This document shows positions 1 through 64,000 of a stretch of 64,000 nucleotides of DNA, one piece after another. A program made the position numbers and the translations under genes. Each line of letters starts with the position of its first letter. Position 1 is the first letter of the stretch. The notes beneath the pieces are model-generated. The model did not search any database, was not told where the DNA came from, and was given only the letters and a program-made list of their open reading frames with translations. This DNA is from Halobellus captivus (lineage in GTDB: Archaea > Halobacteriota > Halobacteria > Halobacteriales > Haloferacaceae), in NCBI RefSeq assembly GCF_007655485.1, contig NZ_VJXQ01000001.1, positions 999,081 through 1,063,080 on the forward strand, read 5' to 3'.

Positions 1-2
1 CG

Positions 3-1016
3 GGGGTCGAAGACAGCGTCCGGGTCGCCCTGAACGGGTTCGGGCGGATCGGTCGCAACGTCTTTCGGGCGGTTCGTGACCACCCGGAGATCGAACTCGT
101 CGGCATCAACGACGTGATGGACTTCGAGGATATGGCCTATCTCGCGAAGTACGACACCGTGATGGGTCGACTCGACGAGGTCTCCCGCGACGGCGATTCA
201 CTCGTCGTCGGCGACACGTCGGTCCCGCTGTTCAACGTCCAAGATCCCACGAAGCTCCCGTGGGACGAACTCGACGTCGACGTCGCCCTGGAGTGTACCG
301 GCATCTTCCGCACGAAGGAGGACGCCTCGGCCCACCTCGAAGCGGGCGCGGAGAAGGTCATTATCTCCGCGCCGCCGAAGGGCGAGGAACCGGTCAAGCA
401 ACTCGTCTACGGCGTCAACCACGACGAGTACGACGGCGAGGACGTCGTCTCGAACGCCTCATGTACGACGAACTCCGTCAGCCCGGTCGCGAAAGTGCTC
501 GACGAGGAGTTCGGCATCGAGAGCGGCCTCCTGACGACGGTCCACGCCTACACCGGCAGTCAGAACCTCATCGACAGCCCGCACTCGAAGCAGCGCCGCG
601 GGCGTGCGGCAGCCGAGAACATCGTCCCCACCTCGACCGGAGCGGCGAAGGCGACGACCGAGATCCTCCCGCAACTCGAGGGGAAACTCGACGGGATGGC
701 GATTCGCGTGCCCGTTCCGAACGGGTCGATCACGGAGCTCGTCGTCTCCCTCGACGCCGCGCCGTCGACCGACGAGATCAACGGCGCCTTCCGCGCGGCC
801 GCCGACTCCGGTCCCCTGGCGGGCGTCCTCGGGTACACCGACGACGAGGTCGTCTCCTCGGACATTCAGGGACTCCCCTTCTCCTCGACGGTCGACCTGC
901 AGTCGACGAATCAGGTCAACGACGGCGGCCTCTACAAGATCCTGACGTGGTACGACAACGAGTACGGCTTCTCGAACCGGATGCTCGACGTCGCCCACTA
1001 CGTCACGTACGGCTGA
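3..1016 (+). CDS. gap: Type I glyceraldehyde-3-phosphate dehydrogenase (5' end cut by window)
   Basis: Oxidises glyceraldehyde 3-phosphate to 1,3-bisphosphoglycerate with NAD(P)+ in the cytoplasm. The reading frame is open from base 3 and shows the Rossmann motif LNGFGRIGRNVFRA, the catalytic cysteine in SNASCTTNSVSPV, and the C-terminal WYDNEYGFSNRM of the bacterial-type (class I) enzyme. The first few residues and the start lie upstream of the window. Phosphoglycerate kinase follows 126 bases later on the same strand, so the two probably act as a lower-glycolysis pair. In Haloferax volcanii a class I enzyme is reported to serve glycolysis while the archaeal class II enzyme serves gluconeogenesis; a class II gene lies at 3095-4168, so the same split is inferred here. 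Cofactor preference cannot be read from the sequence. Confidence 0.95.
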   Translation, partial: GVEDSVRVALNGFGRIGRNVFRAVRDHPEIELVGINDVMDFEDMAYLAKYDTVMGRLDEVSRDGDSLVVGDTSVPLFNVQDPTKLPWDELDVDVALECTGIFRTKEDASAHLEAGAEKVIISAPPKGEEPVKQLVYGVNHDEYDGEDVVSNASCTTNSVSPVAKVLDEEFGIESGLLTTVHAYTGSQNLIDSPHSKQRRGRAAAENIVPTSTGAAKATTEILPQLEGKLDGMAIRVPVPNGSITELVVSLDAAPSTDEINGAFRAAADSGPLAGVLGYTDDEVVSSDIQGLPFSSTVDLQSTNQVNDGGLYKILTWYDNEYGFSNRMLDVAHYVTYG

Positions 1017-1019
1017 GCC

Positions 1020-1075
1020 GCTCCACCGAGACGACACCCAGTCAAGCGCTCCACCGAGACGACACTCCGGTGACC
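1020..1075. repeat. 28-bp tandem repeat, two copies
   Basis: Two adjacent 28-base units (1020-1047 and 1048-1075) begin four bases after the gap stop codon. Both start with the same 18 bases, GCTCCACCGAGACGACAC, and diverge in their last ten. They lie between gap and pgk. Confidence 0.8.
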
Positions 1076-1142
1076 GGATTCGCCGCGACCGGATCCGACT
1101 ACGACTAAGTAAGTCCTTCCCGAATCCATCTCACAGCCACCG

Positions 1143-2375
1143 ATGCCCACATCCACGCCGACCGCCACGTTCGAGACGCTCGACGACCTCCCGACCGAGC
1201 AGCGCGTGCTCGTCCGCCTCGATATGAACTCACCGATCGTCGACGGCGAGCCGCAGGACAACCGCCGCTTCGAGCGCCACGCGGAGACCGTGCGCGAACT
1301 CGCCGAGGCGGGACACCGCGTCGTGCTTCTCGCCCACCAGGGGCGACCCGGACGCGACGATTTCGTCTCGCTGGCGGGCCACGCCGACATCCTCGCCGAC
1401 CACGTCGACCGCGACGTCGGCTTCGTCGCCGACACCTATGGAGCGACGGCGATCGACGCCATCGAGGCGCTCGAACCGGGGGAAATCCTCCTCCTCGAAA
1501 ACACGCGGATGTGCGACGACGAACTGCCCGAGGAGGCCCCCGAGACGAAGGCCGAAAGCGAGTTCGTGCAGTCGCTCGCGCCGCACGTCGACGCGTACGT
1601 CAACGACGCCTATTCGGCCGCGCACCGTTCGCACGCCTCGCTCGTCGGCTTCCCGCTCGTACTTCCCGCCTACGCCGGGCGCGTGATGCAGACGGAGTAC
1701 GAGGCCAACACCGCCATCGCTGGCAAGGAGTTCGACGGCCGGGTGACGATGGTCGTCGGCGGCACCAAGGCGACGGACGTCATCGACGTGATGAATAACC
1801 TGGGTGACAAAGTCGACGGCTTCCTGCTCGGCGGCATCGCGGGCGAACTGTTCCTCCGCGCCGCGGGCCACCCGGTCGGATTCGACCTCGATCCCGACGC
1901 CGATCTCTACGATTCCCAGTGGGAGGCGAACCACGAGGTGGTCGAGGAGATGCTCGACGAGCGGGGCGAGCAGATCACGCTCGCGACAGACCTGGCCTAC
2001 GAGGACGACGCGGGCGAGCGAGCCGAGATCGACGTCGACGCGATCGAGGAGAAGGATGTCTCTTTCCTGGACATCGGAACCAGGACCGCGGAGGGATACG
2101 CCGACGTCGTCCGCGACTCGGAGGCCGTATTCGTGAAGGGCGCGCTCGGCGTCTTCGAGGACGAGCGCTTCTCGATCGGGACCGTCACCGTGCTCGAAGC
2201 GATCTCCGAGACCGACTGCTTCTCCGTCGTCGGCGGCGGCGACACCTCCCGCGCGATCGAGATGTACGGGATGGACGAGGCCGACTTCGATCACGTCTCG
2301 ATCGCGGGCGGCGCGTACATCCGCGCGCTGACCGGCCAGCCGCTCGCTGGCGTCGAAGCGCTGAAACGCGAGTGA
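1143..2375 (+). CDS. pgk: Phosphoglycerate kinase
   Basis: Transfers the acyl phosphate of 1,3-bisphosphoglycerate to ADP, making ATP. The 410-residue protein has the N-domain LVRLDMNSPI, the substrate-loop AHRSHASLVGFPL, the hinge-region GGTKATDVIDVMNNL, and the C-domain nucleotide loop VVGGGDTSRAIEMYG. Length is normal for archaeal enzymes. A TATA-like ACTAAGTAAG lies near 1103-1112, giving a short leader of about eight bases, so the gene may have its own promoter besides read-through from gap. It follows the class I GAPDH, consistent with a glycolytic role. Confidence 0.97.
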   Translation: MPTSTPTATFETLDDLPTEQRVLVRLDMNSPIVDGEPQDNRRFERHAETVRELAEAGHRVVLLAHQGRPGRDDFVSLAGHADILADHVDRDVGFVADTYGATAIDAIEALEPGEILLLENTRMCDDELPEEAPETKAESEFVQSLAPHVDAYVNDAYSAAHRSHASLVGFPLVLPAYAGRVMQTEYEANTAIAGKEFDGRVTMVVGGTKATDVIDVMNNLGDKVDGFLLGGIAGELFLRAAGHPVGFDLDPDADLYDSQWEANHEVVEEMLDERGEQITLATDLAYEDDAGERAEIDVDAIEEKDVSFLDIGTRTAEGYADVVRDSEAVFVKGALGVFEDERFSIGTVTVLEAISETDCFSVVGGGDTSRAIEMYGMDEADFDHVSIAGGAYIRALTGQPLAGVEALKRE

Positions 2376-2417
2376 AGCGATCCGAACGCTGACTCGGGTG
2401 CGACCTCGTGTCGCTGG

Positions 2418-3008
2418 TCAGGTACCGGGAAGGATGTCTCCGAGGGCCGCGCCGACGCTCATCGGAACGAACGCGACGACGATCGTCGCGAGCGCGAGCA
2501 CCGGCGTCGACCACTCGACTCGGCCCCACGCGGTCATCACGACCAGCGCCGTGAGAAACGAAACGCCGAGAATGCCGACGAGCCGCCGCGGTATGAGGCC
2601 GAAGAACGGGTCCTGCACCCGCACGTCCTGGATGTCCGCGACGTAGAGGATCCCGACGACGAGCCCGATCGTCCCGAGGGCAGTACCGACGAGCGAAATC
2701 GGGCGGGTCGCCAACACCTGTCCGACCTCGTTCGTGCCGCCCTCGACGAACATCGGGATGCCGAACAGCACGCACCCGAGGAACGCCTCCGCGAGGTCGC
2801 TCCGATCGAACCCGCGGATGACTTTTCCGAACACGGGTGCGTCCGCAGCGGCGACGACCGCCGCGCGCCGAGCGCTCCGCACCCGCTCGCGTTCCGTCGG
2901 AGAATCGACGGTCTCCGCCAAGGCGTCGAACGCGGCGAGCAGTCGCTGGAGGTCTTCGCGGTCCGATTCCGGGATCGAGGAGTCCGGAGAGGGGGTGTCG
3001 TCGGTCAC
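2418..3008 (-). CDS. Small integral membrane protein, DUF2391-like
   Basis: A 196-residue protein with an acidic, Ser/Pro-rich N-terminus (residues 1-30), an amphipathic helix, and about four membrane segments. FLGCVLFGIPMFVEGGTNEV and the C-terminal hydrophobic stretches fit the DUF2391 family of membrane proteins; function is unknown. I chose the GTG at 3008 because a TATA-like TTTATTAG (opposite strand, about 3032-3039) is centred 27 bases upstream, as in a leaderless transcript; the frame stays open further upstream but those extensions are Arg-rich and not protein-like. It lies tail-to-tail with pgk (42 bases apart), and gapII lies upstream on the same strand. Confidence 0.75.
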   Translation of the reverse strand: MTDDTPSPDSSIPESDREDLQRLLAAFDALAETVDSPTERERVRSARRAAVVAAADAPVFGKVIRGFDRSDLAEAFLGCVLFGIPMFVEGGTNEVGQVLATRPISLVGTALGTIGLVVGILYVADIQDVRVQDPFFGLIPRRLVGILGVSFLTALVVMTAWGRVEWSTPVLALATIVVAFVPMSVGAALGDILPGT

Positions 3009-3094
3009 GGGCGGGGACACGCCCGGCCAGCTAATAAACGTCCGTCGCCGTCGTTCGGTGCTCGGCGACAGGAACCAGTCGTCTGCGGCAGAGA

Positions 3095-4168
3095 TCAGTC
3101 GTCTGCGGCTTCGACGCCGACCCGATCGGATTCGTCGAAGCCGGAGGGGTTGCCCGCGAGACCGATACCGATCGTCCGGTTCGTGCGTTCGATACTCTCC
3201 TCGGCGTCGGCCGACTCCGTCATCGCGCGGATGGCGTCGACGTTCTCGGGGATGACGTCTGACTCCTGGTGGATCGCCTGGAAGAGATACAGGTCGCGGC
3301 CCTCGACGGCGATCGACTCGCCCCACGCGCAGTTCTCCCAGAGGTCCCCGCGCGGACGTCCGGCGTCGAGCGCGAAGTCCTTTAATTTGCCAGCCCCGTC
3401 GAGGCCGAGCCCCTCCGGAATGACGTACACGCGGGACTCGCCCTCCAAGAGTTGGCGGACGTGTGCGGCCGTCACGTCCGATTCGAGCGTGACGTTGAGC
3501 GCGTGGACGTGCATCAGCGTCGCGGGCACCTTCAGTCCCATCGTGTCGATTTCGAGATTGGGGAAGATGGTCTTCACGTCGGGCCCGTGATGCGAGGGGA
3601 TTGCGATCGGGTCCGGGAGGATGTCGTTGATCGGACCGCGGGAGTTCTGGCTCGGGTCGCCGCCGCGGCGAACGAGCGTTGCGCGAACCTTCTCGACGCC
3701 GTATGATTCCTCCAGCGGCGCGACGATGCGCGAGAGTCCCGTGGTGTTACAGGAGACGACGCGGACGGTGTCCGCGCCGCGGGCGTCGTCGTAGTTCGAA
3801 CGGGCGTTGAAGCTCACTTGGGCGACCTCCGCACCCTCGCCGCCCTGGAAGATGGCAGGCGTGTCGTAGGAGGCGTACAGCGATCGGTTCTCCGCGCCGA
3901 TACCCGAGGGCGTGCAGTCGACGATCACGTCGGCGTCGGCGACCATCTCGTCGACGACGCCCGCGATGTCGATTCCCGCGTCGCCGAAGAGCGGCGCGCG
4001 CTCGGGGATCGCCGCGTACATCGAGTAGCCGCGCTCGACGGCGGTGTGCGCCTCGAAGTTGGGCTGTGTCTTGGCAACGCCCACGACTTCCATATCGGGC
4101 TGGGCCGCGACGGCGTCGGCGACCCGCTTGCCGATCGTTCCGTAGCCGTTGACACCCACTCGTATCAT
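3095..4168 (-). CDS. gap2: Type II (archaeal) glyceraldehyde-3-phosphate dehydrogenase
   Basis: The archaeal class II enzyme, about 357 residues, unrelated in detail to the class I protein at the window start. [20 protein letters not shown] is the nucleotide-binding start and the catalytic cysteine is C140 in [11 protein letters not shown]. The conserved [20 protein letters not shown] is also present. The frame begins with GTG-ATG; I take the ATG at 4168. A TATA-like AAATAACTAT on the minus strand (4195-4204) is centred about 27 bases from 4172, so the transcript is probably leaderless. By analogy with Haloferax volcanii it is expected to work in gluconeogenesis. An imperfect palindrome (CCCGGAAATCCGGG, 4171-4184) sits at the start codon. 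Confidence 0.96.
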
Positions 4169-4369
4169 CACCCGGAAATCCGGGGAGCAGACGCATAGTT
4201 ATTTCGGAGCGAATCGTCGAGAAATTAACTCCTCGGCGAGTAATGCGGGCGATTTCCCCGGATCCGAGTACTGCCGCCGACCACGCGTTGACCCCCGTTT
4301 CGACGACGCTCCGTCGATAGAACCGGCATAATCCGAACGCCTAACTCCGCGGACGACGCAGACGGGCGT

Positions 4370-5320
4370 ATGTCGAACGACGGACTCGCGACCGCCGCGG
4401 CGACGGCGATCGAGCAGTGTATGGCACTCGACGCGTCGGAGTCGTGCGTGATCGTGACCGACGACGAGCGGCGGCCGATCGGCGAGGCCCTGTACGAGGC
4501 CGCACGCGCGGTCACAGAGGAGACGACGATCCTCCGATATCCGCCGGGCGACCAGCACGGCGAGGAACCGCCCGCGCCGGTCGCGGCCGCGATGGCCGCC
4601 GCCGACGTCTTCCTCGCGCCGACGACGAAGAGCATCAGCCACACTCGCGCCCGCGGAAGCGCCTGCGAGGCTGGCGCACGCGGGGCGACGCTCCCCGGAA
4701 TCACCGAAGACGTCTTCGTCACGGGGTTGGACGCCGACTACGACGCCATCGCGGGGCACTGCCGCGACGTCCTCGACCAGGTGGGAGACGCCGAGGAGAT
4801 CCGGGTGACCGCGCCCGCGGGGACGGACATCACCTTCGAGATGGCGGGCAGGTCGTGGAACACCGACACCGGCATCGTCCACGAGGCGGGCGGGTTCTCG
4901 AACCTCCCCGCGGGCGAGGTGTTCGTCTCGCCGACGAACGCGAACGGCACCTACGTCGTCGACGGCACGATGCGTCCGCACGGATTGCTCGGCGACGGAG
5001 AGACGCTCCGCTTCGAGGTCGAAGACGGGTACGTGACCGATATTTCCGACGACGAAATCCGCGGCCAAGTCGAGGCGGCAGCCGAGGAGGTCGGCCGCGA
5101 CGCCTACAACCTCGCGGAGTTGGGCATCGGCACCAACGTGGGCGTGACCGAACTCGTCGGCTCGGTGCTCTTAGATGAGAAGGCCGCGGGTACGGTCCAC
5201 ATCGCCATCGGCGACGACGCGGGGATCGGCGGCGACACCGACGCGCCGCTGCACCTCGACGGGATCATTCGGGAGCCGACCGTGACGGCGGACGGCGAGG
5301 CAGTAGAACTGCCTCGGTGA
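4370..5320 (+). CDS. M29-family aminopeptidase
   Basis: A 316-residue metallopeptidase of the AmpS/T (M29) type, expected to remove N-terminal residues from peptides in the cytosol. Family features are the mid-protein EIRVTAPAGTDITFEMAGR, the FSNLPAGEVFVSPTNANGTYVVDG segment with a metal-ligand glutamate, and the C-terminal NLAELGIGTN and AAGTVHIAIGDD stretches followed by HLDGIIREPTV. Length is shorter than the bacterial enzymes (about 400) but common for archaeal members. A weak TATA-like CCTAACTCC is centred near 4344. Substrate range cannot be inferred. Confidence 0.85.
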   Translation: MSNDGLATAAATAIEQCMALDASESCVIVTDDERRPIGEALYEAARAVTEETTILRYPPGDQHGEEPPAPVAAAMAAADVFLAPTTKSISHTRARGSACEAGARGATLPGITEDVFVTGLDADYDAIAGHCRDVLDQVGDAEEIRVTAPAGTDITFEMAGRSWNTDTGIVHEAGGFSNLPAGEVFVSPTNANGTYVVDGTMRPHGLLGDGETLRFEVEDGYVTDISDDEIRGQVEAAAEEVGRDAYNLAELGIGTNVGVTELVGSVLLDEKAAGTVHIAIGDDAGIGGDTDAPLHLDGIIREPTVTADGEAVELPR

Positions 5321-5463
5321 GCGAGCGGTGAAACCGTGAGTGGGGGAGGTCTACGACCCCGACGTCGAGCGGCGAAGCCGCGAGCGGGAGCCGAGTGAGC
5401 CAGCGCCTCCCACGCGACGTGCGGAAGGGCGGACTTTTACGGCCAGACGGGATAGGAGGCCGT

Positions 5464-6123
5464 ATGAGCGCACCACAGGACCGCATCGCGGTCGAATGTC
5501 CCTCCTGTTCGCCCGCCGAACCGACGGTCCACGAGGTACTGAAAGAGGGCGGCGGCCACCGCACCGTCCGATGCACGGAGTGCAGCCACGTGCACAAGGT
5601 TCGGATCGAATCGGAGACGGAAGTCGAACGCGACGTCATCGTCTCCCAGGACGACGAGTCGTTCTCGACGACCGTCGACGCGCCGCTTGACGAGACGGTC
5701 GCGGTCGGCGAGGAGTTCATCGTCGACAGCCCCGAGGCGATAATGCTCGTCCGAATTACCGGGATCGAGGTCGGCCCCGAGCAGCGCGCCGAGGAGGCGA
5801 CGGTCGAAGAGGTCAACACGATCTGGACCCGCGCCGTCGACAACGTGACGGTGAACGTGACCGTCAACCCGAAGGAGGGCACCGGCGATCGAAAGGACAC
5901 GCGGAGCTTCGACCTGCAACTGCCTGGCGACCACGAGTTCGTCGTCGGCGAGACCGAGTCCTTCGGCGACGAGGAGTTCATCATCAAGGCGATTCAGGTC
6001 CGCCAGGACGCGCCCGAGTACCGTCACGGGAAGTTCGATCACGACGGAGATATGGTGTACGCGAAAGACGTCAAGCGACTCTACGGCACGGACCAGACCA
6101 CGTCGGCCTGGTCGGCCTGGTAA
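5464..6123 (+). CDS. Haloarchaeal zinc-finger protein (HVO_0476-like)
   Basis: A 219-residue protein with an N-terminal treble-clef-like zinc ribbon: CPSC at residues 11-14 and CTEC about 24 residues later. The C-terminal part is beta-rich and ends SAWSAW. It resembles the HVO_0476 family of haloarchaeal zinc-finger proteins, of unknown function. The ATG at 5464 is chosen because TTTTA is centred at 5437, exactly 27 bases upstream; the longer open frame is Arg-rich and probably untranslated. The isoaspartyl methyltransferase gene starts 65 bases downstream on the same strand, so the two may be functionally linked. Confidence 0.8.
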   Translation: MSAPQDRIAVECPSCSPAEPTVHEVLKEGGGHRTVRCTECSHVHKVRIESETEVERDVIVSQDDESFSTTVDAPLDETVAVGEEFIVDSPEAIMLVRITGIEVGPEQRAEEATVEEVNTIWTRAVDNVTVNVTVNPKEGTGDRKDTRSFDLQLPGDHEFVVGETESFGDEEFIIKAIQVRQDAPEYRHGKFDHDGDMVYAKDVKRLYGTDQTTSAWSAW

Positions 6124-6188
6124 CGAACCGGTTTTCAGCCAGTTCCCTCGGGGAAAGATTCGACTGCGCGGAGCGCTAACGCTGTATC

Positions 6189-6827
6189 GTGAGCACCGAA
6201 CGGGCAGCCGAACGACGAGCGCTCGTCGAGCGATTGCGCGAGCGGGGACACGTCGAGAGCGACCGTGTCGCTGACGCCCTCGAAGCCGTGCCGCGCCACG
6301 AGTTCGTCCCCCGAGGCATCCGCGACCGCGCCTACGACGACATGCCGCTCTCGATCGGCAGCGGACAGACCGTGAGCGCGCCGCATATGGTCGCTGTGAT
6401 GGCCGAGTTGCTCGATCCCACTCCCGATCGGCAGATCCTCGAAATCGGGACCGGTTGCGGCTATCACGCCGCGGTGACCGCCGAATTGGTTTCAGAGGGA
6501 CACGTCTACTCGGTCGAATTCGATCCCGACCTCGCATCGAAGGCGCGTGAGACACTCTCCAGACTGGGATACGAGCGTCGCGTTTCGATCCGCGTCGGCG
6601 ACGGACGGGAGGGGTGGGCCGGACACGCCCCGTTCGACGGCGCGTACCTCACCTGCGCCGCACCCAGCGTTCCGAGCGCGCTCCGCGAGCAGGTCGCGCC
6701 CGGCGGTCGCCTCGTCGCTCCCGTCGGCGACGTCTATCAAGAACTCGTCGTCCTCGAAAAGTGCGAGAACGGGACGTTCGACCGGAGCGAGCACGGAGGC
6801 GTGCGGTTCGTCCGGATTCGCGGGTGA
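6189..6827 (+). CDS. pcm: Protein-L-isoaspartate O-methyltransferase
   Basis: Methylates abnormal L-isoaspartyl residues in aged proteins with S-adenosylmethionine, starting their repair. The 212-residue protein has the diagnostic active-site segment SIGSGQTVSAPHMVAVM (residues 55-71, catalytic Ser63 region), the SAM motif ILEIGTGCGYHAAV, and the C-terminal GGRLVAPVG. It starts with GTG. It follows the zinc-finger gene and precedes a divergent paralogue at 7068. Confidence 0.95.
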   Translation: MSTERAAERRALVERLRERGHVESDRVADALEAVPRHEFVPRGIRDRAYDDMPLSIGSGQTVSAPHMVAVMAELLDPTPDRQILEIGTGCGYHAAVTAELVSEGHVYSVEFDPDLASKARETLSRLGYERRVSIRVGDGREGWAGHAPFDGAYLTCAAPSVPSALREQVAPGGRLVAPVGDVYQELVVLEKCENGTFDRSEHGGVRFVRIRG

Positions 6828-6957
6828 GCGGTCGGTGGCGACGTTTCCGGATGAGAGAGCGGCAGAGCCGTCGGCGAGACGGGACTAGTCGAACTGTCAT
6901 CGGCGATGCGGCCCTGGTCGACCAACCACTGATGACTCCGGTATGCCCTGTCAGTGG

Positions 6958-7045
6958 CGCTGAAATGGCTGGTTGGTGACGCGGAAATGTCCGGTTGATT
7001 GCGCTGGAATATCTAGTTGCGGAGCGCGGAGCGTGCAGTTGATTA
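6958..7045. repeat. Degenerate 22-bp tandem repeat, four copies
   Basis: Four units of about 22 bases (6958-6979, 6980-7001, 7002-7023, 7024-7045) share CGC-GAAAT-(T/C)-GGTTG-type positions. The fourth unit contains GTTGATTAG, whose GATTAG is centred about 26 bases before the ATG at 7068, so the repeat array appears to carry the promoter of the downstream gene. Confidence 0.65.
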
Positions 7046-7067
7046 GTGCGCGCGCCGGAGTGCGAAT

Positions 7068-7907
7068 ATGGACCCCGGGGACCTCCGCGGCGAGATGGTC
7101 GACAGCCTGGAGGCGCGGCTGTCGATCGACGGGGCCGTCGCGCTCGCGATGCGGACGGTCCCCCGCGAGGACTTCATCGACGACGCGCCGTACGACGGCC
7201 GGAGCGAGGTCGCCGGGACGACGGTGCTCGCTCCCGAGATGGTCGCGCGCCTCCTGACCGCGCTCGACGTCGACGCGCGGAACGTCGCGCTTCCCGACTC
7301 AGCGATCGATAGCGGCTCGGCGACAGACAGCGACTCGGCGAGCGACGGCGATTCGGATAGGGACTCAGACACCGAGCCGACCGGCGACGTGCTCGTCGTC
7401 GGCGCGGGTGTCGGCTACACGGCCGCGATCCTCGCCGAACTCGTCGGCGACACGCGCGTCCACGCGGTCGACATCGATCGACGGCTCGTCTACGCGGCGC
7501 GGTCGAACCTCGAATCCGCGGGCTACGGGGGCGTCCTCGTCGACGCCCGCGACGGCGCGCGCGGATTCCAAGAGTACGCCCCCTTCGATCGGATCTTAGT
7601 CGAGGCCGCGGCGATCGAACCGCCGAAGCGACTCGTCGAGCAGCTCGCCCCCGGCGGCAAACTCGTCCTCCCGCTCGGCGGTCCCGAACAGACTCTCGCC
7701 GTCGTCGACGATTCCGGCTCGGTGGTCGAGCGCTGCGGTCCGGTGGCGTTCAAGCCGCTGCTCGTCGACGGCGAGCAGGGGAGCGCACCCGCGCGAAATC
7801 GGACTATTAGAGAGGACGCCGAGCGCGCCAGCGAACCCGGCTATTTCGCGAGGACCGGCTGGGAGCAGGAGTGGATCGACTGGGACGAGCAGATGCGCCG
7901 CCGGTGA
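7068..7907 (+). CDS. Divergent protein-isoaspartate methyltransferase paralogue
   Basis: A 279-residue member of the isoaspartyl methyltransferase family. The SAM-binding motif VLVVGAGVGYTAAILAEL (about 108-125), the post-I acidic residue VHAVDID, and LAPGGKLVLPLG are all present. The active-site loop that reads SGQTVSAPHM in the neighbour is here AGTTVLAPEM (49-58), so the catalytic serine is leucine. A Ser/Asp-rich insertion (about 79-103) lies just before the SAM motif. It probably still binds SAM but may not repair isoaspartate; haloarchaea often have such a pair. The ATG fits the promoter spacing. Confidence 0.85.
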   Translation: MDPGDLRGEMVDSLEARLSIDGAVALAMRTVPREDFIDDAPYDGRSEVAGTTVLAPEMVARLLTALDVDARNVALPDSAIDSGSATDSDSASDGDSDRDSDTEPTGDVLVVGAGVGYTAAILAELVGDTRVHAVDIDRRLVYAARSNLESAGYGGVLVDARDGARGFQEYAPFDRILVEAAAIEPPKRLVEQLAPGGKLVLPLGGPEQTLAVVDDSGSVVERCGPVAFKPLLVDGEQGSAPARNRTIREDAERASEPGYFARTGWEQEWIDWDEQMRRR

Positions 7908-7922
7908 CCGGCAGACACGGGA

Positions 7923-9068
7923 TCACGACAGTTTCAAACCGCTCCCGGTGAGCGGGACGACGACGTCGTCGTCGGGAGCGACGACGCCGCGTTCGCGGTA
8001 AACGCCGAGCGCCGCGGGGGCGACCGCACTGGTCGGCTCGACGTAGAACCCGCGTCGATGGAGCGCGTCGAGTTCGCGCTCGACCGCCGCGGACGAGAGC
8101 GCGATGGCGTCGCCGTCGGTGGCGTCGATCGCGTCGAGGATCTGCGATTTTCGGACCGGCTCTCGGATCTGGATGCCGTCGGCGACGTCGTTCGTTCCGA
8201 CCGCTTCCGACCCGTGGAGTTCCGCGGCGATCGGCGCGTATCCGGCGGCCTGCGCGCCGAGGAGTCGCGGCATCTGGTCGATCCAGCCGAGGTCGTAGAG
8301 GTCGCGAAAGCCGCGATAGGCACCGAGAAAGAGCGTGCCGTGCCCGAGGGGTGCGACGACGGCGTCCGGGGCGTCCCAGTCCCGCTGGGCGCACACCTCG
8401 TAGGCGAACGTCGCCGTGCCCGCGAAAAAGGCCGGGTTCCAGGCGTGGGAGGCGTACCACGCGCCCCCGGAATCGACGGCGTCCCCACGAGCCTGAGAGG
8501 GGGGACTTGTTGAGCTCTGCTCGACGGCGTCGACGCAGGCGGCCGTCACGTCCTCGCGACTCCCGTTCACCGGGACGACCGTCGCGCCGGTCCGCTCGAT
8601 CGTCCGGCGCTTCGCGGGTTTGACCGACGCCGGGACGTAGATCTCGGCGTCGATACCCGCCCGGGCCGCGTAGGTCGCGATCGACGCGCCCGCGTTGCCC
8701 GAGGAGTCCTCGACGACTCGGTCCACGCCGAGCTCGGCCGCCAGCGAGAGCGTCACCGTCGCGCCGCGGTCCTTGAATGAGCCGGTGGGAAAGACGTATT
8801 CGAGTTTGAACGCCGCGCTCCAGTCGGGCGCGTCGACGAGCGGCGTCAGCCCCTCGCCGAGCGAGACGCGCGAGTCGACCGGGAGCAGGTCGTGAAAGGA
8901 CCACAGACCGGCGCGGGTGTCCGCCCACGACTCCGGTGGGTCCGTCCCGACTTCCTCGGGGCCGAACCGAGATTCGAAATCCAGCGGAGCGCCGCAGTCA
9001 CAGCGCCACGCCCACTCGTCGTACGTTCGATCGCAGGCGGAACAGGAGAGGGAGAGCGCGGAACGCAT
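7923..9068 (-). CDS. Threonine synthase-like PLP enzyme
   Basis: A 381-residue fold-type II pyridoxal-phosphate enzyme. An N-terminal zinc ribbon (Cys9, 12, 23 and 25) precedes the PLP lysine K99 in PTGSFKDRGA, then the phosphate-contacting SSGNAGAS, and a C-terminal PLTGSGLK loop. These match the threonine synthase group, which converts O-phosphohomoserine to threonine, but haloarchaea carry several such paralogues and the true substrate is uncertain. Its ATG lies one base after the stop codon of the upstream amidohydrolase-like gene (9070-10026), so the two form an operon. Confidence 0.85.
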   Translation of the reverse strand: MRSALSLSCSACDRTYDEWAWRCDCGAPLDFESRFGPEEVGTDPPESWADTRAGLWSFHDLLPVDSRVSLGEGLTPLVDAPDWSAAFKLEYVFPTGSFKDRGATVTLSLAAELGVDRVVEDSSGNAGASIATYAARAGIDAEIYVPASVKPAKRRTIERTGATVVPVNGSREDVTAACVDAVEQSSTSPPSQARGDAVDSGGAWYASHAWNPAFFAGTATFAYEVCAQRDWDAPDAVVAPLGHGTLFLGAYRGFRDLYDLGWIDQMPRLLGAQAAGYAPIAAELHGSEAVGTNDVADGIQIREPVRKSQILDAIDATDGDAIALSSAAVERELDALHRRGFYVEPTSAVAPAALGVYRERGVVAPDDDVVVPLTGSGLKLS

Positions 9069-9069
9069 C

Positions 9070-10026
9070 TCAGTACGTGTCGACGGTGGTCCCGACCGAG
9101 CAGACGTACTCGCCGGTCGCGACCTGCGGCAGTCGGCGGGTGCGCCAGAAGATGCCGTCGTTCTTCGCGGTCACGCGGGCCTTCAACTCGCCGAAGACGT
9201 CCGTCACCTCGAAGAGGAGGTCACCCGCGGTGACCCGCTCGCCGAGGTCGACGTCGAAACGGACGAGTCCGCCGCTCGGCGAGCCGTACTGGTCGAATCC
9301 CCTCGCGCGGATCTGCCGGTCAGTGGTCGCCTCGCCCGGCAGGAAACCGTACGCGCGGAGCACGTTGAACACGCCGTCGACACCAGTAGCGATGCTGTCG
9401 TCGTCCCAGCCGACGCAGCCGCCGAGTTCGGGATCGATCGTCGGAATTCCCTTGTCGGGACCCGCGCGAGCGAGTTGTCCCTCGGGGCCCTTCTGATCGA
9501 GGATGTGACCGCAGCCGAACGTTTTCGCGAGGTCGAGACACTCGTCGTGAAGGCGGTGGCGGCGGCCGCAGCGGACGCGGACCTCGTCGATCATCCGGGA
9601 GGTCGACCCCTGATGAAGATCGAGGATCAGGTCCGCGCGGGTCGCCGCGTCGAACGTCGCCGCGGCGATGCGTTCCGAAGAGGTCCCGTTCTCGTCGCCG
9701 GGGTACGCGCGGTTCATCTTCGTGTCGTCGATCGGGTTCCGGTGCTCAGCCACCTGAAACGCGTGGTAGTTGACGATGCCGACGACGAGGATCGTTCCCG
9801 AGAGCTCCGCGGGGTCGAGCCGCGGGACGACCCGGCTGATGACGCCGACACCGTTCAGTTCGTCGCCGTCGGAGGCCGCCTGCAGATAGAGTGTCTTCCC
9901 GTCTTCGGCGCCGTTCACGACCGCACAGGGCAGCCCGACGGTCGAGCCGTCGCGGGATTCGCCCACCGCCAGACGGCCCGTATCAAGCTCGCCGGGGGCC
10001 GCACTCGCCGTGCCGAGTGTCGTCAT
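9070..10026 (-). CDS. Succinylglutamate desuccinylase/aspartoacylase family protein
   Basis: A 318-residue zinc carboxypeptidase-like amidohydrolase (M14/AstE-AspA superfamily), expected to cleave an N-acyl group from an amino acid or release an amino acid from an amide. HRNPIDDTKMNRAYPG (95-110) and ILDLHQG (zinc ligand H138) are typical. The usual first-ligand motif HGDE reads DGDE (53-56), so an aspartate stands where histidine is expected. The C-terminal domain is biotinyl-like (LGERVTAGDLLFEVTDVFG). The ATG at 10026 fits a CCTAAAG box 27 bases upstream. It is co-transcribed with the threonine-synthase-like gene, suggesting a shared amino-acid pathway. Confidence 0.8.
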   Translation of the reverse strand: MTTLGTASAAPGELDTGRLAVGESRDGSTVGLPCAVVNGAEDGKTLYLQAASDGDELNGVGVISRVVPRLDPAELSGTILVVGIVNYHAFQVAEHRNPIDDTKMNRAYPGDENGTSSERIAAATFDAATRADLILDLHQGSTSRMIDEVRVRCGRRHRLHDECLDLAKTFGCGHILDQKGPEGQLARAGPDKGIPTIDPELGGCVGWDDDSIATGVDGVFNVLRAYGFLPGEATTDRQIRARGFDQYGSPSGGLVRFDVDLGERVTAGDLLFEVTDVFGELKARVTAKNDGIFWRTRRLPQVATGEYVCSVGTTVDTY

Positions 10027-10162
10027 TACTCGACTCTCGGAGGGGTCGGCCTTTAGGGGTTCGGTCTCCGCCACGGCGTCGCCTGCGTGCGGTCTCGTGG
10101 CTGGTCGCCGGGGCACGGGACTGACCGACGACGCTTTGTCGACCGCGTGGAAAGGGTTCGGT

Positions 10163-10453
10163 GTGAGCGAAGAGGTTCCCGACCGACCACCGCAATCGGG
10201 GTTGGTCCGCGCGCTCCGCGTCCCGCGAAACGCGGCCATCGGCGTCGGCGTCGGCGTCGCCCTCGCGGTCGCCGTCTACGTCGCCCGCGTGTTGGAACTG
10301 TTCGGCCCCTTCGCGGGAACGCGCGAGTATCCCGTGCTGGGTCCCGAAGGGTGGTTTCTGGTCCTCGCGTTCGTCCTCGCGACGTCGACGGCGCTGCTCG
10401 TCGCGTCGGCCCTCACGGTCGTCGAAGTGGTTCGACTGACTAGAGAGTTGTAG
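10163..10453 (+). CDS. Small two-segment membrane protein
   Basis: A 96-residue protein with a short polar N-terminus, one membrane segment at about residues 23-42 (AAIGVGVGVALAVAVYVARV), a polar loop with GPEGW, and a second segment at about 63-88 ending in VVRLTREL. I chose the GTG at 10163 because CTTTGTC is centred 27 bases before it; the longer frame overlaps the promoter of the divergent gene. No function is recognised. Confidence 0.6.
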   Translation: MSEEVPDRPPQSGLVRALRVPRNAAIGVGVGVALAVAVYVARVLELFGPFAGTREYPVLGPEGWFLVLAFVLATSTALLVASALTVVEVVRLTREL

Positions 10454-10499
10454 CACTGCGTAGCGTGTAGACTGCATAGGGTGTAGCACTGCGTAGCGT
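10450..10499. repeat. 17/16/17-bp tandem repeat
   Basis: Three units, 10450-10466, 10467-10482 and 10483-10499. Units 1 and 3 are identical (GTAGCACTGCGTAGCGT) and unit 2 is a shortened variant; a decayed fourth unit may follow to about 10518. The array overlaps the stop codon of the membrane protein and lies in a tail-to-tail gap. A similar word, GCACTGCGTGGCGTGT, occurs at 17970-17985. Confidence 0.75.
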
Positions 10500-10552
10500 G
10501 TGCCACCGCGTCGAGCGTAGTGCGTGGCTGGCAGCCGCTATTCGTCGAATCG

Positions 10553-11779
10553 CTATTCGTCGAAATCGCTCGCATCTCCGACGAGTTCGCTCAGCCGATT
10601 CGCCCCGGCGCGGGTCCCCTTCGCGATGATGACGTCGCCGCCGCGGAGTTCCGTCATCGACCCCGGCTGGACCACCCATTCGCCGTCGTCGCCGCCGCGG
10701 CGGACGGCGATCACACGCATTCCCGTTTCGGTCTTGACCATCTGTTCGCCGAGCGTCGTGCCCGCGAGCGGGGCGTCGGGAGCGACGGAGAGCCGAACGA
10801 TCACCTCGTCGGACTCCTCGACGGCGGCGGCCACGACGGGATGGGCGTCGATGCCGCGGAGGACGCCCTCGCTGATTTCGAGTGCCGCGTCGGAGATGAC
10901 CTCCGTCGCCGAGGCGAGATGGACGAGCCCGCGGAGTCGAACCGGGTCCTCGACGCGGCTCGCCGCGCGCAGCGTCCACGCCTCGAACCGGGATTTCAGC
11001 GCGTCCACTTCGGCTTCGAGCTCTTTGACCTCCTCGGCGACCCCCTCGCTGTCGAACAGCACCGCGCCGTAGGCCAGATCGACCGCGAGCTCGCTCATGT
11101 CCTTCATCAGCGTGATAGAATCGACGGCACGTTCGAGGTCCTCAATCGGCGGATCGACCGCGTCAGGGACCTCGTAGGGGTTCCCCGAGACGGACTCGTA
11201 GACCGCCTCGATGCCGTCCAGCGGACCGCGAAGCAGGAGCGAGTCTCCCGGCTGTAGCCTGCTGTCGGGGCCGGGGTTCATCAGCCAGCGCCGCTTGCCC
11301 GTGACGGACTCGCGTCGGATGGCGATGACGCGGACGCCCATCTCGGTCTCCATATTGATGTCCAGGAGCGTCCGCTCGGCGTACGGAGAGCCGTCGTCGA
11401 CGGTCGCGCGGACTAACACCTCAATCGCTTCGGGGAGCGCGGTGCGGATCGCGTCGGGCATCCCGATGTCTTCGAGCACGATCTTCGCGATGTCTCCGGC
11501 GGCGTTCGAGATCTTCTCGGCCGCGCCCATCACGCCGAGCACCGGCGCGAGCTGTTCGGCGTCTTCGGGGCTTCGAGCCGCCATCAGGAGACTCATTCGC
11601 CCCTGTAACTGGAGGATATCCATCCGCCCTTCGAGTTCCAGCACCTCGCGGGCGATCTCGTCGCTTCCGTTGAGGACGGCGGAGTACGAGAGATCGATGA
11701 GGAGCTCCGCGGTGTCTTTCATCTCCGCGAGCACCTCCTTGACGCTGACCGGCTCGTACTCGACGTCCTGGGGATCCAT
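10553..11779 (-). CDS. Duplicated PhoU / TrkA-C domain protein
   Basis: A 408-residue soluble protein made of two tandem copies of the same module: a PhoU-like helical domain (about 10-115 and 215-320) followed by a TrkA-C/RCK-C beta domain (about 115-205 and 325-405). The copies align clearly: MKDTAELLIDLSYSAVL versus MKDMSELAVDLAYGAVL, and ETEMGVRVIAIRR versus KTETGMRVIAVRR. Such proteins are thought to gate or sense for K+ or other ion transport, and no channel pore is present here, so it would work with a separate transporter. Start at ATG 11779, with GTTTTTG centred 27 bases upstream. Confidence 0.8.
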   Translation of the reverse strand: MDPQDVEYEPVSVKEVLAEMKDTAELLIDLSYSAVLNGSDEIAREVLELEGRMDILQLQGRMSLLMAARSPEDAEQLAPVLGVMGAAEKISNAAGDIAKIVLEDIGMPDAIRTALPEAIEVLVRATVDDGSPYAERTLLDINMETEMGVRVIAIRRESVTGKRRWLMNPGPDSRLQPGDSLLLRGPLDGIEAVYESVSGNPYEVPDAVDPPIEDLERAVDSITLMKDMSELAVDLAYGAVLFDSEGVAEEVKELEAEVDALKSRFEAWTLRAASRVEDPVRLRGLVHLASATEVISDAALEISEGVLRGIDAHPVVAAAVEESDEVIVRLSVAPDAPLAGTTLGEQMVKTETGMRVIAVRRGGDDGEWVVQPGSMTELRGGDVIIAKGTRAGANRLSELVGDASDFDE

Positions 11780-11970
11780 ACCTCGCGGTTCGACGCGGAC
11801 GACAAAAACGCTTGGTGCTCGCAGTGCGAGGCGTCCGCGACAACTCTTTCGGCTTCCGTATTCCTGCTGTGCTGGTATTCCAGATGCACCGGAATGGTCC
11901 GCACGCGCGCTGGACCGGCGAATCGGCGTGCGCGGTGCCGGGGGGTCGTCCGACACCAGGAAACGATAAC

Positions 11971-11980
11971 GCTTTTTTCA
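11971..11980 (+). promoter_or_regulatory. TATA-like promoter of citrate synthase
   Basis: A T-rich box (GCTTTTTTCA) is centred about 27 bases before the ATG at 12003, the spacing expected for a leaderless transcript. Confidence 0.5.
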
Positions 11981-12002
11981 CACGGTAGGAAACTGAATAG
12001 GT

Positions 12003-13142
12003 ATGTCAGACGACCTAAAGCGGGGGCTGGAAGGCGTCCTCGTCGCCGAGTCGGAACTGAGTTATATCGACGGCGACGCCGGGAAACTGGTCTACCGCGG
12101 CTACCCGATCGAGGACCTGGCCCGCGAGGCGTCTTACGAGGAAGTCGTCTATCTGCTGTGGCACGACGACCTCCCCGACGCCGAGGAGCTCCAGGATTTC
12201 GCGTCGTGGATGGCCGGGGCCAGATCGATCGACGACGAGGTGCTCTCGGTGGTCAGAAAGCTCGCCGAGGCCGAGGAGGTCCCGATGGCCGCGCTGCGAA
12301 CGATCGTCTCCGCGCTGTCGGCGTACGACGAGGACGCAGATCACGAGGACGTGACCGATCTCGACGCGAACCTGCGGATGGCCTGCCGAATCACGGCAAA
12401 GGTTCCGACCGCGCTGGCGGCGTTCGAGCGCATCCGAAACGGCGACGAGCCGATCGAACCGCGAGAGGACCTCGACCACGCCGAGAACTTCCTGTATATG
12501 CTCAACGGCGAGGAACCCGACGAGGTGCTCGCGGAGACGTTCGACATCGCGCTCGTGCTCCACGCCGACCACGGCCTGAACGCATCGACGTTCTCGGCGA
12601 TGGTGACGGCCTCGACGCTCGCTGACCTCCACAGCGCCGTCACCTCCGCCGTGGGGACGCTCTCCGGGTCGCTGCACGGCGGCGCGAACGCCAACGTGAT
12701 GCGAATGCTCAAAGAGGTCGACGAGAGCGACGTCGAACCCACCGAGTGGGTCGAGAACGCGCTCGCGGAGGGACGCCGCGTCCCCGGATTCGGCCACCGC
12801 GTCTACAACGTGAAGGACCCCCGCGCGAAGATCCTCGGCGAGAAGTCGAAGGCGCTCGCCGAGGCCGCGGGCGACACCAAGTGGTACGATTACTCCGTCG
12901 CCATCGAGGAGTACATCGCAGAGGAAAAGGGGCTCGCGCCCAACGTCGATTTCTACTCGGCGTCGACGTACTACCAGATGGGTATCCCGATCGACACCTA
13001 CACCCCGATCTTCGCGATGTCACGCGTCGCGGGGTGGATCGCACACGTCCTCGAACAGTACGGCGACAACCGCTTGATTCGACCGCGCGCGCGGTATGTC
13101 GGCCCGGATGACCTGACGGTGCCGCCGCTCGACGAGCGGTAG
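12003..13142 (+). CDS. gltA: Citrate synthase
   Basis: Condenses acetyl-CoA with oxaloacetate to form citrate, the entry of the citric acid cycle. The 379-residue protein has the full catalytic triad: His225 in SGSLHGGAN, His265 in GFGHRVY, and Asp316 in NVDFYSA, plus the conserved VLHADHGLNASTF. Length fits the short archaeal/Gram-positive type. It is monocistronic, divergent from the PhoU/TrkA-C gene. Confidence 0.97.
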   Translation: MSDDLKRGLEGVLVAESELSYIDGDAGKLVYRGYPIEDLAREASYEEVVYLLWHDDLPDAEELQDFASWMAGARSIDDEVLSVVRKLAEAEEVPMAALRTIVSALSAYDEDADHEDVTDLDANLRMACRITAKVPTALAAFERIRNGDEPIEPREDLDHAENFLYMLNGEEPDEVLAETFDIALVLHADHGLNASTFSAMVTASTLADLHSAVTSAVGTLSGSLHGGANANVMRMLKEVDESDVEPTEWVENALAEGRRVPGFGHRVYNVKDPRAKILGEKSKALAEAAGDTKWYDYSVAIEEYIAEEKGLAPNVDFYSASTYYQMGIPIDTYTPIFAMSRVAGWIAHVLEQYGDNRLIRPRARYVGPDDLTVPPLDER

Positions 13143-13627
13143 GCGAGTCGGCGTCGCGGTACCGTTTTGGCCGACGAATTCGCTTTGTTCGACTGGAGTC
13201 GCATCGAATCGGATGCAATCGCCTCGACCGAGGAGAGTCGTTTCCGACCTCGGTTCGACCGACGGGGGCGAACTACCCAAGCCAAGGAGGCGACCACGGG
13301 ATCGGACGTGCGACAGACAACCGTCAGACAGCGGCGCGGAGGGGGTCGCTGTCGGCCGATTTCACTTTCACCCTGCGTGGGGGATATTTATGTATCTCCC
13401 GGGATCATAGCCGAGTGCACGTCACACGCGTGCATTCCCCCTTTCCCCCTTTAACACCCTGAGCGGAGCGGTTCGACGGTTCTAACCGAGACAACTCCGG
13501 GAGCGTGCGGCCAGCACGTGAGACGAATACTGCGGTTCGGCGTCGTTACGATGGGGGAGCCATACCGATCAGACTCGCCTGCCAGACACGAACATTTAGG
13601 CGCGGCGACCGGGTACTTTCGGTCGAT
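13143..13627. other. 485-bp gene-free region with a possible non-coding transcript
   Basis: No convincing ORF. A strong TATA-like GGATATTTATG lies at 13383-13393; a start 27 bases downstream would fall at 13415, exactly where an inverted repeat (TGCACG, 7-base loop, CGTGCA, 13416-13434) begins. C/T-rich tracts (TTCCCCCTTTCCCCCTTT) follow. The threonine dehydratase promoter lies at the right end. Confidence 0.45.
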
Positions 13628-14839
13628 ATGCTCTCTCTCGCCGACATCGAAGCGGCGCGCGACCGGATCGACGATGTGGTCCGGTGGACGCCCCTAGAGT
13701 ACTCCCACACGTTCTCGGAGATGACCGGCGCGGACGTCCATCTCAAACTCGAGACGTTCCAGCGGACGGGCGCGTTCAAGATCCGCGGGGCGACCAACCG
13801 AATCGCCACGTTGGACGACGGCGCACGCGAAGCGGGGGTCGTGACGGCGAGCGCGGGAAACCACGCCCAGGGGGTCGCGCTCGCGGCGTCGCGCTCGGGC
13901 GTCGACGCGACGATCGTGATGCCGGAGCACGCCCCCATCTCGAAGGTGGAAGCGACGGAGCGGTACGGCGGGCGCACGGTCCTCTACGGTGCGGACTACG
14001 ACGAAGCACAGGCGAAAGCCCACGAGATCGAGCGCGACGAGGGACGGACGTACGTCCACGCCTTCGACGACGACGAAGTGATGGCGGGACAGGGGACGAT
14101 CGGCCTGGAGATCGTCGACGACTGTCCGGAAGTCGACACCGTCGTCGTACCCGTCGGCGGCGGCGGGCTGATCGCCGGGATCGCCACGGCTATAAAAGCC
14201 CGAAAGCCCGACGTCCGCCTCATCGGCGTCCAGGCGGAAGGGGCGGCGTCGCTTCCGGAATCGGTTCGGACCGGTCACATCACCGAACTCGACGCCGTGA
14301 ACACGATCGCCGACGGCATCGCCACCCGGAAGGTCGGCGAGCGGCCCTTCGAGGTCATCCGCGAGCGCGTCGACGAGGTCGTGACCGTCGACGACGAGCA
14401 GATCGCCGTGGCGCTGACGTATCTGCTCGAACGGTCGAAGACGCTCGTCGAGGGCGCGGGGGCCGTCCCGCTGGCGGCGCTGTTGTTCGACACCTTCGAC
14501 TACGAGGGGAGCGAGACGATCGTTCCGGCGCTGTGCGGCGGCAACATCGACACGAATCAGTTGACGACGGTCCTGGTCCGCGGGCTGGTCGAAACCGGCC
14601 GGTATCTGAAGATCCGTACCGTCCTCCGGGATCGTCCCGGCGCGTTGCAGGACCTCGTCGAGATCATCGCCGGACGGCGGGCGAACATCTACGCGATTCA
14701 GCACGATCGGACCTCACGGGACGTGGCGATGAACGAGGCCGACGTCGAGATCGATATCGAGACGCGCGGGCACGACCACATCGGCGACGTGCTCGACGCG
14801 CTCAGAGGGGCGGGGTACGAGGTCGAGGTGTTGGCCTAG
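13628..14839 (+). CDS. ilvA: Threonine ammonia-lyase (threonine dehydratase)
   Basis: Deaminates threonine to 2-oxobutanoate with PLP, feeding isoleucine synthesis or threonine breakdown. The 403-residue protein has the PLP lysine in TGAFKIRGATNR, the substrate loop SAGNHAQGVALAA, the glycine loop VPVGGGGLIAG, and a C-terminal ACT domain (about 330-403, RPGALQDLVEIIAGRRANIY). The single ACT domain resembles the catabolic/TdcB-like long form common in archaea. The ATG at 13628 is preferred because TTTAGG is centred about 30 bases upstream; the longer frame is not protein-like. Confidence 0.92.
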   Translation: MLSLADIEAARDRIDDVVRWTPLEYSHTFSEMTGADVHLKLETFQRTGAFKIRGATNRIATLDDGAREAGVVTASAGNHAQGVALAASRSGVDATIVMPEHAPISKVEATERYGGRTVLYGADYDEAQAKAHEIERDEGRTYVHAFDDDEVMAGQGTIGLEIVDDCPEVDTVVVPVGGGGLIAGIATAIKARKPDVRLIGVQAEGAASLPESVRTGHITELDAVNTIADGIATRKVGERPFEVIRERVDEVVTVDDEQIAVALTYLLERSKTLVEGAGAVPLAALLFDTFDYEGSETIVPALCGGNIDTNQLTTVLVRGLVETGRYLKIRTVLRDRPGALQDLVEIIAGRRANIYAIQHDRTSRDVAMNEADVEIDIETRGHDHIGDVLDALRGAGYEVEVLA

Positions 14840-14937
14840 CGGGCGAATCGGCCGTCGAGTCGTGGTATCCTCGGCGGAGTTGCCGCAGCCCCGTCAAAAT
14901 CACGAGCAATGCCGACGGGCGCACCCCTCGATCGACG

Positions 14938-14956
14938 GTTCCCAGTCGATGGGAAC
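14938..14956. promoter_or_regulatory. Inverted repeat upstream of cydAB
   Basis: GTTCCC, seven bases, GGGAAC: a perfect 6-bp dyad about 78 bases before the cydA start, and a possible operator for an oxygen-responsive regulator. No motif match to a known regulator is claimed. Confidence 0.4.
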
Positions 14957-15033
14957 GACCGTGCGACACTTGACCACGCACACAGTAGTACACGGGAAGG
15001 GCCAGCCAACGCTACGCCCGGCAATCACCACCA

Positions 15034-16473
15034 ATGATCGAACCGGCCCTCGCCAGCCGACTCCAGTTCGCACTCACGACGATCGTTCACATCATCTTCC
15101 CCGTGATGAGTATGGGGCTCGCCCCGTTTCTCATCTACTTCACGTGGAAGGACATCCGAACCGGGAAGCCGGTGTACGAACAGTTACGCCGCTTCTGGAC
15201 GAAGATCTTCGCCGTCTCGTTCGTCGTCGGAACGGTCACGGGGATCGTCCTCGAGTTCGAGTTCGGGACGAACTTCGCCGCGTTCTCGACGGCCGCGGGC
15301 GAGCTCTTCGGCGGTCCGCTCGCGGTCGAGGGGATGATGGCGTTTATGCTCGAAGCGACGTTCCTCGGCGTGTTCGTATTCGGAAGGGAGCGCGTCTCCG
15401 ACGCGCTCTATATGGTCTCGGCCGTCGCCGTCGGACTGGGAACGTGGCTGTCAGCGGTGTGGATTCTCATCGCGAATTCCTGGATGCAGACGCCCCGCGG
15501 GTACGAACTCGTCGTCGAGGACGGACAGACGCTCATCTCGCTCGTCGACCCGATTGCGGCCTACGCGAACCCGCGGTTCCCGTGGATGTTCGTGCATATG
15601 CAGAACGCCGCCGTACTCTCCGTCGCGCTGTTTATGGCTGGCGTGGCCGCCTATCACCTGTTCCGTCACTACCACTGGGAGTACCCCGTCGAGCACCCGG
15701 AGTTCTGGGAGACGACGCTCAAGATCGCCGTCGTCGTGCTGTTGCTCACCGCGCCGTTCCAGGTGGTCCACGGTGACGCCTACGCGCGACACGTCGCCGA
15801 GACCCAGCCGCAGAAGTTCGCCGCGATGGAGGCCGTCTGGGAGACCGACAGCTACGTCCCCGAGTACATTTTCGCCGTCCCGACGGATCTCGACGACCTG
15901 CTGAATCCGCGCGCGAAGGAAATATTCGGACTCGGGGTCCCCGGTGGGGCGTCGTGGCTCGTGAGTGGCGGCGATCCCACGGCGGAGATTACGGGGTTGA
16001 ACGAGTTCGACACCCAACCGCCGCCGGTCGCGATCGTCTTCTGGTCGTTCCGGATCATGGTCGCGCTCGGCTTCTGGTTCGTCCTTCTGGCTTTCTGGGC
16101 GGGATACCGCTGGTGGCGCGGCCAGTTGCTCGAAGACGACCTCCTCCACAAGTCGCTGATGGCCTCGTCGCTGCTCGGCATCCTCGCCGTCGAGGTCGGC
16201 TGGATCGTCACCGAAGTCGGCCGACAGCCGTGGGTCATCCAGGGAGTGATGAAAACGCGCGACGGCGTCTCACCGGGATTGACCGGGTTCGAGGCGACGC
16301 TGACGCTGGTTGGGTTCGGCGTCGTCTACCTCGGCCTGCTCTCGCTGTACACGTACGTCGTGGCGCGGATCGTGAGAGCGGGCCCGCCCGCGGTCGACGA
16401 ATCGACCGCCGACAGCGCCCCCAACGGGGCGTCTCAGCAGCCGTCAACACCCTCCGGAGGTAACGATGATTGA
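15034..16473 (+). CDS. cydA: Cytochrome bd-type quinol oxidase subunit I
   Basis: Membrane subunit that binds the haems and oxidises quinol, reducing O2 to water without pumping protons. The 479-residue protein has about nine membrane segments. Visible marks are the N-terminal RLQFALTTIVHIIFPV with a haem-ligand histidine, VEGMMAFMLEATFLGVFVFG carrying the conserved glutamate, and the GRQPW motif (VGRQPWVIQGV). The quinol loop is short. There is no TATA box at the leaderless distance, so the transcript probably has a short leader. The tail is Ser/Pro-rich, and cydB overlaps it by eight bases. Confidence 0.95.
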   Translation: MIEPALASRLQFALTTIVHIIFPVMSMGLAPFLIYFTWKDIRTGKPVYEQLRRFWTKIFAVSFVVGTVTGIVLEFEFGTNFAAFSTAAGELFGGPLAVEGMMAFMLEATFLGVFVFGRERVSDALYMVSAVAVGLGTWLSAVWILIANSWMQTPRGYELVVEDGQTLISLVDPIAAYANPRFPWMFVHMQNAAVLSVALFMAGVAAYHLFRHYHWEYPVEHPEFWETTLKIAVVVLLLTAPFQVVHGDAYARHVAETQPQKFAAMEAVWETDSYVPEYIFAVPTDLDDLLNPRAKEIFGLGVPGGASWLVSGGDPTAEITGLNEFDTQPPPVAIVFWSFRIMVALGFWFVLLAFWAGYRWWRGQLLEDDLLHKSLMASSLLGILAVEVGWIVTEVGRQPWVIQGVMKTRDGVSPGLTGFEATLTLVGFGVVYLGLLSLYTYVVARIVRAGPPAVDESTADSAPNGASQQPSTPSGGNDD

Positions 16474-17554
16474 CGGTGCTTCGGTGGGAGCGGATGCTGC
16501 GATCGCTGTGGTTGCTGCGGTAGCAGCAATCGATCCGACACTCGTCCTCCAAGCGGGGTGGCTCTCCGATGGGCCGTTGTTCGGCCTCCCACTCACGGAG
16601 CTGTGGTACGCCCTCCTGTTCTTCATTCTCGGGACGTTTCTCTTCTTGGACGGGTTCGACTTCGGGGTGGGAGTACTCTTCGCGACGCGCAGTACCGCGT
16701 CCGACCGCGAGCAACTCCTCGCATCTATCGGACCCTTCTGGGACGGCAACGAGGTGTGGCTCGTCGTCTTCGGCGGCGCGCTGTTCGCGGCGTTTCCGGA
16801 AGTCTACGCGACGCTCTTCAGCCGCCACTACCTGCTGATGTTCGCGATCCTCGGCGCGCTCATCGCGCGCGGCCTCGCCCCGGAGATGTACGAACAGCGC
16901 CACGACGACGCGTGGCAGCGCTGGTGGGGTCGCGCCTTCGTCGTCGGCAGCGTGACCGCGCCGCTGTTCCTGGGCGTTTTCGCCGCGAACTGGCTGCTGG
17001 GGGCGACGGCGCTCGTCTCGATTCCGTCGGTCGTCGTGGGACTCGCGCTGGTCGCGCTCTCGACGACGGGCGGGGCGGCGTTCCTCGGGTTGAAGACGCG
17101 CGGGCGAGTGCAGCGGGAGACGACCGTCTACGGCCCCCGCGCGCTCCTCGCGTATCTGGCGTTAGTCGTCCTCGCCGTGGGCTTCCTGCTCGCGACCCGC
17201 CCCGCCCTCAGGAGTGACCTGCTCTCACCCGCGGTGCTCGGACTCCTCGGCGCGAGCGTCGCCCTCGGCGGGGCATACGTCGCCGCGATGCGCCGGGAGT
17301 CGTACGTCGGGGCGCTGGCGGCGACGGCCGGGCTCACGTACGGGCTAGTCGCGTTGATCGCGACGGTACTGTACCCGGTGATCGATCCCGTGACGGGGCT
17401 GACCGTCGCCGACGCCATCGTCTCCACGATCCCATTGAACCTGATGAGCATCGGGGCCGCGCTGTTGCTCCCACTCGTGTTCACGTACTTCGTCGTGCTG
17501 TACTCGGCGTTCTGGGGTCCCGTCGAGGAGGGCGACGGCTACGCGGGCGAGTAG
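16466..17554 (+). CDS. cydB: Cytochrome bd-type quinol oxidase subunit II
   Basis: The 362-residue partner of CydA with about nine membrane segments. Family marks are FLFLDGFDFGVGVLF, GPFWDGNEVWLVVFGGALFAAFPEVYA and the C-terminal PLVFTYFVVLYSAFWG. It begins inside the cydA stop region (8-base overlap) and is preceded by a clear ribosome-binding site, CCGGAGGT, ending about four bases before the ATG, so translation is coupled to cydA. No cydC/cydD or small cydX-like gene was recognised nearby. Confidence 0.95.
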   Translation: MIDGASVGADAAIAVVAAVAAIDPTLVLQAGWLSDGPLFGLPLTELWYALLFFILGTFLFLDGFDFGVGVLFATRSTASDREQLLASIGPFWDGNEVWLVVFGGALFAAFPEVYATLFSRHYLLMFAILGALIARGLAPEMYEQRHDDAWQRWWGRAFVVGSVTAPLFLGVFAANWLLGATALVSIPSVVVGLALVALSTTGGAAFLGLKTRGRVQRETTVYGPRALLAYLALVVLAVGFLLATRPALRSDLLSPAVLGLLGASVALGGAYVAAMRRESYVGALAATAGLTYGLVALIATVLYPVIDPVTGLTVADAIVSTIPLNLMSIGAALLLPLVFTYFVVLYSAFWGPVEEGDGYAGE

Positions 17555-17633
17555 AGCGCGCCGGAGAGTCACCGCGGTCGGCGATTCGTGATCGAACGAG
17601 AGGTTTTAGACGGCCGAACGACTCTGTCCGGGC

Positions 17634-17837
17634 GTGAATCGAACCCGCTCGGCGCTCCTGTGGGGACTCATCGGTGCGCTCACGTTTCTCGTGCTCGTGC
17701 AGGGCTACCGGCTATTCGTCGGATCGCTGGGAGTAACTCTCCCGCTCGGAGCGGGCGTCGCAGTCGCCGTCGGCCTCGTCGTCGGAGGCGTCTCCTACGT
17801 CGCCGAGCCCCGACTCGGGGCGAAAGGAAGGACTTAA
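17634..17837 (+). CDS. Small haloarchaeal membrane protein
   Basis: A 67-residue protein starting with GTG, with two membrane segments (SALLWGLIGALTFLVLVQGY and GAGVAVAVGLVVGGVSYVA). TTTTA is centred at about 17606, 27 bases upstream, supporting this start and a leaderless transcript. No function is recognised. Its stop codon overlaps the TATA-like box of the tRNA-Ser gene. Confidence 0.7.
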   Translation: MNRTRSALLWGLIGALTFLVLVQGYRLFVGSLGVTLPLGAGVAVAVGLVVGGVSYVAEPRLGAKGRT

Positions 17838-17864
17838 ACTACTCAGTAGGTTACCTCCGTTCGA

Positions 17865-17945
17865 GCCAGGATGGCCGAGTGGTAAGGCGCACGCCTGGAA
17901 AGCGTGTTCCCTCTGGGATCCAGGGTTCAAATCCCTGTCCTGGCG
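17865..17945 (+). tRNA. tRNA-Ser (anticodon GGA)
   Basis: 81-base class II tRNA. The acceptor GCCAGGA pairs with TCCTGGC, with discriminator G. The anticodon stem CACGC/GCGTG encloses loop CTGGAAA (anticodon GGA, codons UCC/UCU). A long variable arm follows, with stem TCCC/GGGA, then T-arm CAGGG-TTCAAAT-CCCTG. CCA is not encoded and no intron is seen. A TATA-like CTTAAAC lies about 30 bases upstream, and five T residues follow directly. Confidence 0.95.
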
Positions 17946-17950
17946 TTTTT
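17946..17950 (+). terminator. T-tract after tRNA-Ser
   Basis: Five consecutive T residues directly after the tRNA 3' end, as used for archaeal transcript termination. Confidence 0.4.
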
Positions 17951-17996
17951 CCGACTTCAACACCACCGAGCACTGCGTGGCGTGTGCGAACCACTC

Positions 17997-18068
17997 GGTG
18001 AGACGCACCAACCTCAGACCGGTGAGACGCACAAATCTCGGACCGGAAAGCCCGACCAACCTCGGACG
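17997..18068. repeat. 24-bp tandem repeat, three copies
   Basis: Three 24-base units (17997-18020, 18021-18044, 18045-18068). The first two begin GGTGAGACGCAC; all three carry a CAA(C/T)CTC(A/G)GAC-type second half. They lie between tRNA-Ser and the next small gene. Confidence 0.75.
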
Positions 18069-18130
18069 TCCGCGAGAGCAACGAATCGCCACAAAGTTAA
18101 TGCGTGTGGGAATCCTCGACACGGTTGACA

Positions 18131-18304
18131 ATGCCTGACACAAAAGACGGTCGGGAGCGCAAGGGGCGGAACAAACGCAACCAGCTCCAAGAGCGGCTCT
18201 ACGACGAGGAGATGGAGGCGATCGACGCCGACGAGGAGCTCCCACCGTTCGAACCGTCGCGGGAGAAACCGTTCGTCGCCGACGAACTTCCGGAGGAGCT
18301 GTAA
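18131..18304 (+). CDS. Small charged protein, unknown function
   Basis: A 57-residue hydrophilic protein: a basic N-terminal third (KDGRERKGRNKRNQLQERLYD) and an acidic, proline-containing C-terminus ending ADELPEEL. The start at 18131 is supported by a TATA-like AAGTTAA about 33 bases upstream and by the protein-like composition. It has no cysteines or membrane segment. It looks like a conserved haloarchaeal small protein, but I cannot name it. Confidence 0.6.
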   Translation: MPDTKDGRERKGRNKRNQLQERLYDEEMEAIDADEELPPFEPSREKPFVADELPEEL

Positions 18305-18749
18305 TCGCACTGACGACTGCCGCGGCATTCCTCGCAGAATACAGTGGGTAGCGTTCGTTCCTGATCGCGCAGCCGTGCGTGTGAGACCGTACGATCGCGT
18401 GAATGCACACTTGCGAACGTCGGTATCGCGGTTATCGATGTTCCGAGTTCCGCAAGAGTACGCCTCTCGCTCGCGCGACGCCTCCGCGGGGGTCGCCACG
18501 TCTCTCGGTGTCATCCGAGAACCGGTATCCGGCAACACAGGTACCGAAGAGGGCACTGTGGACCAATACTTAAATAACGATACTCACGGCCGTTTCACGG
18601 AATAGCATTGTCAAAGAGTATCACACAATACCGGCGTTGAGTAACCGATTCACGCCGTTTACTGTGGTATGCCCCGGCGTCTGTACCGATCCTCGAAACG
18701 CCCAAAATCGCAGGTATTATATAGAATCACAAACAATCAGTCGATGTCT
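18305..18749. other. Gene-free region upstream of the thermosome
   Basis: About 445 bases without a convincing ORF. An orphan TATA-like CTTAAATAA lies at 18569-18577; a start 27 bases downstream (about 18600) has no sensible ORF after it, so it may drive a small RNA or a long-leader thermosome transcript. The thermosome TATA box lies at the right end. Confidence 0.5.
18715..18724 (+). promoter_or_regulatory. TATA box of the thermosome gene
   Basis: TATTATATAG, centred about 30 bases before the ATG at 18750. A CGAAA element lies about 20 bases upstream (18694-18698), resembling the CGAA element described upstream of haloarchaeal heat-shock TATA boxes; that resemblance is an inference. Confidence 0.6.
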
Positions 18750-20426
18750 ATGAGTCAGCGAATGCAGGGTCAGCCGATGATCATTATGGGCGAGGATGCC
18801 CAGCGCGTCAAGGACCGCGACGCGCAGGAGTACAACATTCAGGCCGCTCGAGCAGTCGCCGAGGCCGTTCGATCGACACTCGGCCCGAAAGGGATGGACA
18901 AGATGCTCGTCGATTCGATGGGAGACGTGACCATCACCAACGACGGCGTAACGATCCTCAAGGAGATGGACATCGACAACCCGACGGCCGAGATGATCGT
19001 CGAGGTTGCCGAGACGCAGGAGGACGAGGCTGGCGACGGCACGACGACCGCCGTCGCGACCGCGGGTGAACTCCTCAAGAACGCGCAGGATCTCCTCGAA
19101 CAGGACATCCACCCGACGGCGATCATCAAGGGCTTCCACCTCGCGAGCCAAGAGGCCCGCGCGCAGGTCGACGACATCGCCGAATCCGTCGAGCCCGACG
19201 ACACGGAGCTTCTCAAGAAGGTCGCCGAGACGTCGATGACCGGCAAGAGCTCCGAGCTCAACAAGGACCTCCTCGCGGATCTCATCGTCGACACCGTCAG
19301 CGCCGTGACGGTCGAGGCCGACGACGGTTCCTACGTCGTCGACCTGGCGAACGTGAACGTGGAGACGCAGACCGGGCGCTCGACCGCCGAGTCCGAACTC
19401 CTCAAGGGAGCGGTCATCGACAAGGATCCGGTCCACGACGACATGCCCACCCAGTTCGACGAGGCCGACGTACTGCTCCTCAACGAGCCGATCGAGATCG
19501 AGGAGGCCGACGTCGACACGCAGGTCAACATCGAGTCGCCCGACCAGCTCCAGAAGTTCCTCGACCAGGAGGAGAAGCAGCTCAAGCAGAAGGTCCAGCA
19601 GATCGTCGACTCCGGTGCCGACGTGGTCTTCTGTCAGAAGGGCATCGACGATATGGCCCAGCACTACCTCGCGAAGGAGGGCATCCTCGCGATCCGGCGG
19701 ACGAAGAAGTCCGACATCGCCTTCCTGCGCGACGTTGTCGGCGGCAGCGTCGTCTCCGATCTCGACAGCCTCACGAGTGCTGATCTCGGCCACGGCTCGG
19801 TCCGCCGCGACGGCGAGGACGAGCTGTTCTACGTCGAAGGGCTCGGCGAGGAATCCCACGGCGTCACGCTGCTGCTGCGCGGCTCGACCGACCACGTCGT
19901 CGACGAGATCGAGCGCGGCGTCACCGACGCGCTCGACGTCGTCTCGACGACCGTCTCCGACGGTCGCGTCGTCGCTGGCGGCGGCGCAATCGAAGTCGAG
20001 CTCGCCCGGCGGCTCCGCAGCTACGCCGGATCCGTCGGCGGGCGCGAACAGCTCGCCGTCGAAGCCTTCGCCGACGCGGTCGAACTCGTTCCCCGCGTCC
20101 TCGCGGAGAACGCCGGTCTGGACTCCATCGACACGCTCGTGGAGCTCCGCGAGGCCCACGAGGGCGGTGAGGTCCGCGCTGGACTGAACGTCTTCAGCGG
20201 CGACGTCGAGGACACCTTCGACGCAGGCGTGGTCGAACCCGCGCACTCCAAAGAGCAGGCGCTGTCATCCGCGACCGAGGCCGCGAACCTCGTGCTCAAG
20301 ATCGACGACATCATCGCCGCCGACGAGCTGAGCACCAGCGGCGACGGCGACGAAGGCGGCGCACCCGGCGGCGCTGGCGGTATGGGTGGCATGGGCGGAA
20401 TGGGCGGTATGGGCGGCGCGATGTGA
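18750..20426 (+). CDS. thsA: Thermosome (group II chaperonin) subunit
   Basis: A 558-residue subunit of the archaeal ring chaperonin that folds proteins using ATP. It has STLGPKGMDKMLVDSMGDVTITNDG and GDGTTTAVATAGELL (ATP-binding, catalytic Asp), the apical-domain middle region, and VAGGGAIEVELARRLR. The C-terminus is the Gly-Met repeat (GGMGGMGGMGGMGGAM) typical of haloarchaeal Cct proteins. Two in-frame ATGs lie close together (18744, 18750). I prefer 18750 because the TATA box predicts transcription starting near 18746, and the resulting MSQRMQ start matches other haloarchaeal Cct1 proteins. Likely heat-inducible. Confidence 0.96.
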   Translation: MSQRMQGQPMIIMGEDAQRVKDRDAQEYNIQAARAVAEAVRSTLGPKGMDKMLVDSMGDVTITNDGVTILKEMDIDNPTAEMIVEVAETQEDEAGDGTTTAVATAGELLKNAQDLLEQDIHPTAIIKGFHLASQEARAQVDDIAESVEPDDTELLKKVAETSMTGKSSELNKDLLADLIVDTVSAVTVEADDGSYVVDLANVNVETQTGRSTAESELLKGAVIDKDPVHDDMPTQFDEADVLLLNEPIEIEEADVDTQVNIESPDQLQKFLDQEEKQLKQKVQQIVDSGADVVFCQKGIDDMAQHYLAKEGILAIRRTKKSDIAFLRDVVGGSVVSDLDSLTSADLGHGSVRRDGEDELFYVEGLGEESHGVTLLLRGSTDHVVDEIERGVTDALDVVSTTVSDGRVVAGGGAIEVELARRLRSYAGSVGGREQLAVEAFADAVELVPRVLAENAGLDSIDTLVELREAHEGGEVRAGLNVFSGDVEDTFDAGVVEPAHSKEQALSSATEAANLVLKIDDIIAADELSTSGDGDEGGAPGGAGGMGGMGGMGGMGGAM

Positions 20427-20747
20427 AAGCGGTCAGAGACCCCATTCCGTAGACCGTCAGCTCTCGCCTGACACAGCCGACGTAAGCGCGGTCGCCGAAA
20501 CGTCACCGCGCGCTACCCACGGCTCGAACTGTCTCGCCGACACGACCGACGGCCCCGATTTTCTTTCGCGTATTCGTCCGGTAGCGCGCGCTTTCTCGCT
20601 CCAAGCACGGCCGATAGTGAGCAGTTATGACAAGTCAGAATTCAGCCGGACCCGGATGAATTGAATTAAAATTTTATCAATTCCAAATTTATAGAAATTG
20701 ATTCAGAAATGAGATGAATTAAGTGCATCTCGAACGAATCTCGATGT
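20427..20747. other. Intergenic region with an AT-rich island
   Basis: About 320 bases without a gene. The right part (about 20656-20720) is strikingly AT-rich for this genome and holds the dyad at 20658-20683. The promoter of the next gene (GAATTAAG, centred near 20719) follows. Confidence 0.6.
20658..20683. promoter_or_regulatory. AT-rich inverted repeat
   Basis: GAATTGA and TCAATTC flank a 12-base centre containing AAAATTTT. It sits about 36 bases upstream of the putative TATA box of the dehydrogenase at 20748, in the position of an operator or activator site. Further GATGAATT copies lie at 20655 and 20713. Confidence 0.5.
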
Positions 20748-21737
20748 ATGGAGACGCTTCTGTTAAACGGGACCGACGTCCGCGAGAACGCGTCGATGAC
20801 CGACCTCGTTCCGGCGGTCGAGGACGCCTTCGCGGCCTTCGAGCGCGGGGACGCACAGATGCCGCCGAAGTCCTACATCGATTTACCGGAGTACAACGGG
20901 GACTTCCGGTCGATGCCCGCGTACCTGGACGCGGGTACATGGGACGCGGCGGGCGTCAAGTGGGTGAACGTCCACCCCGACAACCCCGAGAAGTTCGGGT
21001 TCCCGACGGTGCTGGGGACGATGATCTATTCGGATCCAGAAACCGCCGTTCCGCTGTCGATAATGGACGGCAGAGAGCTGACGATGCTCCGGACCGGTGC
21101 GGCGGCGGCGGTGGCGACGGACCACCTCGCGGTCCCGGACGCCACCTCGCTGGGTATCGTCGGCGCGGGCGCTCAGTCGTACACGCAGCTCCGCGCGATC
21201 GCGGAGGTCCGCGACATCGAGACGGTCGTGATCTCCGATCTGGACGAGGAGCGCGTCGCGAAGTTCGTCGCGGAGTTCGAAGGCGAGTACGACGTTCGCG
21301 CCGGATCGATCTCCGAGGTCGCCTCCTGCGACGTGCTCTCGACGGTGACGCCCGTCGAATCGCCGATCGTCGCCCGCGACGACGTCGGAGCGCACACCCA
21401 CGTCAACGCGATGGGGGCGGACGCCACGGGGAAACACGAGCTCGCCGATCAGATACTCCTCGATTCGAAACTGGTGATCGACGATTACGAGCAGACGACG
21501 CATTCCGGTGAGATCAACGTCCCGTGGAGCGAGGGCGTCCTCGACGACGACGACATCTACGGCTCGGTCGGCCAGATCGTCACCGGATCGAAGGACGGAC
21601 GAACCGACGCGGACGGGATCTCCGTCTTCGATTCGACGGGGCTGGCGATTCAGGACGTCGCCGCCGCCCACGTCGTTTACGAGCACGCGACCGAGAAGGG
21701 CAACGGCTACGCCTTCGATCTGCTCGGACTGGCGTAG
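20748..21737 (+). CDS. Alanine dehydrogenase / ornithine cyclodeaminase family protein
   Basis: A 329-residue NAD-binding enzyme of the ornithine cyclodeaminase/mu-crystallin family. Features are the substrate-side lysine in AAGVKWVNVHPDNP, LRTGAAAAVATDHLA, the Rossmann motif LGIVGAGAQSYTQLRA, and AMGADATGKHEL followed by VIDDYEQTTHSGEI. Archaeal members include an alanine dehydrogenase (alanine to pyruvate plus ammonia) as well as ornithine cyclodeaminases, and the sequence alone does not decide which. It is monocistronic behind an AT-rich promoter region that suggests regulation. Confidence 0.85.
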   Translation: METLLLNGTDVRENASMTDLVPAVEDAFAAFERGDAQMPPKSYIDLPEYNGDFRSMPAYLDAGTWDAAGVKWVNVHPDNPEKFGFPTVLGTMIYSDPETAVPLSIMDGRELTMLRTGAAAAVATDHLAVPDATSLGIVGAGAQSYTQLRAIAEVRDIETVVISDLDEERVAKFVAEFEGEYDVRAGSISEVASCDVLSTVTPVESPIVARDDVGAHTHVNAMGADATGKHELADQILLDSKLVIDDYEQTTHSGEINVPWSEGVLDDDDIYGSVGQIVTGSKDGRTDADGISVFDSTGLAIQDVAAAHVVYEHATEKGNGYAFDLLGLA

Positions 21738-21810
21738 TTCGGCGATTCGATCTGTCCACAGTTCGACCACCGTCCGGTACCTTTTACAGAAACGCCGACG
21801 GTGAGCAGGT

Positions 21811-22314
21811 ATGGTCTGGGTACGCGCCGAGTACGCGGGGGCACTGGCGGTCGTCTCGACGTGGATCGCGGCGCTCGTCCCGTGGAACGTCACCTATTCG
21901 ACGGGCGTCTCCGGCGGCTCCGTCCTGTTCGTTCGGTTCCCGTTCTTCCAGATCCGGTACGCCTACGGCGTCCCGACCGCTCGCGGCGTCAGCGTCTCGG
22001 ATCCGCTGTCGGCGACGGCGTTCCAAGTGGGCCAAACGATTCAGGCGGCCTATCAGGTCTGGACCGTCGGCGCGGCCGTCCTCGCGCTCGCCATCGCGTT
22101 CTCGGTGCTCTACTACCGGTACGAGGAGCGGATCGAATCGGGTCCGATCGACCCGGTTCGGCTGCTCGGCGGGCTGCTCACACTCACCGGTGTCGTGCTC
22201 GCGGTCGCGACGTATCTCCTGGTGACCCGCGGGTTTCCGGGCCTCCCGCTCCCGATCGGCGTCGTCCTGCTGTTCGTCTTCGGCGCACTGTTGCTGACCG
22301 TCGACCGAGCGTAG
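21811..22314 (+). CDS. Haloarchaeal membrane protein, unknown function
   Basis: A 167-residue protein with about four membrane segments: the N-terminal AGALAVVSTWIAALVPWNVTY, an extracellular-type loop, TVGAAVLALAIAFSVLYYRY, LLTLTGVVLAVATYLLV and PIGVVLLFVFGALLLT. TTTTA is centred at 21784, exactly 27 bases before the ATG, giving a leaderless start. Nothing in the sequence suggests a function. Confidence 0.7.
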   Translation: MVWVRAEYAGALAVVSTWIAALVPWNVTYSTGVSGGSVLFVRFPFFQIRYAYGVPTARGVSVSDPLSATAFQVGQTIQAAYQVWTVGAAVLALAIAFSVLYYRYEERIESGPIDPVRLLGGLLTLTGVVLAVATYLLVTRGFPGLPLPIGVVLLFVFGALLLTVDRA

Positions 22315-22698
22315 CTGACGGGTCGTCGCGGGCGTGGCTGGCGGACTATCGCGGACGTGGCCAGTGGTCGTCGCGGACAGGCGGCGAGCGTTTATATGCG
22401 AGAACGCGCCCAGCGAGGGTGTGACGTGACAATCGTCCCGCGTCGGGTCGCAGTTGCTCGGCACGCCGATGGGGGACAGGAGTGAGACGCCGTCGACAGC
22501 GGTGGGGATGTCGTCAACAGCGGCGAAGACGCCGTCGACAGGTCGTCGAACGCGGGTGCCGACTGTTCGCCAGAGCGGACTGACCCGCCGACGGAGGAGA
22601 CGCCAGCGCCCGGAATCACGTCTCGGTCGAGTGAATCGAGGCACGGTCCGAAACGGGGCGACAGTATAAGTTACTCCGAACGAAACGGCCGGTAACAC
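22315..22698. other. Gene-free region with an orphan promoter and repeats
   Basis: About 384 bases. It holds a 22-bp degenerate repeat (22321-22385), a very good TATA box (TTTATATG, 22391-22398) with no convincing gene after it, and a 15-base direct repeat (AGACGCCGTCGACAG at 22485-22499 and 22527-22541). The right end carries the promoter AGTATAAG (22663-22670) of the pilus ATPase gene. Confidence 0.6.
22321..22385. repeat. Degenerate 20-23-bp tandem repeat, three copies
   Basis: Units 22321-22342, 22343-22365 and 22366-22385 share TCGCGG(G/A)C in register; the first two also share GTGGC(T/C). Confidence 0.6.
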
Positions 22699-24528
22699 GT
22701 GGGGGACGCTGGTATCGGCGAGCAAAACGCGGGACACGAATCGGAGGGCAGCGGGGTCAACGGGACAGCCGCGGCGACGTCCGAGGGTTCAGAACCGCGC
22801 GACGCGGACGCGTCGACTGCCAGCGGATCGGCGGTCACCGCGTCAGCGACTCCGGATGCGGAGAGTGGCTTCCTCGGCCGCGTCACACGACGGGTCGGCC
22901 GCGTCGTCGACGTCCTCCGAGGGTCGTCGATCGACGTCCACCCGTACCGACCCGAAGACGGGCGTTTCGCGGAGTTCGAGCCGCCGGACGGCGAGGAGGT
23001 CGTCGATCGGTACTGGGTGAACGCCCCGTACGCCTACGTCGTGATCACCCACGACGACGAGGAGAGCGAGCACTACTACTACGCGGTCGAACCCGAACTC
23101 GACGAGTTCGAATCGGAGTTGCGCGATCGGGCCGTCGTCGATATCCGCGATCCGCTCCTGTACCGGACGAACGGGGACCCGACCGCCGAGGAGACGCTTC
23201 GCTCGGAGTTGCGGACGCTGCTCGAACAGTACGGCGTCGACGTGTCGATGCGGACGTTCCACGCGCTGCTGTACTACCTCGCGCGCGACTTCCGCGGATT
23301 CGGCCGCATCGACCCGCTGATGCACGATCCGCATATCGAGGACATCTCCTGCGACGGCTACGATCTCCCCATCTTCATCTATCACGACGAGTACACCGAC
23401 ATCGAGACGAACGTGGCGTTCGCGGCGGACGATTTGGACGACTTCGTCATTCGGCTCGCACAGGAGTCGGGGCGACACGTCAGCGTCGGCGCGCCCGTCG
23501 TGGGGACGACACTCCCGGACGGGTCGCGAGTCGAACTCGCACTCGGCGAGGAGGTGACGCCGCGCGGGTCGGCGTTCACGATCCGGAAGTACGCCGACGA
23601 GCCGTTCACGCCCATCGACCTCATCGACTACGGGACGTTCTCGGTCGAGGAGATGGCGTATCTGTGGCTCTGCATCGAGAACAACAAGAGCCTCATCTTC
23701 GCCGGGGGGACCGCCTCGGGGAAGACGACGTCGATGAACGCCGTCTCGATGTTCATCCCGCCGCGGTCGAAGGTCCTGAGCATCGAGGACACCCGGGAGC
23801 TGTCGCTGTATCACGACAACTGGCTCTCGTCGGTGACGCGCGAGCGACTGCACGAGGGCAGCGACATCGATATGTACGATCTCCTGCGCTCGGCGCTCCG
23901 GCATCGCCCCGAGTTCATCATCGTCGGCGAGGTTCGCGGGAACGAGGCCGTAACGCTGTTCCAGGCGATGAACACCGGACACACGACGTTCTCGACGATG
24001 CACGCCGACAGCATCGAGACGGTGATCAACCGCTTGGAGAACGAGCCGATCAACGTCCCGCGCGCGATGGTCCAATCGCTGGATCTCCTGTGCGTCCAGA
24101 CGCTGACGCGCGTCGACGGCGAGCGCGTGCGCCGATCGAAGACGATCGGTGAGATCGGCGACGTGGATCAGCGAACCGGTGAACTCGATTACTCCCGGGC
24201 GTTCACCTGGAAGCCCGAGACTGACACCTTCGAGCACAGCGATTCGAGCCTTCTCGAGGAGATCCAGCGGGAGCGGGGGTGGAGCCGCGCGGAGCGCAAG
24301 CGTGAGATGAACCGCCGAGAGCGGTTCTTGGAGCTGCTGGTCGAACTGGGAACGACCAACTACCGGACGTTCACCGCGCTCGTCAACGAGTACTACTCCG
24401 CACCGGATCGAGTGATGGAACGGCTGGAAGCCGCGAACGATCCGGCCGAAGACGAGACTGCGGGTAGCGGCGGGACCGTGACGCACGGCACCGACGGCGA
24501 GGGGGCCGAATTCGATGGTCGTCGCTGA
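22699..24528 (+). CDS. pilB: Type IV pilus / secretion ATPase (PilB-type, first copy)
   Basis: A 609-residue cytoplasmic AAA-type motor that powers assembly of archaeal pili or secretion. A Ser/Ala-rich acidic N-terminus (1-60) precedes an N-terminal domain, then Walker A FAGGTASGKTTSMNAV (about 333-348), the Asp box LSIEDTRELSL, Walker B-like FIIVGEVRGNEAVTLFQAMNTGH, and the His box TMHADSIETVINRL. The GTG start at 22699 fits the AGTATAAG promoter. It overlaps the pilC gene by 14 bases, so the two are coupled. No pilin-like gene is attached to this pair. Confidence 0.9.
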   Translation: MGDAGIGEQNAGHESEGSGVNGTAAATSEGSEPRDADASTASGSAVTASATPDAESGFLGRVTRRVGRVVDVLRGSSIDVHPYRPEDGRFAEFEPPDGEEVVDRYWVNAPYAYVVITHDDEESEHYYYAVEPELDEFESELRDRAVVDIRDPLLYRTNGDPTAEETLRSELRTLLEQYGVDVSMRTFHALLYYLARDFRGFGRIDPLMHDPHIEDISCDGYDLPIFIYHDEYTDIETNVAFAADDLDDFVIRLAQESGRHVSVGAPVVGTTLPDGSRVELALGEEVTPRGSAFTIRKYADEPFTPIDLIDYGTFSVEEMAYLWLCIENNKSLIFAGGTASGKTTSMNAVSMFIPPRSKVLSIEDTRELSLYHDNWLSSVTRERLHEGSDIDMYDLLRSALRHRPEFIIVGEVRGNEAVTLFQAMNTGHTTFSTMHADSIETVINRLENEPINVPRAMVQSLDLLCVQTLTRVDGERVRRSKTIGEIGDVDQRTGELDYSRAFTWKPETDTFEHSDSSLLEEIQRERGWSRAERKREMNRRERFLELLVELGTTNYRTFTALVNEYYSAPDRVMERLEAANDPAEDETAGSGGTVTHGTDGEGAEFDGRR

Positions 24529-26683
24529 CCTGCTCGGTTACGCCCCGTTCGCGTTCGTGACGCTGCTCGTGATCCCCGTCGCGCTCGTTCCAGTCAGTCC
24601 GTGGGCGCGGCTGCTCGTCACCCGGCTCGCACTGCCGATTTTCGGAGGGTACGTCACCCGGTCGGAATCGATTCGTCGGCGACAGACCGCGCGAATGCGG
24701 GCGGCGTTCGTTGGCGAGAGCTACCGGGTGTTCGCCTCTCAAACGCTCTTAATGGCTGCCGTGGCGGGCGTGGCTGGCAGCGTCTACGGCGTGTACCTCG
24801 CGGCGGGGGTGCTCCGCGCGCTCGCCGTCGATCCCGACGCGGTCCGCGCGGCGTTGCCGACGTCGCTGGAGTTTCTCGCCGCGATCACGCAGTTGCCGAA
24901 CCTCTCGCTGCTGCAGCTCTTTGCGCTGCTGTTAGTTTCGGGTGCTACCGTCGGGGCGTTGTTCGCGTTCGGGGCGTACTGGATCCGCTGGACGGTACTG
25001 GACCAGCGGGCCCGAACGCGCGGGATCGAGATCGACGCGACGCTCCCGCGGACGGTGGCGTTCGTGTACGCGCTCTCGCGGTCCGGCGTTCCGTTTCAGG
25101 AGGTGTTGCGGACGCTCGCGGACAATCAGAGGATCTACGGCGAAGCCGCCCGCGAGCTCAGTGTCGCGGTGCGAGATATGGACGCGTTCGGGACCGACAT
25201 CCTGACCGCATTGGGTGAGACTGCGAGTCGAACGCCGAGCGAGAATCTCGAAGAGTTCACCGAAAACCTCGCGAGCGTCCTCTCGTCGGGGCAGAACGTC
25301 TCGACGTTTCTCCGCGATCAGTACGAACGCTTTCAGGAGGAAGCGCAGGCACAGCAGCGGCAGTACCTCGAACTCCTGTCGACGTTCGCTGAGGTGTACG
25401 TCACCGTCCTCGTCGCGGGGCCGCTGTTCTTCGTCACGGTCCTCGTCGTGGTCGGCCTCGTGATTCAGAACACGCTTATCCTCATCCGTCTCGTGACCTA
25501 CCTCGCGATCCCGCTGGCCACGTTCGGGTTCGTCGTCTACGTCGACAGTATGACGGAGGGACTTGGCGGCCCCGACGTTTCCGCGGAAGCGGGTGGCGCT
25601 GACGGGGGGCGACGCAACCGCGACACACCTGGGACTCCCGAGATTGCCGACGGCGGATCGGTTCAGGCGCAGGGAGAAGATCAGGCACTGACCGCCGAGA
25701 ACCGGCAGCGGCTGGCCGTCTACGATCGAATCGGATCGTTTCGAGAGACGTTGGCGAACCCCGTCGGGACGGTGCTTCGCCGACCGAGCTACTCGCTTTT
25801 CGTCACCGGTCCGGCCGCCCTGCTCCTGTTCTGGCTCTCGGTGGCCGATACCGCTCGCGAGCCGATCAACGCCCTTCGAACCGGTTCGGTCGGTCCGATG
25901 GCGGCGGCCTCGGAGCTACTCCGAATCACCGACGGTCCGATCGTCCTGGCGACGGCCGTCGTCCTCGTTGGCGTCGCCATCGCGCACGAGGTACAGAAGC
26001 GTCGAACGCACGCCATCGAGGCCGACATGCCCGATTTCCTCGACCGAATGGCGAGCATCAACGAGGCCGGAGTCACCGTCGTCGGGTGTCTGAAGCGGCT
26101 CTCGACCGCCGACCTCGGTCGACTCGGTGACGAGATCGCGCGGGTGTGGCGGGACGTTCGGTGGGGGTCGAGCGTCAGCGACGCGCTGGTGCGGATGGAA
26201 CGCCGGACGCACGCCCCGACGGTCTCACGCGCGGTGACGCTCATCCGAAACGCGATGGCCGCGAGCGGTGACATCAGTCCCGTGCTTCACATCGCAGCCG
26301 ACGAGGCCCAAGAGACCAGACGCCTCCGCCGAGAGCGACGACAGGAGATGGTCACCTACCTCGTCGTCATCTACATCTCGTTTCTTGTGTTCCTCGGAAT
26401 CGTCGTCGCCCTGACCGTCGCGTTCATCCCCGCGATCGAGGCCGCCGGACAGTCGAGCGGCCCGACGCCCGGGCAGATTTCGGGCGTGGATACCGGCGTT
26501 ATCGGCGGCCTCAGATCCGTCAACACGGACGCTTACGAGCTCCTGTTCTTCCACATCGCGGCGATCCAGGGCGTCTGTTCGGGCCTCGTCGCGGGCCAGT
26601 TGGGCGAGGGGAGCGTCGCGGACGGCCTGAAGCACGCGAGCGTCCTCCTCCTTATCGCGTACGCGGTCTTCGCGGTGTTGTGA
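24515..26683 (+). CDS. pilC: Type IV pilus membrane platform protein (PilC-type, first copy)
   Basis: A 722-residue multi-spanning membrane protein with two type II secretion F domains. The first is at about 180-300 (LPRTVAFVYALSRSGVPFQEVLRTLAD), followed by membrane helices; the second is at about 505-625 (ADMPDFLDRMASINEAGVTVVGCLKRLS), with more helices at the end. A Gly/Asp-rich linker sits near 350-390. It forms the inner-membrane platform on which PilB acts. It overlaps pilB and closes a two-gene operon. The 17-bp repeats at 26711-26812 follow its stop. Confidence 0.88.
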   Translation: MVVADLLGYAPFAFVTLLVIPVALVPVSPWARLLVTRLALPIFGGYVTRSESIRRRQTARMRAAFVGESYRVFASQTLLMAAVAGVAGSVYGVYLAAGVLRALAVDPDAVRAALPTSLEFLAAITQLPNLSLLQLFALLLVSGATVGALFAFGAYWIRWTVLDQRARTRGIEIDATLPRTVAFVYALSRSGVPFQEVLRTLADNQRIYGEAARELSVAVRDMDAFGTDILTALGETASRTPSENLEEFTENLASVLSSGQNVSTFLRDQYERFQEEAQAQQRQYLELLSTFAEVYVTVLVAGPLFFVTVLVVVGLVIQNTLILIRLVTYLAIPLATFGFVVYVDSMTEGLGGPDVSAEAGGADGGRRNRDTPGTPEIADGGSVQAQGEDQALTAENRQRLAVYDRIGSFRETLANPVGTVLRRPSYSLFVTGPAALLLFWLSVADTAREPINALRTGSVGPMAAASELLRITDGPIVLATAVVLVGVAIAHEVQKRRTHAIEADMPDFLDRMASINEAGVTVVGCLKRLSTADLGRLGDEIARVWRDVRWGSSVSDALVRMERRTHAPTVSRAVTLIRNAMAASGDISPVLHIAADEAQETRRLRRERRQEMVTYLVVIYISFLVFLGIVVALTVAFIPAIEAAGQSSGPTPGQISGVDTGVIGGLRSVNTDAYELLFFHIAAIQGVCSGLVAGQLGEGSVADGLKHASVLLLIAYAVFAVL

Positions 26684-26710
26684 GCGCGCTCGATCGGTGG
26701 CGCTCGGGCG

Positions 26711-26812
26711 GCGACCGCTGCGATCGGGCATCGAACGTTGTACGGCGACCGCTGCGGTCGGGCGACCGCCACGGTCGGACGACGACCGATGTACCGCCGC
26801 TGCGATCGGACG
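26711..26812. repeat. 17-bp degenerate tandem repeat, six units, with dyads
   Basis: Six consecutive 17-base units. Three read close to GCGACCGCTGCGGTCGG (26711-26727, 26745-26761, 26762-26778); the unit at 26745 contains a perfect dyad, CGACCGC-T-GCGGTCG. The others are decayed. The array fills the gap between pilC and the methyltransferase gene. Confidence 0.75.
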
Positions 26813-26873
26813 GGAACCGCAGCAACCGGACCGGGACCACCGCGATTTTGTACCGCGATCACCTCTCTCGGGT

Positions 26874-27644
26874 ATGGACGAGGAGGGCGGAGCGGAACCG
26901 CCGATCGGCGAGGCCGTGGGGTCTTCGGTCAGACGCACCTACGATCAGATCGCCTCCCACTTCGCGTCGACGCGGGAGTATCCGTGGCCGGAGGTGACCG
27001 CGTTCCTCGGCGGGGAGCCGGTCGGCGACCTCGATCCCGACGCGGAGGCCGCACTCGCCGGTGGCGCGGGGGTGAAAGCGAACGACGAGCAGCGCGGGGC
27101 GTCGACGTCGGAACGGCTCGGTCTCGATCTCGGCTGCGGGAACGGCCGCCACGCGGAATCGCTTTCCGGTGTGGTCGAGAGCGTCGTCGGCGTCGACGTG
27201 AGCGGTGCGCTGCTGCGAACGGCCCGAGAGCGGGCGCAGAGCCGCGGTTTCGACGATAGGCTGGGACTGGTACAGGCGGACGCGGCGGCGCTGCCGCTTC
27301 GGTCCGACGCCGTCGACGTCGCGGTCTACGTCGCGACGCTACATCATCTCCGAACGCGCGAACGGCGCGTCGCGAGCCTCTCGGAACTCGCTCGCGTACT
27401 GCGTCCCCGCGGTCGAGCGCTCGTCAGCGCGTGGTCGACCGCGCACGATCGGTTCGACGCGACGGACGGCTTCGACACGACCGTTCCGTGGACCCTTCCG
27501 GGCGGCGAGCGCGTCCAACGGTTTTACCACATTTACGATCCCGCGGAGTTCGAGTCGGATCTGGCCGCGAGCGACCTCGACGTGGTAACGAGCGTGATCT
27601 CCAGCGGCAACTGTTACGCGGTCGTCGGGCCTGGGGCCGAGTGA
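26874..27644 (+). CDS. Trm9-like class I SAM methyltransferase
   Basis: A 256-residue methyltransferase. It starts with SVRRTYDQIASHFASTREYPWPEV, then the SAM motif GLDLGCGNGRHAES, the acidic VVGVDVSG, and YVATLHHLRTRERRVASLSELARVLRPRGRALVSAWS, ending RFYHIYDPAEFESDLA. The YDQIA..HF..TR..PWP start, the HHL-TRERRVA segment and the YHIY end match the Trm9/ALKBH8 group, which methylates carboxymethyl groups on the tRNA wobble uridine. A tRNA target is therefore likely but not proven. The ATG fits a GATTTTG box 27 bases upstream; the longer open frame runs through the 17-bp repeats and is not used. Confidence 0.75.
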   Translation: MDEEGGAEPPIGEAVGSSVRRTYDQIASHFASTREYPWPEVTAFLGGEPVGDLDPDAEAALAGGAGVKANDEQRGASTSERLGLDLGCGNGRHAESLSGVVESVVGVDVSGALLRTARERAQSRGFDDRLGLVQADAAALPLRSDAVDVAVYVATLHHLRTRERRVASLSELARVLRPRGRALVSAWSTAHDRFDATDGFDTTVPWTLPGGERVQRFYHIYDPAEFESDLAASDLDVVTSVISSGNCYAVVGPGAE

Positions 27645-27849
27645 ACGCGTCACGAGCGCACCGCCAGTACTCGCCAACGCGGCTGTCGTTACCCGCTACT
27701 AGCACACGCTCCACCGCGCGCGACCGGCGCAGTCATCGCAACCCGACATCAGCACGTTCTGATACCGAGCGTCGAACCGCCCGCGGCTGGACGTCACCGG
27801 CGCACTCGAACTCTGCGTTTAAGTTCGGGCGACGGCAATGGACGGACGA

Positions 27850-28950
27850 ATGAGCGACACAGCGGACGTACGCGACTACGAGGTGGTCGTCGTGGGGGGC
27901 GGTCCGGCGGGACTACAGACCGCGCTGTACACGACGCGACTGGGCCACGACACTGCCGTCGTCGACCGCGGCGGCGGGCGCGCAGCGATGATGTTGGAGA
28001 CGCACAACGTCATCGGCGTGCCGGAGGAGACGTCCGGAAACGAGTTCCTTCAGACCGCACAAGAACAGGTGAAATCCTACGGTGCGGATATCGTCCGCGA
28101 CTTCATCGTCGAGGCGGAACGCACCGAAGACGGCCGGTTCCGACTCCTCGGCAACGACGCGGAGTTCCTCGCCGACCGGGTCGTCCTCGGCGTCGGATTC
28201 AACGACGAGCGCCCGAAGCCCCCGGTCCCGCGGACCGGCCGAGGGTTGCACTACTGTCTGCACTGCGACGCGTACATGTTCGTCGACCGGCCGGTGTACG
28301 TGATGGGAACCGGCGAGGCCGCGGCCCACGTCGCGATGATTATGCTCAACTTCACCGACGAGGTTGATCTGTTGCTCCGCGGTGAACAACCGGAATGGAG
28401 CGACGAGACCGACGAACAGCTCCGCGCCCATCCGATCGACATCATCGAGTCGGAGATCGTCGGAATGCGGAAGGGCGATGACGGCTGGCTCGAGGCGTTC
28501 GAATTCGAGGATAGCGTGGGTCCGCGTTCCACCGGAAGCGGGCCGGAGTCCGGCGACGACTCGGTTCGGCGGTATCGCGGCGGCTTCCCGATGTACGGTT
28601 CGAATTACAACACTGCGCTCCCCGAGCAGTTGGGTTGTGAGCTGAACGACGACGGCACAGTTGTCGTCGATGACAGTATGGAGACGACCGTCGACGGAGT
28701 CTACGCCGTCGGCGACATCACCTCCGGGCACAACCAGGTCCCCGTCGCGATGGGGCAGGGCGCGCAGGCCGGGATCGACATCCACTACACCCTCAGAGAG
28801 TTCCCGCGCGACCTCGAAACGATTCGCGAAAACGGCCCAGTGTCGCCGGACGAACTGCCTGGACTGGGAAGTCGCGTTCGCGCGGCCGCGGCCGACTTCG
28901 AGGAGGCGCGCGCGCCGCCGCTCGAACCGGACGCCGCGAGCGACGACTGA
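27850..28950 (+). CDS. Thioredoxin reductase-like FAD/NAD(P) oxidoreductase
   Basis: A 366-residue pyridine nucleotide-disulfide oxidoreductase of the thioredoxin-reductase type. The FAD motif VVVVGGGPAGLQTAL is at 12-26, the redox-like pair Cys136 and Cys139 in HYCLHCDAY, the NAD(P) motif VMGTGEAAAHVA at about 151-162, and GVYAVGDITSGHNQVPVAMGQG near the end. The pair is CLHC rather than the usual CATC. No thioredoxin gene is adjacent, so the partner is unknown. The ATG at 27850 is preferred over 27838, since CGTTTAAG predicts transcription starting near 27846. Confidence 0.8.
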   Translation: MSDTADVRDYEVVVVGGGPAGLQTALYTTRLGHDTAVVDRGGGRAAMMLETHNVIGVPEETSGNEFLQTAQEQVKSYGADIVRDFIVEAERTEDGRFRLLGNDAEFLADRVVLGVGFNDERPKPPVPRTGRGLHYCLHCDAYMFVDRPVYVMGTGEAAAHVAMIMLNFTDEVDLLLRGEQPEWSDETDEQLRAHPIDIIESEIVGMRKGDDGWLEAFEFEDSVGPRSTGSGPESGDDSVRRYRGGFPMYGSNYNTALPEQLGCELNDDGTVVVDDSMETTVDGVYAVGDITSGHNQVPVAMGQGAQAGIDIHYTLREFPRDLETIRENGPVSPDELPGLGSRVRAAAADFEEARAPPLEPDAASDD

Positions 28951-29122
28951 TACAGAGTCCGGATATGTCGAACGTGCGACGACCATATCGGTGAGCCGGT
29001 TTCCGTGAGACGGCGTCGCGGCACGGCACCCCGAGTCGAAAGGGTAACATCCTTATTCGGGGACCGGGAACAGAGGAGTGACGGTCGTCGCCGCGTGATC
29101 GCGGTGAGGCCGAATCGGACGA

Positions 29123-29193
29123 GCGCCGGTGGTCTAGTGGTAGGACCTGAGCCTTCCAAGCTCATGGCCCGGGTTCAAATCCCGGCCGGCGCA
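29123..29193 (+). tRNA. tRNA-Gly (anticodon TCC)
   Basis: 71 bases. The acceptor GCGCCGG pairs with CCGGCGC, with discriminator A. The anticodon stem TGAGC/GCTCA has loop CTTCCAA (anticodon TCC, codon GGA). The T-arm is CCGGG-TTCAAAT-CCCGG. No intron; CCA is not encoded. Its 3' end is repeated 102 bases downstream. Confidence 0.95.
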
Positions 29194-29297
29194 TTCTGCG
29201 AGGAACCCACGTGACGAGCGAATGCGTCACGCTGGCGATTTGAATCAGAGAGCGAGCGGAGCGAGCGACCGTGGTTCACAATCCCGGCCGGCGCATT
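29178..29297. repeat. Direct repeat of the tRNA-Gly 3' end (att-like)
   Basis: The 18 bases AATCCCGGCCGGCGCATT occur at 29178-29195, inside and just past the tRNA-Gly, and again at 29280-29297. This is the pattern left by site-specific integration at a tRNA 3' end. The 84 bases between them carry no gene. Confidence 0.75.
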
Positions 29298-29574
29298 TCT
29301 CGAACGAAGTGAGAGAGGCACTCGTTCAGGCGTCGCATTTTCTGCCGCGTGTGAGGGATCGATCGTTTCGCAGGGAGCGTTACACCAGCGAGTCGGATTC
29401 GAGCAGGGGAAAGACCGAAGCAGCGATGTAAATCCCACAGATACATATCAGTTATTAGATAAATAGACAAAGTTCGTATTTCTCGGACAGAGCGCTCAGA
29501 AAAACCGAGATACCCAGGCGATGTCTCGAACCTATTGAGAATTGTTTTATATTCAACGTGAACTGTGGTACAGT
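29194..29574. other. Gene-free region downstream of tRNA-Gly
   Basis: About 380 bases without a convincing gene. It includes the att-like copy (29280-29297), GAGCGAGCGGAGCGAGCGA-type simple sequence, and an AT-rich stretch (about 29425-29480). The promoter TTTTATAT of the lipoprotein gene is near 29546. Confidence 0.6.
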
Positions 29575-30585
29575 ATGCACCTCAGGAAACGCGACTTCCT
29601 CAAGAGTGGCGCGGCAATCGGTGCGGCCAGCGTGGCCGGATGCCTCGGCTCGATCACCGGCGGCGAGATGCCGACGCTCCGGATGAACTACACCGTCCCG
29701 GCGGAGAACCTCATCTCGTTGATGGCGATCCCCGAGATCCAATCGGAGTTCGAGAATCTCGGGTCGGCCTACGAGTTGGAGACGAACCAGAATCAGAGTA
29801 CGCCGGACTCGCTGAACGCGATGGCCAGCGGCGAGGCCGATATGGCGCTCTTGGCGTATGCGAGCTTCCCCGCGGCGGTTTCACAGGACGCCGTCCCCGG
29901 TGGGATCACCGCGATCGCGATGGACTTCTACGACGCTCACGAGGACTACTTCCGGTTCCCGGTGATGTCGATGGCGGACTCCGACGTCACCGATGCGGAG
30001 GACCTCGAAGGCCGAACGATCGCCGTCAACGCGCTCGGGACCGGCGTGCACGCGATCATCTACCGGATGCTCGAAAACGTCGGCATCGACCCCGAGAACG
30101 GCGTCGAGTTCGTCGAACTCCCGTTCCCGTCGATCGCTTCGGCCATCCGCGAGGGCCGTGTCGACGCGGGAATCTTCGTCGCGCTGTTCGCCGCGGCAGT
30201 CGAGGCTGAAGGCGATATGCAGACGGTCTTCGACAGCCGCGATTCGTGGGGACAGGCGTACCCGTTCGGGTTCGTCGCCGCGTCCAACGACTCCCTGGAC
30301 GGGAAGGAAGAAGCCATCAGAGCGTGGGCGAGCGACTACGTCTCGATGGTCGAACGCGTCTACGAGAACCGCGAGGAGACGGCCCGACTCGCCGCGGAGC
30401 ACTTCGACCTCCCCGAAGCGCTGCTGTCGTCGTACTACCTGACCGAACGCGACTACTACCGACCGCGGGACGTCGGCCTCGACATCGAGGCGCTCCAGTT
30501 CGTCACCGACGAACTCGCCGATATGGGATTCCTCGAAGCGAGTCCGACGATCAGTGACCACGCGACAAACGAGTACACGCCGTGA
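29575..30585 (+). CDS. Substrate-binding lipoprotein (NMT1/THI5-like), orphan
   Basis: A 336-residue periplasmic-type binding protein of the sulfonate/nitrate/pyrimidine-precursor transporter group. The N-terminus carries a Tat-like RKRDFLKSG and a lipobox AGC (AASVAGCLG), so it should be lipid-anchored outside the cell. Family features include the LNAMASGEADMALLAYASFPAAV loop and DLEGRTIAVNALGTGVHAII. No ABC permease or ATPase gene lies beside it. The ATG at 29575 fits a TTTTATAT box 27 bases upstream. The ligand is unknown. Confidence 0.85.
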   Translation: MHLRKRDFLKSGAAIGAASVAGCLGSITGGEMPTLRMNYTVPAENLISLMAIPEIQSEFENLGSAYELETNQNQSTPDSLNAMASGEADMALLAYASFPAAVSQDAVPGGITAIAMDFYDAHEDYFRFPVMSMADSDVTDAEDLEGRTIAVNALGTGVHAIIYRMLENVGIDPENGVEFVELPFPSIASAIREGRVDAGIFVALFAAAVEAEGDMQTVFDSRDSWGQAYPFGFVAASNDSLDGKEEAIRAWASDYVSMVERVYENREETARLAAEHFDLPEALLSSYYLTERDYYRPRDVGLDIEALQFVTDELADMGFLEASPTISDHATNEYTP

Positions 30586-30700
30586 GTCGTCGCGGCGTAC
30601 GCGGGCATCGGTCCACCCCCATCCGCGGTCTCTGAGTCTATCACAGTCGTTTACTCCATTCGTCGTCCGTCGAGATGATATTCACTCAGATTTGTATTAT

Positions 30701-30755
30701 ACATATGCCCTTATATGTGATTAGTGAACCATTATGCTTACAGGAGAAACTCCTT
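30701..30755. promoter_or_regulatory. Two dyads upstream of gltB
   Basis: ACATAT-6-ATATGT (30701-30718) and AGGAG-AAA-CTCCT (30743-30755). The second touches the TATA-like CTTTAGG (30754-30760), centred about 25 bases before the gltB start. Both are in operator-like positions, consistent with nitrogen-responsive control (inferred). Confidence 0.5.
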
Positions 30756-30780
30756 TAGGGGGAAGGTATTGGTGGCACAT

Positions 30781-35328
<4,548 letters not shown>

Positions 35329-35471
35329 TCGGGCGGCGGGCTCCGAACTCCGATTCCGATACCGACGCTAATCTGACACAGACGCCGACTCCGATCTGAC
35401 ACCGATCCCGATTCTTCCGTTTCATCGCGTCCGACAGCACACTTAACTCGGTCACCGCGAAATCGCCACAT

Positions 35472-36302
35472 ATGCGAGGTGACGGGGCGGAGAACGTCAA
35501 TCAGACAACGAAAGCGATGCGGCATCGGACCGACCGCGCAGTGAGCGAGACGGTCAGTTTCGTCCTCGTGTTCGCGCTCGTCATCGCATCCGTCGGCACC
35601 GTCTACGCCGTCGGCGTCTCGGAGTTGGAGGAAACGCGGGACGCCGAGCGGGTCGAGAACGCCGAGCGCGCGTTCGACGTCCTCGCCGACAACCTCGGGG
35701 ACGTGATCGAGGGCGCGCCCAGTCGCGGGACGGAGGTGAAACTCGCCGACTCGACGGTCCGCACCGCGGACGACGCCTCGATGAACGTGACCGTCGACCC
35801 CGAGGGCGCGGCGGCGGAGTCGTGGGAGTTCTCGCTGCGGCCGCTCGTCTACGAGGCCGCGACCGGCGGCGAGGTCCGACTCAGCAGCGGTGCCGTGCTC
35901 CGCGACAGTCCCCGCGGCGAGGCGTCGGTCGTTCGCGGTCCGCCGCTGATCGTCGACGGCGTCGACGGCGGAAGCGGCGGCGACGGCTCACGGGTCCGAC
36001 TCACGCTCCTCAAGCAGGAGCACGTCGGGACCGCCGCGGTCGGCGGCTCCCAGACCGTCCGGATCCGCACGGAGGGCAGCAGGCCCCGGCTCTTCTACGA
36101 CGCAGACGGCGGCCACGATCTCACGGTGAACGTCACGACGCCGCACACTGACGCGTGGGCGCGCCAGTACGTAACGTCCGGATTCGACTGTACGGAGGTC
36201 AGCGGGCCCACCGCCGACTCACCGGGACGGATCTCCTGCACCGCGTCCGACGTGGATCAAGTGACGGTGGTGTGGGTTCGCGTGACGACGTCGTTCGAGT
36301 GA
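35472..36302 (+). CDS. Pilin-like protein, DUF7289-type
   Basis: A 276-residue surface protein with one N-terminal membrane segment. MRHRTDRAVSETVSFVLVFALVIASVGTVYAVG resembles archaeal type IV prepilin signals, with the charged DRAVS junction just before the hydrophobic helix; the rest is beta-rich and Gly/Ser-rich. It lies on the plus strand just downstream of the minus-strand pilus operon's end and resembles its DUF7289-like member, so it may be a minor pilin. The start at 35472 fits an ACTTAACT box exactly 27 bases upstream. Confidence 0.75.
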   Translation: MRGDGAENVNQTTKAMRHRTDRAVSETVSFVLVFALVIASVGTVYAVGVSELEETRDAERVENAERAFDVLADNLGDVIEGAPSRGTEVKLADSTVRTADDASMNVTVDPEGAAAESWEFSLRPLVYEAATGGEVRLSSGAVLRDSPRGEASVVRGPPLIVDGVDGGSGGDGSRVRLTLLKQEHVGTAAVGGSQTVRIRTEGSRPRLFYDADGGHDLTVNVTTPHTDAWARQYVTSGFDCTEVSGPTADSPGRISCTASDVDQVTVVWVRVTTSFE

Positions 36303-36411
36303 CTCCGGAACGCACAGTGAACCGTCAAACTGCAAGAGCTCGATTCCGAGACGCTCAAACAGCTCTTGTAGTATAGCGGACTTATTTGTTATATGGGTAA
36401 CAATTTCGGGT

Positions 36412-36783
36412 ATGGTCCTCGAACGAGCGATCGGAAAGCCCCTCGACCGAACCGACGTCAACCGCGAGTCGGCGGCGCGAACTGCGGCCCACGCCGAGGA
36501 ACTGCACGTTCGAAGCTACGCCCACGAGTGGAGCTACGACCTCGAAATCGAGATCGCGACGCCCGACGGCGACGTCGTGTTCGAGACGCAGTACCACCTG
36601 CGACCCGGGCGGGCCGCCAGCGAAATCGGCGTCGTGGATCCCGGCGAATACGACGTTCGAGCGGTGCTCGACGGCGAACGCGAGACGGTGCGGCGTTGTC
36701 GGATCGATCGGACGGCCGGGGGAACGGTCGTCGTCGAAATCGGCAACGGGATTCTGAGTCTGACCGAGGGGCTCAGAGTGTAG
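36412..36783 (+). CDS. Hypothetical haloarchaeal protein
   Basis: A 123-residue soluble protein, mostly predicted beta strands: LHVRSYAHEWSYDLEIEIATP, DVVFETQYHLRPGRAASEIGVVDPGEYDVRAVLDGE, and TVVVEIGNGILSLTEG. The alternating pattern suggests an Ig-like or transthyretin-like sandwich, an inference only. No signal peptide, no cysteine pair, one cysteine. The ATG fits a CTTATTTG box about 27 bases upstream. Its place between pilin-like genes may be coincidental. Confidence 0.6.
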   Translation: MVLERAIGKPLDRTDVNRESAARTAAHAEELHVRSYAHEWSYDLEIEIATPDGDVVFETQYHLRPGRAASEIGVVDPGEYDVRAVLDGERETVRRCRIDRTAGGTVVVEIGNGILSLTEGLRV

Positions 36784-36895
36784 TAGGGTCGACCCTTCGA
36801 TAGCGGATCGATACCGGTCCAGTCGATGAGGAGTAGAGATCAGTTCGGGCGATGGGGAGTCGATAGCAGTTCAGGCGATGGCGATTCGTGACGAG

Positions 36896-36940
36896 TCAGT
36901 CGAGTTCGACGGTCATAGTCTCAGTCGAGTTCGACGGTCA
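36896..36940. repeat. 20-bp direct repeat at the 3' end of the pilin-like gene
   Basis: TCAGTCGAGTTCGACGGTCA occurs at 36896-36915 and 36921-36940. The second copy is the last 20 bases of the minus-strand gene at 36921, including its stop; the first lies just beyond it. Confidence 0.9.
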
Positions 36941-38444
36941 CGTTGTTCTCCGTCACGTGCAGGTACGTGATGTAGGATTCGCCAGCGATCGTGTCGTAGC
37001 GCAGCGTCCCGCCAGATTCGCTGTTGGATATCTGCGATGTTCCGCGGTTCCCCGGCCCGTGATACACGGTGAGATCGAACTCCGAATCGAACATCGCGAA
37101 GTAGTGGCGGGTGAGAATCCGGAGGTTCTGGGCGTCGCCGTAGGAGTACGTCGTGTCCTCGCCGTCGTCGCCTGTGTGCGCGAATGTGGTGGGGTTCGGA
37201 TCTCCCGCGGCGTCGGCGTCGCGCTCGTCCCAGTCGATCGCGGTGTCGTCGAGACTGCTTGATCCGTACGTGAACTCCTGCTCGGTGCTCGTGAAGTCGA
37301 TGTCGATCACCGTGTCGCCGTCCTCGCAGTCGAGTTGAACGGCCCCCGAATCGGACGGGATCGAGTCGTTCGTCCAGCGGTGAACGCCTTCCGGGGTCGA
37401 CGCGTCATCGTAGTAGATGTCCATCGTCAGCGTTTCCGAACCGGGTTCGCCGCCGTTGCAGTAGTTGTTGCCGATGCCGTTCGGTACCTCGACGGCCGCC
37501 TCGTAGGCCTTGTCGCCGTCCTCGACGTAGAAGGAGACGAAGATGTTGTTGAACGTCCCACCGTCCTTTTTGATGGACGTCTGGAAGTCGGTGACAGAGT
37601 GCCCGTCATCGATACCGCGAACGGGGATACTCTCGCCCTTCTCGGGATACGCGAACGCGCCGACCTCGTTGGCCGTTTCGAGAACGACGGTCGCCGTCCG
37701 GTTGTCGTGATCGACGGAAACGTTTCCGGTCGTCCGGGTCCGGAAGTAGTCGGCCCAACCCTCGTAATAGGCGCTGTGGACCGTCACGTCGACAGTCCCG
37801 TTCGTGACCGGGTTCACGTACTGTCGGATCGAGCCGTCTTCGGCTTCGACGTCGTACGGCGCGCCGACGCCGTCAGTGTCGGTCGCCGCCTCGTTCGGAT
37901 AGATCCGGGTCAACTCGCCCGATCGGCGGACGGTCGCCCGCGTATCGCCGCTGGCCGTGTCGGTCGAGCGGACGCGGAGCACCGGCAGCGTCAGGGTCGT
38001 CCCGCGGTAGTGGAACTCCGGCGGCGATACCATCGACGTGCCGCCGCCCTCCTGCCGCCAGACGCCGCCGCCTTGGTAGGCGACCGTCGTCTCGTCCGTT
38101 CGGTAGGAGACCGAGCCGAGCGAGGCGTTGTAGATATCCTCGGTCTCTCCGGCGGTGTAGTTCTCGTGTCTGATCCGCAGCCATCCGCTCTCGGATTCGG
38201 CGGCGTAGGTCCCGCCGCTGGAATCGCCGAGCCGGACCGTCTGAACGGAACCCTCACCGAGTCCCACGACCGCCGCCCGAGCGTCGAGCAGCGTCATCGC
38301 GTGCTCCGCGCGGTCGATCGACGTGCTGTCCTGCACGTCGGTCAGGGCCGTCGAACCGAGCGCGACGACGACGCCCGCGCCGGTGATCGTCAGCGCTAAC
38401 AGTAACACGAGTCCGATGTTCGACGCCTGCGCGCGATCAGTCAT
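36921..38444 (-). CDS. Large pilin-like protein, DUF7289-type (operon member 7)
   Basis: A 507-residue protein with one N-terminal membrane helix preceded by a DRAQ motif (MTDRAQASNIGLVLLLALTITGAGVVVALG), as in archaeal prepilins. The long exported part is beta-rich, with many NxT/S sites and repeated aspartate/threonine stretches, fitting a glycosylated surface protein. It is the last gene of the seven-gene pilus operon and overlaps the preceding gene by four bases (ATGA type). It may form a tip or minor pilin; the role is inferred from context. Confidence 0.75.
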   Translation of the reverse strand: MTDRAQASNIGLVLLLALTITGAGVVVALGSTALTDVQDSTSIDRAEHAMTLLDARAAVVGLGEGSVQTVRLGDSSGGTYAAESESGWLRIRHENYTAGETEDIYNASLGSVSYRTDETTVAYQGGGVWRQEGGGTSMVSPPEFHYRGTTLTLPVLRVRSTDTASGDTRATVRRSGELTRIYPNEAATDTDGVGAPYDVEAEDGSIRQYVNPVTNGTVDVTVHSAYYEGWADYFRTRTTGNVSVDHDNRTATVVLETANEVGAFAYPEKGESIPVRGIDDGHSVTDFQTSIKKDGGTFNNIFVSFYVEDGDKAYEAAVEVPNGIGNNYCNGGEPGSETLTMDIYYDDASTPEGVHRWTNDSIPSDSGAVQLDCEDGDTVIDIDFTSTEQEFTYGSSSLDDTAIDWDERDADAAGDPNPTTFAHTGDDGEDTTYSYGDAQNLRILTRHYFAMFDSEFDLTVYHGPGNRGTSQISNSESGGTLRYDTIAGESYITYLHVTENNVTVELD

Positions 38445-39016
38445 ACTGGTTGCCCCCCAAATCGTCCGATGTCGACCGCAGCGGGTCGCGACAGCGAGAG
38501 CGCGTCCGCACCGCCTTCCCCCTCGGAGACGACGAGCGACTCGCCGCCCGTCGTGTCGAGTTCGATGACGACCCGGCCGCCGTTCGCGGACGTCTCGTCC
38601 ACGTCAACGATCGTCGAGACGGTAAGCGTGACGCTCACGTCTGACCGCACAGAGCGGAGTGTCAGGTCGTACTGTCCCGGCTGTGCGCCCGGCGGCGACT
38701 GCTCGCTGATCTCGATTCGGTAGGACTCACCGGCGACTCGATCCGGGAGATCGACACCGATCCGGAGGGTGGGAGGCGATGCGGTCGATCTCGAAATTCG
38801 GTCCGCGTCGTCGATCCCGGCGGCGAGCTGCTCGGCGAGGACGTCGAGTTCCTCGCGGACGACGCGGTCGCGCTCGTTCTCGACGTAGCCGCTCCCCGCG
38901 ATGAGTAGCCCCGAAACGAGAACCGCGGTGATGCTCAGCGCGATCACGTAGTTCACCGTGACCGAGACCGCGCGATCCCGCCGGGTGTCGCCGTCGCGGC
39001 GCGAGGGTCGATTCAT
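38441..39016 (-). CDS. Pilin-like protein, DUF7266-type (operon member 6)
   Basis: A 191-residue protein with a basic N-terminus, DRAVSVTV motif and a membrane helix (residues about 15-45), followed by a beta-rich exported domain. It belongs with the prepilin-like set of this operon. Four-base overlaps with both neighbours show coupled translation. Confidence 0.75.
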   Translation of the reverse strand: MNRPSRRDGDTRRDRAVSVTVNYVIALSITAVLVSGLLIAGSGYVENERDRVVREELDVLAEQLAAGIDDADRISRSTASPPTLRIGVDLPDRVAGESYRIEISEQSPPGAQPGQYDLTLRSVRSDVSVTLTVSTIVDVDETSANGGRVVIELDTTGGESLVVSEGEGGADALSLSRPAAVDIGRFGGQPV

Positions 39017-40149
39017 TCCGGCAGCACCTCGATTCGCGCCTCGTAGTCAAGTTCCTCGGTCCGGTACGTCACGTCGAACTGCGCGCCGTAGATCGCGTGC
39101 GTCCAGTAGGGCGACCCGCCGTCGACGGCGTCGACGCCCAGTGCGGAGAGTTCTCCGGGTCGCTCGTCAAGCACCATCGTGTACGTGCCACCGGCCATCT
39201 GCGAGTCCCGATAGCTGATCTCGACGTCGTCGCCGACGGCGGAGACGTTCGACAGCGCCGGGCACGCCGCCCCGCCGACGGACTCGTTCGGGACGTCGAT
39301 CACGAACGTCCCGTCGGTGACCGAGCCCGCGAAACAGGCCGGGCGTGCGGTCCCGTCGTCGACCACGCGGACCGCCGGATTCCCGCCGTCGTCGTAGACG
39401 AACAGACTCGTGGTGCCCGCATCCGAGGAGACGTTGACGTGGAAGACGTCGTCGGCGACGAGGTCCGACGGATCGTCCGCGAGCGTCGATTCGTCGACGG
39501 TAAGGCGCATCGAGCGGACGCCCGAGAGGTCGGCATCGGCGGCGACGGTCCAGTTCCGGTCGCCCGCGTCGCTCGTGAAATCCCGTGAGGCGTCGTCCTG
39601 CTGGATCCGCGTCCCGTTCGTCACGGTCGCCACCTCGACGGCGACGACGTCGCCCCCGACGGCTCGGTGATGTGAGGCGAGGTCGTCCCAGCGATCGATC
39701 GCGGACCGGAAGGCCGCGTTCAACTCGGTCGGGTCGCTGTTGTTGCGGTCGTTCACCGAGCGAACGGCCTCGACGCCCGCCGCGCGGGATTCGGAGACGT
39801 ACTCGATCACGGGCGTCGCGTCCACGCCAGCGTCGCGCGTCGCCAGGTTTCCGGTGTAGATCGCGGTGTTCAAAAGCAGCGCCAGCGCGACGAACAGGAC
39901 CGCGAGCGCGAGCGCGCCGACGAGGAGCAACTGCCCGCGGTCGCGGTCTCCCCCGAGTGACTGCCCGCTGTCACGGATTCTCTTGCGTGGCTGACCGCTG
40001 CTTCGGTCTCTCCTGAGTGACTGACCGCTGCTTCGGTCTCGACTGGGTGACTGACCGCTGTCTCGGTCGTCCCGAAGCGACTGGCAGCGGTCGCCGTCTC
40101 GAGAACGTGGCTTCCGCGTCGCGTCGGGGGAGGGAGTCACATCCGCCAT
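39013..40149 (-). CDS. Pilin-like protein with N-terminal ten-residue repeats, DUF7261-type (operon member 5)
   Basis: A 378-residue protein. Residues 21-80 form a ladder of six ten-residue units in exact register. Four start SGQ (31, 41, 51, 61), the first is decayed, and the last is RGQLLLVGAL, which opens the membrane helix (about 72-95). The usual relatives start directly with DRGQLLLVG, so the repeats look like copies of that segment before its hydrophobic part. At DNA level the unit is 30 bases (about 39910-40089). The exported domain is beta-rich. A GTG at 40140 is an alternative start that would give the standard four-base GTGA overlap. Confidence 0.75.
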   Translation of the reverse strand: MADVTPSPDATRKPRSRDGDRCQSLRDDRDSGQSPSRDRSSGQSLRRDRSSGQPRKRIRDSGQSLGGDRDRGQLLLVGALALAVLFVALALLLNTAIYTGNLATRDAGVDATPVIEYVSESRAAGVEAVRSVNDRNNSDPTELNAAFRSAIDRWDDLASHHRAVGGDVVAVEVATVTNGTRIQQDDASRDFTSDAGDRNWTVAADADLSGVRSMRLTVDESTLADDPSDLVADDVFHVNVSSDAGTTSLFVYDDGGNPAVRVVDDGTARPACFAGSVTDGTFVIDVPNESVGGAACPALSNVSAVGDDVEISYRDSQMAGGTYTMVLDERPGELSALGVDAVDGGSPYWTHAIYGAQFDVTYRTEELDYEARIEVLPE

Positions 40150-40721
40150 ACGACGAGTTCGACCTCCACAACGGAGTACAGCGTCTGTTCGGGATCTCGG
40201 TCCTGGACGAGGTAGGAGGCGTTCTCCAGGGTCGTATCCGAGAGCGATTCGTCCGGGTTGCGCAATCGGTCGCCGTCAGAGAGCGTAACGAGTCGCCGCT
40301 CGGTCGAGGCGTGGTCGCTCGGCTCGCCGAGGTCGACGATGGGATCGCGCTGCCGCTCGCCGCTGTCGTCGATATAGTACAGCGTGAGATCGAACGCGAT
40401 CCCGCGTTCGAGGAACGTCTCTTCGAGCATGTCTCCGAACGCGGTCGGCGGCGGGCCGCGAACGTAGCCGTCCGGGGTCGCGCCGTGCCAGCCACCTGCC
40501 GACTCGTTCCAGTACAGGAGCGTCGACGCGAGCGTCCCGTTCTCGTCCGCGGTCGCGAGGACGCCCTCGGCGACGGCGGCCTGTTGGTTCTCGATGTGCT
40601 GGCTGGACGTGCTGCCGGTCAGCGGCGTGACGGCCGTCACCTGCAGCGCGAAGACCAGACTGGAGACGAGGATCATCGCGGCGGTGATCGCCTCCAGCGT
40701 GTGGGCCTGTCCGCGGTCCAT
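40137..40721 (-). CDS. Pilin-like protein, DUF7288-type (operon member 4)
   Basis: A 194-residue protein beginning MDRGQAHTLEAITAAMILVSSLVFALQV: a DRGQ motif directly followed by a membrane helix, then an exported domain with several glycosylation-type NxS/T sites. The ATG at 40721 is chosen because it overlaps the TGA of the previous gene by one base (TGATG), like other joints of this operon; two GTG codons just upstream are possible alternatives. Confidence 0.75.
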   Translation of the reverse strand: MDRGQAHTLEAITAAMILVSSLVFALQVTAVTPLTGSTSSQHIENQQAAVAEGVLATADENGTLASTLLYWNESAGGWHGATPDGYVRGPPPTAFGDMLEETFLERGIAFDLTLYYIDDSGERQRDPIVDLGEPSDHASTERRLVTLSDGDRLRNPDESLSDTTLENASYLVQDRDPEQTLYSVVEVELVVWRM

Positions 40722-41236
40722 CACCACACCCTCACGAGCAGTCGGTACGTCTCGCCGTCGATCGAGACGACGCGCTGTGCGGACGTCACAGACCGCGTCT
40801 CCGGCAGCGACGGGCCCGCGGTGAGCGTCGTGCCGTCGACCGTCGCGACGCCGCCGTCGAGTTCGTGGACCGAGACGTTGGCGTCGCGCGGTCCGTCGAG
40901 TGAGAGGAGCGCCGCGGTCGTGTCCGCGGTCGTGTCGAACTGGCAGTCGAGGGGCGCGTCGTCACCGCCGTTGAGTTGGTCGAACAGCCCGGTCGTGCAG
41001 GTGGCGTTCAGCAGGTACGGCTCCGCGGGATCGCCGAGACGGTCCGTCGAGAGCGACGTCGCGATTCGGTCGGCCGTCTGCGGGCCCTCCGCGCTCTGGA
41101 ACGGCGCGAACACCGTCGGCACGAACGCGACGACGAACGCGACGACGAGCAGAAACAGCCCGATGCCGATCGCGAAGTCGATGGTCGTCTGCGCGCGGGC
41201 CCCGCGGCGGTGACCGCTCGTCGGCGATAGCGGCAT
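40721..41236 (-). CDS. Pilin-like protein, DUF7287-type (operon member 3)
   Basis: A 171-residue protein starting MPLSPTSGHRRGARAQTTIDFAIGIGLFLLVVAFVVAFVP: a basic leader, an ARAQTTIDFAIG prepilin-like junction and one membrane helix. The exported part has two cysteines. It starts in the stop codon of the pilC gene (TGATG, one-base overlap). Confidence 0.75.
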   Translation of the reverse strand: MPLSPTSGHRRGARAQTTIDFAIGIGLFLLVVAFVVAFVPTVFAPFQSAEGPQTADRIATSLSTDRLGDPAEPYLLNATCTTGLFDQLNGGDDAPLDCQFDTTADTTAALLSLDGPRDANVSVHELDGGVATVDGTTLTAGPSLPETRSVTSAQRVVSIDGETYRLLVRVW

Positions 41237-43287
41237 CACCCCACCACCATCCAGGTGAACAGCGCGATCGTCTGCAGGATGACGACGAACTTCACCCCGG
41301 AGACGATGTCGGCGTCGCGGATGTAGCCGCTGATGAACCCCGACAGCGCCGCCTGCAGCGTCACCGCGTGGAAGAACAACACCGAAAGCAACTGGGTGTC
41401 GACGCCCCCGCCGAAGTTCAGTCCCTGCCCGGCGAGTTCGTCGCCGCCGGTCGCACTGGCCTGCGACGTCAACCCCGACATCACGTCGAGGAACTGCGTC
41501 TTCAAGATCGCCATCACGCCGAGCAGCGTCAGGTACGTCATCAGGATGATCGCGACCTGCATCCGCGTTCTCGACTTCCGCTCGCGCTCGATGTCGTCTT
41601 GGTTCTCCGACGCCTGCGCCGCGGTGGTCAGCACCTCGGTGATCTGACTCGACGCCTCCTGCGCCTTCGAGATGAGCTTGACCGTTCGGGCGAGCCGCGG
41701 GATGTGGTACTTGTTGTTGAACTCGACGAGCGCGCTGCGCAGGCTCATCCCGTAGTTCACCTTCGCGTGCATCACCTCGAACTCCTCGGCGAGTTTCCCC
41801 GAGGAGGTCGACGCCACCGTCTCGACGGATTCCAGCAGCGTCTGACCGGTGTCGTTCGCGCTGGAGAGCTTCCGGAGGTTGTCCGAGAGCTTCCCGATGA
41901 CCGCGTTCCGCGAGCGGACGTTCCAGGTGTGAAACACCGCCAGCGGGACGCCGACGACGTAAGTGGGCACGTACCACCACATAAACGTCCCCCAGACGGG
42001 GTTTTCGACCATCCCCGACCACGTCAGCGGCGCGGCGCCGTTGACCACCGCGACGGCGAGGAGCGCGAGCGCCGCCGGAACGGTCAGCGCCAGCGTGTAC
42101 AGCGGGTTGTCGCGGAAGAACAGGTGCGGATTCCTGAGCAGCTCTCCCGTCTTGTAGGTCCCCTCCCGCGAGCGGATCCGATCGAAGAGCCGGAACTCCC
42201 CGACGAAGCTCTCGATCAATCCCATGTGGATCAGCCCCTCTCGGTTGACCTGTTCGAGTCGATCGGAGCTGTTCGACGGCTGCAGGTAGCCGTCCCCGGG
42301 TTCGTCCTGTTTGACCGTCGAGACGAGCACGAGAAACGCCACGCCGGTGAGGGGAATCAGCCCGTAGACGGTCCCGTAGAGCAGTTCCTGCTGCGCCTGC
42401 CCGAGCATACTCATGATGACGAGGATGATGATGAGAAGCAGCGGAAACAGCGACAGCGTCATGTACATCTCGCCGAACAGCTCCAGCGTCTCGAGGATGG
42501 TCTCCTGTTCCTGTTTCGCGGTTCGGAGGTGTTTCTCCTTCTTATCGGAGAGGAACTGCTCCATATTGCCGCCGGAGTTGACGATCGAGAGCATATCCGT
42601 CAGGAACTGCGAGAGCTCCTCGGAGGGCGTCGTCATCGCCTGATCGCGGATCGCGTTCCGGTAGTCGGTGCCGAAGTATTCCGTCTCGCGGACAATGCTC
42701 TGGAACTCCTGGGCGACCTCGCCGTAGGTGTCGTCGGCGCGGCCCATCGCCTCCAGGATTTCCAGTTGGTTCAGCCCGCCGACCGAGAGCGCGTACATGA
42801 ACGAGATCGCGTCCGGGAGCAGCATATTGATCTCGCGCTTCCGTCCCGACGCCGTCGAGTACGGCACGGCGACGAGACCGCCGAAGCCCAGTCCGAAACC
42901 GATCGCACCGAAGACAACGCCGGAGACGAGCGTGACCGCGGGAACGGTGAGCGCTTTCAGCGCCGCGGCCGTCTCGGCGTCCGGCGCGGGAAGGCCGATG
43001 CTGATCGCCTCCGGCGAGACGAGACCGAGCGCGAAGATCGCCCACACGACGACCGTCCCGACGAGCCAGAGTACGCCGCCCGCGATGACGCCGATCGCGA
43101 TCGCGTGCGAGAGGTACAGTTCGACCGTCGACGGCATCCGCGCCTGTTCGAGCTTTCTCGCCAGATCGGCGACGAAATCGCCGTCCTCGTCGAAGAAGAA
43201 CTGGAACACCGGATAGAAGGCGTCGCCGAGCGTGTCCGTGCTCCGGTCGAGTCCGTCGCTGTCGGTGTCGCCGACGTCCAGACTCAT
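41236..43287 (-). CDS. pilC: Type IV pilus membrane platform protein (PilC-type, second copy, operon member 2)
   Basis: A 683-residue membrane protein with two type II secretion F domains. The first is around residues 155-280 (LLPDAISFMYALSVGGLNQLEILEAMGRAD); the second, around 460-590 (VIGKLSDNLRKLSSANDTGQTLLESVETVASTSSG), is followed by membrane helices. It is the inner-membrane platform for the second pilus system. It overlaps pilB by four bases and the next pilin-like gene by one. Confidence 0.9.
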   Translation of the reverse strand: MSLDVGDTDSDGLDRSTDTLGDAFYPVFQFFFDEDGDFVADLARKLEQARMPSTVELYLSHAIAIGVIAGGVLWLVGTVVVWAIFALGLVSPEAISIGLPAPDAETAAALKALTVPAVTLVSGVVFGAIGFGLGFGGLVAVPYSTASGRKREINMLLPDAISFMYALSVGGLNQLEILEAMGRADDTYGEVAQEFQSIVRETEYFGTDYRNAIRDQAMTTPSEELSQFLTDMLSIVNSGGNMEQFLSDKKEKHLRTAKQEQETILETLELFGEMYMTLSLFPLLLIIILVIMSMLGQAQQELLYGTVYGLIPLTGVAFLVLVSTVKQDEPGDGYLQPSNSSDRLEQVNREGLIHMGLIESFVGEFRLFDRIRSREGTYKTGELLRNPHLFFRDNPLYTLALTVPAALALLAVAVVNGAAPLTWSGMVENPVWGTFMWWYVPTYVVGVPLAVFHTWNVRSRNAVIGKLSDNLRKLSSANDTGQTLLESVETVASTSSGKLAEEFEVMHAKVNYGMSLRSALVEFNNKYHIPRLARTVKLISKAQEASSQITEVLTTAAQASENQDDIERERKSRTRMQVAIILMTYLTLLGVMAILKTQFLDVMSGLTSQASATGGDELAGQGLNFGGGVDTQLLSVLFFHAVTLQAALSGFISGYIRDADIVSGVKFVVILQTIALFTWMVVG

Positions 43288-46200
43288 CGCCCGGTCCCCG
43301 CCGACTCGTCGGACGCGCTTCCCTCCTCGTCGCCTTCGGAAGCCGTACTCTCCTCCGCGTCTCCTTCAGCAGTCTCGCTCTCCTCTGCGGTGTCTCCGTC
43401 AGTCCCGCTCAGCTCCGCGTCGACGTCAGCGACGGACCTGTCGCCGTCGTCGACCGTCCTGACGTCACCGAAATCCCACGCGTCGTCGCTGTCGATCTCG
43501 GTCTCCCCGCTCGCTTCGTCAGTCGCGTCGTCTGCCGCACCGTCCGCACCGTTCGTAGTCTCTCCGACCTCTTCGTCCCCTCCTTCCCCCTCGACCGGAT
43601 CGCCCCCGCCGAATTCGACCGGCGAATTCCGGTCGACACCGCCGTTCGCCTCGGCGCTCTCGCCCTCCACTGAACCCGCAGAATCGTCATCGAAGGCAGG
43701 GCCTTCGAGCAAGTCTTCGATACCGAGTTCACCGGCGTCGCCGTCGTCAGAGTCCACCGAATCAGCCTCACGACGGTCCGTCCCGCCTTCGGTCGCGGCT
43801 GTCTCCGATTCGTCGTCTGCGGTCCCCGTCTCCGACTCCCCGTCTAACGCCGGTGTCTCTGCGCTATCGTCGAGCGTCGGCGCATCCGATCCATCGTCGA
43901 GGGCAGATGCGTCCGATCCGTCGTCGAGCGCGGGTGCGTCGGTCCGCTCTTCGAGGGCGTCGAGTTCGGGGTGGTCGCCACGTTCGGCGGTGACGTCTGG
44001 GGCCGTCTCGACGTCGAGCAGCGCGTCCGCGACGTCGACATCGTCCAGGTCCCGGTAGTCGGGCCACAGTTCCTCCTCGGCGCGTTCGAGGATCTCCGTA
44101 CAGAGCGCTTGGATCTCCTCGCCGGGGCTCGGCCGCGGGACCATCGCCTCCTTCTCGGGGTCGACGTTGATCTCGACGGATTCCATCTCCCGCAGGTCTT
44201 CGAGGCTCCGTTCGAGGCCGTCGCGCGCCATCAGCGCGAGGATCGTCTCCTGATCGTTGATGAACGCCTGCAGCGTCGCCGCCACCTGCGAGTACGTGTT
44301 GAGGCCGCGGTCGATGAGGTACGCGAGCACGACGTGCCGCTTGAACAGTTCATCGTCGAGTTGCTCGCGGGTCCAGCCGCGGTCGAACCGGACGTCCGCG
44401 AGGGTGTTCGACGAACCCATCTTGAGGAATTCGTCGCCCTCCGCCTGCCACTGGTAGACGTCCTGGACGTTGATCTCGTCGTTCTCGGCGTCGTAGTGGT
44501 TGATCTCCGTCAGCGACTTGTTCCGCCTGACCTTGTTGCCCTGCACGCGCGTCGACGTCTGAACCGAGACGAGATCCAGGGCGGTGAACATCGTCTTTGA
44601 GACGTTGATCGGGTCGGTAGTAAAGCGCTTGAGCACCTCGCCGACGCTGTCGGCGTGGAACGTCGTGTACGTCGTGTGACCCGTGCTCATCACCTGGAAC
44701 AGCGTCCGCCCCTCCTCGCCGCGAATCTCGCCCATCACGATGTAGTCCGGGCGCTGTCGAAGCGCGGCCTCCAGTAAGTCGAACTCGTCGACGTCTCCGC
44801 GGTCGTCGTCGCTGAACGACGGCCGGGTGACGGAGGCGACCCAGTTGCGCTGGGGCAGTTCGACCTCGCGGGTGTCCTCGATCGAGACGATCTTCGAGTT
44901 CGAGGGGATGAAGAGCGACACCGCGTTCAGCGAGGTCGTCTTCCCCGAGGCGGTCCCCCCGGCGAAGATGAGGCTCTTGTCGTTCTCGATGCAGAGCCAG
45001 AGGAACGCCATCTCCTCCAACGAAAAGGTCTTCCAGTTGATGAGGTCGATCGGGGTGAACGGGACGTCCTTGAACTGGCGGATGGTGTAGTTCGTCCCGT
45101 GGTCCGACACCTCTCGGCCGAGCGTCAGCTGCGCGCGCGACCCGTCCGGGAGCGTCGCGTCGACCTGCGGCCGCCGCTTGGAGATGCCCTTGCCCGACCG
45201 CTGGGCGAGTTTGACGACGAAGTCGTCGAGTTCGTTCTCCCCGTGGTAGACGTTGGAGATGATCTGCTCGTAGTCGGAGTGGTAGACGAACACCGGCGAG
45301 TTGTAGCCGTCGCAGGAGATGTCCTCGACGTTGACGTCGTGTTTGATCGGATCGATGCGCTCGTAGCCGATGAAGTCGCGGCGGAGGACGTACAGCAGTT
45401 TCTCGACCTGGTAGTCGGTCAGTTCCGTCGCGTCCTCTTCAAGCACCGCTGGCTCGGGGCGGGCCGCGATGCCGTCGAGCGAGGGATCGCTCGCCACCGA
45501 CGACGCCCCGGCGAACAACCCGTCGAACCGACCGCCGAGTGAGCCTTCACGGAGTCCCAACGATCGAGCGATCGACGCCATCGACCGTTTCGACGACGCG
45601 CCGTCCCCAGAGGCTATTTCGCTGTCCTCGCCGCCGCCGCGACCGAACGGGAGCTCGAAGTCGAACGTCGAGAGGAATCCGTCATCCTCGGGGTCATCGG
45701 CGACGTCGCCGTTTCTCGTCGCGAGGACCGACAGCCCCGTCTGCCGGGGGTGGTCGGGAACGCGGTAGAGGTTGTACCGTTCGAGCAGTTCCAGCGACTG
45801 CTGTTCGATCACGCGGCGGCGCGTTTCGGGGCCACCGCCAACGACGCTCTCGTCGTCGTATTTGATCGCCGTCCGGAGCTTCCCGGTCAGGTACTCGGCT
45901 AAGTCGGCCTCGATCCGGTTCTGGTACGGTTCGACCGCATAGTACTTCTTCTCGTTCTCCTTCGTCGAGTGGAAGATGATCACGAACGAGTGCGGTTCGT
46001 TGACCCAATACCGTTCGACCTCCCTGAAGTGGGTCTTCTTTTCCAGCGGAACGGCCTTCTCCAGATCGTACCGGTTGACGACCGTCGTCGCACCGCGGGC
46101 GTTCGCAAAGAACGCGTCCTCGTCGAGTTCCGGGTTCACGTCGACCGTTCGCTCGTCGACGACCTCCTCGAGTTCCGTCGCTCGCTTCGCACCGTGGGCG

Positions 46201-47051
46201 AGCACGTCTTCGATCGCGTCGGGGTCGAAGCCCAGCGCCTCGCTCTCGTCGAAGCGGTCGATCTCGCCGTCATCGTCTCGCGGGCGCGAGCCGTCTTCCT
46301 CGTAGTAGTACTCGCGCTTGTAGTGCTCCCAGAGCCAGACGTCCTTGACTACGGGGGTCGTCTCAGGGTCACAAAACGCCTCGAACTCCCGCTGGATTCG
46401 CGTCGCCTCGCCGATCGCCGAGACGAGTTCCTCGGTCGTCTCGACGGGGTGGAACCCGAGGTGCGCCTCGACGTCGACGCTCACCGCGTCCCAGTCCTCG
46501 CGGGTCGGCGTCGGGATCTCCACGCCGTCGTCCCAGCGGGCGTTCTCCCCGTCGTCGGCCCCGTGATAGTCTCGCGGGTCGATCCCGCCGTACAGCGTCT
46601 CGACGTCGCCCTCGACGCCGTACTCGTCGAGAAAATCCGACCAGGTGTACGCGCCGACGGCGACTCGCGGTCCGTCGGGATCGGATCCGTCTCCTCCCTC
46701 ACCCGCTTCCGCGTCGTCTGTCGAGCGGTCGGCCTCCTCACCAGTTGGTTGATCCGCGACCTCGCCCGTCAGTTGGTTCGACGGTCCGTCAGACGGGCCC
46801 TCAGTCGATCCGTCGGACCGGTCGTCCGAACCCACCGCAGGCTGTGTAGTCGATCCGTCGGCCGGTTGATCTCCGTCCGCAGTCGGTTGAAGCCCCCCAG
46901 CCCCATCCGCGCTCGATCCGTTCGAAGTCTCGGCGGCCCGATCGACGGCCTCCCCCTCGTGCGTCGACGGGGAACCGTCCCCGTCGCCCTCCAACGCGTC
47001 GTCGCCGTCCCCCTCGGGATCGGCCGCCGACGCGTCGTCGTCGGTTGCCAT
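43284..47051 (-). CDS. pilB: Type IV pilus / secretion ATPase with long acidic tails (PilB-type, second copy, operon member 1)
   Basis: A 1255-residue relative of the 609-residue PilB at 22699. The first 130 residues are almost only Asp, Glu, Gly, Ser and Thr. The N-terminal domain follows, then Walker A FAGGTASGKTTSLNAV (about 698-713), KIVSIEDTREVEL, YIVMGEIRGEEGRTLFQVMSTGH and TTFHADSVGEVLKRF. The last 250 residues are again acidic, including ladder-like DAPALDDGSDASALDDGSD repeats near 1023-1058. The motor core is complete. It is the first gene of the operon; AT-rich TATA candidates lie 45-60 bases upstream, so a leader is likely. Confidence 0.9.
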   Translation of the reverse strand: MATDDDASAADPEGDGDDALEGDGDGSPSTHEGEAVDRAAETSNGSSADGAGGLQPTADGDQPADGSTTQPAVGSDDRSDGSTEGPSDGPSNQLTGEVADQPTGEEADRSTDDAEAGEGGDGSDPDGPRVAVGAYTWSDFLDEYGVEGDVETLYGGIDPRDYHGADDGENARWDDGVEIPTPTREDWDAVSVDVEAHLGFHPVETTEELVSAIGEATRIQREFEAFCDPETTPVVKDVWLWEHYKREYYYEEDGSRPRDDDGEIDRFDESEALGFDPDAIEDVLAHGAKRATELEEVVDERTVDVNPELDEDAFFANARGATTVVNRYDLEKAVPLEKKTHFREVERYWVNEPHSFVIIFHSTKENEKKYYAVEPYQNRIEADLAEYLTGKLRTAIKYDDESVVGGGPETRRRVIEQQSLELLERYNLYRVPDHPRQTGLSVLATRNGDVADDPEDDGFLSTFDFELPFGRGGGEDSEIASGDGASSKRSMASIARSLGLREGSLGGRFDGLFAGASSVASDPSLDGIAARPEPAVLEEDATELTDYQVEKLLYVLRRDFIGYERIDPIKHDVNVEDISCDGYNSPVFVYHSDYEQIISNVYHGENELDDFVVKLAQRSGKGISKRRPQVDATLPDGSRAQLTLGREVSDHGTNYTIRQFKDVPFTPIDLINWKTFSLEEMAFLWLCIENDKSLIFAGGTASGKTTSLNAVSLFIPSNSKIVSIEDTREVELPQRNWVASVTRPSFSDDDRGDVDEFDLLEAALRQRPDYIVMGEIRGEEGRTLFQVMSTGHTTYTTFHADSVGEVLKRFTTDPINVSKTMFTALDLVSVQTSTRVQGNKVRRNKSLTEINHYDAENDEINVQDVYQWQAEGDEFLKMGSSNTLADVRFDRGWTREQLDDELFKRHVVLAYLIDRGLNTYSQVAATLQAFINDQETILALMARDGLERSLEDLREMESVEINVDPEKEAMVPRPSPGEEIQALCTEILERAEEELWPDYRDLDDVDVADALLDVETAPDVTAERGDHPELDALEERTDAPALDDGSDASALDDGSDAPTLDDSAETPALDGESETGTADDESETAATEGGTDRREADSVDSDDGDAGELGIEDLLEGPAFDDDSAGSVEGESAEANGGVDRNSPVEFGGGDPVEGEGGDEEVGETTNGADGAADDATDEASGETEIDSDDAWDFGDVRTVDDGDRSVADVDAELSGTDGDTAEESETAEGDAEESTASEGDEEGSASDESAGTGR

Positions 47052-47549
47052 CGTACTGGCCTCGGTGGCCGCACGGAAAAAGACTTCTCCCCGATTATCA
47101 CCGAATTTAATTGAGAGACGGCCTGAAAAAATGTTTGTTTAATTGGACGTTGTAGAGAGATATCGATAACAGACGACGCTGGCGTCCGTTCCGAAGATCA
47201 GCGGAATGCCGAGCAACGGTGGGGGTACGTCTGAACCGTATCGGTTCGAATCGAACCACAGCGCGCAGTAAAGCGTGTGGGGTACGGTGCGTTACTCATC
47301 AGCCCAGAGACATCTACGGCGAATTCCTCCGCGAAATGAGCTGTTGAATCAGGGGGCCGACACTGCAGTTGTAGTGGCGCTCAGCCGGGACGACGAATTG
47401 CTCTTGTTATGCGTCAACGCTGAAAATCGAGAGTGAGTCCCAGATCGAGGCCCGGTACGAATCAGAATGTCAATCTGTCGCTTCGCAGCGCTATCAGGAG
47501 CGGTATTTTGCCCGGATGTTTTATATGAACTGTTTCGGTAAGGTGGCCT
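47052..47549. other. Divergent promoter region between the pilus operon and a coiled-coil gene
   Basis: About 498 bases without a convincing gene. The left part (47095-47175) is AT-rich and contains TATA candidates for the minus-strand pilus operon. At the right end TTTTATATGAAC (47519-47530) is centred 27 bases before the plus-strand start at 47550. Confidence 0.6.
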
Positions 47550-49295
47550 ATGAGTCACGAGTCCGACGCCGATCGAACGGTCTCCGTCGCAGATGACGAA
47601 GTACGCGTCGAGAAGTCGTTCACCGGGGACGAGTTCCCCGTTCCGGCGATCAAGTTTCGGGTGGTATCGGAGAGCGACGAACCGGCGCACATCCGACTTG
47701 TCGATCAGATTCCGGAGGCGTTCCCGATGGAGGGCGTCGGCTTCCACCCAGACTACGAGAGCGACAACTGGACCGCGTACAAAGACCACCGCGTCGAGTA
47801 CGAGCGGACGCTGGAACCCCGAGAGGAGGCGCTCACCGTGTACGGAATCCGCCTCGATCAGTCCACGGACGTTTCGGGATTCCTCGGGGATCCGCTCCTC
47901 GAACGACCGCCCGCGCCGGGCGAGGACGGGAGCGAGGATGCCGCCCGCGACGTCGAAGACATCCTCGGTGCCGATCGGAGCCAACTCGTCCGCGACGCCC
48001 TGCAGGGCAACGGTCGCCTCGCCGCCGAATCGGCCGCAGAACCACCCGTTGAATCCGCCGTCGCAGACGCCCCGCCGACGCCGCGTGCGCTCGCGGCTGA
48101 CCTGACACCCGCCGTACGCGAAGGGAGCGGGGACGTGGACGAAGAAGTCGTTGACGACGGTGTCGACGACGAAGCGGTCGACGGCGATGCACACGAGGAA
48201 GCGACCGACGAAACGGTCGAGGACGAAGGAGTGGATCAAGCGATCGACGCCGAGGTTACCGAGGAACCGACCGACGGCGAGAGGGGAGACGAAACAGCGG
48301 CAGAAGAGACGACAGCGGCAGAAGAGACGACAGCGGGCGAACCGGAAGACGAAGAGTACGTCGACGTCGAGGCTCACGTGGAAGATTCGGCGGCCGAGGC
48401 GGTGGAACCGGAGTCCGCTTCCGCGTCAGTCGGACCGGGCGAGACCGCGGCCGCTGGCGGGTTGGCGGCGGCGCTGGCCGCGGAGATCAGCGCGGGCGAC
48501 GTCGCCGACGACGATCTCGCGGTCCTCCGTGAGGAACTCGACGTCGGGCTACCGCGGAGCGCCGACGTCCGCATCCGACGGCTGCAGGCCCAGATGGAGG
48601 ACATCAACGCCTACGCCGACGCGATCGCCGAGTTCATCGACGAGGAGGGGACCGGCGCGCAGTTGGTCGAGCGGCTCGACGGGGAGTTGACCGAGATCGA
48701 CGAGGAACTCGACCAGCTCCGCGATGACGTCGGCGACGCGGCGACCGACCGCGAGGATCTCCGCGATGAACTGGGCAGACTCGACGAGGCGGTCGACGCC
48801 GTCGACGAACGCATCGAGGGGCTCGAAGCCCGGGTGGACGACGTCGCGGAGAACGCCGAAACCGCCGTCGCTGGCGTCGGCGAACTCCACGAGCGTGCGG
48901 AGGGAATCGAATCACAGGTCGAGGCGACGACCGATCGCGTCGGAAGCGTCGAAGCGGACGTCGCGGACGTTGCCGATGACGTCGAGGACGTCACTGCCGA
49001 CGTCGACGACGTCGCTGCGTCAGTCGACAGCGTGACCGAGGACGTCGGCGAGGTCGGCGCGCACGTGACGCGGCTCGACGAGGAGATGGGCGACGTGCGA
49101 GAGGACATCGCGTCGATCGACGGCGACATCGTCGACGTACAGGAAGCGCTCGAAGCGGAGCTCGATGAGCTTCGCGCGGACCTGTCGGCGCTGTCGGCCG
49201 ATCTCGACCGGATCGACGCGATCGAAGCCGAGATCGAGGAACTGCAGACGTTCCGCGACCGCCTCAACGAGGCGTTCGGACCGCCGGGCGAGTAA
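47550..49295 (+). CDS. Large coiled-coil protein, haloarchaeal
   Basis: A 581-residue soluble protein. Residues 1-110 form a compact beta-rich domain (VRVEKSFTGDEFPVPAIKFRVVSES...HRVEYERTLEPREEALTVYGIRL). Residues about 150-290 are a low-complexity acidic linker with TTAAEETTA repeats. Residues about 330-575 are one long coiled coil with clear seven-residue periodicity (VADVADDVEDVTADVDDVAASV). No membrane segment or signal peptide. It looks like a structural or adaptor protein. It is divergent from the pilus operon, which may or may not be meaningful. Confidence 0.75.
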   Translation: MSHESDADRTVSVADDEVRVEKSFTGDEFPVPAIKFRVVSESDEPAHIRLVDQIPEAFPMEGVGFHPDYESDNWTAYKDHRVEYERTLEPREEALTVYGIRLDQSTDVSGFLGDPLLERPPAPGEDGSEDAARDVEDILGADRSQLVRDALQGNGRLAAESAAEPPVESAVADAPPTPRALAADLTPAVREGSGDVDEEVVDDGVDDEAVDGDAHEEATDETVEDEGVDQAIDAEVTEEPTDGERGDETAAEETTAAEETTAGEPEDEEYVDVEAHVEDSAAEAVEPESASASVGPGETAAAGGLAAALAAEISAGDVADDDLAVLREELDVGLPRSADVRIRRLQAQMEDINAYADAIAEFIDEEGTGAQLVERLDGELTEIDEELDQLRDDVGDAATDREDLRDELGRLDEAVDAVDERIEGLEARVDDVAENAETAVAGVGELHERAEGIESQVEATTDRVGSVEADVADVADDVEDVTADVDDVAASVDSVTEDVGEVGAHVTRLDEEMGDVREDIASIDGDIVDVQEALEAELDELRADLSALSADLDRIDAIEAEIEELQTFRDRLNEAFGPPGE

Positions 49296-49461
49296 CGGTC
49301 GTCGTCCCCAGTGGAAAGACGAACGGGCCGTTGGACGAATGAGCCCGGGAATCGTTGGACGAACGAGTCGTCTGTTTCTCCGGACGAACGGGTTGTATGG
49401 TCTCTGCACGCCGGATGGCCGAAGCGCAACCGGTTTACCCCGCCGCCGCGTGCGTTCGATA

Positions 49462-50403
49462 ATGACTGAGACGGAGGCGATTCGCGTCGCCGTCCCGCGC
49501 AAGGGCCGACCCCTCGAAGCCGTCCTCGAACGCGTCGCCGACGTTGCCGGGCGACGCTCGGCAGTTGGCGGAGCCGACGCCGACGCCGAAGCCGTCGCCG
49601 ACGAGGTGATCTCGACACTGCGACACGAGAAGGCGATCACGAAGGGCCACACCGAACCCGAAGCCGACATCTACCAGCGACTCGCGACGTACTCCGACCT
49701 CGACGACGACTACTCGCCGGAGTACACGCTGCTGCGCGACGATCGACGGGGGATGCCGCGTCGGATCGTCTTCGACAGCCTCACGGTCGACGTCGACGGC
49801 GTTCCCGTCCAGTTCGTCGGTCGCGAGGAGCCGTTCCGCGCGCTCCGCACCCACGAGTTCGGACTGGGGTTCGACAGCGCCGACCTCGTCTTAGAGGAGG
49901 TCGTCGAACTCGAGCCCGAGGGCGTCGGCTCGCTCGCCGACGTCAACGCGCGAATCGATCCGATGAACACCGACGTCCGTGTCGTCTCCGGACTCGGGGA
50001 CACCGTGTATCACACGCTGATGGCTCGCCCGGAAATCCTGCCGCCCGGTGCCGATCTCGACCGGGAGTTCGTCGCGGGCTACGAGGGCGAACTGTGCATC
50101 TCGCCGCGGTACGAACGCCTCGTCGAGGCGGTGTTGGGGATCCGTCCCCTGGAGGGCGTCTCCTTCGCCTACCCCGACGACGACCGCGAGGAGGAGGCCG
50201 CCATCGCCGACGTCGGCCTCGGCGTCTACCTGACGATGACGGGATCGACCGCGAGAGACCACGGTCTGATCCTCGGCGAGCACCTCTTCCCCTCGGAGAC
50301 GGTGCTGATGGAGAACATCGCCGAGTCCGCGGACCTACCCGGCGCAGCGCGGGTCAGAGACGCGCTCGCGGCCGCGGCTCACGAGACGGAGATCACGGTC
50401 TGA
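49462..50403 (+). CDS. HisG-like protein, function unknown
   Basis: A 313-residue protein that starts like an ATP phosphoribosyltransferase (IRVAVPRKGRPLEAVLERV). It also has a segment resembling the HisG substrate region (ALRTHEFGLGFDSADLVLEEV) and one resembling the phosphoribosyl-pyrophosphate loop (GLGVYLTMTGSTARDHGLI). The order matches HisG but the sequence is far from the canonical enzyme and lacks nearby his genes. It could be a divergent HisG, or a periplasmic-binding-fold protein that shares its ancestry. The ATG fits a GGTTTACC box 27 bases upstream. Confidence 0.55.
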   Translation: MTETEAIRVAVPRKGRPLEAVLERVADVAGRRSAVGGADADAEAVADEVISTLRHEKAITKGHTEPEADIYQRLATYSDLDDDYSPEYTLLRDDRRGMPRRIVFDSLTVDVDGVPVQFVGREEPFRALRTHEFGLGFDSADLVLEEVVELEPEGVGSLADVNARIDPMNTDVRVVSGLGDTVYHTLMARPEILPPGADLDREFVAGYEGELCISPRYERLVEAVLGIRPLEGVSFAYPDDDREEEAAIADVGLGVYLTMTGSTARDHGLILGEHLFPSETVLMENIAESADLPGAARVRDALAAAAHETEITV

Positions 50404-50421
50404 TACGCGGCGGGCGAACCG

Positions 50422-52959
50422 TCAGTCCGCGTTCGCCTGCCACTCGCGGACGGTATCGGGACCGACGCCGTCGACTTGGTCGGCGAGCGTGTCGGCTTCG
50501 GCCTCTTTCAGCGAGGCGACGTCTTCGACGCCCGCGTTTTTCAACTTCTCGGCGGTCTTCTCGCCGATCCCGTTCACGCTTTCGAGGTCGGAGCCGCTGG
50601 CGCTCTGTTCGGCCTGATACTCGCGGTAGTTGCAGATCGGACAGCCGAGCTCCCACGGCTCGCGGTCCTCGTCGTCGTCGTCGTAGACGATCCGGAGCTT
50701 CGGGAGGTCGTGCTCCTCGCAGGCCTCGTCTGTCACCTCGACGTCGCCCCGGCGGGGCAGCGGCAGCGAGTAGTCGCAGTCGGGATAGCGCGTGCAGCCG
50801 ACGAGTCGTGAGCCCGAGCGGAGGCGTTTGATCGCGAGCTCGCCGCCCGCTTCGGCGTGGCAGTCCGGGCACGGCCCGATCACGAGATCCTCCTGTTCGT
50901 CCGCCTCCTCGGCCTTGCACAGCGGACAGCCGTGGACGAACGTCTTCCGTCCGGCGAGCATCTTCACGTGCGCGAGGCCGTGCTCCTCGCAGGTCTCTTC
51001 GAGCAAGAGCGGCTTACCCGTCGACGGCAGCGGCAGCGTGTTGGTGCAGTCGGGGTAGGAATCACAGCCGATGAAGTACGACCCGCGACGGCTCTTGCGG
51101 ATCACGAGGTCGCCGCCGCACTCCGGACACTCGCCGACGGTCTTGTCGGCCTTCATCGATTTCTGGAGGTGCTCGCCGACCTCCTCGCCAGACTCCATCA
51201 GCCCCTCGAAGACGGCTTCGAGAATCTCTCTGGACTCGTCGGTGACCTCATCGAGGGTGGCGTCACCGCGCGTGATCGCCTGCATATCCTGCTCTAACTG
51301 CGCCGTCATCTCCTCGCTCACGATCCGGTCGGCGAACTCTTCGGACGCCTCGACGACGGCGCGGGCCAAGCGCGTCGGCCGCGGCGGGTCGCTCTCGATG
51401 TAACCGCGGTCGTACAGCTTCTGGATGATGTCGTGGCGCGTCGCCTTCGTTCCGATCCCCATCGACTCCATCGTCTCGATGAGCCGCGACTGGCCGTAGC
51501 GCCGCGGCGGCTGGGTCTGCTTGGCGTCCAGTCGGGTCTCGGTGACGGCCAGCTGCTCTCCCTCCTCGACGTCCGGCACGAACGACTCGCTGGCGTTGGA
51601 GTAGGGGTAGACCGCGTGGTACCCGGGCTCGACGAGCCGCTTGCCGTTGGCCTTCAGCGAGAGTTCCTCGTCGTCGCCGACGGTCGCGACGACGCGGAGA
51701 TGTTCCCACGTGGCCGACTCGGCCACGGTCGCGAAGAACCGCCGGACGACGAGTTCGTACACCTCCCACTCGTCCTCGGAGAGGTCCGAGTGCCCCGGCA
51801 GTTCGGCCGTCGGATGGATCGGCGGGTGGTCGGTCGTCTCCTCGTCGCCCGCCGTCGGCTCGATGTCCTCCTGGTCGAGCAGCGATTTCGCGTCGTCGGC
51901 GAACGTCCGCGATCCGGTGAAGGCGTCCAACAGCTCCCGGGGGTCGAGGTCGTCAGGGTAGACGGTGTTATCCGTCCGCGGGTAGGTGATGTACCCCGCG
52001 GTGTAGAGGTCCTCCGCGATGCTCATCGCGCGCTGGGCGGAGTAGCCGAGCGACCCGGCCGCGCGGATGAACTGCGTCGTGTTGAACGGCGCGGGCGGGT
52101 CGTCGGTCCGGGTGCGGCGGCGAACGGACTCGACAGCCGCCGCCGACGCCGCTTCCAGGATCTCGTAGGCCCCATCGGCCGCGTCTTCGTCCCAGACGCG
52201 CTCGGCCTCGTTGCCGTCCTCGTCGAGGTAGAAGTACTGCGCCTCGAAGGAGCCGTTTTCGTCGGTATCGGCCTTTTCGAGGTCCGCGAACAGCTCCCAG
52301 TAGTCCTCGGGATCGAACGCCTCGATCTCGCGCTCACGGTCGACGATGAGTTTCAGCGTCGGTCCCTGCACCCGGCCCACGGAGATGAAGTCGTCGCCGA
52401 GTTGGCGGGCCGAAAGCGAGAGAAATCGCGTCAGCGCCGCGCCCCACACGAGATCGATGATCTGGCGGGCCTCCCCGGCCGCCGCGAGGTTGAAATCGAG
52501 CTCGTCGGGGTTCGCGAACGCCTCGGTCACCTCGTTCTCGGTGATCGAGGAGAACCGGACGCGGTCGACCGGAGCGTCCTCGTTGACCTCGCGGACGAGT
52601 TCGTACGCCTCCTTGCCGATGAGTTCGCCCTCGCGGTCGTAGTCGGTCGCGATGACGACGCGCCGGGCGCGCCGCGCGAGAAGCCGGAGCGCCGAGACGA
52701 TGTGCTCCTGCGTCGGATGCTTGTCGATCGGCGCGTCGATCAACTCGACGGGCTCGACGTCGCGCCAGTCGTTGTACTCCGGCGGGAAGTCGACGCCGAC
52801 GACGTGACCCGAGAGGCCGATGCAGCGTTTGCCGCCCCACTTGTAGACGTTGACGCCGTTCTGACGATCGGCCTCGGCGGACCCGCCGCTCAGGATGTCG
52901 GCGATGCGCCGGGCGGCGTTGTCCTTCTCGGTGATGATGAGTTCGGGGCCCTGGCTCAT
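50422..52959 (-). CDS. topA: DNA topoisomerase I (type IA)
   Basis: An 845-residue enzyme that relaxes negatively supercoiled DNA by single-strand passage. The Toprim acidic triad is at D106, D108 and E110 (ATDYDREGELIG); the catalytic tyrosine is Y326 in AGYITYPRTD. The C-terminal part carries three four-cysteine zinc ribbons (CPECGG..., CEEHGL..., CPDCHA...) and a final helix-hairpin-helix-like region (VNGIGEKTAEKLKNAGVEDVASL) that likely binds DNA. Start at ATG 52959 with a GGTTTAGG box about 27-30 bases upstream. Confidence 0.95.
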   Translation of the reverse strand: MSQGPELIITEKDNAARRIADILSGGSAEADRQNGVNVYKWGGKRCIGLSGHVVGVDFPPEYNDWRDVEPVELIDAPIDKHPTQEHIVSALRLLARRARRVVIATDYDREGELIGKEAYELVREVNEDAPVDRVRFSSITENEVTEAFANPDELDFNLAAAGEARQIIDLVWGAALTRFLSLSARQLGDDFISVGRVQGPTLKLIVDREREIEAFDPEDYWELFADLEKADTDENGSFEAQYFYLDEDGNEAERVWDEDAADGAYEILEAASAAAVESVRRRTRTDDPPAPFNTTQFIRAAGSLGYSAQRAMSIAEDLYTAGYITYPRTDNTVYPDDLDPRELLDAFTGSRTFADDAKSLLDQEDIEPTAGDEETTDHPPIHPTAELPGHSDLSEDEWEVYELVVRRFFATVAESATWEHLRVVATVGDDEELSLKANGKRLVEPGYHAVYPYSNASESFVPDVEEGEQLAVTETRLDAKQTQPPRRYGQSRLIETMESMGIGTKATRHDIIQKLYDRGYIESDPPRPTRLARAVVEASEEFADRIVSEEMTAQLEQDMQAITRGDATLDEVTDESREILEAVFEGLMESGEEVGEHLQKSMKADKTVGECPECGGDLVIRKSRRGSYFIGCDSYPDCTNTLPLPSTGKPLLLEETCEEHGLAHVKMLAGRKTFVHGCPLCKAEEADEQEDLVIGPCPDCHAEAGGELAIKRLRSGSRLVGCTRYPDCDYSLPLPRRGDVEVTDEACEEHDLPKLRIVYDDDDEDREPWELGCPICNYREYQAEQSASGSDLESVNGIGEKTAEKLKNAGVEDVASLKEAEADTLADQVDGVGPDTVREWQANAD

Positions 52960-53472
52960 TAGGCGGCGATACGCCGGGGGCGGGCCTAAACCTTTCGCGG
53001 TTCACTTGCGCAAATCGACGGACAACGCGCTCGTGCGCGCGAAAGAGCCATTACTAGTTACCGCAGGCCGTGTGAAACTGAATCGAGGCGCTAAGCCCCG
53101 TCCCTTGAATCGTGAATGTTCATAACCTCTTCAAGCGTCTTCGACTTCGGACAAAATCTCAGGTGCTCATAACGGTCCCAATGGGACAATCTACCTGACA
53201 AGATGTCTCATAAGACAGGGGTAACAATCAGAAATGTTCGGTTAAGCTTTCGGGTTACTTGATTATTTGTTTCGAGGGTGGTGTCAGTACTTCTATGATT
53301 CATATCCAGACCCATCCTCCAATAATTCTTGATAACGAATAACAAAGCATCGCCCCCGCTTCAATGACGCTCGGAGGTATCGCTTTATGTACTCGAAAAG
53401 TGCCACTGAAATTCGGTTGGTAATCGATGATTGCGCCCCTTGGGTGGCACTTCCCGATCTCGGAGGTGGACC
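52960..53472. other. Gene-free, less GC-rich region
   Basis: About 513 bases. From about 53090 the base composition drops clearly below the rest of the window. It contains a perfect dyad GTCCCA-A-TGGGAC (53167-53179) and no convincing gene. It continues into the atypical lipoprotein gene, so the two form one patch, possibly acquired. Confidence 0.6.
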
Positions 53473-54405
53473 GTGACACACCGACTGAATCGACGTGCAT
53501 TCGTCGCATTGACGGCGACGATCACAGCAGGCTGTTCCGGCGGCGGTGGCACCGGTGACGGTGGGGGAAGTGGTAACGACCCGGAATTCGATTCCGAAAA
53601 CGAATCACCGACACCGTCTGGCTCAATTAGCGTCCAGCAGCAGTCTGGTCAGGGAAAAGTGATACTAATCCAGTCGGCCCAAGCGAACGTCGACTACCGG
53701 TTAGTAATCGAATATGGCAGCACAGCGGTCCGTTCCGATGTGATCTCTGCTGTCGAGACATTCTCCGGGGAAGTCCCCCTCGAGACACCGATTACTGAGA
53801 GCACCTCGGTCGAGATACGCGTGGTCTCGTCCGATGACCAGGTTCTCGATTCGACGAACGTTCCCTATCAGATCCGAGCACCGGGTCCGGAGTTGAGCGC
53901 GGACGAAGCGGAGAGAATCGCCGATTCATCGTTCGGCCTAGGTGACAAGGTTCCCACCAATCGACCGTGGTCGTTCTTCGACTCCTGGCGCGATTTCCCG
54001 CTCGCTCAAGCGCACAACGGGTGGGTCGTTGACGTCAACTGGCATTCAAAACACCCGAATTATAAGAGCGATCAGCTAACCTGGGCCGAAGAAGCCGAGC
54101 AGGTGCAGAGTGTCTTCGCCGTCTACCTTTTCCGAGGCTTTCACACGAGCGACTATCAGATCTCTCGGGTTACCGTCAACGCCTTTCTCAACTCCGGTTA
54201 CGACACCGGCGGCAATCCGCAGTGGAAGCAGTCTCAACAGATCTCGATGGACCGTGAAGCCGCCGAACGAATCGACTGGTCGAATTTCGTCGACCTGTAC
54301 CGAGAGGACGTGTTTGACAACGAGACCGGTGATATGAGTCGGCTATTAGATCTCGTCTCGGAGTACAGTTTCACGTACTATGCCGATCCCGACGAGGACC
54401 GATAA
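53473..54405 (+). CDS. Tat-exported lipoprotein, unknown function
   Basis: A 310-residue secreted protein: twin arginines (LNRRAFVALTATITAGC), a lipobox TAGC at about 18-21 and a Gly/Ser-rich linker, so it should be anchored outside the membrane. The mature part is mixed beta and aromatic-rich (WSFFDSWRDFPLAQAHNGWVVDVNWHSKH), with no known domain seen. The GTG start at 53473 is set by the ribosome-binding site GGAGGTG just upstream. Codon and base use are less GC-rich than its neighbours, suggesting recent acquisition. Confidence 0.75.
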   Translation: MTHRLNRRAFVALTATITAGCSGGGGTGDGGGSGNDPEFDSENESPTPSGSISVQQQSGQGKVILIQSAQANVDYRLVIEYGSTAVRSDVISAVETFSGEVPLETPITESTSVEIRVVSSDDQVLDSTNVPYQIRAPGPELSADEAERIADSSFGLGDKVPTNRPWSFFDSWRDFPLAQAHNGWVVDVNWHSKHPNYKSDQLTWAEEAEQVQSVFAVYLFRGFHTSDYQISRVTVNAFLNSGYDTGGNPQWKQSQQISMDREAAERIDWSNFVDLYREDVFDNETGDMSRLLDLVSEYSFTYYADPDEDR

Positions 54406-54539
54406 GTACTGAGAACACACTCCGGAACTGCCGGTATTCCGACACTGGGTTTACAGGCCGCGATTTCCCACATTTGGCGCTAAACGAGTCCGTCGCTGCG
54501 GAAAGGCTCTCACAGCACCCCGCTCCGTCGCTCCGCGCG

Positions 54540-56030
54540 CTATTCGTCCAGCCGATCGCGGAGCATCCCGTTCACGTCGCCGGGGTCGGCGCTCCCACCG
54601 GTCTTCTGCATCACCTGTCCGACGAGGAAGTTGATCGCGCCGCCCTCGCCAGCGTGGTAGTCCTCGACCGCGTCGGGGTTCTCCTCGATCGCCTCCGCGA
54701 CCGCGGTGGCGACCTCGTCGTCGTCAGCGGTTCCGAGCCCCTCGGCGTCGATAATCGCGTCGGGTTCTTCGCCCTCGTCGAGCATCCGACGGAGGACGAC
54801 CTCCTCGGCGTTCTTCGTGGTGATCTCGTCCGCCGCGACGAGTTCGACGAGTCGCGTGAATTCGTCGAGCCGATCGTCGACGTCGGTGACCTCCAGATCG
54901 CGGTAGTTGAGTTCTCCGAGGAGGTTATCCGCGACCCACGTCGCCGCCAGATCGGGATGGAACTCCTCGGCGACGTCCTCGAAGAAGTCCGCGACCTCCT
55001 TCGTCGACGTGAGCTTCGCGGCGGACTCGGCGTCGAGACCGTACTCCTCGCGGAAGCGCTCGCGGCGGGCGTCGGGGAGTTCGGGGATCGGGATCCGCTG
55101 CTTCCAGTCGGCGACTTCCAGCGGCGGGAGGTCGGCCTCGCGGAAGTAGCGGTAGTCCTTCTCCTCCTCCTTCGAGCGCATCGAGACGGTGATTCCGCGC
55201 GACTCGTCCCAGTGGCGCGTCTCCTGCTCGACCGCGCGGCCGCGCTGGACGGCGTTCTTCTGTCTGGTCACCTCGTAGGCCAGCGCCTGCTCTGCGCCCT
55301 TGTGACTGGAGATGTTCTTCACCTCCGTGCGGTTGGCCGCTTCGAGCGCGTCGGTGCCGATCGAACCGTCGTCCGCGACCTCGTCGGCCGGGACGAGCGA
55401 GATGTTGGCGTCGACGCGGAGCGAGCCGTCACGCGCGGCGTCGAAGACGCCGAGGTATTCGAGCACCTCCTCCAACTTCGCCAGGAACGCGCGGGTCTCC
55501 TTCGGACTGCGGAAGTCGGGCTCGGTGACGATCTCCATGAGCGGCGTGCCCGCGCGGTTGTAGTTGACGAGCGTGTAGTCGGCGGTGTCGATCCCGCCGC
55601 CCTTGTGCTGGAGGCTCCCGGGGTCCTCTTCGAGGTGGGCGCGCTCGATCGCGATCTCGCGCCGTTGACCCTCCACGGAGATTTCGAGGGTGCCGTCGGC
55701 GCAGATCGGGGCGTCGTACTGCGTGATCTGAAAGTTCTTCGGCAGGTCGGGGTAGTAGTAGTTCTTCCGGTGAAAGCGGGTGTGCTCGGCGACATCGGCG
55801 TCGAGCGCCTTGCCGACCTTCACGGCCGCCTCGACGGCCCCTTCGTTCAGGACGGGCAGCGCGCCGGGCAGACCGAGACAGACCGGACAAGTCCGGCTGT
55901 TGGGTTCTTCGTCTTCGCTCGATTCGGTCGAACACCCACAGAAGATCTTCGTGTCCGTCTCGAGTTGGACGTGGACCTCCAGCCCGATGACGGTGGCGAG
56001 ATCGCGCTGGGAGAGCGCTTGCGCGGTCAT
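54540..56030 (-). CDS. gatB: Asp/Glu-tRNA amidotransferase subunit B
   Basis: A 496-residue subunit of the GatCAB enzyme that converts Glu-tRNA(Gln) and Asp-tRNA(Asn) to the amidated forms. It has VIGLEVHVQLETDTKIFCGCS, the zinc-site TCPVCLGLPG, the core YYYPDLPKNFQITQYDAPI, and the C-terminal YqeY-like tail (IINFLVGQVMQKTGGSADPGDVN-type). The ATG at 56030 is chosen because CCTTTAGCC is centred about 27 bases upstream; a longer frame exists. gatA and gatC are not in the window. Confidence 0.96.
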   Translation of the reverse strand: MTAQALSQRDLATVIGLEVHVQLETDTKIFCGCSTESSEDEEPNSRTCPVCLGLPGALPVLNEGAVEAAVKVGKALDADVAEHTRFHRKNYYYPDLPKNFQITQYDAPICADGTLEISVEGQRREIAIERAHLEEDPGSLQHKGGGIDTADYTLVNYNRAGTPLMEIVTEPDFRSPKETRAFLAKLEEVLEYLGVFDAARDGSLRVDANISLVPADEVADDGSIGTDALEAANRTEVKNISSHKGAEQALAYEVTRQKNAVQRGRAVEQETRHWDESRGITVSMRSKEEEKDYRYFREADLPPLEVADWKQRIPIPELPDARRERFREEYGLDAESAAKLTSTKEVADFFEDVAEEFHPDLAATWVADNLLGELNYRDLEVTDVDDRLDEFTRLVELVAADEITTKNAEEVVLRRMLDEGEEPDAIIDAEGLGTADDDEVATAVAEAIEENPDAVEDYHAGEGGAINFLVGQVMQKTGGSADPGDVNGMLRDRLDE

Positions 56031-56154
56031 TACCGCGTGGTTCGACGTAGCGCGGCTAAAGGCTAACGGGACGGGCGGCCCGAGCTCCGCCCCCACGCGA
56101 CTGGCAGCGGAGGAAGCGAAACCTATTCCGCATCACCGAGAGACCCCACAGCCG

Positions 56155-57021
56155 ATGCTCGCTGCTCTCGCCGACGCCGTCGGGATCGACGTCCGCCGCG
56201 GGGTGTCGTTTGCGACGCCCGCTTCCGAGGGCGACGCCACCGGACCCCTCCGCCTGGACCTCTATCGGCCCGGCGGCGACGCCGATTCGAACGCGTCGCC
56301 GCAGCGCGCGGCCGTCGTCCTCCTCGCGGGAGACCGGTGGCGGGCGGTCGAACGCGGCGAACTGGCCCCCTACGCGCTCGATCTCGCCGAACGGGGCTAC
56401 GTCTGCGTCGTCCCGGAGTACCGCGGCAGCGACGCGGCCGCGTTTCCGGCCCAGCTTCAGGACGTAATAGCCGCGATCCGGTGGGTGCAGGCCGCGAGCG
56501 ACGCCATCGACGTCGATCCCGACCGAATCGGCGCGTTCGGGCACGACGCTGGCGCGCACCTGGCCGTGTTGGCCGCACTGACCACGGAGGCGGACGCTGC
56601 CGGAGGAGATCAGGGGCGCTCTCGACCCGCGCCCGCGACCGACGCACTCGCCGCCGTCGTCGGCGTCGGCGGGACGTACGCGCTCGAACACGAACCAGAA
56701 CGTCCGGATCTGAACGCGTTCCTCGGCGGCGACCGGGAGTCGAAGCCGGACGTCTGGAACCGGGCGTCGCCGTCGACGTATCTCGACGAGAGGGGACGCG
56801 GTGGCGCTCTCGGCGACGCGCCGCCGATCCTCCTGCTCCACGGCGAGGACGACGACGTCGCACCGGCGATGGCCTCGGAGCTGTTTCACGACTTACTGGA
56901 GGAACGCGACCTCCCCGCCGAATGCGTCGTCGCGTCCGGAGCCGGTCACGACGTCCACGAGACGCACCGGGAGTTCACGTTCGGCTGGGCCGAGGGGTTC
57001 TTCGACCGGCATCTCAGGTGA
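56155..57021 (+). CDS. Alpha/beta hydrolase with Asp in place of the nucleophile Ser
   Basis: A 288-residue alpha/beta hydrolase of the esterase/lipase (BD-FAE-like) type. The nucleophile elbow, normally GHSAG, reads GHDAG (129-133) so the nucleophile is Asp131. The oxyanion-hole region, normally HGGGW, reads AGDRW (58-62). The later acidic residue (LLLHGEDDDVAP) and histidine (ASGAGHDVHE) are present. It may be an Asp-nucleophile enzyme (as in dehalogenases and epoxide hydrolases) or a non-catalytic relative. The ATG fits ACCTATTC about 28 bases upstream. The start is divergent from gatB. Confidence 0.8.
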   Translation: MLAALADAVGIDVRRGVSFATPASEGDATGPLRLDLYRPGGDADSNASPQRAAVVLLAGDRWRAVERGELAPYALDLAERGYVCVVPEYRGSDAAAFPAQLQDVIAAIRWVQAASDAIDVDPDRIGAFGHDAGAHLAVLAALTTEADAAGGDQGRSRPAPATDALAAVVGVGGTYALEHEPERPDLNAFLGGDRESKPDVWNRASPSTYLDERGRGGALGDAPPILLLHGEDDDVAPAMASELFHDLLEERDLPAECVVASGAGHDVHETHREFTFGWAEGFFDRHLR

Positions 57022-57160
57022 CGTCGAAACGAGCCGACCGCTGATTCGACGCCGAACGCAGGCCTCGATGCCAACTGCAGACTTCGATGTCGACCAATTA
57101 TCACTTTCCGGGTAGATGTCTGACGTACGTTTATGTGGCCGGAGGCGGGCTATCTACGCT

Positions 57161-57610
57161 ATGAGCAACCGTGTGGAGGAGCTGGAATCGAAGGTCGCGG
57201 AGCTACAGGCCGCTGTCAACGGGCTGACTGAAGAGCTCGTCGAGACGAAAGAGCGCGTTCGGCTTCTGGAAGAGGAGGTCGAAGTCGACCTCGCCGCGGG
57301 AAGCCGACCGGTCGGTTACGGGACGCCAGAAGCCGAGGAAGCCGACGGACAGGCCGACGAGGCGGAGTCCGTCGGGGAGCGCGAGCAGGCCGCCAGCACC
57401 CACGAGGAGCCGCCCGCACAGGCGGAATCGCGCCGGGAGACCTCCGCACAGCAGTCCGACGACGCCGACTTCATCGACGCCGACGCCGACGAGGGGCTGG
57501 TGGGCGGCTCGAACAGCGAACCCGACTCGCAGGGCGACGAGACTAAGGCGGACGAGAGTGAGGGAGACGACGAGGCGGCGACCGAAGGCGACGATATCAT
57601 CGTCGCGTAA
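57161..57610 (+). CDS. Small coiled-coil protein upstream of smc
   Basis: A 149-residue protein: a coiled-coil N-terminus (about 2-45, SNRVEELESKVAELQAAVNGLTEELVETKERVRLLEEEVEV) and a disordered acidic tail with many Glu, Asp, Gln and Ser, ending DDIIVA. It lies 29 bases before smc on the same strand, so it is likely co-transcribed and may belong to the chromosome-structuring complex (inferred). TTTATGTG is centred about 27 bases before the ATG. Confidence 0.7.
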   Translation: MSNRVEELESKVAELQAAVNGLTEELVETKERVRLLEEEVEVDLAAGSRPVGYGTPEAEEADGQADEAESVGEREQAASTHEEPPAQAESRRETSAQQSDDADFIDADADEGLVGGSNSEPDSQGDETKADESEGDDEAATEGDDIIVA

Positions 57611-57611
57611 T

Positions 57612-57626
57612 CGGGCGCTCCGCCCG
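57612..57626. other. Short hairpin between the coiled-coil gene and smc
   Basis: CGGGCG-CTC-CGCCCG, a perfect 6-bp stem, immediately after the stop codon of the upstream gene and 14 bases before smc. It could damp read-through or separate the two reading frames. Confidence 0.45.
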
Positions 57627-57639
57627 CCACGAGCAACCT

Positions 57640-60600
57640 ATGCACATCAAAGAGCTCGTCCTTGACGGATTCAAAAGCTTCGGGCGGACCACGGAGATTC
57701 CGTTCTACGAGGACTTCACGGTCGTCACCGGACCGAACGGCTCCGGTAAGTCGAACATCATCGACGGCGTGCTGTTCGCGCTCGGCTTGGCGCGAACGCG
57801 CGGCATCCGCGCGGAGAAACTAACGGACCTGATTTACAACCCGGGCCACGCCGACGGAAGCGACGAAGACGGCGGGACCAGCGGCCCGAGGGAGGCGACC
57901 GTCACGGTCGTTCTCGACAACGGCGACGGGACGCTCGATCGCTCGCAGGTCGTCAACGCCGCCGGGAGCGACGACGTCGGCGACGTCTCCGAGGTTCGCG
58001 TCAAGCGGCGCGTGAAGGAGACCGAGGACAACTACTATTCGTATTACTACCTCAACGGGCGCGCCTGCAACCTCTCGGATATCCAGGACCTCCTGGGGCA
58101 GGCGGGAATCACCCCCGAGGGCTACAACGTCGTGATGCAGGGCGACGTCACCGAGATCATCAATATGACCGCCTATCAGCGGCGGGGAATCATCGACGAG
58201 ATCGCGGGCGTCGCCGAGTTCGACGCGAAGAAGGAGGACGCCTTCGAGGAACTCGACGCAGTCGAAGCCCGGATCGAGGAGGCCGACCTCCGGATCGAGG
58301 AGAAGGCCGATCGACTCACCCAGCTCGAGGACGAGCGCGAGACCGCCCTCGAGTACCAGTCGCTCCGCGAGGAGCGCGAGGAGTACGAGAGCTACCAGAA
58401 GGCAGCGGAACTCGAGGACAAACGAGACGACCTCGAATCGACGAGAGCGCGGGTCGAGAAGCGGGAGTCGAAGCTCGCCGAGCACAGAGCGGAACTCGAC
58501 CGCCGCCAGGGTCGCGTCAGTCGACTCGAAGACGAGCTCGGGGAGCTAACGAAAGAGATCGAGCGAAAGGGCGAGGACGAACAGCTCCGGATCAAATCGG
58601 AGATCGAGGCGGTCAAAGGCGAGATCGACCGCGTCGAGAACGCGATCGAAGCCGCCGAGGAGCGGATCGACGACGCCGAGAGCGAGCGGCGGAACGCGTT
58701 CGTCCAACTCGACCGAAAGCAGGAGGAGATCGACGAACTCGACGAAGAGATCCGATCTGTCAAGGTCGAGAAGGCGTCCGTGAAATCGGATATCGGCTCG
58801 TTGCAGACGGACGTAGCGCAGGTACAGGCCGAGATCGACGACGTCGACACCGAATACGACGAGCTGAAAGCCGAACTGAACGAGAAGAAAGCGCGGCTCG
58901 AAGCGCTGAAGTCCGAGAAGAACGAGCACCAGCGCGAGAAGGACCGCCTCCTCGACGAAACGCGGCGGCGGGCGAGCGAAATCTCGGACGCCGAGGAATC
59001 GATCGAAGAGCTCCGCGCGACGATTCCCGATCTGAAGGCCGAGGTGTCAGACCTCCACTCCGAACTCGACAAAGCCGAGAAGAACGAATCGAAGATCGAG
59101 TCAGTCGTCGAGGATCTCCGCGAGGAGCGGAGCGAGTTGAAAGCGGACCTCGACGCGGTCGTCGAGGAGATCCAATCGAAGCAATCGGAGTACGCCACGC
59201 TCGAAGCCCGCGCGGGCGACGACGGCGACAACTCCTGGCCGCGAGCGGTCACGACGATCAAGAACGCCGGTCTGTCGGGCGTCCACGGGACCGTCGGCGA
59301 ACTGGGCTCCGTCGACGGCGAGTACGCGAGCGCCTGTGAAACGGCCGCTGGCGGCCGACTCGCGCACGTCATCGTCGACGACGACAGCGTCGGCTCCGAC
59401 TGTATCGACCACCTCAAGTCCCGAAACGCCGGGCGGGCGACGTTCCTCCCGATCACGAAGATGGAGGACCGCGGGCTCCCGCGGCTCCCGGACCACCCCG
59501 GCGTCGTCGACTTCGCGCGCAATCTCGTTGACTACGACGCGCAGTACGACTCCGTCTTCTCGTACGTGTTGGGTTCGACGCTCGTCGTCGAGGATATGCA
59601 AACGGCTCGCGATCTGATGGGCGACTACCGGATGGTGACGCTCGACGGCGATTTGATCGAGCGCTCGGGCGCGATGACGGGCGGATCCGGCGGCGGCTCG
59701 CGCTACTCCTTCTCGAAGTCCGGCGGCGGACGGCTCGAACGGCTCGCCGAAGAGATTTCCGAGCTCGAAGATCGCCGCCGGACCCTTCAGGCCGAGATCC
59801 GCGAGAAGGAAGAGGACATCGAGGACGCCCGAAGCCGCGCCTCCGACGCCCGCGACCGGGTCCGCTCGCTCGAATCCGACGTCGAAGACGCCGAGGAAGC
59901 CGTCGCAGAGGCCGAAGGCGAAATCGACGCCCTCGAGAGCGAGATCGAACGGCTCCGCGAGAAGCGCGCGGAAGTCGACGGGGAGATGCGGGAGATCGAC
60001 GAGGAGATCGACGCGGTCGACGCCGATATTTCCGACGTCCGAACGGAGATCGACGAGCTCGAAGGGGAGCTCGCGGACTCGAAGATCCCCGAGCTGACGG
60101 CGAAGGCCGACGAAATCCGCGCCGACATCGAGGAGAAAGAAGGCCGGATGGACGACCTCGACGGTCGGCTGAACGAACTCCAACTCCAGCGGCAGTACGC
60201 CGAGGAATCGGTCGACGACTTAGAGGAGACGATCGAGACCGCACAGGAGAAGAAGGCAGACGCGCGCGATGCGATCCGCGAGAAGCGATCCGAGATCGAA
60301 GAGAAAGAGGAGACGCTCGAAGCGAAACACGAGGCCGTCGAGGCGCTCGAAGAGGAACTCGCGGAGCTGAAAGCCGAGCGTTCCGACCTTCAGGAAACGC
60401 TACGAGAGGCCAAAAGCGAGCGCGACGAGAAGCGCGAGGCGGTCGATCGGATCGAATCGAAGCTCGGTTCGCTCCGCGACAGCGTCGAGCGGCTCTCCTG
60501 GGAAATCGACGAACTGGAGGCCGAGGTCGGCGAGTACGACCCCGAGGACGTCCCCGACCACGACGAGGTCGAAGCCGAGATCGAGCGCCTTTCGTCCGAA

Positions 60601-61269
60601 ATGGAGGCGCTCGAACCCGTGAATATGCTCGCGATCGACGAGTACGACGAGGTGAGCGCGGACCTCGACGACCTCCGGGAGCGTCGCGACGTCCTCGTCG
60701 ACGAGCGCGACGCCATCGAGGAGCGGATCGATCGCTTCGAGGCGCAGAAGAAGGAGACGTTCATGAACGCCTTCGACGCGATCAACGAGAACTTCACCGA
60801 GATCTTCGAGCGGCTCTCCGACGGGACCGGCGAACTCCACCTCGAAAACCCCGACGATCCGTTCGAGGACGGGCTGACGATGAAGGCCCAGCCCGGCGAC
60901 AAGCCCATCCAGCGGCTGAACGCTATGTCCGGCGGGGAGAAGTCGCTGACGGCGCTCGCGTTCATCTTCGCGATCCAGCGGCACAACCCCGCGCCGTTCT
61001 ACGCGCTCGACGAGATCGACGCGTTCCTCGACGCCGCCAACGCCGAGCGCGTCGGCGAGATGGTCGACGACCTCTCGGGTGACGCCCAGTTCGTCGTCGT
61101 CTCGCACCGCTCGGCGCTCTTAGAGCGCTCCGAACGCGCCATCGGCGTGACGATGCAGGGCGACAACGTCAGCGCCGTCACCGGGATCCAGTTGGGCGAC
61201 GGCGCGTCGGGATCGGGTGGCGGAGACGACCCCGACGGAGAGGGAGCGGAGGTTCCCGCGGATGACTAA
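57640..61269 (+). CDS. smc: Chromosome segregation / condensation protein Smc
   Basis: A 1209-residue SMC ATPase that shapes and segregates the chromosome. It has an N-terminal Walker A (GPNGSGKSNIIDGV, near residue 35), two long coiled-coil arms (about 165-500 and 680-1020) and a hinge at about 520-660 (GVHGTVGELGSVDGEY...). The C-terminal head carries the signature LNAMSGGEKSLTALAF and Walker B/D-loop FYALDEIDAFLDAANAERV. The end is Gly/Asp-rich. It is the middle gene of the smc-scpA unit. Confidence 0.97.
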   Translation: MHIKELVLDGFKSFGRTTEIPFYEDFTVVTGPNGSGKSNIIDGVLFALGLARTRGIRAEKLTDLIYNPGHADGSDEDGGTSGPREATVTVVLDNGDGTLDRSQVVNAAGSDDVGDVSEVRVKRRVKETEDNYYSYYYLNGRACNLSDIQDLLGQAGITPEGYNVVMQGDVTEIINMTAYQRRGIIDEIAGVAEFDAKKEDAFEELDAVEARIEEADLRIEEKADRLTQLEDERETALEYQSLREEREEYESYQKAAELEDKRDDLESTRARVEKRESKLAEHRAELDRRQGRVSRLEDELGELTKEIERKGEDEQLRIKSEIEAVKGEIDRVENAIEAAEERIDDAESERRNAFVQLDRKQEEIDELDEEIRSVKVEKASVKSDIGSLQTDVAQVQAEIDDVDTEYDELKAELNEKKARLEALKSEKNEHQREKDRLLDETRRRASEISDAEESIEELRATIPDLKAEVSDLHSELDKAEKNESKIESVVEDLREERSELKADLDAVVEEIQSKQSEYATLEARAGDDGDNSWPRAVTTIKNAGLSGVHGTVGELGSVDGEYASACETAAGGRLAHVIVDDDSVGSDCIDHLKSRNAGRATFLPITKMEDRGLPRLPDHPGVVDFARNLVDYDAQYDSVFSYVLGSTLVVEDMQTARDLMGDYRMVTLDGDLIERSGAMTGGSGGGSRYSFSKSGGGRLERLAEEISELEDRRRTLQAEIREKEEDIEDARSRASDARDRVRSLESDVEDAEEAVAEAEGEIDALESEIERLREKRAEVDGEMREIDEEIDAVDADISDVRTEIDELEGELADSKIPELTAKADEIRADIEEKEGRMDDLDGRLNELQLQRQYAEESVDDLEETIETAQEKKADARDAIREKRSEIEEKEETLEAKHEAVEALEEELAELKAERSDLQETLREAKSERDEKREAVDRIESKLGSLRDSVERLSWEIDELEAEVGEYDPEDVPDHDEVEAEIERLSSEMEALEPVNMLAIDEYDEVSADLDDLRERRDVLVDERDAIEERIDRFEAQKKETFMNAFDAINENFTEIFERLSDGTGELHLENPDDPFEDGLTMKAQPGDKPIQRLNAMSGGEKSLTALAFIFAIQRHNPAPFYALDEIDAFLDAANAERVGEMVDDLSGDAQFVVVSHRSALLERSERAIGVTMQGDNVSAVTGIQLGDGASGSGGGDDPDGEGAEVPADD

Positions 61270-61284
61270 CGGAGGTGCCCGCGG

Positions 61285-62364
61285 ATGACTGATTCCGCCG
61301 GATCGTCGCCGCCGAGCGGTGAACCCGCCGGATCGCCCGCGACCGGCGAGTCGCTCATCGGTCAGGGCGGCACCGGCGGTCCGCCACCGGTGAACGGCTC
61401 CGGCACCGACGAGGACGAGGTCGAGCCGGTCGAACTGCTCGTGCAGTTGGCCGAAGACGGCGAGATCGATCCCTGGGACGTCGACCTCGTCGCCGCGACA
61501 GACGCCTTCCTCGACGCGCTCGATGAGACCGACCTCCGGACGTCGGGTCGGGCGCTCTTTTACGCCGCCGTCCTCCTGCGGATGAAGAGCGACGCGCTCT
61601 TGGCACCCGACGAGGAGGATGAGGAGGAGGAACTGAAACCGTGGGAGGCCGCGCTCGAACGCGGCGGACCGATCGCCGAGGGTGGCGCAGACGGCGAGAC
61701 CGCCGGGCCGGGGTTCGATCCGATCGACACGCTCGAAGCGGAGATGGACCGTCGACTCGAACGCAAGGACGCCCGCGGATCGCCCGAAACGCTCGATGAA
61801 CTCGTCCGCGAACTCAGAGAGGCCGAGCGGCAGTCGTGGTGGAAGCGCCGCCGCGAGTACGACACCTCGAACTCGCCGCGCGGGCACAGTCGCGGCACCC
61901 AGACGCTCGATTACCGCTCGGCCGACGAGTTTCGAGAGGCGGACGAGCCGACCGCCGCGGACGTCACCGGAACCGCCCACAGCGAGGACATCGAGACGTC
62001 GATTGCGTCCGTGCGCGAGGCCGTTTCCGTCCACTACGACAACGGCCGCGAAGAGGTGCTGTTCGCCGAGATCAAAGACGCCGCGGAGACGCCGGTAACG
62101 ACGTACCTCGCGCTCCTGTTTCTCGCACATCGAGGCGAGTTCACGCTCCAACAGGACGACCTGTTCGGCGACCTCTGGATCCGGAGCCCGGACGCGGGGG
62201 TCGACGACGAGTCGTCCGACGTAGAAGGGGAGGAGGAGGCAGAGGGGAACGTCGAGGAAGGGGCGGAGACGGATGAAGACGACGGGGCGGACGAGAACGT
62301 CGAGGAAGCGGTCGAGGAGGAGAGCGTCGAGGAGGCCGTCGTTCCGGCCGCTGACGACGACTGA
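61285..62364 (+). CDS. scpA: Kleisin, segregation and condensation protein A
   Basis: A 359-residue kleisin that links the two SMC heads. The N-terminal domain (about 45-120) has the family pattern VELLVQLAEDGEIDPWDVDLVAATDAFLDAL followed by LFYAAVLLRMKSDALLAPDEEDEEEE. The C-terminal winged-helix domain (about 230-300, SIASVREAVSVHYDNGREEVLF) should touch the Smc head. The last 50 residues are acidic. Start at ATG 61285, directly after GGAGGTG, 15 bases past the smc stop, so it is translationally coupled. Confidence 0.93.
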   Translation: MTDSAGSSPPSGEPAGSPATGESLIGQGGTGGPPPVNGSGTDEDEVEPVELLVQLAEDGEIDPWDVDLVAATDAFLDALDETDLRTSGRALFYAAVLLRMKSDALLAPDEEDEEEELKPWEAALERGGPIAEGGADGETAGPGFDPIDTLEAEMDRRLERKDARGSPETLDELVRELREAERQSWWKRRREYDTSNSPRGHSRGTQTLDYRSADEFREADEPTAADVTGTAHSEDIETSIASVREAVSVHYDNGREEVLFAEIKDAAETPVTTYLALLFLAHRGEFTLQQDDLFGDLWIRSPDAGVDDESSDVEGEEEAEGNVEEGAETDEDDGADENVEEAVEEESVEEAVVPAADDD

Positions 62365-62375
62365 AGTCTCTAAGG

Positions 62376-63236
62376 TTACTCCACGTACTCGCCGATCAAC
62401 GGCTCCAGATCCGCCTTCGTTCCCTCTGGAATCGCCTCGTCGGGCGTGTTGATCGTCCCGGCGAGCGAGGAGTGACAATCGCACTCGTGACCCTCGGGAA
62501 TCGCGCGGATCGCCGCCTCAACGGTCTCTTTGATCGCCGTCTCGTTCTCCGCGGCGTTTTCGAGCACTTCGTCGAGCGTCACCTCGCTGTCTTCCTTCCA
62601 GACGTCGTAGTCGGTGACGCCGGTGACGGTCGCGTAGGCCATCTCGGCCTCGCGGGCGAGTTTGGCCTCCGGAATCGTCGTCATCCCGATGACGTCCCAC
62701 CCCTGCGCGCGGTAGAACTCGCTCTCGGCGCGCGTCGAGTACTGCGGGCCCTCGATGCAGACGTAGGTCCCGCCGCGGACGACGTCGGCGTCGGTCGCCG
62801 ATTCCGCCGCGTCGGCGAGAGTCTCGTTGAGTTCGGCGCAGTAGGGATCCGCGAAGGGCTGGTGGACGACGACGTCCTCGTCGAAGAACGTCAGGTCGCG
62901 GTGTTTCGTCCGGTCGTAGATCTGATCGGGGATCACGAGCGTCTGTGGAGCCAACTCCTCCCGTAGGCTCCCAACGGCATTCGAGGCCAGGACGTGCGTG
63001 ACGCCCATCCGCTTGAGCGCGAAGACGTTCGCGCGGTACGGCAGCGTGGTCGGCGAGCGCTGGTGGTCGGGGCCGTGCCGCGGCACGAAGACGACCTCGC
63101 GGCCGGTGTCGCCGAACTCGCCGACCGTCAGCGGCGCGGAGGGCTTCCCGTACGGCGTGTCCACGTCGACGGTGCGCGTGTCTTCGAGCGGAAGCGCGTC
63201 GTAGATCCCGCTCCCACCGATGAATCCGATCGTCAT
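62376..63236 (-). CDS. mtnP: S-methyl-5'-thioadenosine phosphorylase
   Basis: A 286-residue nucleoside phosphorylase that splits methylthioadenosine to adenine and methylthioribose-1-phosphate, salvaging the product of polyamine and SAM-consuming reactions. It has IGFIGGSGIYD, the phosphate-binding RHGPDHQRSP, the substrate segment IEGPQYSTRAESEFYRAQG, the specificity segment VTDYDVWKEDSE and the archaeal C-terminal HECDCHSSLAGTI. Start at ATG 63236 with a TAAAAC-type box 27 bases upstream. It faces the scpA gene tail-to-tail. Confidence 0.95.
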   Translation of the reverse strand: MTIGFIGGSGIYDALPLEDTRTVDVDTPYGKPSAPLTVGEFGDTGREVVFVPRHGPDHQRSPTTLPYRANVFALKRMGVTHVLASNAVGSLREELAPQTLVIPDQIYDRTKHRDLTFFDEDVVVHQPFADPYCAELNETLADAAESATDADVVRGGTYVCIEGPQYSTRAESEFYRAQGWDVIGMTTIPEAKLAREAEMAYATVTGVTDYDVWKEDSEVTLDEVLENAAENETAIKETVEAAIRAIPEGHECDCHSSLAGTINTPDEAIPEGTKADLEPLIGEYVE

Positions 63237-63319
63237 ACCCGGTCGTTCTCGCGCGGGCGCTAAAACCTCGTGGATTGCCCCTCGTGCGTTCGTTCCGTGG
63301 ATCGCCGGCCATCCGTCCG

Positions 63320-64000
63320 TCAGAGCACGACGCCGCTCTGCAGGATCGCGATGAGGACAGTGAGCGTGAGTACCGAGACCATCGTCGTCGCGAAGATTGC
63401 AGTCGAAACGAACTCCGTGACGGGAACGCCCGCGACCTCCCCTTCCGAGAACTCGCCGACGAGGATGAGCGGTGTCACCGCCGAGGGCATCGCGCCCTCG
63501 AGGACGAACGTTCGCGCGACCGCGGGGTCTGAGAAGCCGACCGCGAGCGCGACGCCGATACCGAGGAACGGCACGACGATCATCTTCAGGCCGACCACGC
63601 CCGCGACTGCCGAGAGCGTCGAGCCGACGTTCGTCCGCGCAAGTTGGATCCCGAGGAGCAGCAGCATTACCGGGATCGCCGAGTCGCCGACGAGCTGGAC
63701 CGTCGTCATCGCCGTCGACTCCGCGGGCGGAACGAGGTCGAACGCGCGAGCGGCGAGCGCGACGACGACCGCGTACACCAGCGGAACGGAGAATACCCGG
63801 CGCACGCTGTCGAGGCGGTTCTCCGCGCTGCCGCGGGAGGCAATGTAGACGCCGACAGTCCAGATGAGGACGGCCTGCACGGAGAGGTAGACGACGGCGG
63901 TCGCCCGTCCGGTCGCACCGAACGCGAAGTCCGAGACCGGCACGCCGTAGTTTCCGGTGTTAGGAAACGCCGAGACGAGCACGATCGCCGCGAGCGCCGT
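63320..64000 (-). CDS. AEC-family auxin-efflux-like transporter (5' end cut by window)
   Basis: At least 220 residues of a multi-helix membrane carrier. The first visible residues are TALAAIVLVSAFPNTGNYGVPV, the NTGNYG-type motif of the AEC family, followed by about six helices (AVVYLSVQAVLIWTVGVYI; FSVPLVYAVVVALAARA; AIPVMLLLLGIQLA; AGVVGLKMIVVPFLGIGVALAV and others). The upstream start lies beyond base 64000. Substrate unknown; bacterial members export organic anions. It is on the same strand as mtnP, 83 bases upstream of it. Confidence 0.8.
   Translation of the reverse strand, partial: TALAAIVLVSAFPNTGNYGVPVSDFAFGATGRATAVVYLSVQAVLIWTVGVYIASRGSAENRLDSVRRVFSVPLVYAVVVALAARAFDLVPPAESTAMTTVQLVGDSAIPVMLLLLGIQLARTNVGSTLSAVAGVVGLKMIVVPFLGIGVALAVGFSDPAVARTFVLEGAMPSAVTPLILVGEFSEGEVAGVPVTEFVSTAIFATTMVSVLTLTVLIAILQSGVVL

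Follow-up and report, generated by a model that had tools for sequence, protein, structure and literature searches.

A ladder of pre-junction repeats in the leader of a predicted minor-pilin-like protein from Halobellus captivus

The window analysed here, a 64,000-nucleotide stretch of the Halobellus captivus genome, contains a pilin-like gene of the DUF7261 family in which six 30-bp units, in perfect register and free of indels (39931-40110, minus strand), encode residues 14-73 and make up the bulk of a 72-residue leader. We consider it likely that this ladder arose by slippage-type expansion of a hydrophilic leader, that such expansion is tolerated because a cut at the last unit probably removes the leader, and that the product is a minor-pilin-like protein belonging to a PilB/PilC-type pilus cluster in Halobellus. 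The ladder is a real oddity, which probably represents a tolerated tandem duplication rather than demonstrating a new mechanism. The features on which this reading is built are collected in Table 1.

Table 1. Features of the repeat-bearing gene and its surroundings, in window coordinates
Feature	Positions	Strand	Details
DUF7261 pilin-like gene	39013-40149	minus	Open frame, 378 aa; Pfam DUF7261; orthologues
ATG start	40147-40149	minus	Lies where this gene and the end of the DUF7288 gene overlap by 13 bp; MAD[VL] conservation
Repeat unit U1	40081-40110	minus	PRSRDGDRCQ
Repeat unit U2	40051-40080	minus	SLRDDRDSGQ
Repeat unit U3	40021-40050	minus	SPSRDRSSGQ
Repeat unit U4	39991-40020	minus	SLRRDRSSGQ
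Repeat unit U5	39961-39990	minus	PRKRIRDSGQ
Repeat unit U6, intact junction	39931-39960	minus	SLGGDRDRGQ; predicted cut Gly72/Gln73 (39934/39933)
Hydrophobic segment, start of the mature N-terminal helix	39871-39930	minus	Residues 74-93, LLLVGALALAVLFVALALLL; nearly invariant in the genus
DUF7289/DUF7308 pilin-like gene	36921-38444	minus	Open frame and Pfam
DUF7266 pilin-like gene, downstream	38441-39016	minus	Open frame and Pfam
DUF7288 pilin-like gene, upstream	40137-40727	minus	Leader of a few residues, MVMD/RGQ
DUF7287 pilin-like gene, mature part	40721-41185	minus	Pfam
PilC/FlaJ-type membrane platform gene	41236-43287	minus	T2SSF domain, E 1e-25
PilB-type ATPase gene, PilB3-like	43284-47051	minus	T2SSE, E 1.5e-30

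The repeat array

The initial annotation described six ten-residue units in exact register before a membrane helix, the last of them being the real junction, and both the sequence itself and a shuffle test bear this out. The array is the top tandem repeat of the window (score 139 among 31 rows from Tandem Repeats Finder), and its period-10 nucleotide identity of 62.4% compares with a mean of 34.6% and a maximum of 43.2% in 10,000 codon shuffles. The end of U6 coincides with a prepilin-type junction, DRDRGQ/LLLVGALAL; the unit is directly followed by LLLVGALALAVLF and runs without a gap into LLLVGALALAVLFVALALLLNTAIY. The copies had further been described as reading SGQS, which is true of U2, U3 and U5, but not of U4 (SGQP) or U1 (RCQS).

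Divergence between the units (pS 0.41 and pN 0.30, with pN/pS near 0.7) suggests that they are not fresh copies, and shows little sign of strong constraint and no clear selection. The DR-SGQ core of the units is better preserved than their first codons and, given this, the repeats may be under mild selection.

The proposed resemblance of the array to words in the intergenic repeats of the window found no support: a search of the organism's own genome with the array DNA gave no significant second copy (next best match, E 0.08), and when the ladder was compared with the window's 27 other tandem arrays, the similarity of the best (26710-26809; p = 0.01, uncorrected) was no longer significant after correction. 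The same shortage of similar DNA in the genome speaks against the idea that the repeat acts as DNA or RNA, through protein binding or translation coupling, and not as protein. Such a role could draw on the location of the array shortly past the overlap with the upstream gene, and on a 30-bp period that approximates to three helical turns; nevertheless, the frame is preserved throughout, and the array is missing from sister species that retain the overlap, such that we regard it as very unlikely.

Translation start

Were translation to begin at or after the last unit, as the initial annotation had allowed, the repeats would be absent from the protein. However, the MAD[VL] start is invariant among the aligned Halobellus orthologues and common across the family, and there is no in-frame ATG, GTG or TTG between codon 4 (GTG) and codon 74 (TTG). 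The TTG would allow a start past the repeats, but initiation there would drop the Arg-Gly of the junction itself, and the upstream ATG is conserved across the genus; we regard such a start as barely conceivable. As far as the sequence can tell, the repeats are translated.

The prepilin junction

Prepilins are characterized by Gly, Ala or Ser at position -1 and by a hydrophobic segment thereafter, with archaea also needing a charged residue at -2 (reviewed in PMC4371748). U6 alone conforms to the archaeal version of this rule: Arg71 and Gly72 precede Gln73, and the hydrophobic segment that follows has a mean hydropathy of 3.0. The DR[GA]Q junction is conserved among the orthologues. Moreover, the leader (residues 1-72) is hydrophilic and positive, with a net charge of +6 as compared with -33 for the mature part, and the predicted cut by prepilin peptidase after Gly72 would remove the whole ladder. 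One gene in the genome matches the A24 family of prepilin peptidases.

The remaining units are deficient in these respects: U2-U5 have Ser at -2, so that the charge is missing, U1 has Cys in place of Gly at -1, and none of the five is followed by a hydrophobic segment, the mean hydropathy there being -2.1 to 0.3. The loss of the cutting site across the copies involves only a few independent mutations. It had been suggested that the copies supply decoy sites for the peptidase, or by extension docking sites, and the repeated segment is indeed the one that precedes the junction; however, archaeal prepilin peptidases depend critically on a charged residue at -2 (PMC4371748), and copies that lack either this residue or the Gly at -1, and that have no hydrophobic segment after them, make for hardly credible decoys.

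Genomic context

In Pfam, the gene product matches DUF7261 (PF23922) at 33.7 bits against a cut-off of 27, over profile positions 2-107 of 169. A second match to this profile, and a much closer one (E 4.9e-55), lies in the same genome beyond the window (G000:C1:903148-903663). Our literature search found no paper naming the family, a search of the sequences of solved structures with the protein gave no credible match, and the plasmid records searched for the gene yielded a single distant match, from Haloferax.

The gene is co-stranded with T2SSE and T2SSF genes upstream, which places it in a pilB/pilC cluster. The likeness of the ATPase to PilB3 comes from a PilB3_C score of 28.8 bits, barely above the cut-off of 27, and a PilB3_N score of 22.6, which is below the cut-off. 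The ATPase comprises 1255 residues, and its long ends are acidic and of low complexity, with a 27-bp tandem array among them at 43867-43959. A further pilin-like frame, on the plus strand at 35472-36302, has the junction DRAVSETVSFVLVFALVIA.

Among the 17 Halobellus genomes searched, the DUF7261 gene is present in 12 (that of the window and 11 others). Three genomes that are 89-99% complete (G014, G015 and G016) gave no match to either this gene or DUF7288; part of the genus seems either to lack the cluster or to have a much diverged version of it.

Predicted structure of the mature protein

The model of the mature part has a mean pLDDT of 87.7 (29 sequences), with residues 29-37 poorly determined. 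Its N-terminal helix, spanning residues 2-33, starts at the junction and leads into another two helices and then a head rich in beta structure; as modelled, this corresponds to the type IV pilin-like architecture of a long N-terminal helix plus a globular, largely beta head. The full-length model (11 sequences) was poor, with a pLDDT of 48, and no structure was predicted for the leader.

Foldseek, run with the mature-part model, returned nothing at E ≤ 0.001. In a further structural comparison, the matches listed were beta-sandwich lectin-like domains with Z scores of 6-8.5, and there was no type IV pilin among them; a likeness of this order may be a mere common arrangement. The predicted head (39109-39621) resembles laminin G of SHBG, galectin and beta-glucanase, at a Z level that is not decisive. 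A Pil protein of Streptococcus sanguinis has been described with a lectin/glucanase-type domain (PMC6497953), and, going by the model, it is conceivable that the DUF7261 protein is a lectin-like minor pilin.

Leader length and independent duplication

Measured as the number of residues that precede the R[GA]Q motif, the DUF7261 leaders of 69 species have a median length of 18 (quartiles 10-25), and the three longest measure 42, 52 and 70. The 70-residue leader belongs to the window's protein and amounts to about a fourfold lengthening, in agreement with the earlier proposal that the repeats lengthen a cytoplasmic leader. Leader lengths range from a few to 70 residues while the start and the junction stay fixed; the part from the junction onwards has about 300 residues (roughly 292-343 in most complete genes).

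On a tree built from the mature parts of DUF7261 proteins, the window's gene groups with those of two other genomes, G008 and G009 (support 99/97), the leaders of which have 17 and 27 residues and contain no ladder. With its closest relatives lacking one, the ladder is, on the sequences compared, lineage-specific. The orthologue in Halobellus G004 carries a 42-bp tandem duplication, identical at 39 of 42 positions, that gives DRDRGQRSRVRPAADRDRGQLLLVG and ends at the same Gln. This orthologue is placed with those of G003 and G005 (100/100), both of which are without a ladder. Because each groups with ladderless relatives, the two expansions are independent on this tree. Slippage had been put forward as a source of variation: the separate 42-bp duplication in a second species supports it as an origin of such arrays, but the diverged units lend no support to variation by slippage at the present day.

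Strict and looser degenerate DNA patterns, covering only ladders of D[RS][GA]Q words, were used to search 391 haloarchaeal genomes, and matched one and five of them, respectively. In-frame ladders of this type were confined to the window's gene and the G004 orthologue; the three other matches to the looser pattern were rejected, being either not in frame (17- and 29-base gaps) or interrupted by a stop in that frame. Weaker internal repeats were seen in two further DUF7261 leaders: that of L106 (genome G054), MADVSDAVERVSEAVGEVSEASG, which has a tandem pattern of seven residues (codon shuffling, p = 0.004), and that of L076 (p = 0.01), both values being uncorrected for the number of leaders tested.

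Origin and possible roles of the ladder

We propose that an ancestral pre-junction segment, of the approximate form xxxxDRDRGQ, was tandem-duplicated in frame in the window's lineage, presumably through slippage or unequal recombination. The copies would then have lost their cutting-site features, which only the last unit, lying directly against the hydrophobic helix, retains. The predicted cut after Gly72 would remove all of the repeats together and leave a mature pilin of normal length, at about 306 residues; growth of the leader would be tolerated because the whole ladder falls within the segment removed on processing, and the repeats themselves would have no strong function. A copy that extended into the hydrophobic helix would add another site or helix and would presumably not persist; this may explain why both arrays end at the Gln. 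Given that both duplications end exactly there, the pre-junction segment could be favoured rather than merely permitted.

Selection might instead have expanded a long, basic, hydrophilic leader that is functional in its own right, serving membrane insertion, peptidase access, the timing of processing or contact with PilB/PilC. The opposite charges of the leader and the mature part are consistent with the positive-inside rule, and the same segment has been expanded twice independently within one genus, yet leaders of only 17 and 27 residues suffice in sister species, and the length and sequence of the leader are unconstrained across the family. Similarly, the spacer codons are less well preserved than the DR/S-GQ core, but this has to be weighed against a pN/pS near 0.7 among the units; overall, we judge an advantageous leader of this sort to be unlikely. 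The ladder might also be a selected length dial, whereby pre-junction duplications control the retention of the precursor or its presentation to the peptidase or assembly platform, and changes in unit number between strains alter assembly; this is decidedly improbable. More generally, the comparisons show that pilin-like proteins of this family can undergo a severalfold extension ahead of the cutting site with the start, the junction and the mature protein remaining fixed, and that such growth can begin, twice independently, from the junction's own sequence. Proteins of this kind may escape tools in which the prepilin motif is expected close to the N-terminus. If repeat number does affect processing, it would provide a simple handle on the role of leader length in pilus assembly.

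Relation to known systems

The protein resembles those with archaeal class III (type IV prepilin) signal peptides, which are cut by PibD, in having a charged hydrophilic leader that ends in Arg-Gly (positions -2 and -1), a hydrophobic helix thereafter and an association with a pilB/pilC cluster; it differs in that the leader runs to 72 residues, largely repeated copies of the pre-junction segment. Methanococcus EppA-type (DUF361) pilins have a K/RGQ junction with Gln at +1 and Glu at +5; the RGQ and the Gln at +1 are shared, but there is Val at +5 here, such that the Gln/Glu combination is not. In the pil locus of Streptococcus sanguinis, leaders have 8-18 residues, and its major pilins count as long-leadered (PMC6497953; PMC10191384). 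In the literature searched, of which the coverage was incomplete, we found no paper on repeated pilin leaders, nor any account of a repeated-junction leader of such length.

Within the DUF7261 family, the operon position after DUF7288 and the junction are as in the orthologues, whereas the window's protein has the longest of the 69 leaders and the sole multi-unit ladder of its kind. The G004 orthologue is alike in having a tandem pre-junction copy, but its unit has 14 residues and is present in two copies. Leader lengths were also compared for the neighbouring families (L003-L008 and L010-L015): those of DUF7287 have about 7-49 residues, those of DUF7266 about 4-28 and those of DUF7288 only 2-5, with the longest DUF7287 and DUF7266 leaders being found in L006 (Halobellus rarus).

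Follow-up and report, generated by a model that had tools for sequence, protein, structure and literature searches.

Non-catalytic alpha/beta hydrolases are an already known kind of protein. NDRG3 is described as having an alpha/beta-hydrolase fold in which the triad is replaced by non-reactive residues and the path to the site is blocked (PMC7022630), and the gibberellin receptor GID1 is considered to have arisen from hormone-sensitive lipases that lost the active-site His (PMC3531792). BD-FAE is reported with Ser128, Asp237 and His269, the oxyanion hole being formed by Gly53 and Ser128 (PMC8165983). Ligand contacts given for the haloalkane dehalogenase 1BE0 are D124 and W125 (PMC7034887), and an HGXP motif is reported for epoxide hydrolases (PMC7538969).

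The protein analysed here is encoded in a window of 64,000 nucleotides from Halobellus captivus (the whole stretch of DNA under study). With the BD-FAE-type esterases of PF20434 (the carbohydrate esterase 6tkx/6xyc, Lip_vut4 6nkf and Thermogutta Est2 5ao9/7bfn) it has in common the fold, most of the length and the positions of the catalytic Asp and His. In contrast to BD-FAE as described in PMC8165983, the counterpart of the nucleophile Ser128 is missing in 11 of the 16 orthologues at this locus, and of these 11 non-Ser orthologues only two retain Gly60, the second glycine of the oxyanion hole. The replacement of essential catalytic residues on an old hydrolase fold is reminiscent of the NDRG family as characterized in PMC7022630; NDRG3, however, lost the whole triad, whereas the locus proteins retain Asp and usually His, and the NDRG proteins are eukaryotic and distant. 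In GID1, according to PMC3531792, the His disappeared and the Ser remained, whereas in the non-Ser proteins of the locus the Ser is gone and the His mostly present. An elbow Asp is the likeness to haloalkane dehalogenases and epoxide hydrolases; it is confined to four species, that of the window among them, and is not conserved among the orthologues, and the aligned motifs contain neither a W at residue 132 nor HGXP in any of the 11 non-Ser orthologues. Among the open-licence papers listed in a literature search, none dealt with a nucleophile-less BD-FAE, an archaeal BD-FAE pseudoenzyme clade or this Halobellus protein.

Family, fold and synteny

The 288 aa frame contains no internal stop, and its translation reproduced both motifs pointed out in the initial annotation, GHDAG at residues 129-133 and AGDRW at residues 58-62 (Table 1). 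By sequence and fold the protein is a BD-FAE-type alpha/beta hydrolase. It matches Pfam BD-FAE PF20434 with 105.5 bits (E 3.6e-30, residues 46-247, cut-off 26.8), and the cut-off is exceeded at the same locus in all nine genus members having the gene. The AlphaFold2 model, obtained with a 12-row alignment, has a mean pLDDT of 83.7 and a pTM of 0.86, and the VIA structure comparison aligned it with 6nkf (Z 32.4, rmsd 4.5, 268 aligned), 6xyc (Z 30.2, rmsd 2.5, 257 aligned) and 6tkx (Z 29.8, rmsd 3.0, 264 aligned). Its closest matches among solved structures are deposited as lipase, carbohydrate esterase or esterase; dehalogenases and epoxide hydrolases are absent among the 28 PDB sequence matches and the VIA matches listed, which we do not count as a test. 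As regards the large helical cap domain with substrate-activating residues that marks haloalkane dehalogenases and epoxide hydrolases, the model appears to have short helices only between strands 167-171 and 225-230.

Across 170 genomes of the family, a search with a match threshold of E <= 1e-20 gave matches in 22, and in 16 of them the best match is syntenic: nine of the 17 genomes of the window's genus (g1), two of genus g7 and five of genus g44. The locus order topA, gatB, the gene, DUF7518, smc, scpA and mtnP is common to these 16 genomes of three genera, as verified in 15 fetched regions and the window, and the gene is co-oriented with DUF7518-smc in 16 of 16. The relative found in G021 is located elsewhere. 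Eight of the 17 genus genomes have no match; gatB adjoins the DUF7518 gene in the seven genus genomes without the gene that were inspected for the empty site (L091-L097), where tblastn at E <= 1e-2 detected no remnant. G002 has no smc match at 1e-60.

A second copy with Ser is present in both g7 genomes and in all five of g44 (copy comparison across genera at BLAST E <= 1e-15). The window's genus shows no second match at E <= 1e-20 in 17 genomes, split pieces of the same gene aside, so a close active paralogue is unavailable there, and a role as partner of an active paralogue was rejected on the same ground. More distant PF20434 proteins are present in the genus.

Table 1. Coordinates of the gene, its key residues and the conserved neighbours in the window
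Feature	Position	Strand	Basis
Pseudoenzyme candidate, 288 aa, BD-FAE-type alpha/beta hydrolase fold	56155-57021	+	Open frame, PF20434, orthologues in 15 other genomes, AlphaFold2 model
Codon of residue 131 (nucleophile position), GAC = Asp	56545-56547	+	Coordinate from residue number; Ser in 75/75 relatives outside locus
AGDRW, residues 58-62, in place of oxyanion-hole motif HGGGW	56326-56340	+	Residues 58, 60, 61 variable in non-Ser group
Asp233, catalytic-acid counterpart	56851-56853	+	Retained in 16/16 orthologues
His265, catalytic-base counterpart	56947-56949	+	Retained in 15/16 orthologues; Arg in G011
His268	56956-56958	+	Invariant in 11/11 non-Ser orthologues; Leu in 5/5 Ser orthologues
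Promoter-like BRE/TATA element GCGAAAC CTATTC, 28-31 nt upstream of ATG	56116-56128	+	Aligned upstream regions of 16 genomes; function inferred
gatB, divergent neighbour, synteny conserved	54540-56030	-	16-genome synteny
DUF7518 protein, downstream neighbour, synteny conserved	57161-57610	+	16-genome synteny
smc, synteny conserved	57640-61269	+	16-genome synteny
scpA, synteny conserved	61285-62364	+	16-genome synteny

Nucleophile elbow and surrounding residues

The elbow residue of the 16 syntenic orthologues is Asp in four, Gly in four, Ala in three and Ser in five. Asp (GAC) is found in G000, the window's species, and in G005, G007 and G009, Gly (GGC or GGA) in G011, G013, G014 and G015, and Ala (GCT or GCC) in G006, G022 and G113; Ser (TCG) occurs in 5/5 g44 proteins, which also retain HGGGW, Asp and His. 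The triad is thus intact in one genus, a second has Ala, and the third has Ala, Gly and Asp. The relatives were collected at BLAST E <= 1e-12, with proteins sharing identical last 100 residues dropped and the weaker matches listed fetched in part (the given loci and 32 further regions). Among 91 distinct relatives including the window's protein, 80 have Ser and 11 do not, and all 11 lie at this locus. The non-Ser elbow is beyond chance, because Ser is invariable in the distinct relatives found outside the locus (75 of 75). None of the nine closest homologues, i.e., the eight other genus members and G113, carries Ser, so the outcome named in the initial annotation as refuting its reading, Ser in every close homologue, did not occur.

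The initial annotation had stated that the change from Ser to Asp needs more than one base change and does not reflect a sequencing error. Both statements hold, since the elbow codon is GAC here and TCG in the Ser orthologues, and since three further species carry Asp at the same position. Alignment of the homologues placed Asp in just 4 of the 11 non-Ser orthologues, the rest having Gly or Ala. Because these other residues occur as well, and a Gly protein without the catalytic His is nested in the Asp group, the alignment indicates that Asp is one of several replacements and not a conserved new nucleophile. The Ala, Gly and Asp codons differ pairwise at the second base only, the third base being disregarded, and the living relatives therefore show possible steps towards Asp.

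The loss extends beyond the elbow. Outside the locus, the Ser relatives show no variation at residues 59, 60, 89, 90, 103, 129, 131, 132 and 133 (75/75 each), at residue 233 (74/74) or at residue 265 (73/73), and all but one have Gly65 (74/75). The 11 non-Ser proteins keep Ser131 in no case, Gly60 in two, Gly65 in two, Ala132 in eight and His265 in ten, together with Gly59, Tyr89, Arg90, Asp103, Gly129, Gly133 and Asp233 in all 11. Residue 60 is D, N, S, R or G in this group. The variation at residues 131, 60 and 65 shows that one and the same group was freed from constraint at the nucleophile and in the oxyanion loop, whereas its structural glycines and Asp-His side were preserved. The two g7 proteins retain Gly60 and Gly65 in the aligned motifs, so their oxyanion loop is nearly intact, and G011 combines Gly at the elbow with Arg replacing His265.

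Only four columns, Tyr89, Gly126, Ala263 and His268, are invariant in the 11 with a residue absent from the five Ser proteins of the locus, and they include no new Ser, Cys or Asp that could be a replacement nucleophile. A further 28 residues, among them Asp163, Glu178, Pro181, Ser207, Met239, Cys257, Val267 and Trp278, are invariant in 16/16 locus proteins and occur in less than 35% of the 75 relatives, which means that the locus has constraints of its own, common to its Ser and non-Ser members.

History, selection and possible function

The gene tree was built without the elbow columns, and the species tree is based on gatB and topA plus the initial part of smc. In the gene tree the 16 locus proteins form one clade (100/99), within which G000, G005, G007, G009 and G011 group together (91/89), as do G007, G009 and G011 (99/95); the species tree contains the same two groups (96/92 and 100/99). 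The Gly protein of G011 is nested inside the Asp group in both trees. The AU test of the four Asp proteins as one clade gave p 0.0458, a borderline value for a group named after the tree was seen, and we consequently give weight to the position of G011 in the two trees and not to this test. The g7 proteins, which have Ala, join the Ser proteins of g44 strongly in the species tree (99/97) and weakly in the gene tree (82/54), where a single clade of the non-Ser proteins of g1 and g7 was not rejected (AU p 0.369). Judging from these trees, the Ser was most likely lost once or twice, one loss being favoured because His268 is common to g1 and g7, and two because the species tree joins g7 with g44.

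The gene has remained under purifying selection since the Ser was lost. By the Nei-Gojobori method, dN/dS in the 36 within-genus pairs ranged from 0.24 (G013-G006) to 0.42 (G000-G007), in the three closest species (G007, G009 and G011) from 0.26 to 0.35, and in the Ser genus g44 from 0.14 to 0.32 over 10 pairs. The frame is free of internal stops in all nine genus members. In simulations of neutral drift, matched to the third-position divergence seen in 4 of the 36 within-genus pairs, 0-3 of 1000 sequences lacked a stop and the mean protein identity dropped to 0.32-0.47; the real proteins are 0.73-0.81 identical.

Our analysis establishes loss of the nucleophile with varied replacements, spread over two genera and accompanied by purifying selection. 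We consider it likely that the esterase-shaped protein is catalytically dead and kept by selection for another job, i.e., that it is a pseudoenzyme. Two marks of a pseudoenzyme are present: the fold is kept (pLDDT 83.7, Z of about 30 to esterases) with Ser lost in 11 orthologues, and selection persisted after the loss. The claim in the initial annotation that the usual serine-esterase chemistry is not possible is supported by the absence of Ser131 and the altered oxyanion loop, and the non-enzymatic role it offered as an option appears the best supported one, given an elbow that is not conserved, an oxyanion loop that is not conserved in the genus and a frame under selection. The ancestor at the locus would have been a BD-FAE-type serine esterase of the usual kind; on the way to the present protein, the nucleophile and the oxyanion loop were lost, and the fold, the promoter and a number of residues specific to the clade would have been retained. 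Covalent hydrolysis would be gone, and the protein may instead bind a small molecule or a partner protein, possibly in the former active-site cleft with the retained Asp-His side and the new His268, or alternatively on the conserved C-terminal face (helix 240-250, strand 255-260 and the last helix). The elbow Asp of the window's species is probably a late replacement via Ala or Gly and would not be required in the group.

Two observations speak against a pseudoenzyme. Asp233 (16/16) and His265 (15/16) are retained, although a protein with a purely structural role could do without them, and the invariance of His268 in the non-Ser group (11/11) could mean residual or new chemistry. On account of these three residues the main rival is a nucleophile-independent enzyme, in which Asp233-His265, perhaps together with His268, would serve as general base/acid in a non-covalent reaction such as that of a lyase or isomerase or direct water activation. 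We regard this as unlikely, since G011 has Arg at 265 and yet an intact and constrained frame, the oxyanion loop varies at residue 60, and the His-Asp pair may persist only from descent. A decaying gene on its way to loss and devoid of present function would fit the absence of a match in 8/17 genus genomes and a catalytic site that drifts freely, but has hardly any probability in view of nine out of nine uninterrupted frames, dN/dS well below 1, a promoter-like element that is kept and a neutral simulation that predicts stops and far lower identity.

Haloalkane dehalogenases and epoxide hydrolases share the elbow motif GHD-x-G, which GHDAG resembles, and the Asp species (G000, G005, G007 and G009) lie close together in the tree. 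The initial annotation proposed dehalogenase- or epoxide-hydrolase-like chemistry; on this reading, Asp131 would attack a substrate carbon in the manner of these enzymes. The proposal was not borne out: it founders on the non-conservation of Asp among the orthologues, most clearly on G011, which has Gly inside the Asp group and Arg for the His. In addition, residue 132 is Ala and not the equivalent of W125, given beside D124 for 1BE0 (PMC7034887), and the HGXP motif reported for epoxide hydrolases (PMC7538969) is absent, which makes an Asp-nucleophile hydrolase very improbable. A GxDxG elbow Asp alone is thus no sign of dehalogenase or epoxide-hydrolase chemistry, and the automatic names alpha/beta hydrolase or esterase would mislead for the proteins of this locus.

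Taken together, the 16 syntenic proteins are a natural series in which one can test directly how catalysis disappears from an esterase fold and what preserves the fold thereafter. By analogy with GID1, we further speculate that an smc-adjacent esterase was made nucleophile-less independently in two haloarchaeal genera and that its cleft was rebuilt around Asp-His and His268 as a ligand sensor or non-covalent catalyst, an archaeal analogue of the lipase-to-receptor route. This scenario is rather unlikely as it stands; if it were true, a living sister genus with an intact triad would be available for comparison.

Upstream elements and neighbouring frames

The promoter-like element upstream of the gene has identical spacing in 9/9 genus members, four of which vary in its BRE-like part or last bases; a related element is found in g7 and, with different spacing, in g44. 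Its position about 28-31 nt upstream at fixed spacing supports the start codon. In view of what is established on haloarchaeal promoters, it would fit the BRE/TATA box of a leaderless transcript. A sigma-70 scan, which is unsuited to archaea, yielded a single terminator-like site (minus strand; 0.5 expected) and nothing promoter-like.

Another element, TGTCTGACGTACGTTTATGT at 57116-57160, immediately precedes the DUF7518-smc cluster; it hardly differs among the three genera and occurs in a close form also in genus genomes without the esterase gene (G008, G010 and G012). Such strong conservation suggests a promoter or operator that serves the smc cluster. A reading frame called from 57116 (57116-57610) overlaps the element; the conserved start MSNRVEELE at 57161 leads into the DUF7518 protein. 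An operon with smc was rejected and we claim no functional tie to smc, because the gene and DUF7518-smc each have their own conserved promoter-like element.

Between topA and gatB, the window contains a lipoprotein-like frame on the plus strand (53431-54405) that has no Pfam or NCBIfam match. By eye, its start combines twin-arginine and lipobox-like features, and the frame is present at the same place in one of the 15 other genomes, G005, with 92% identity.
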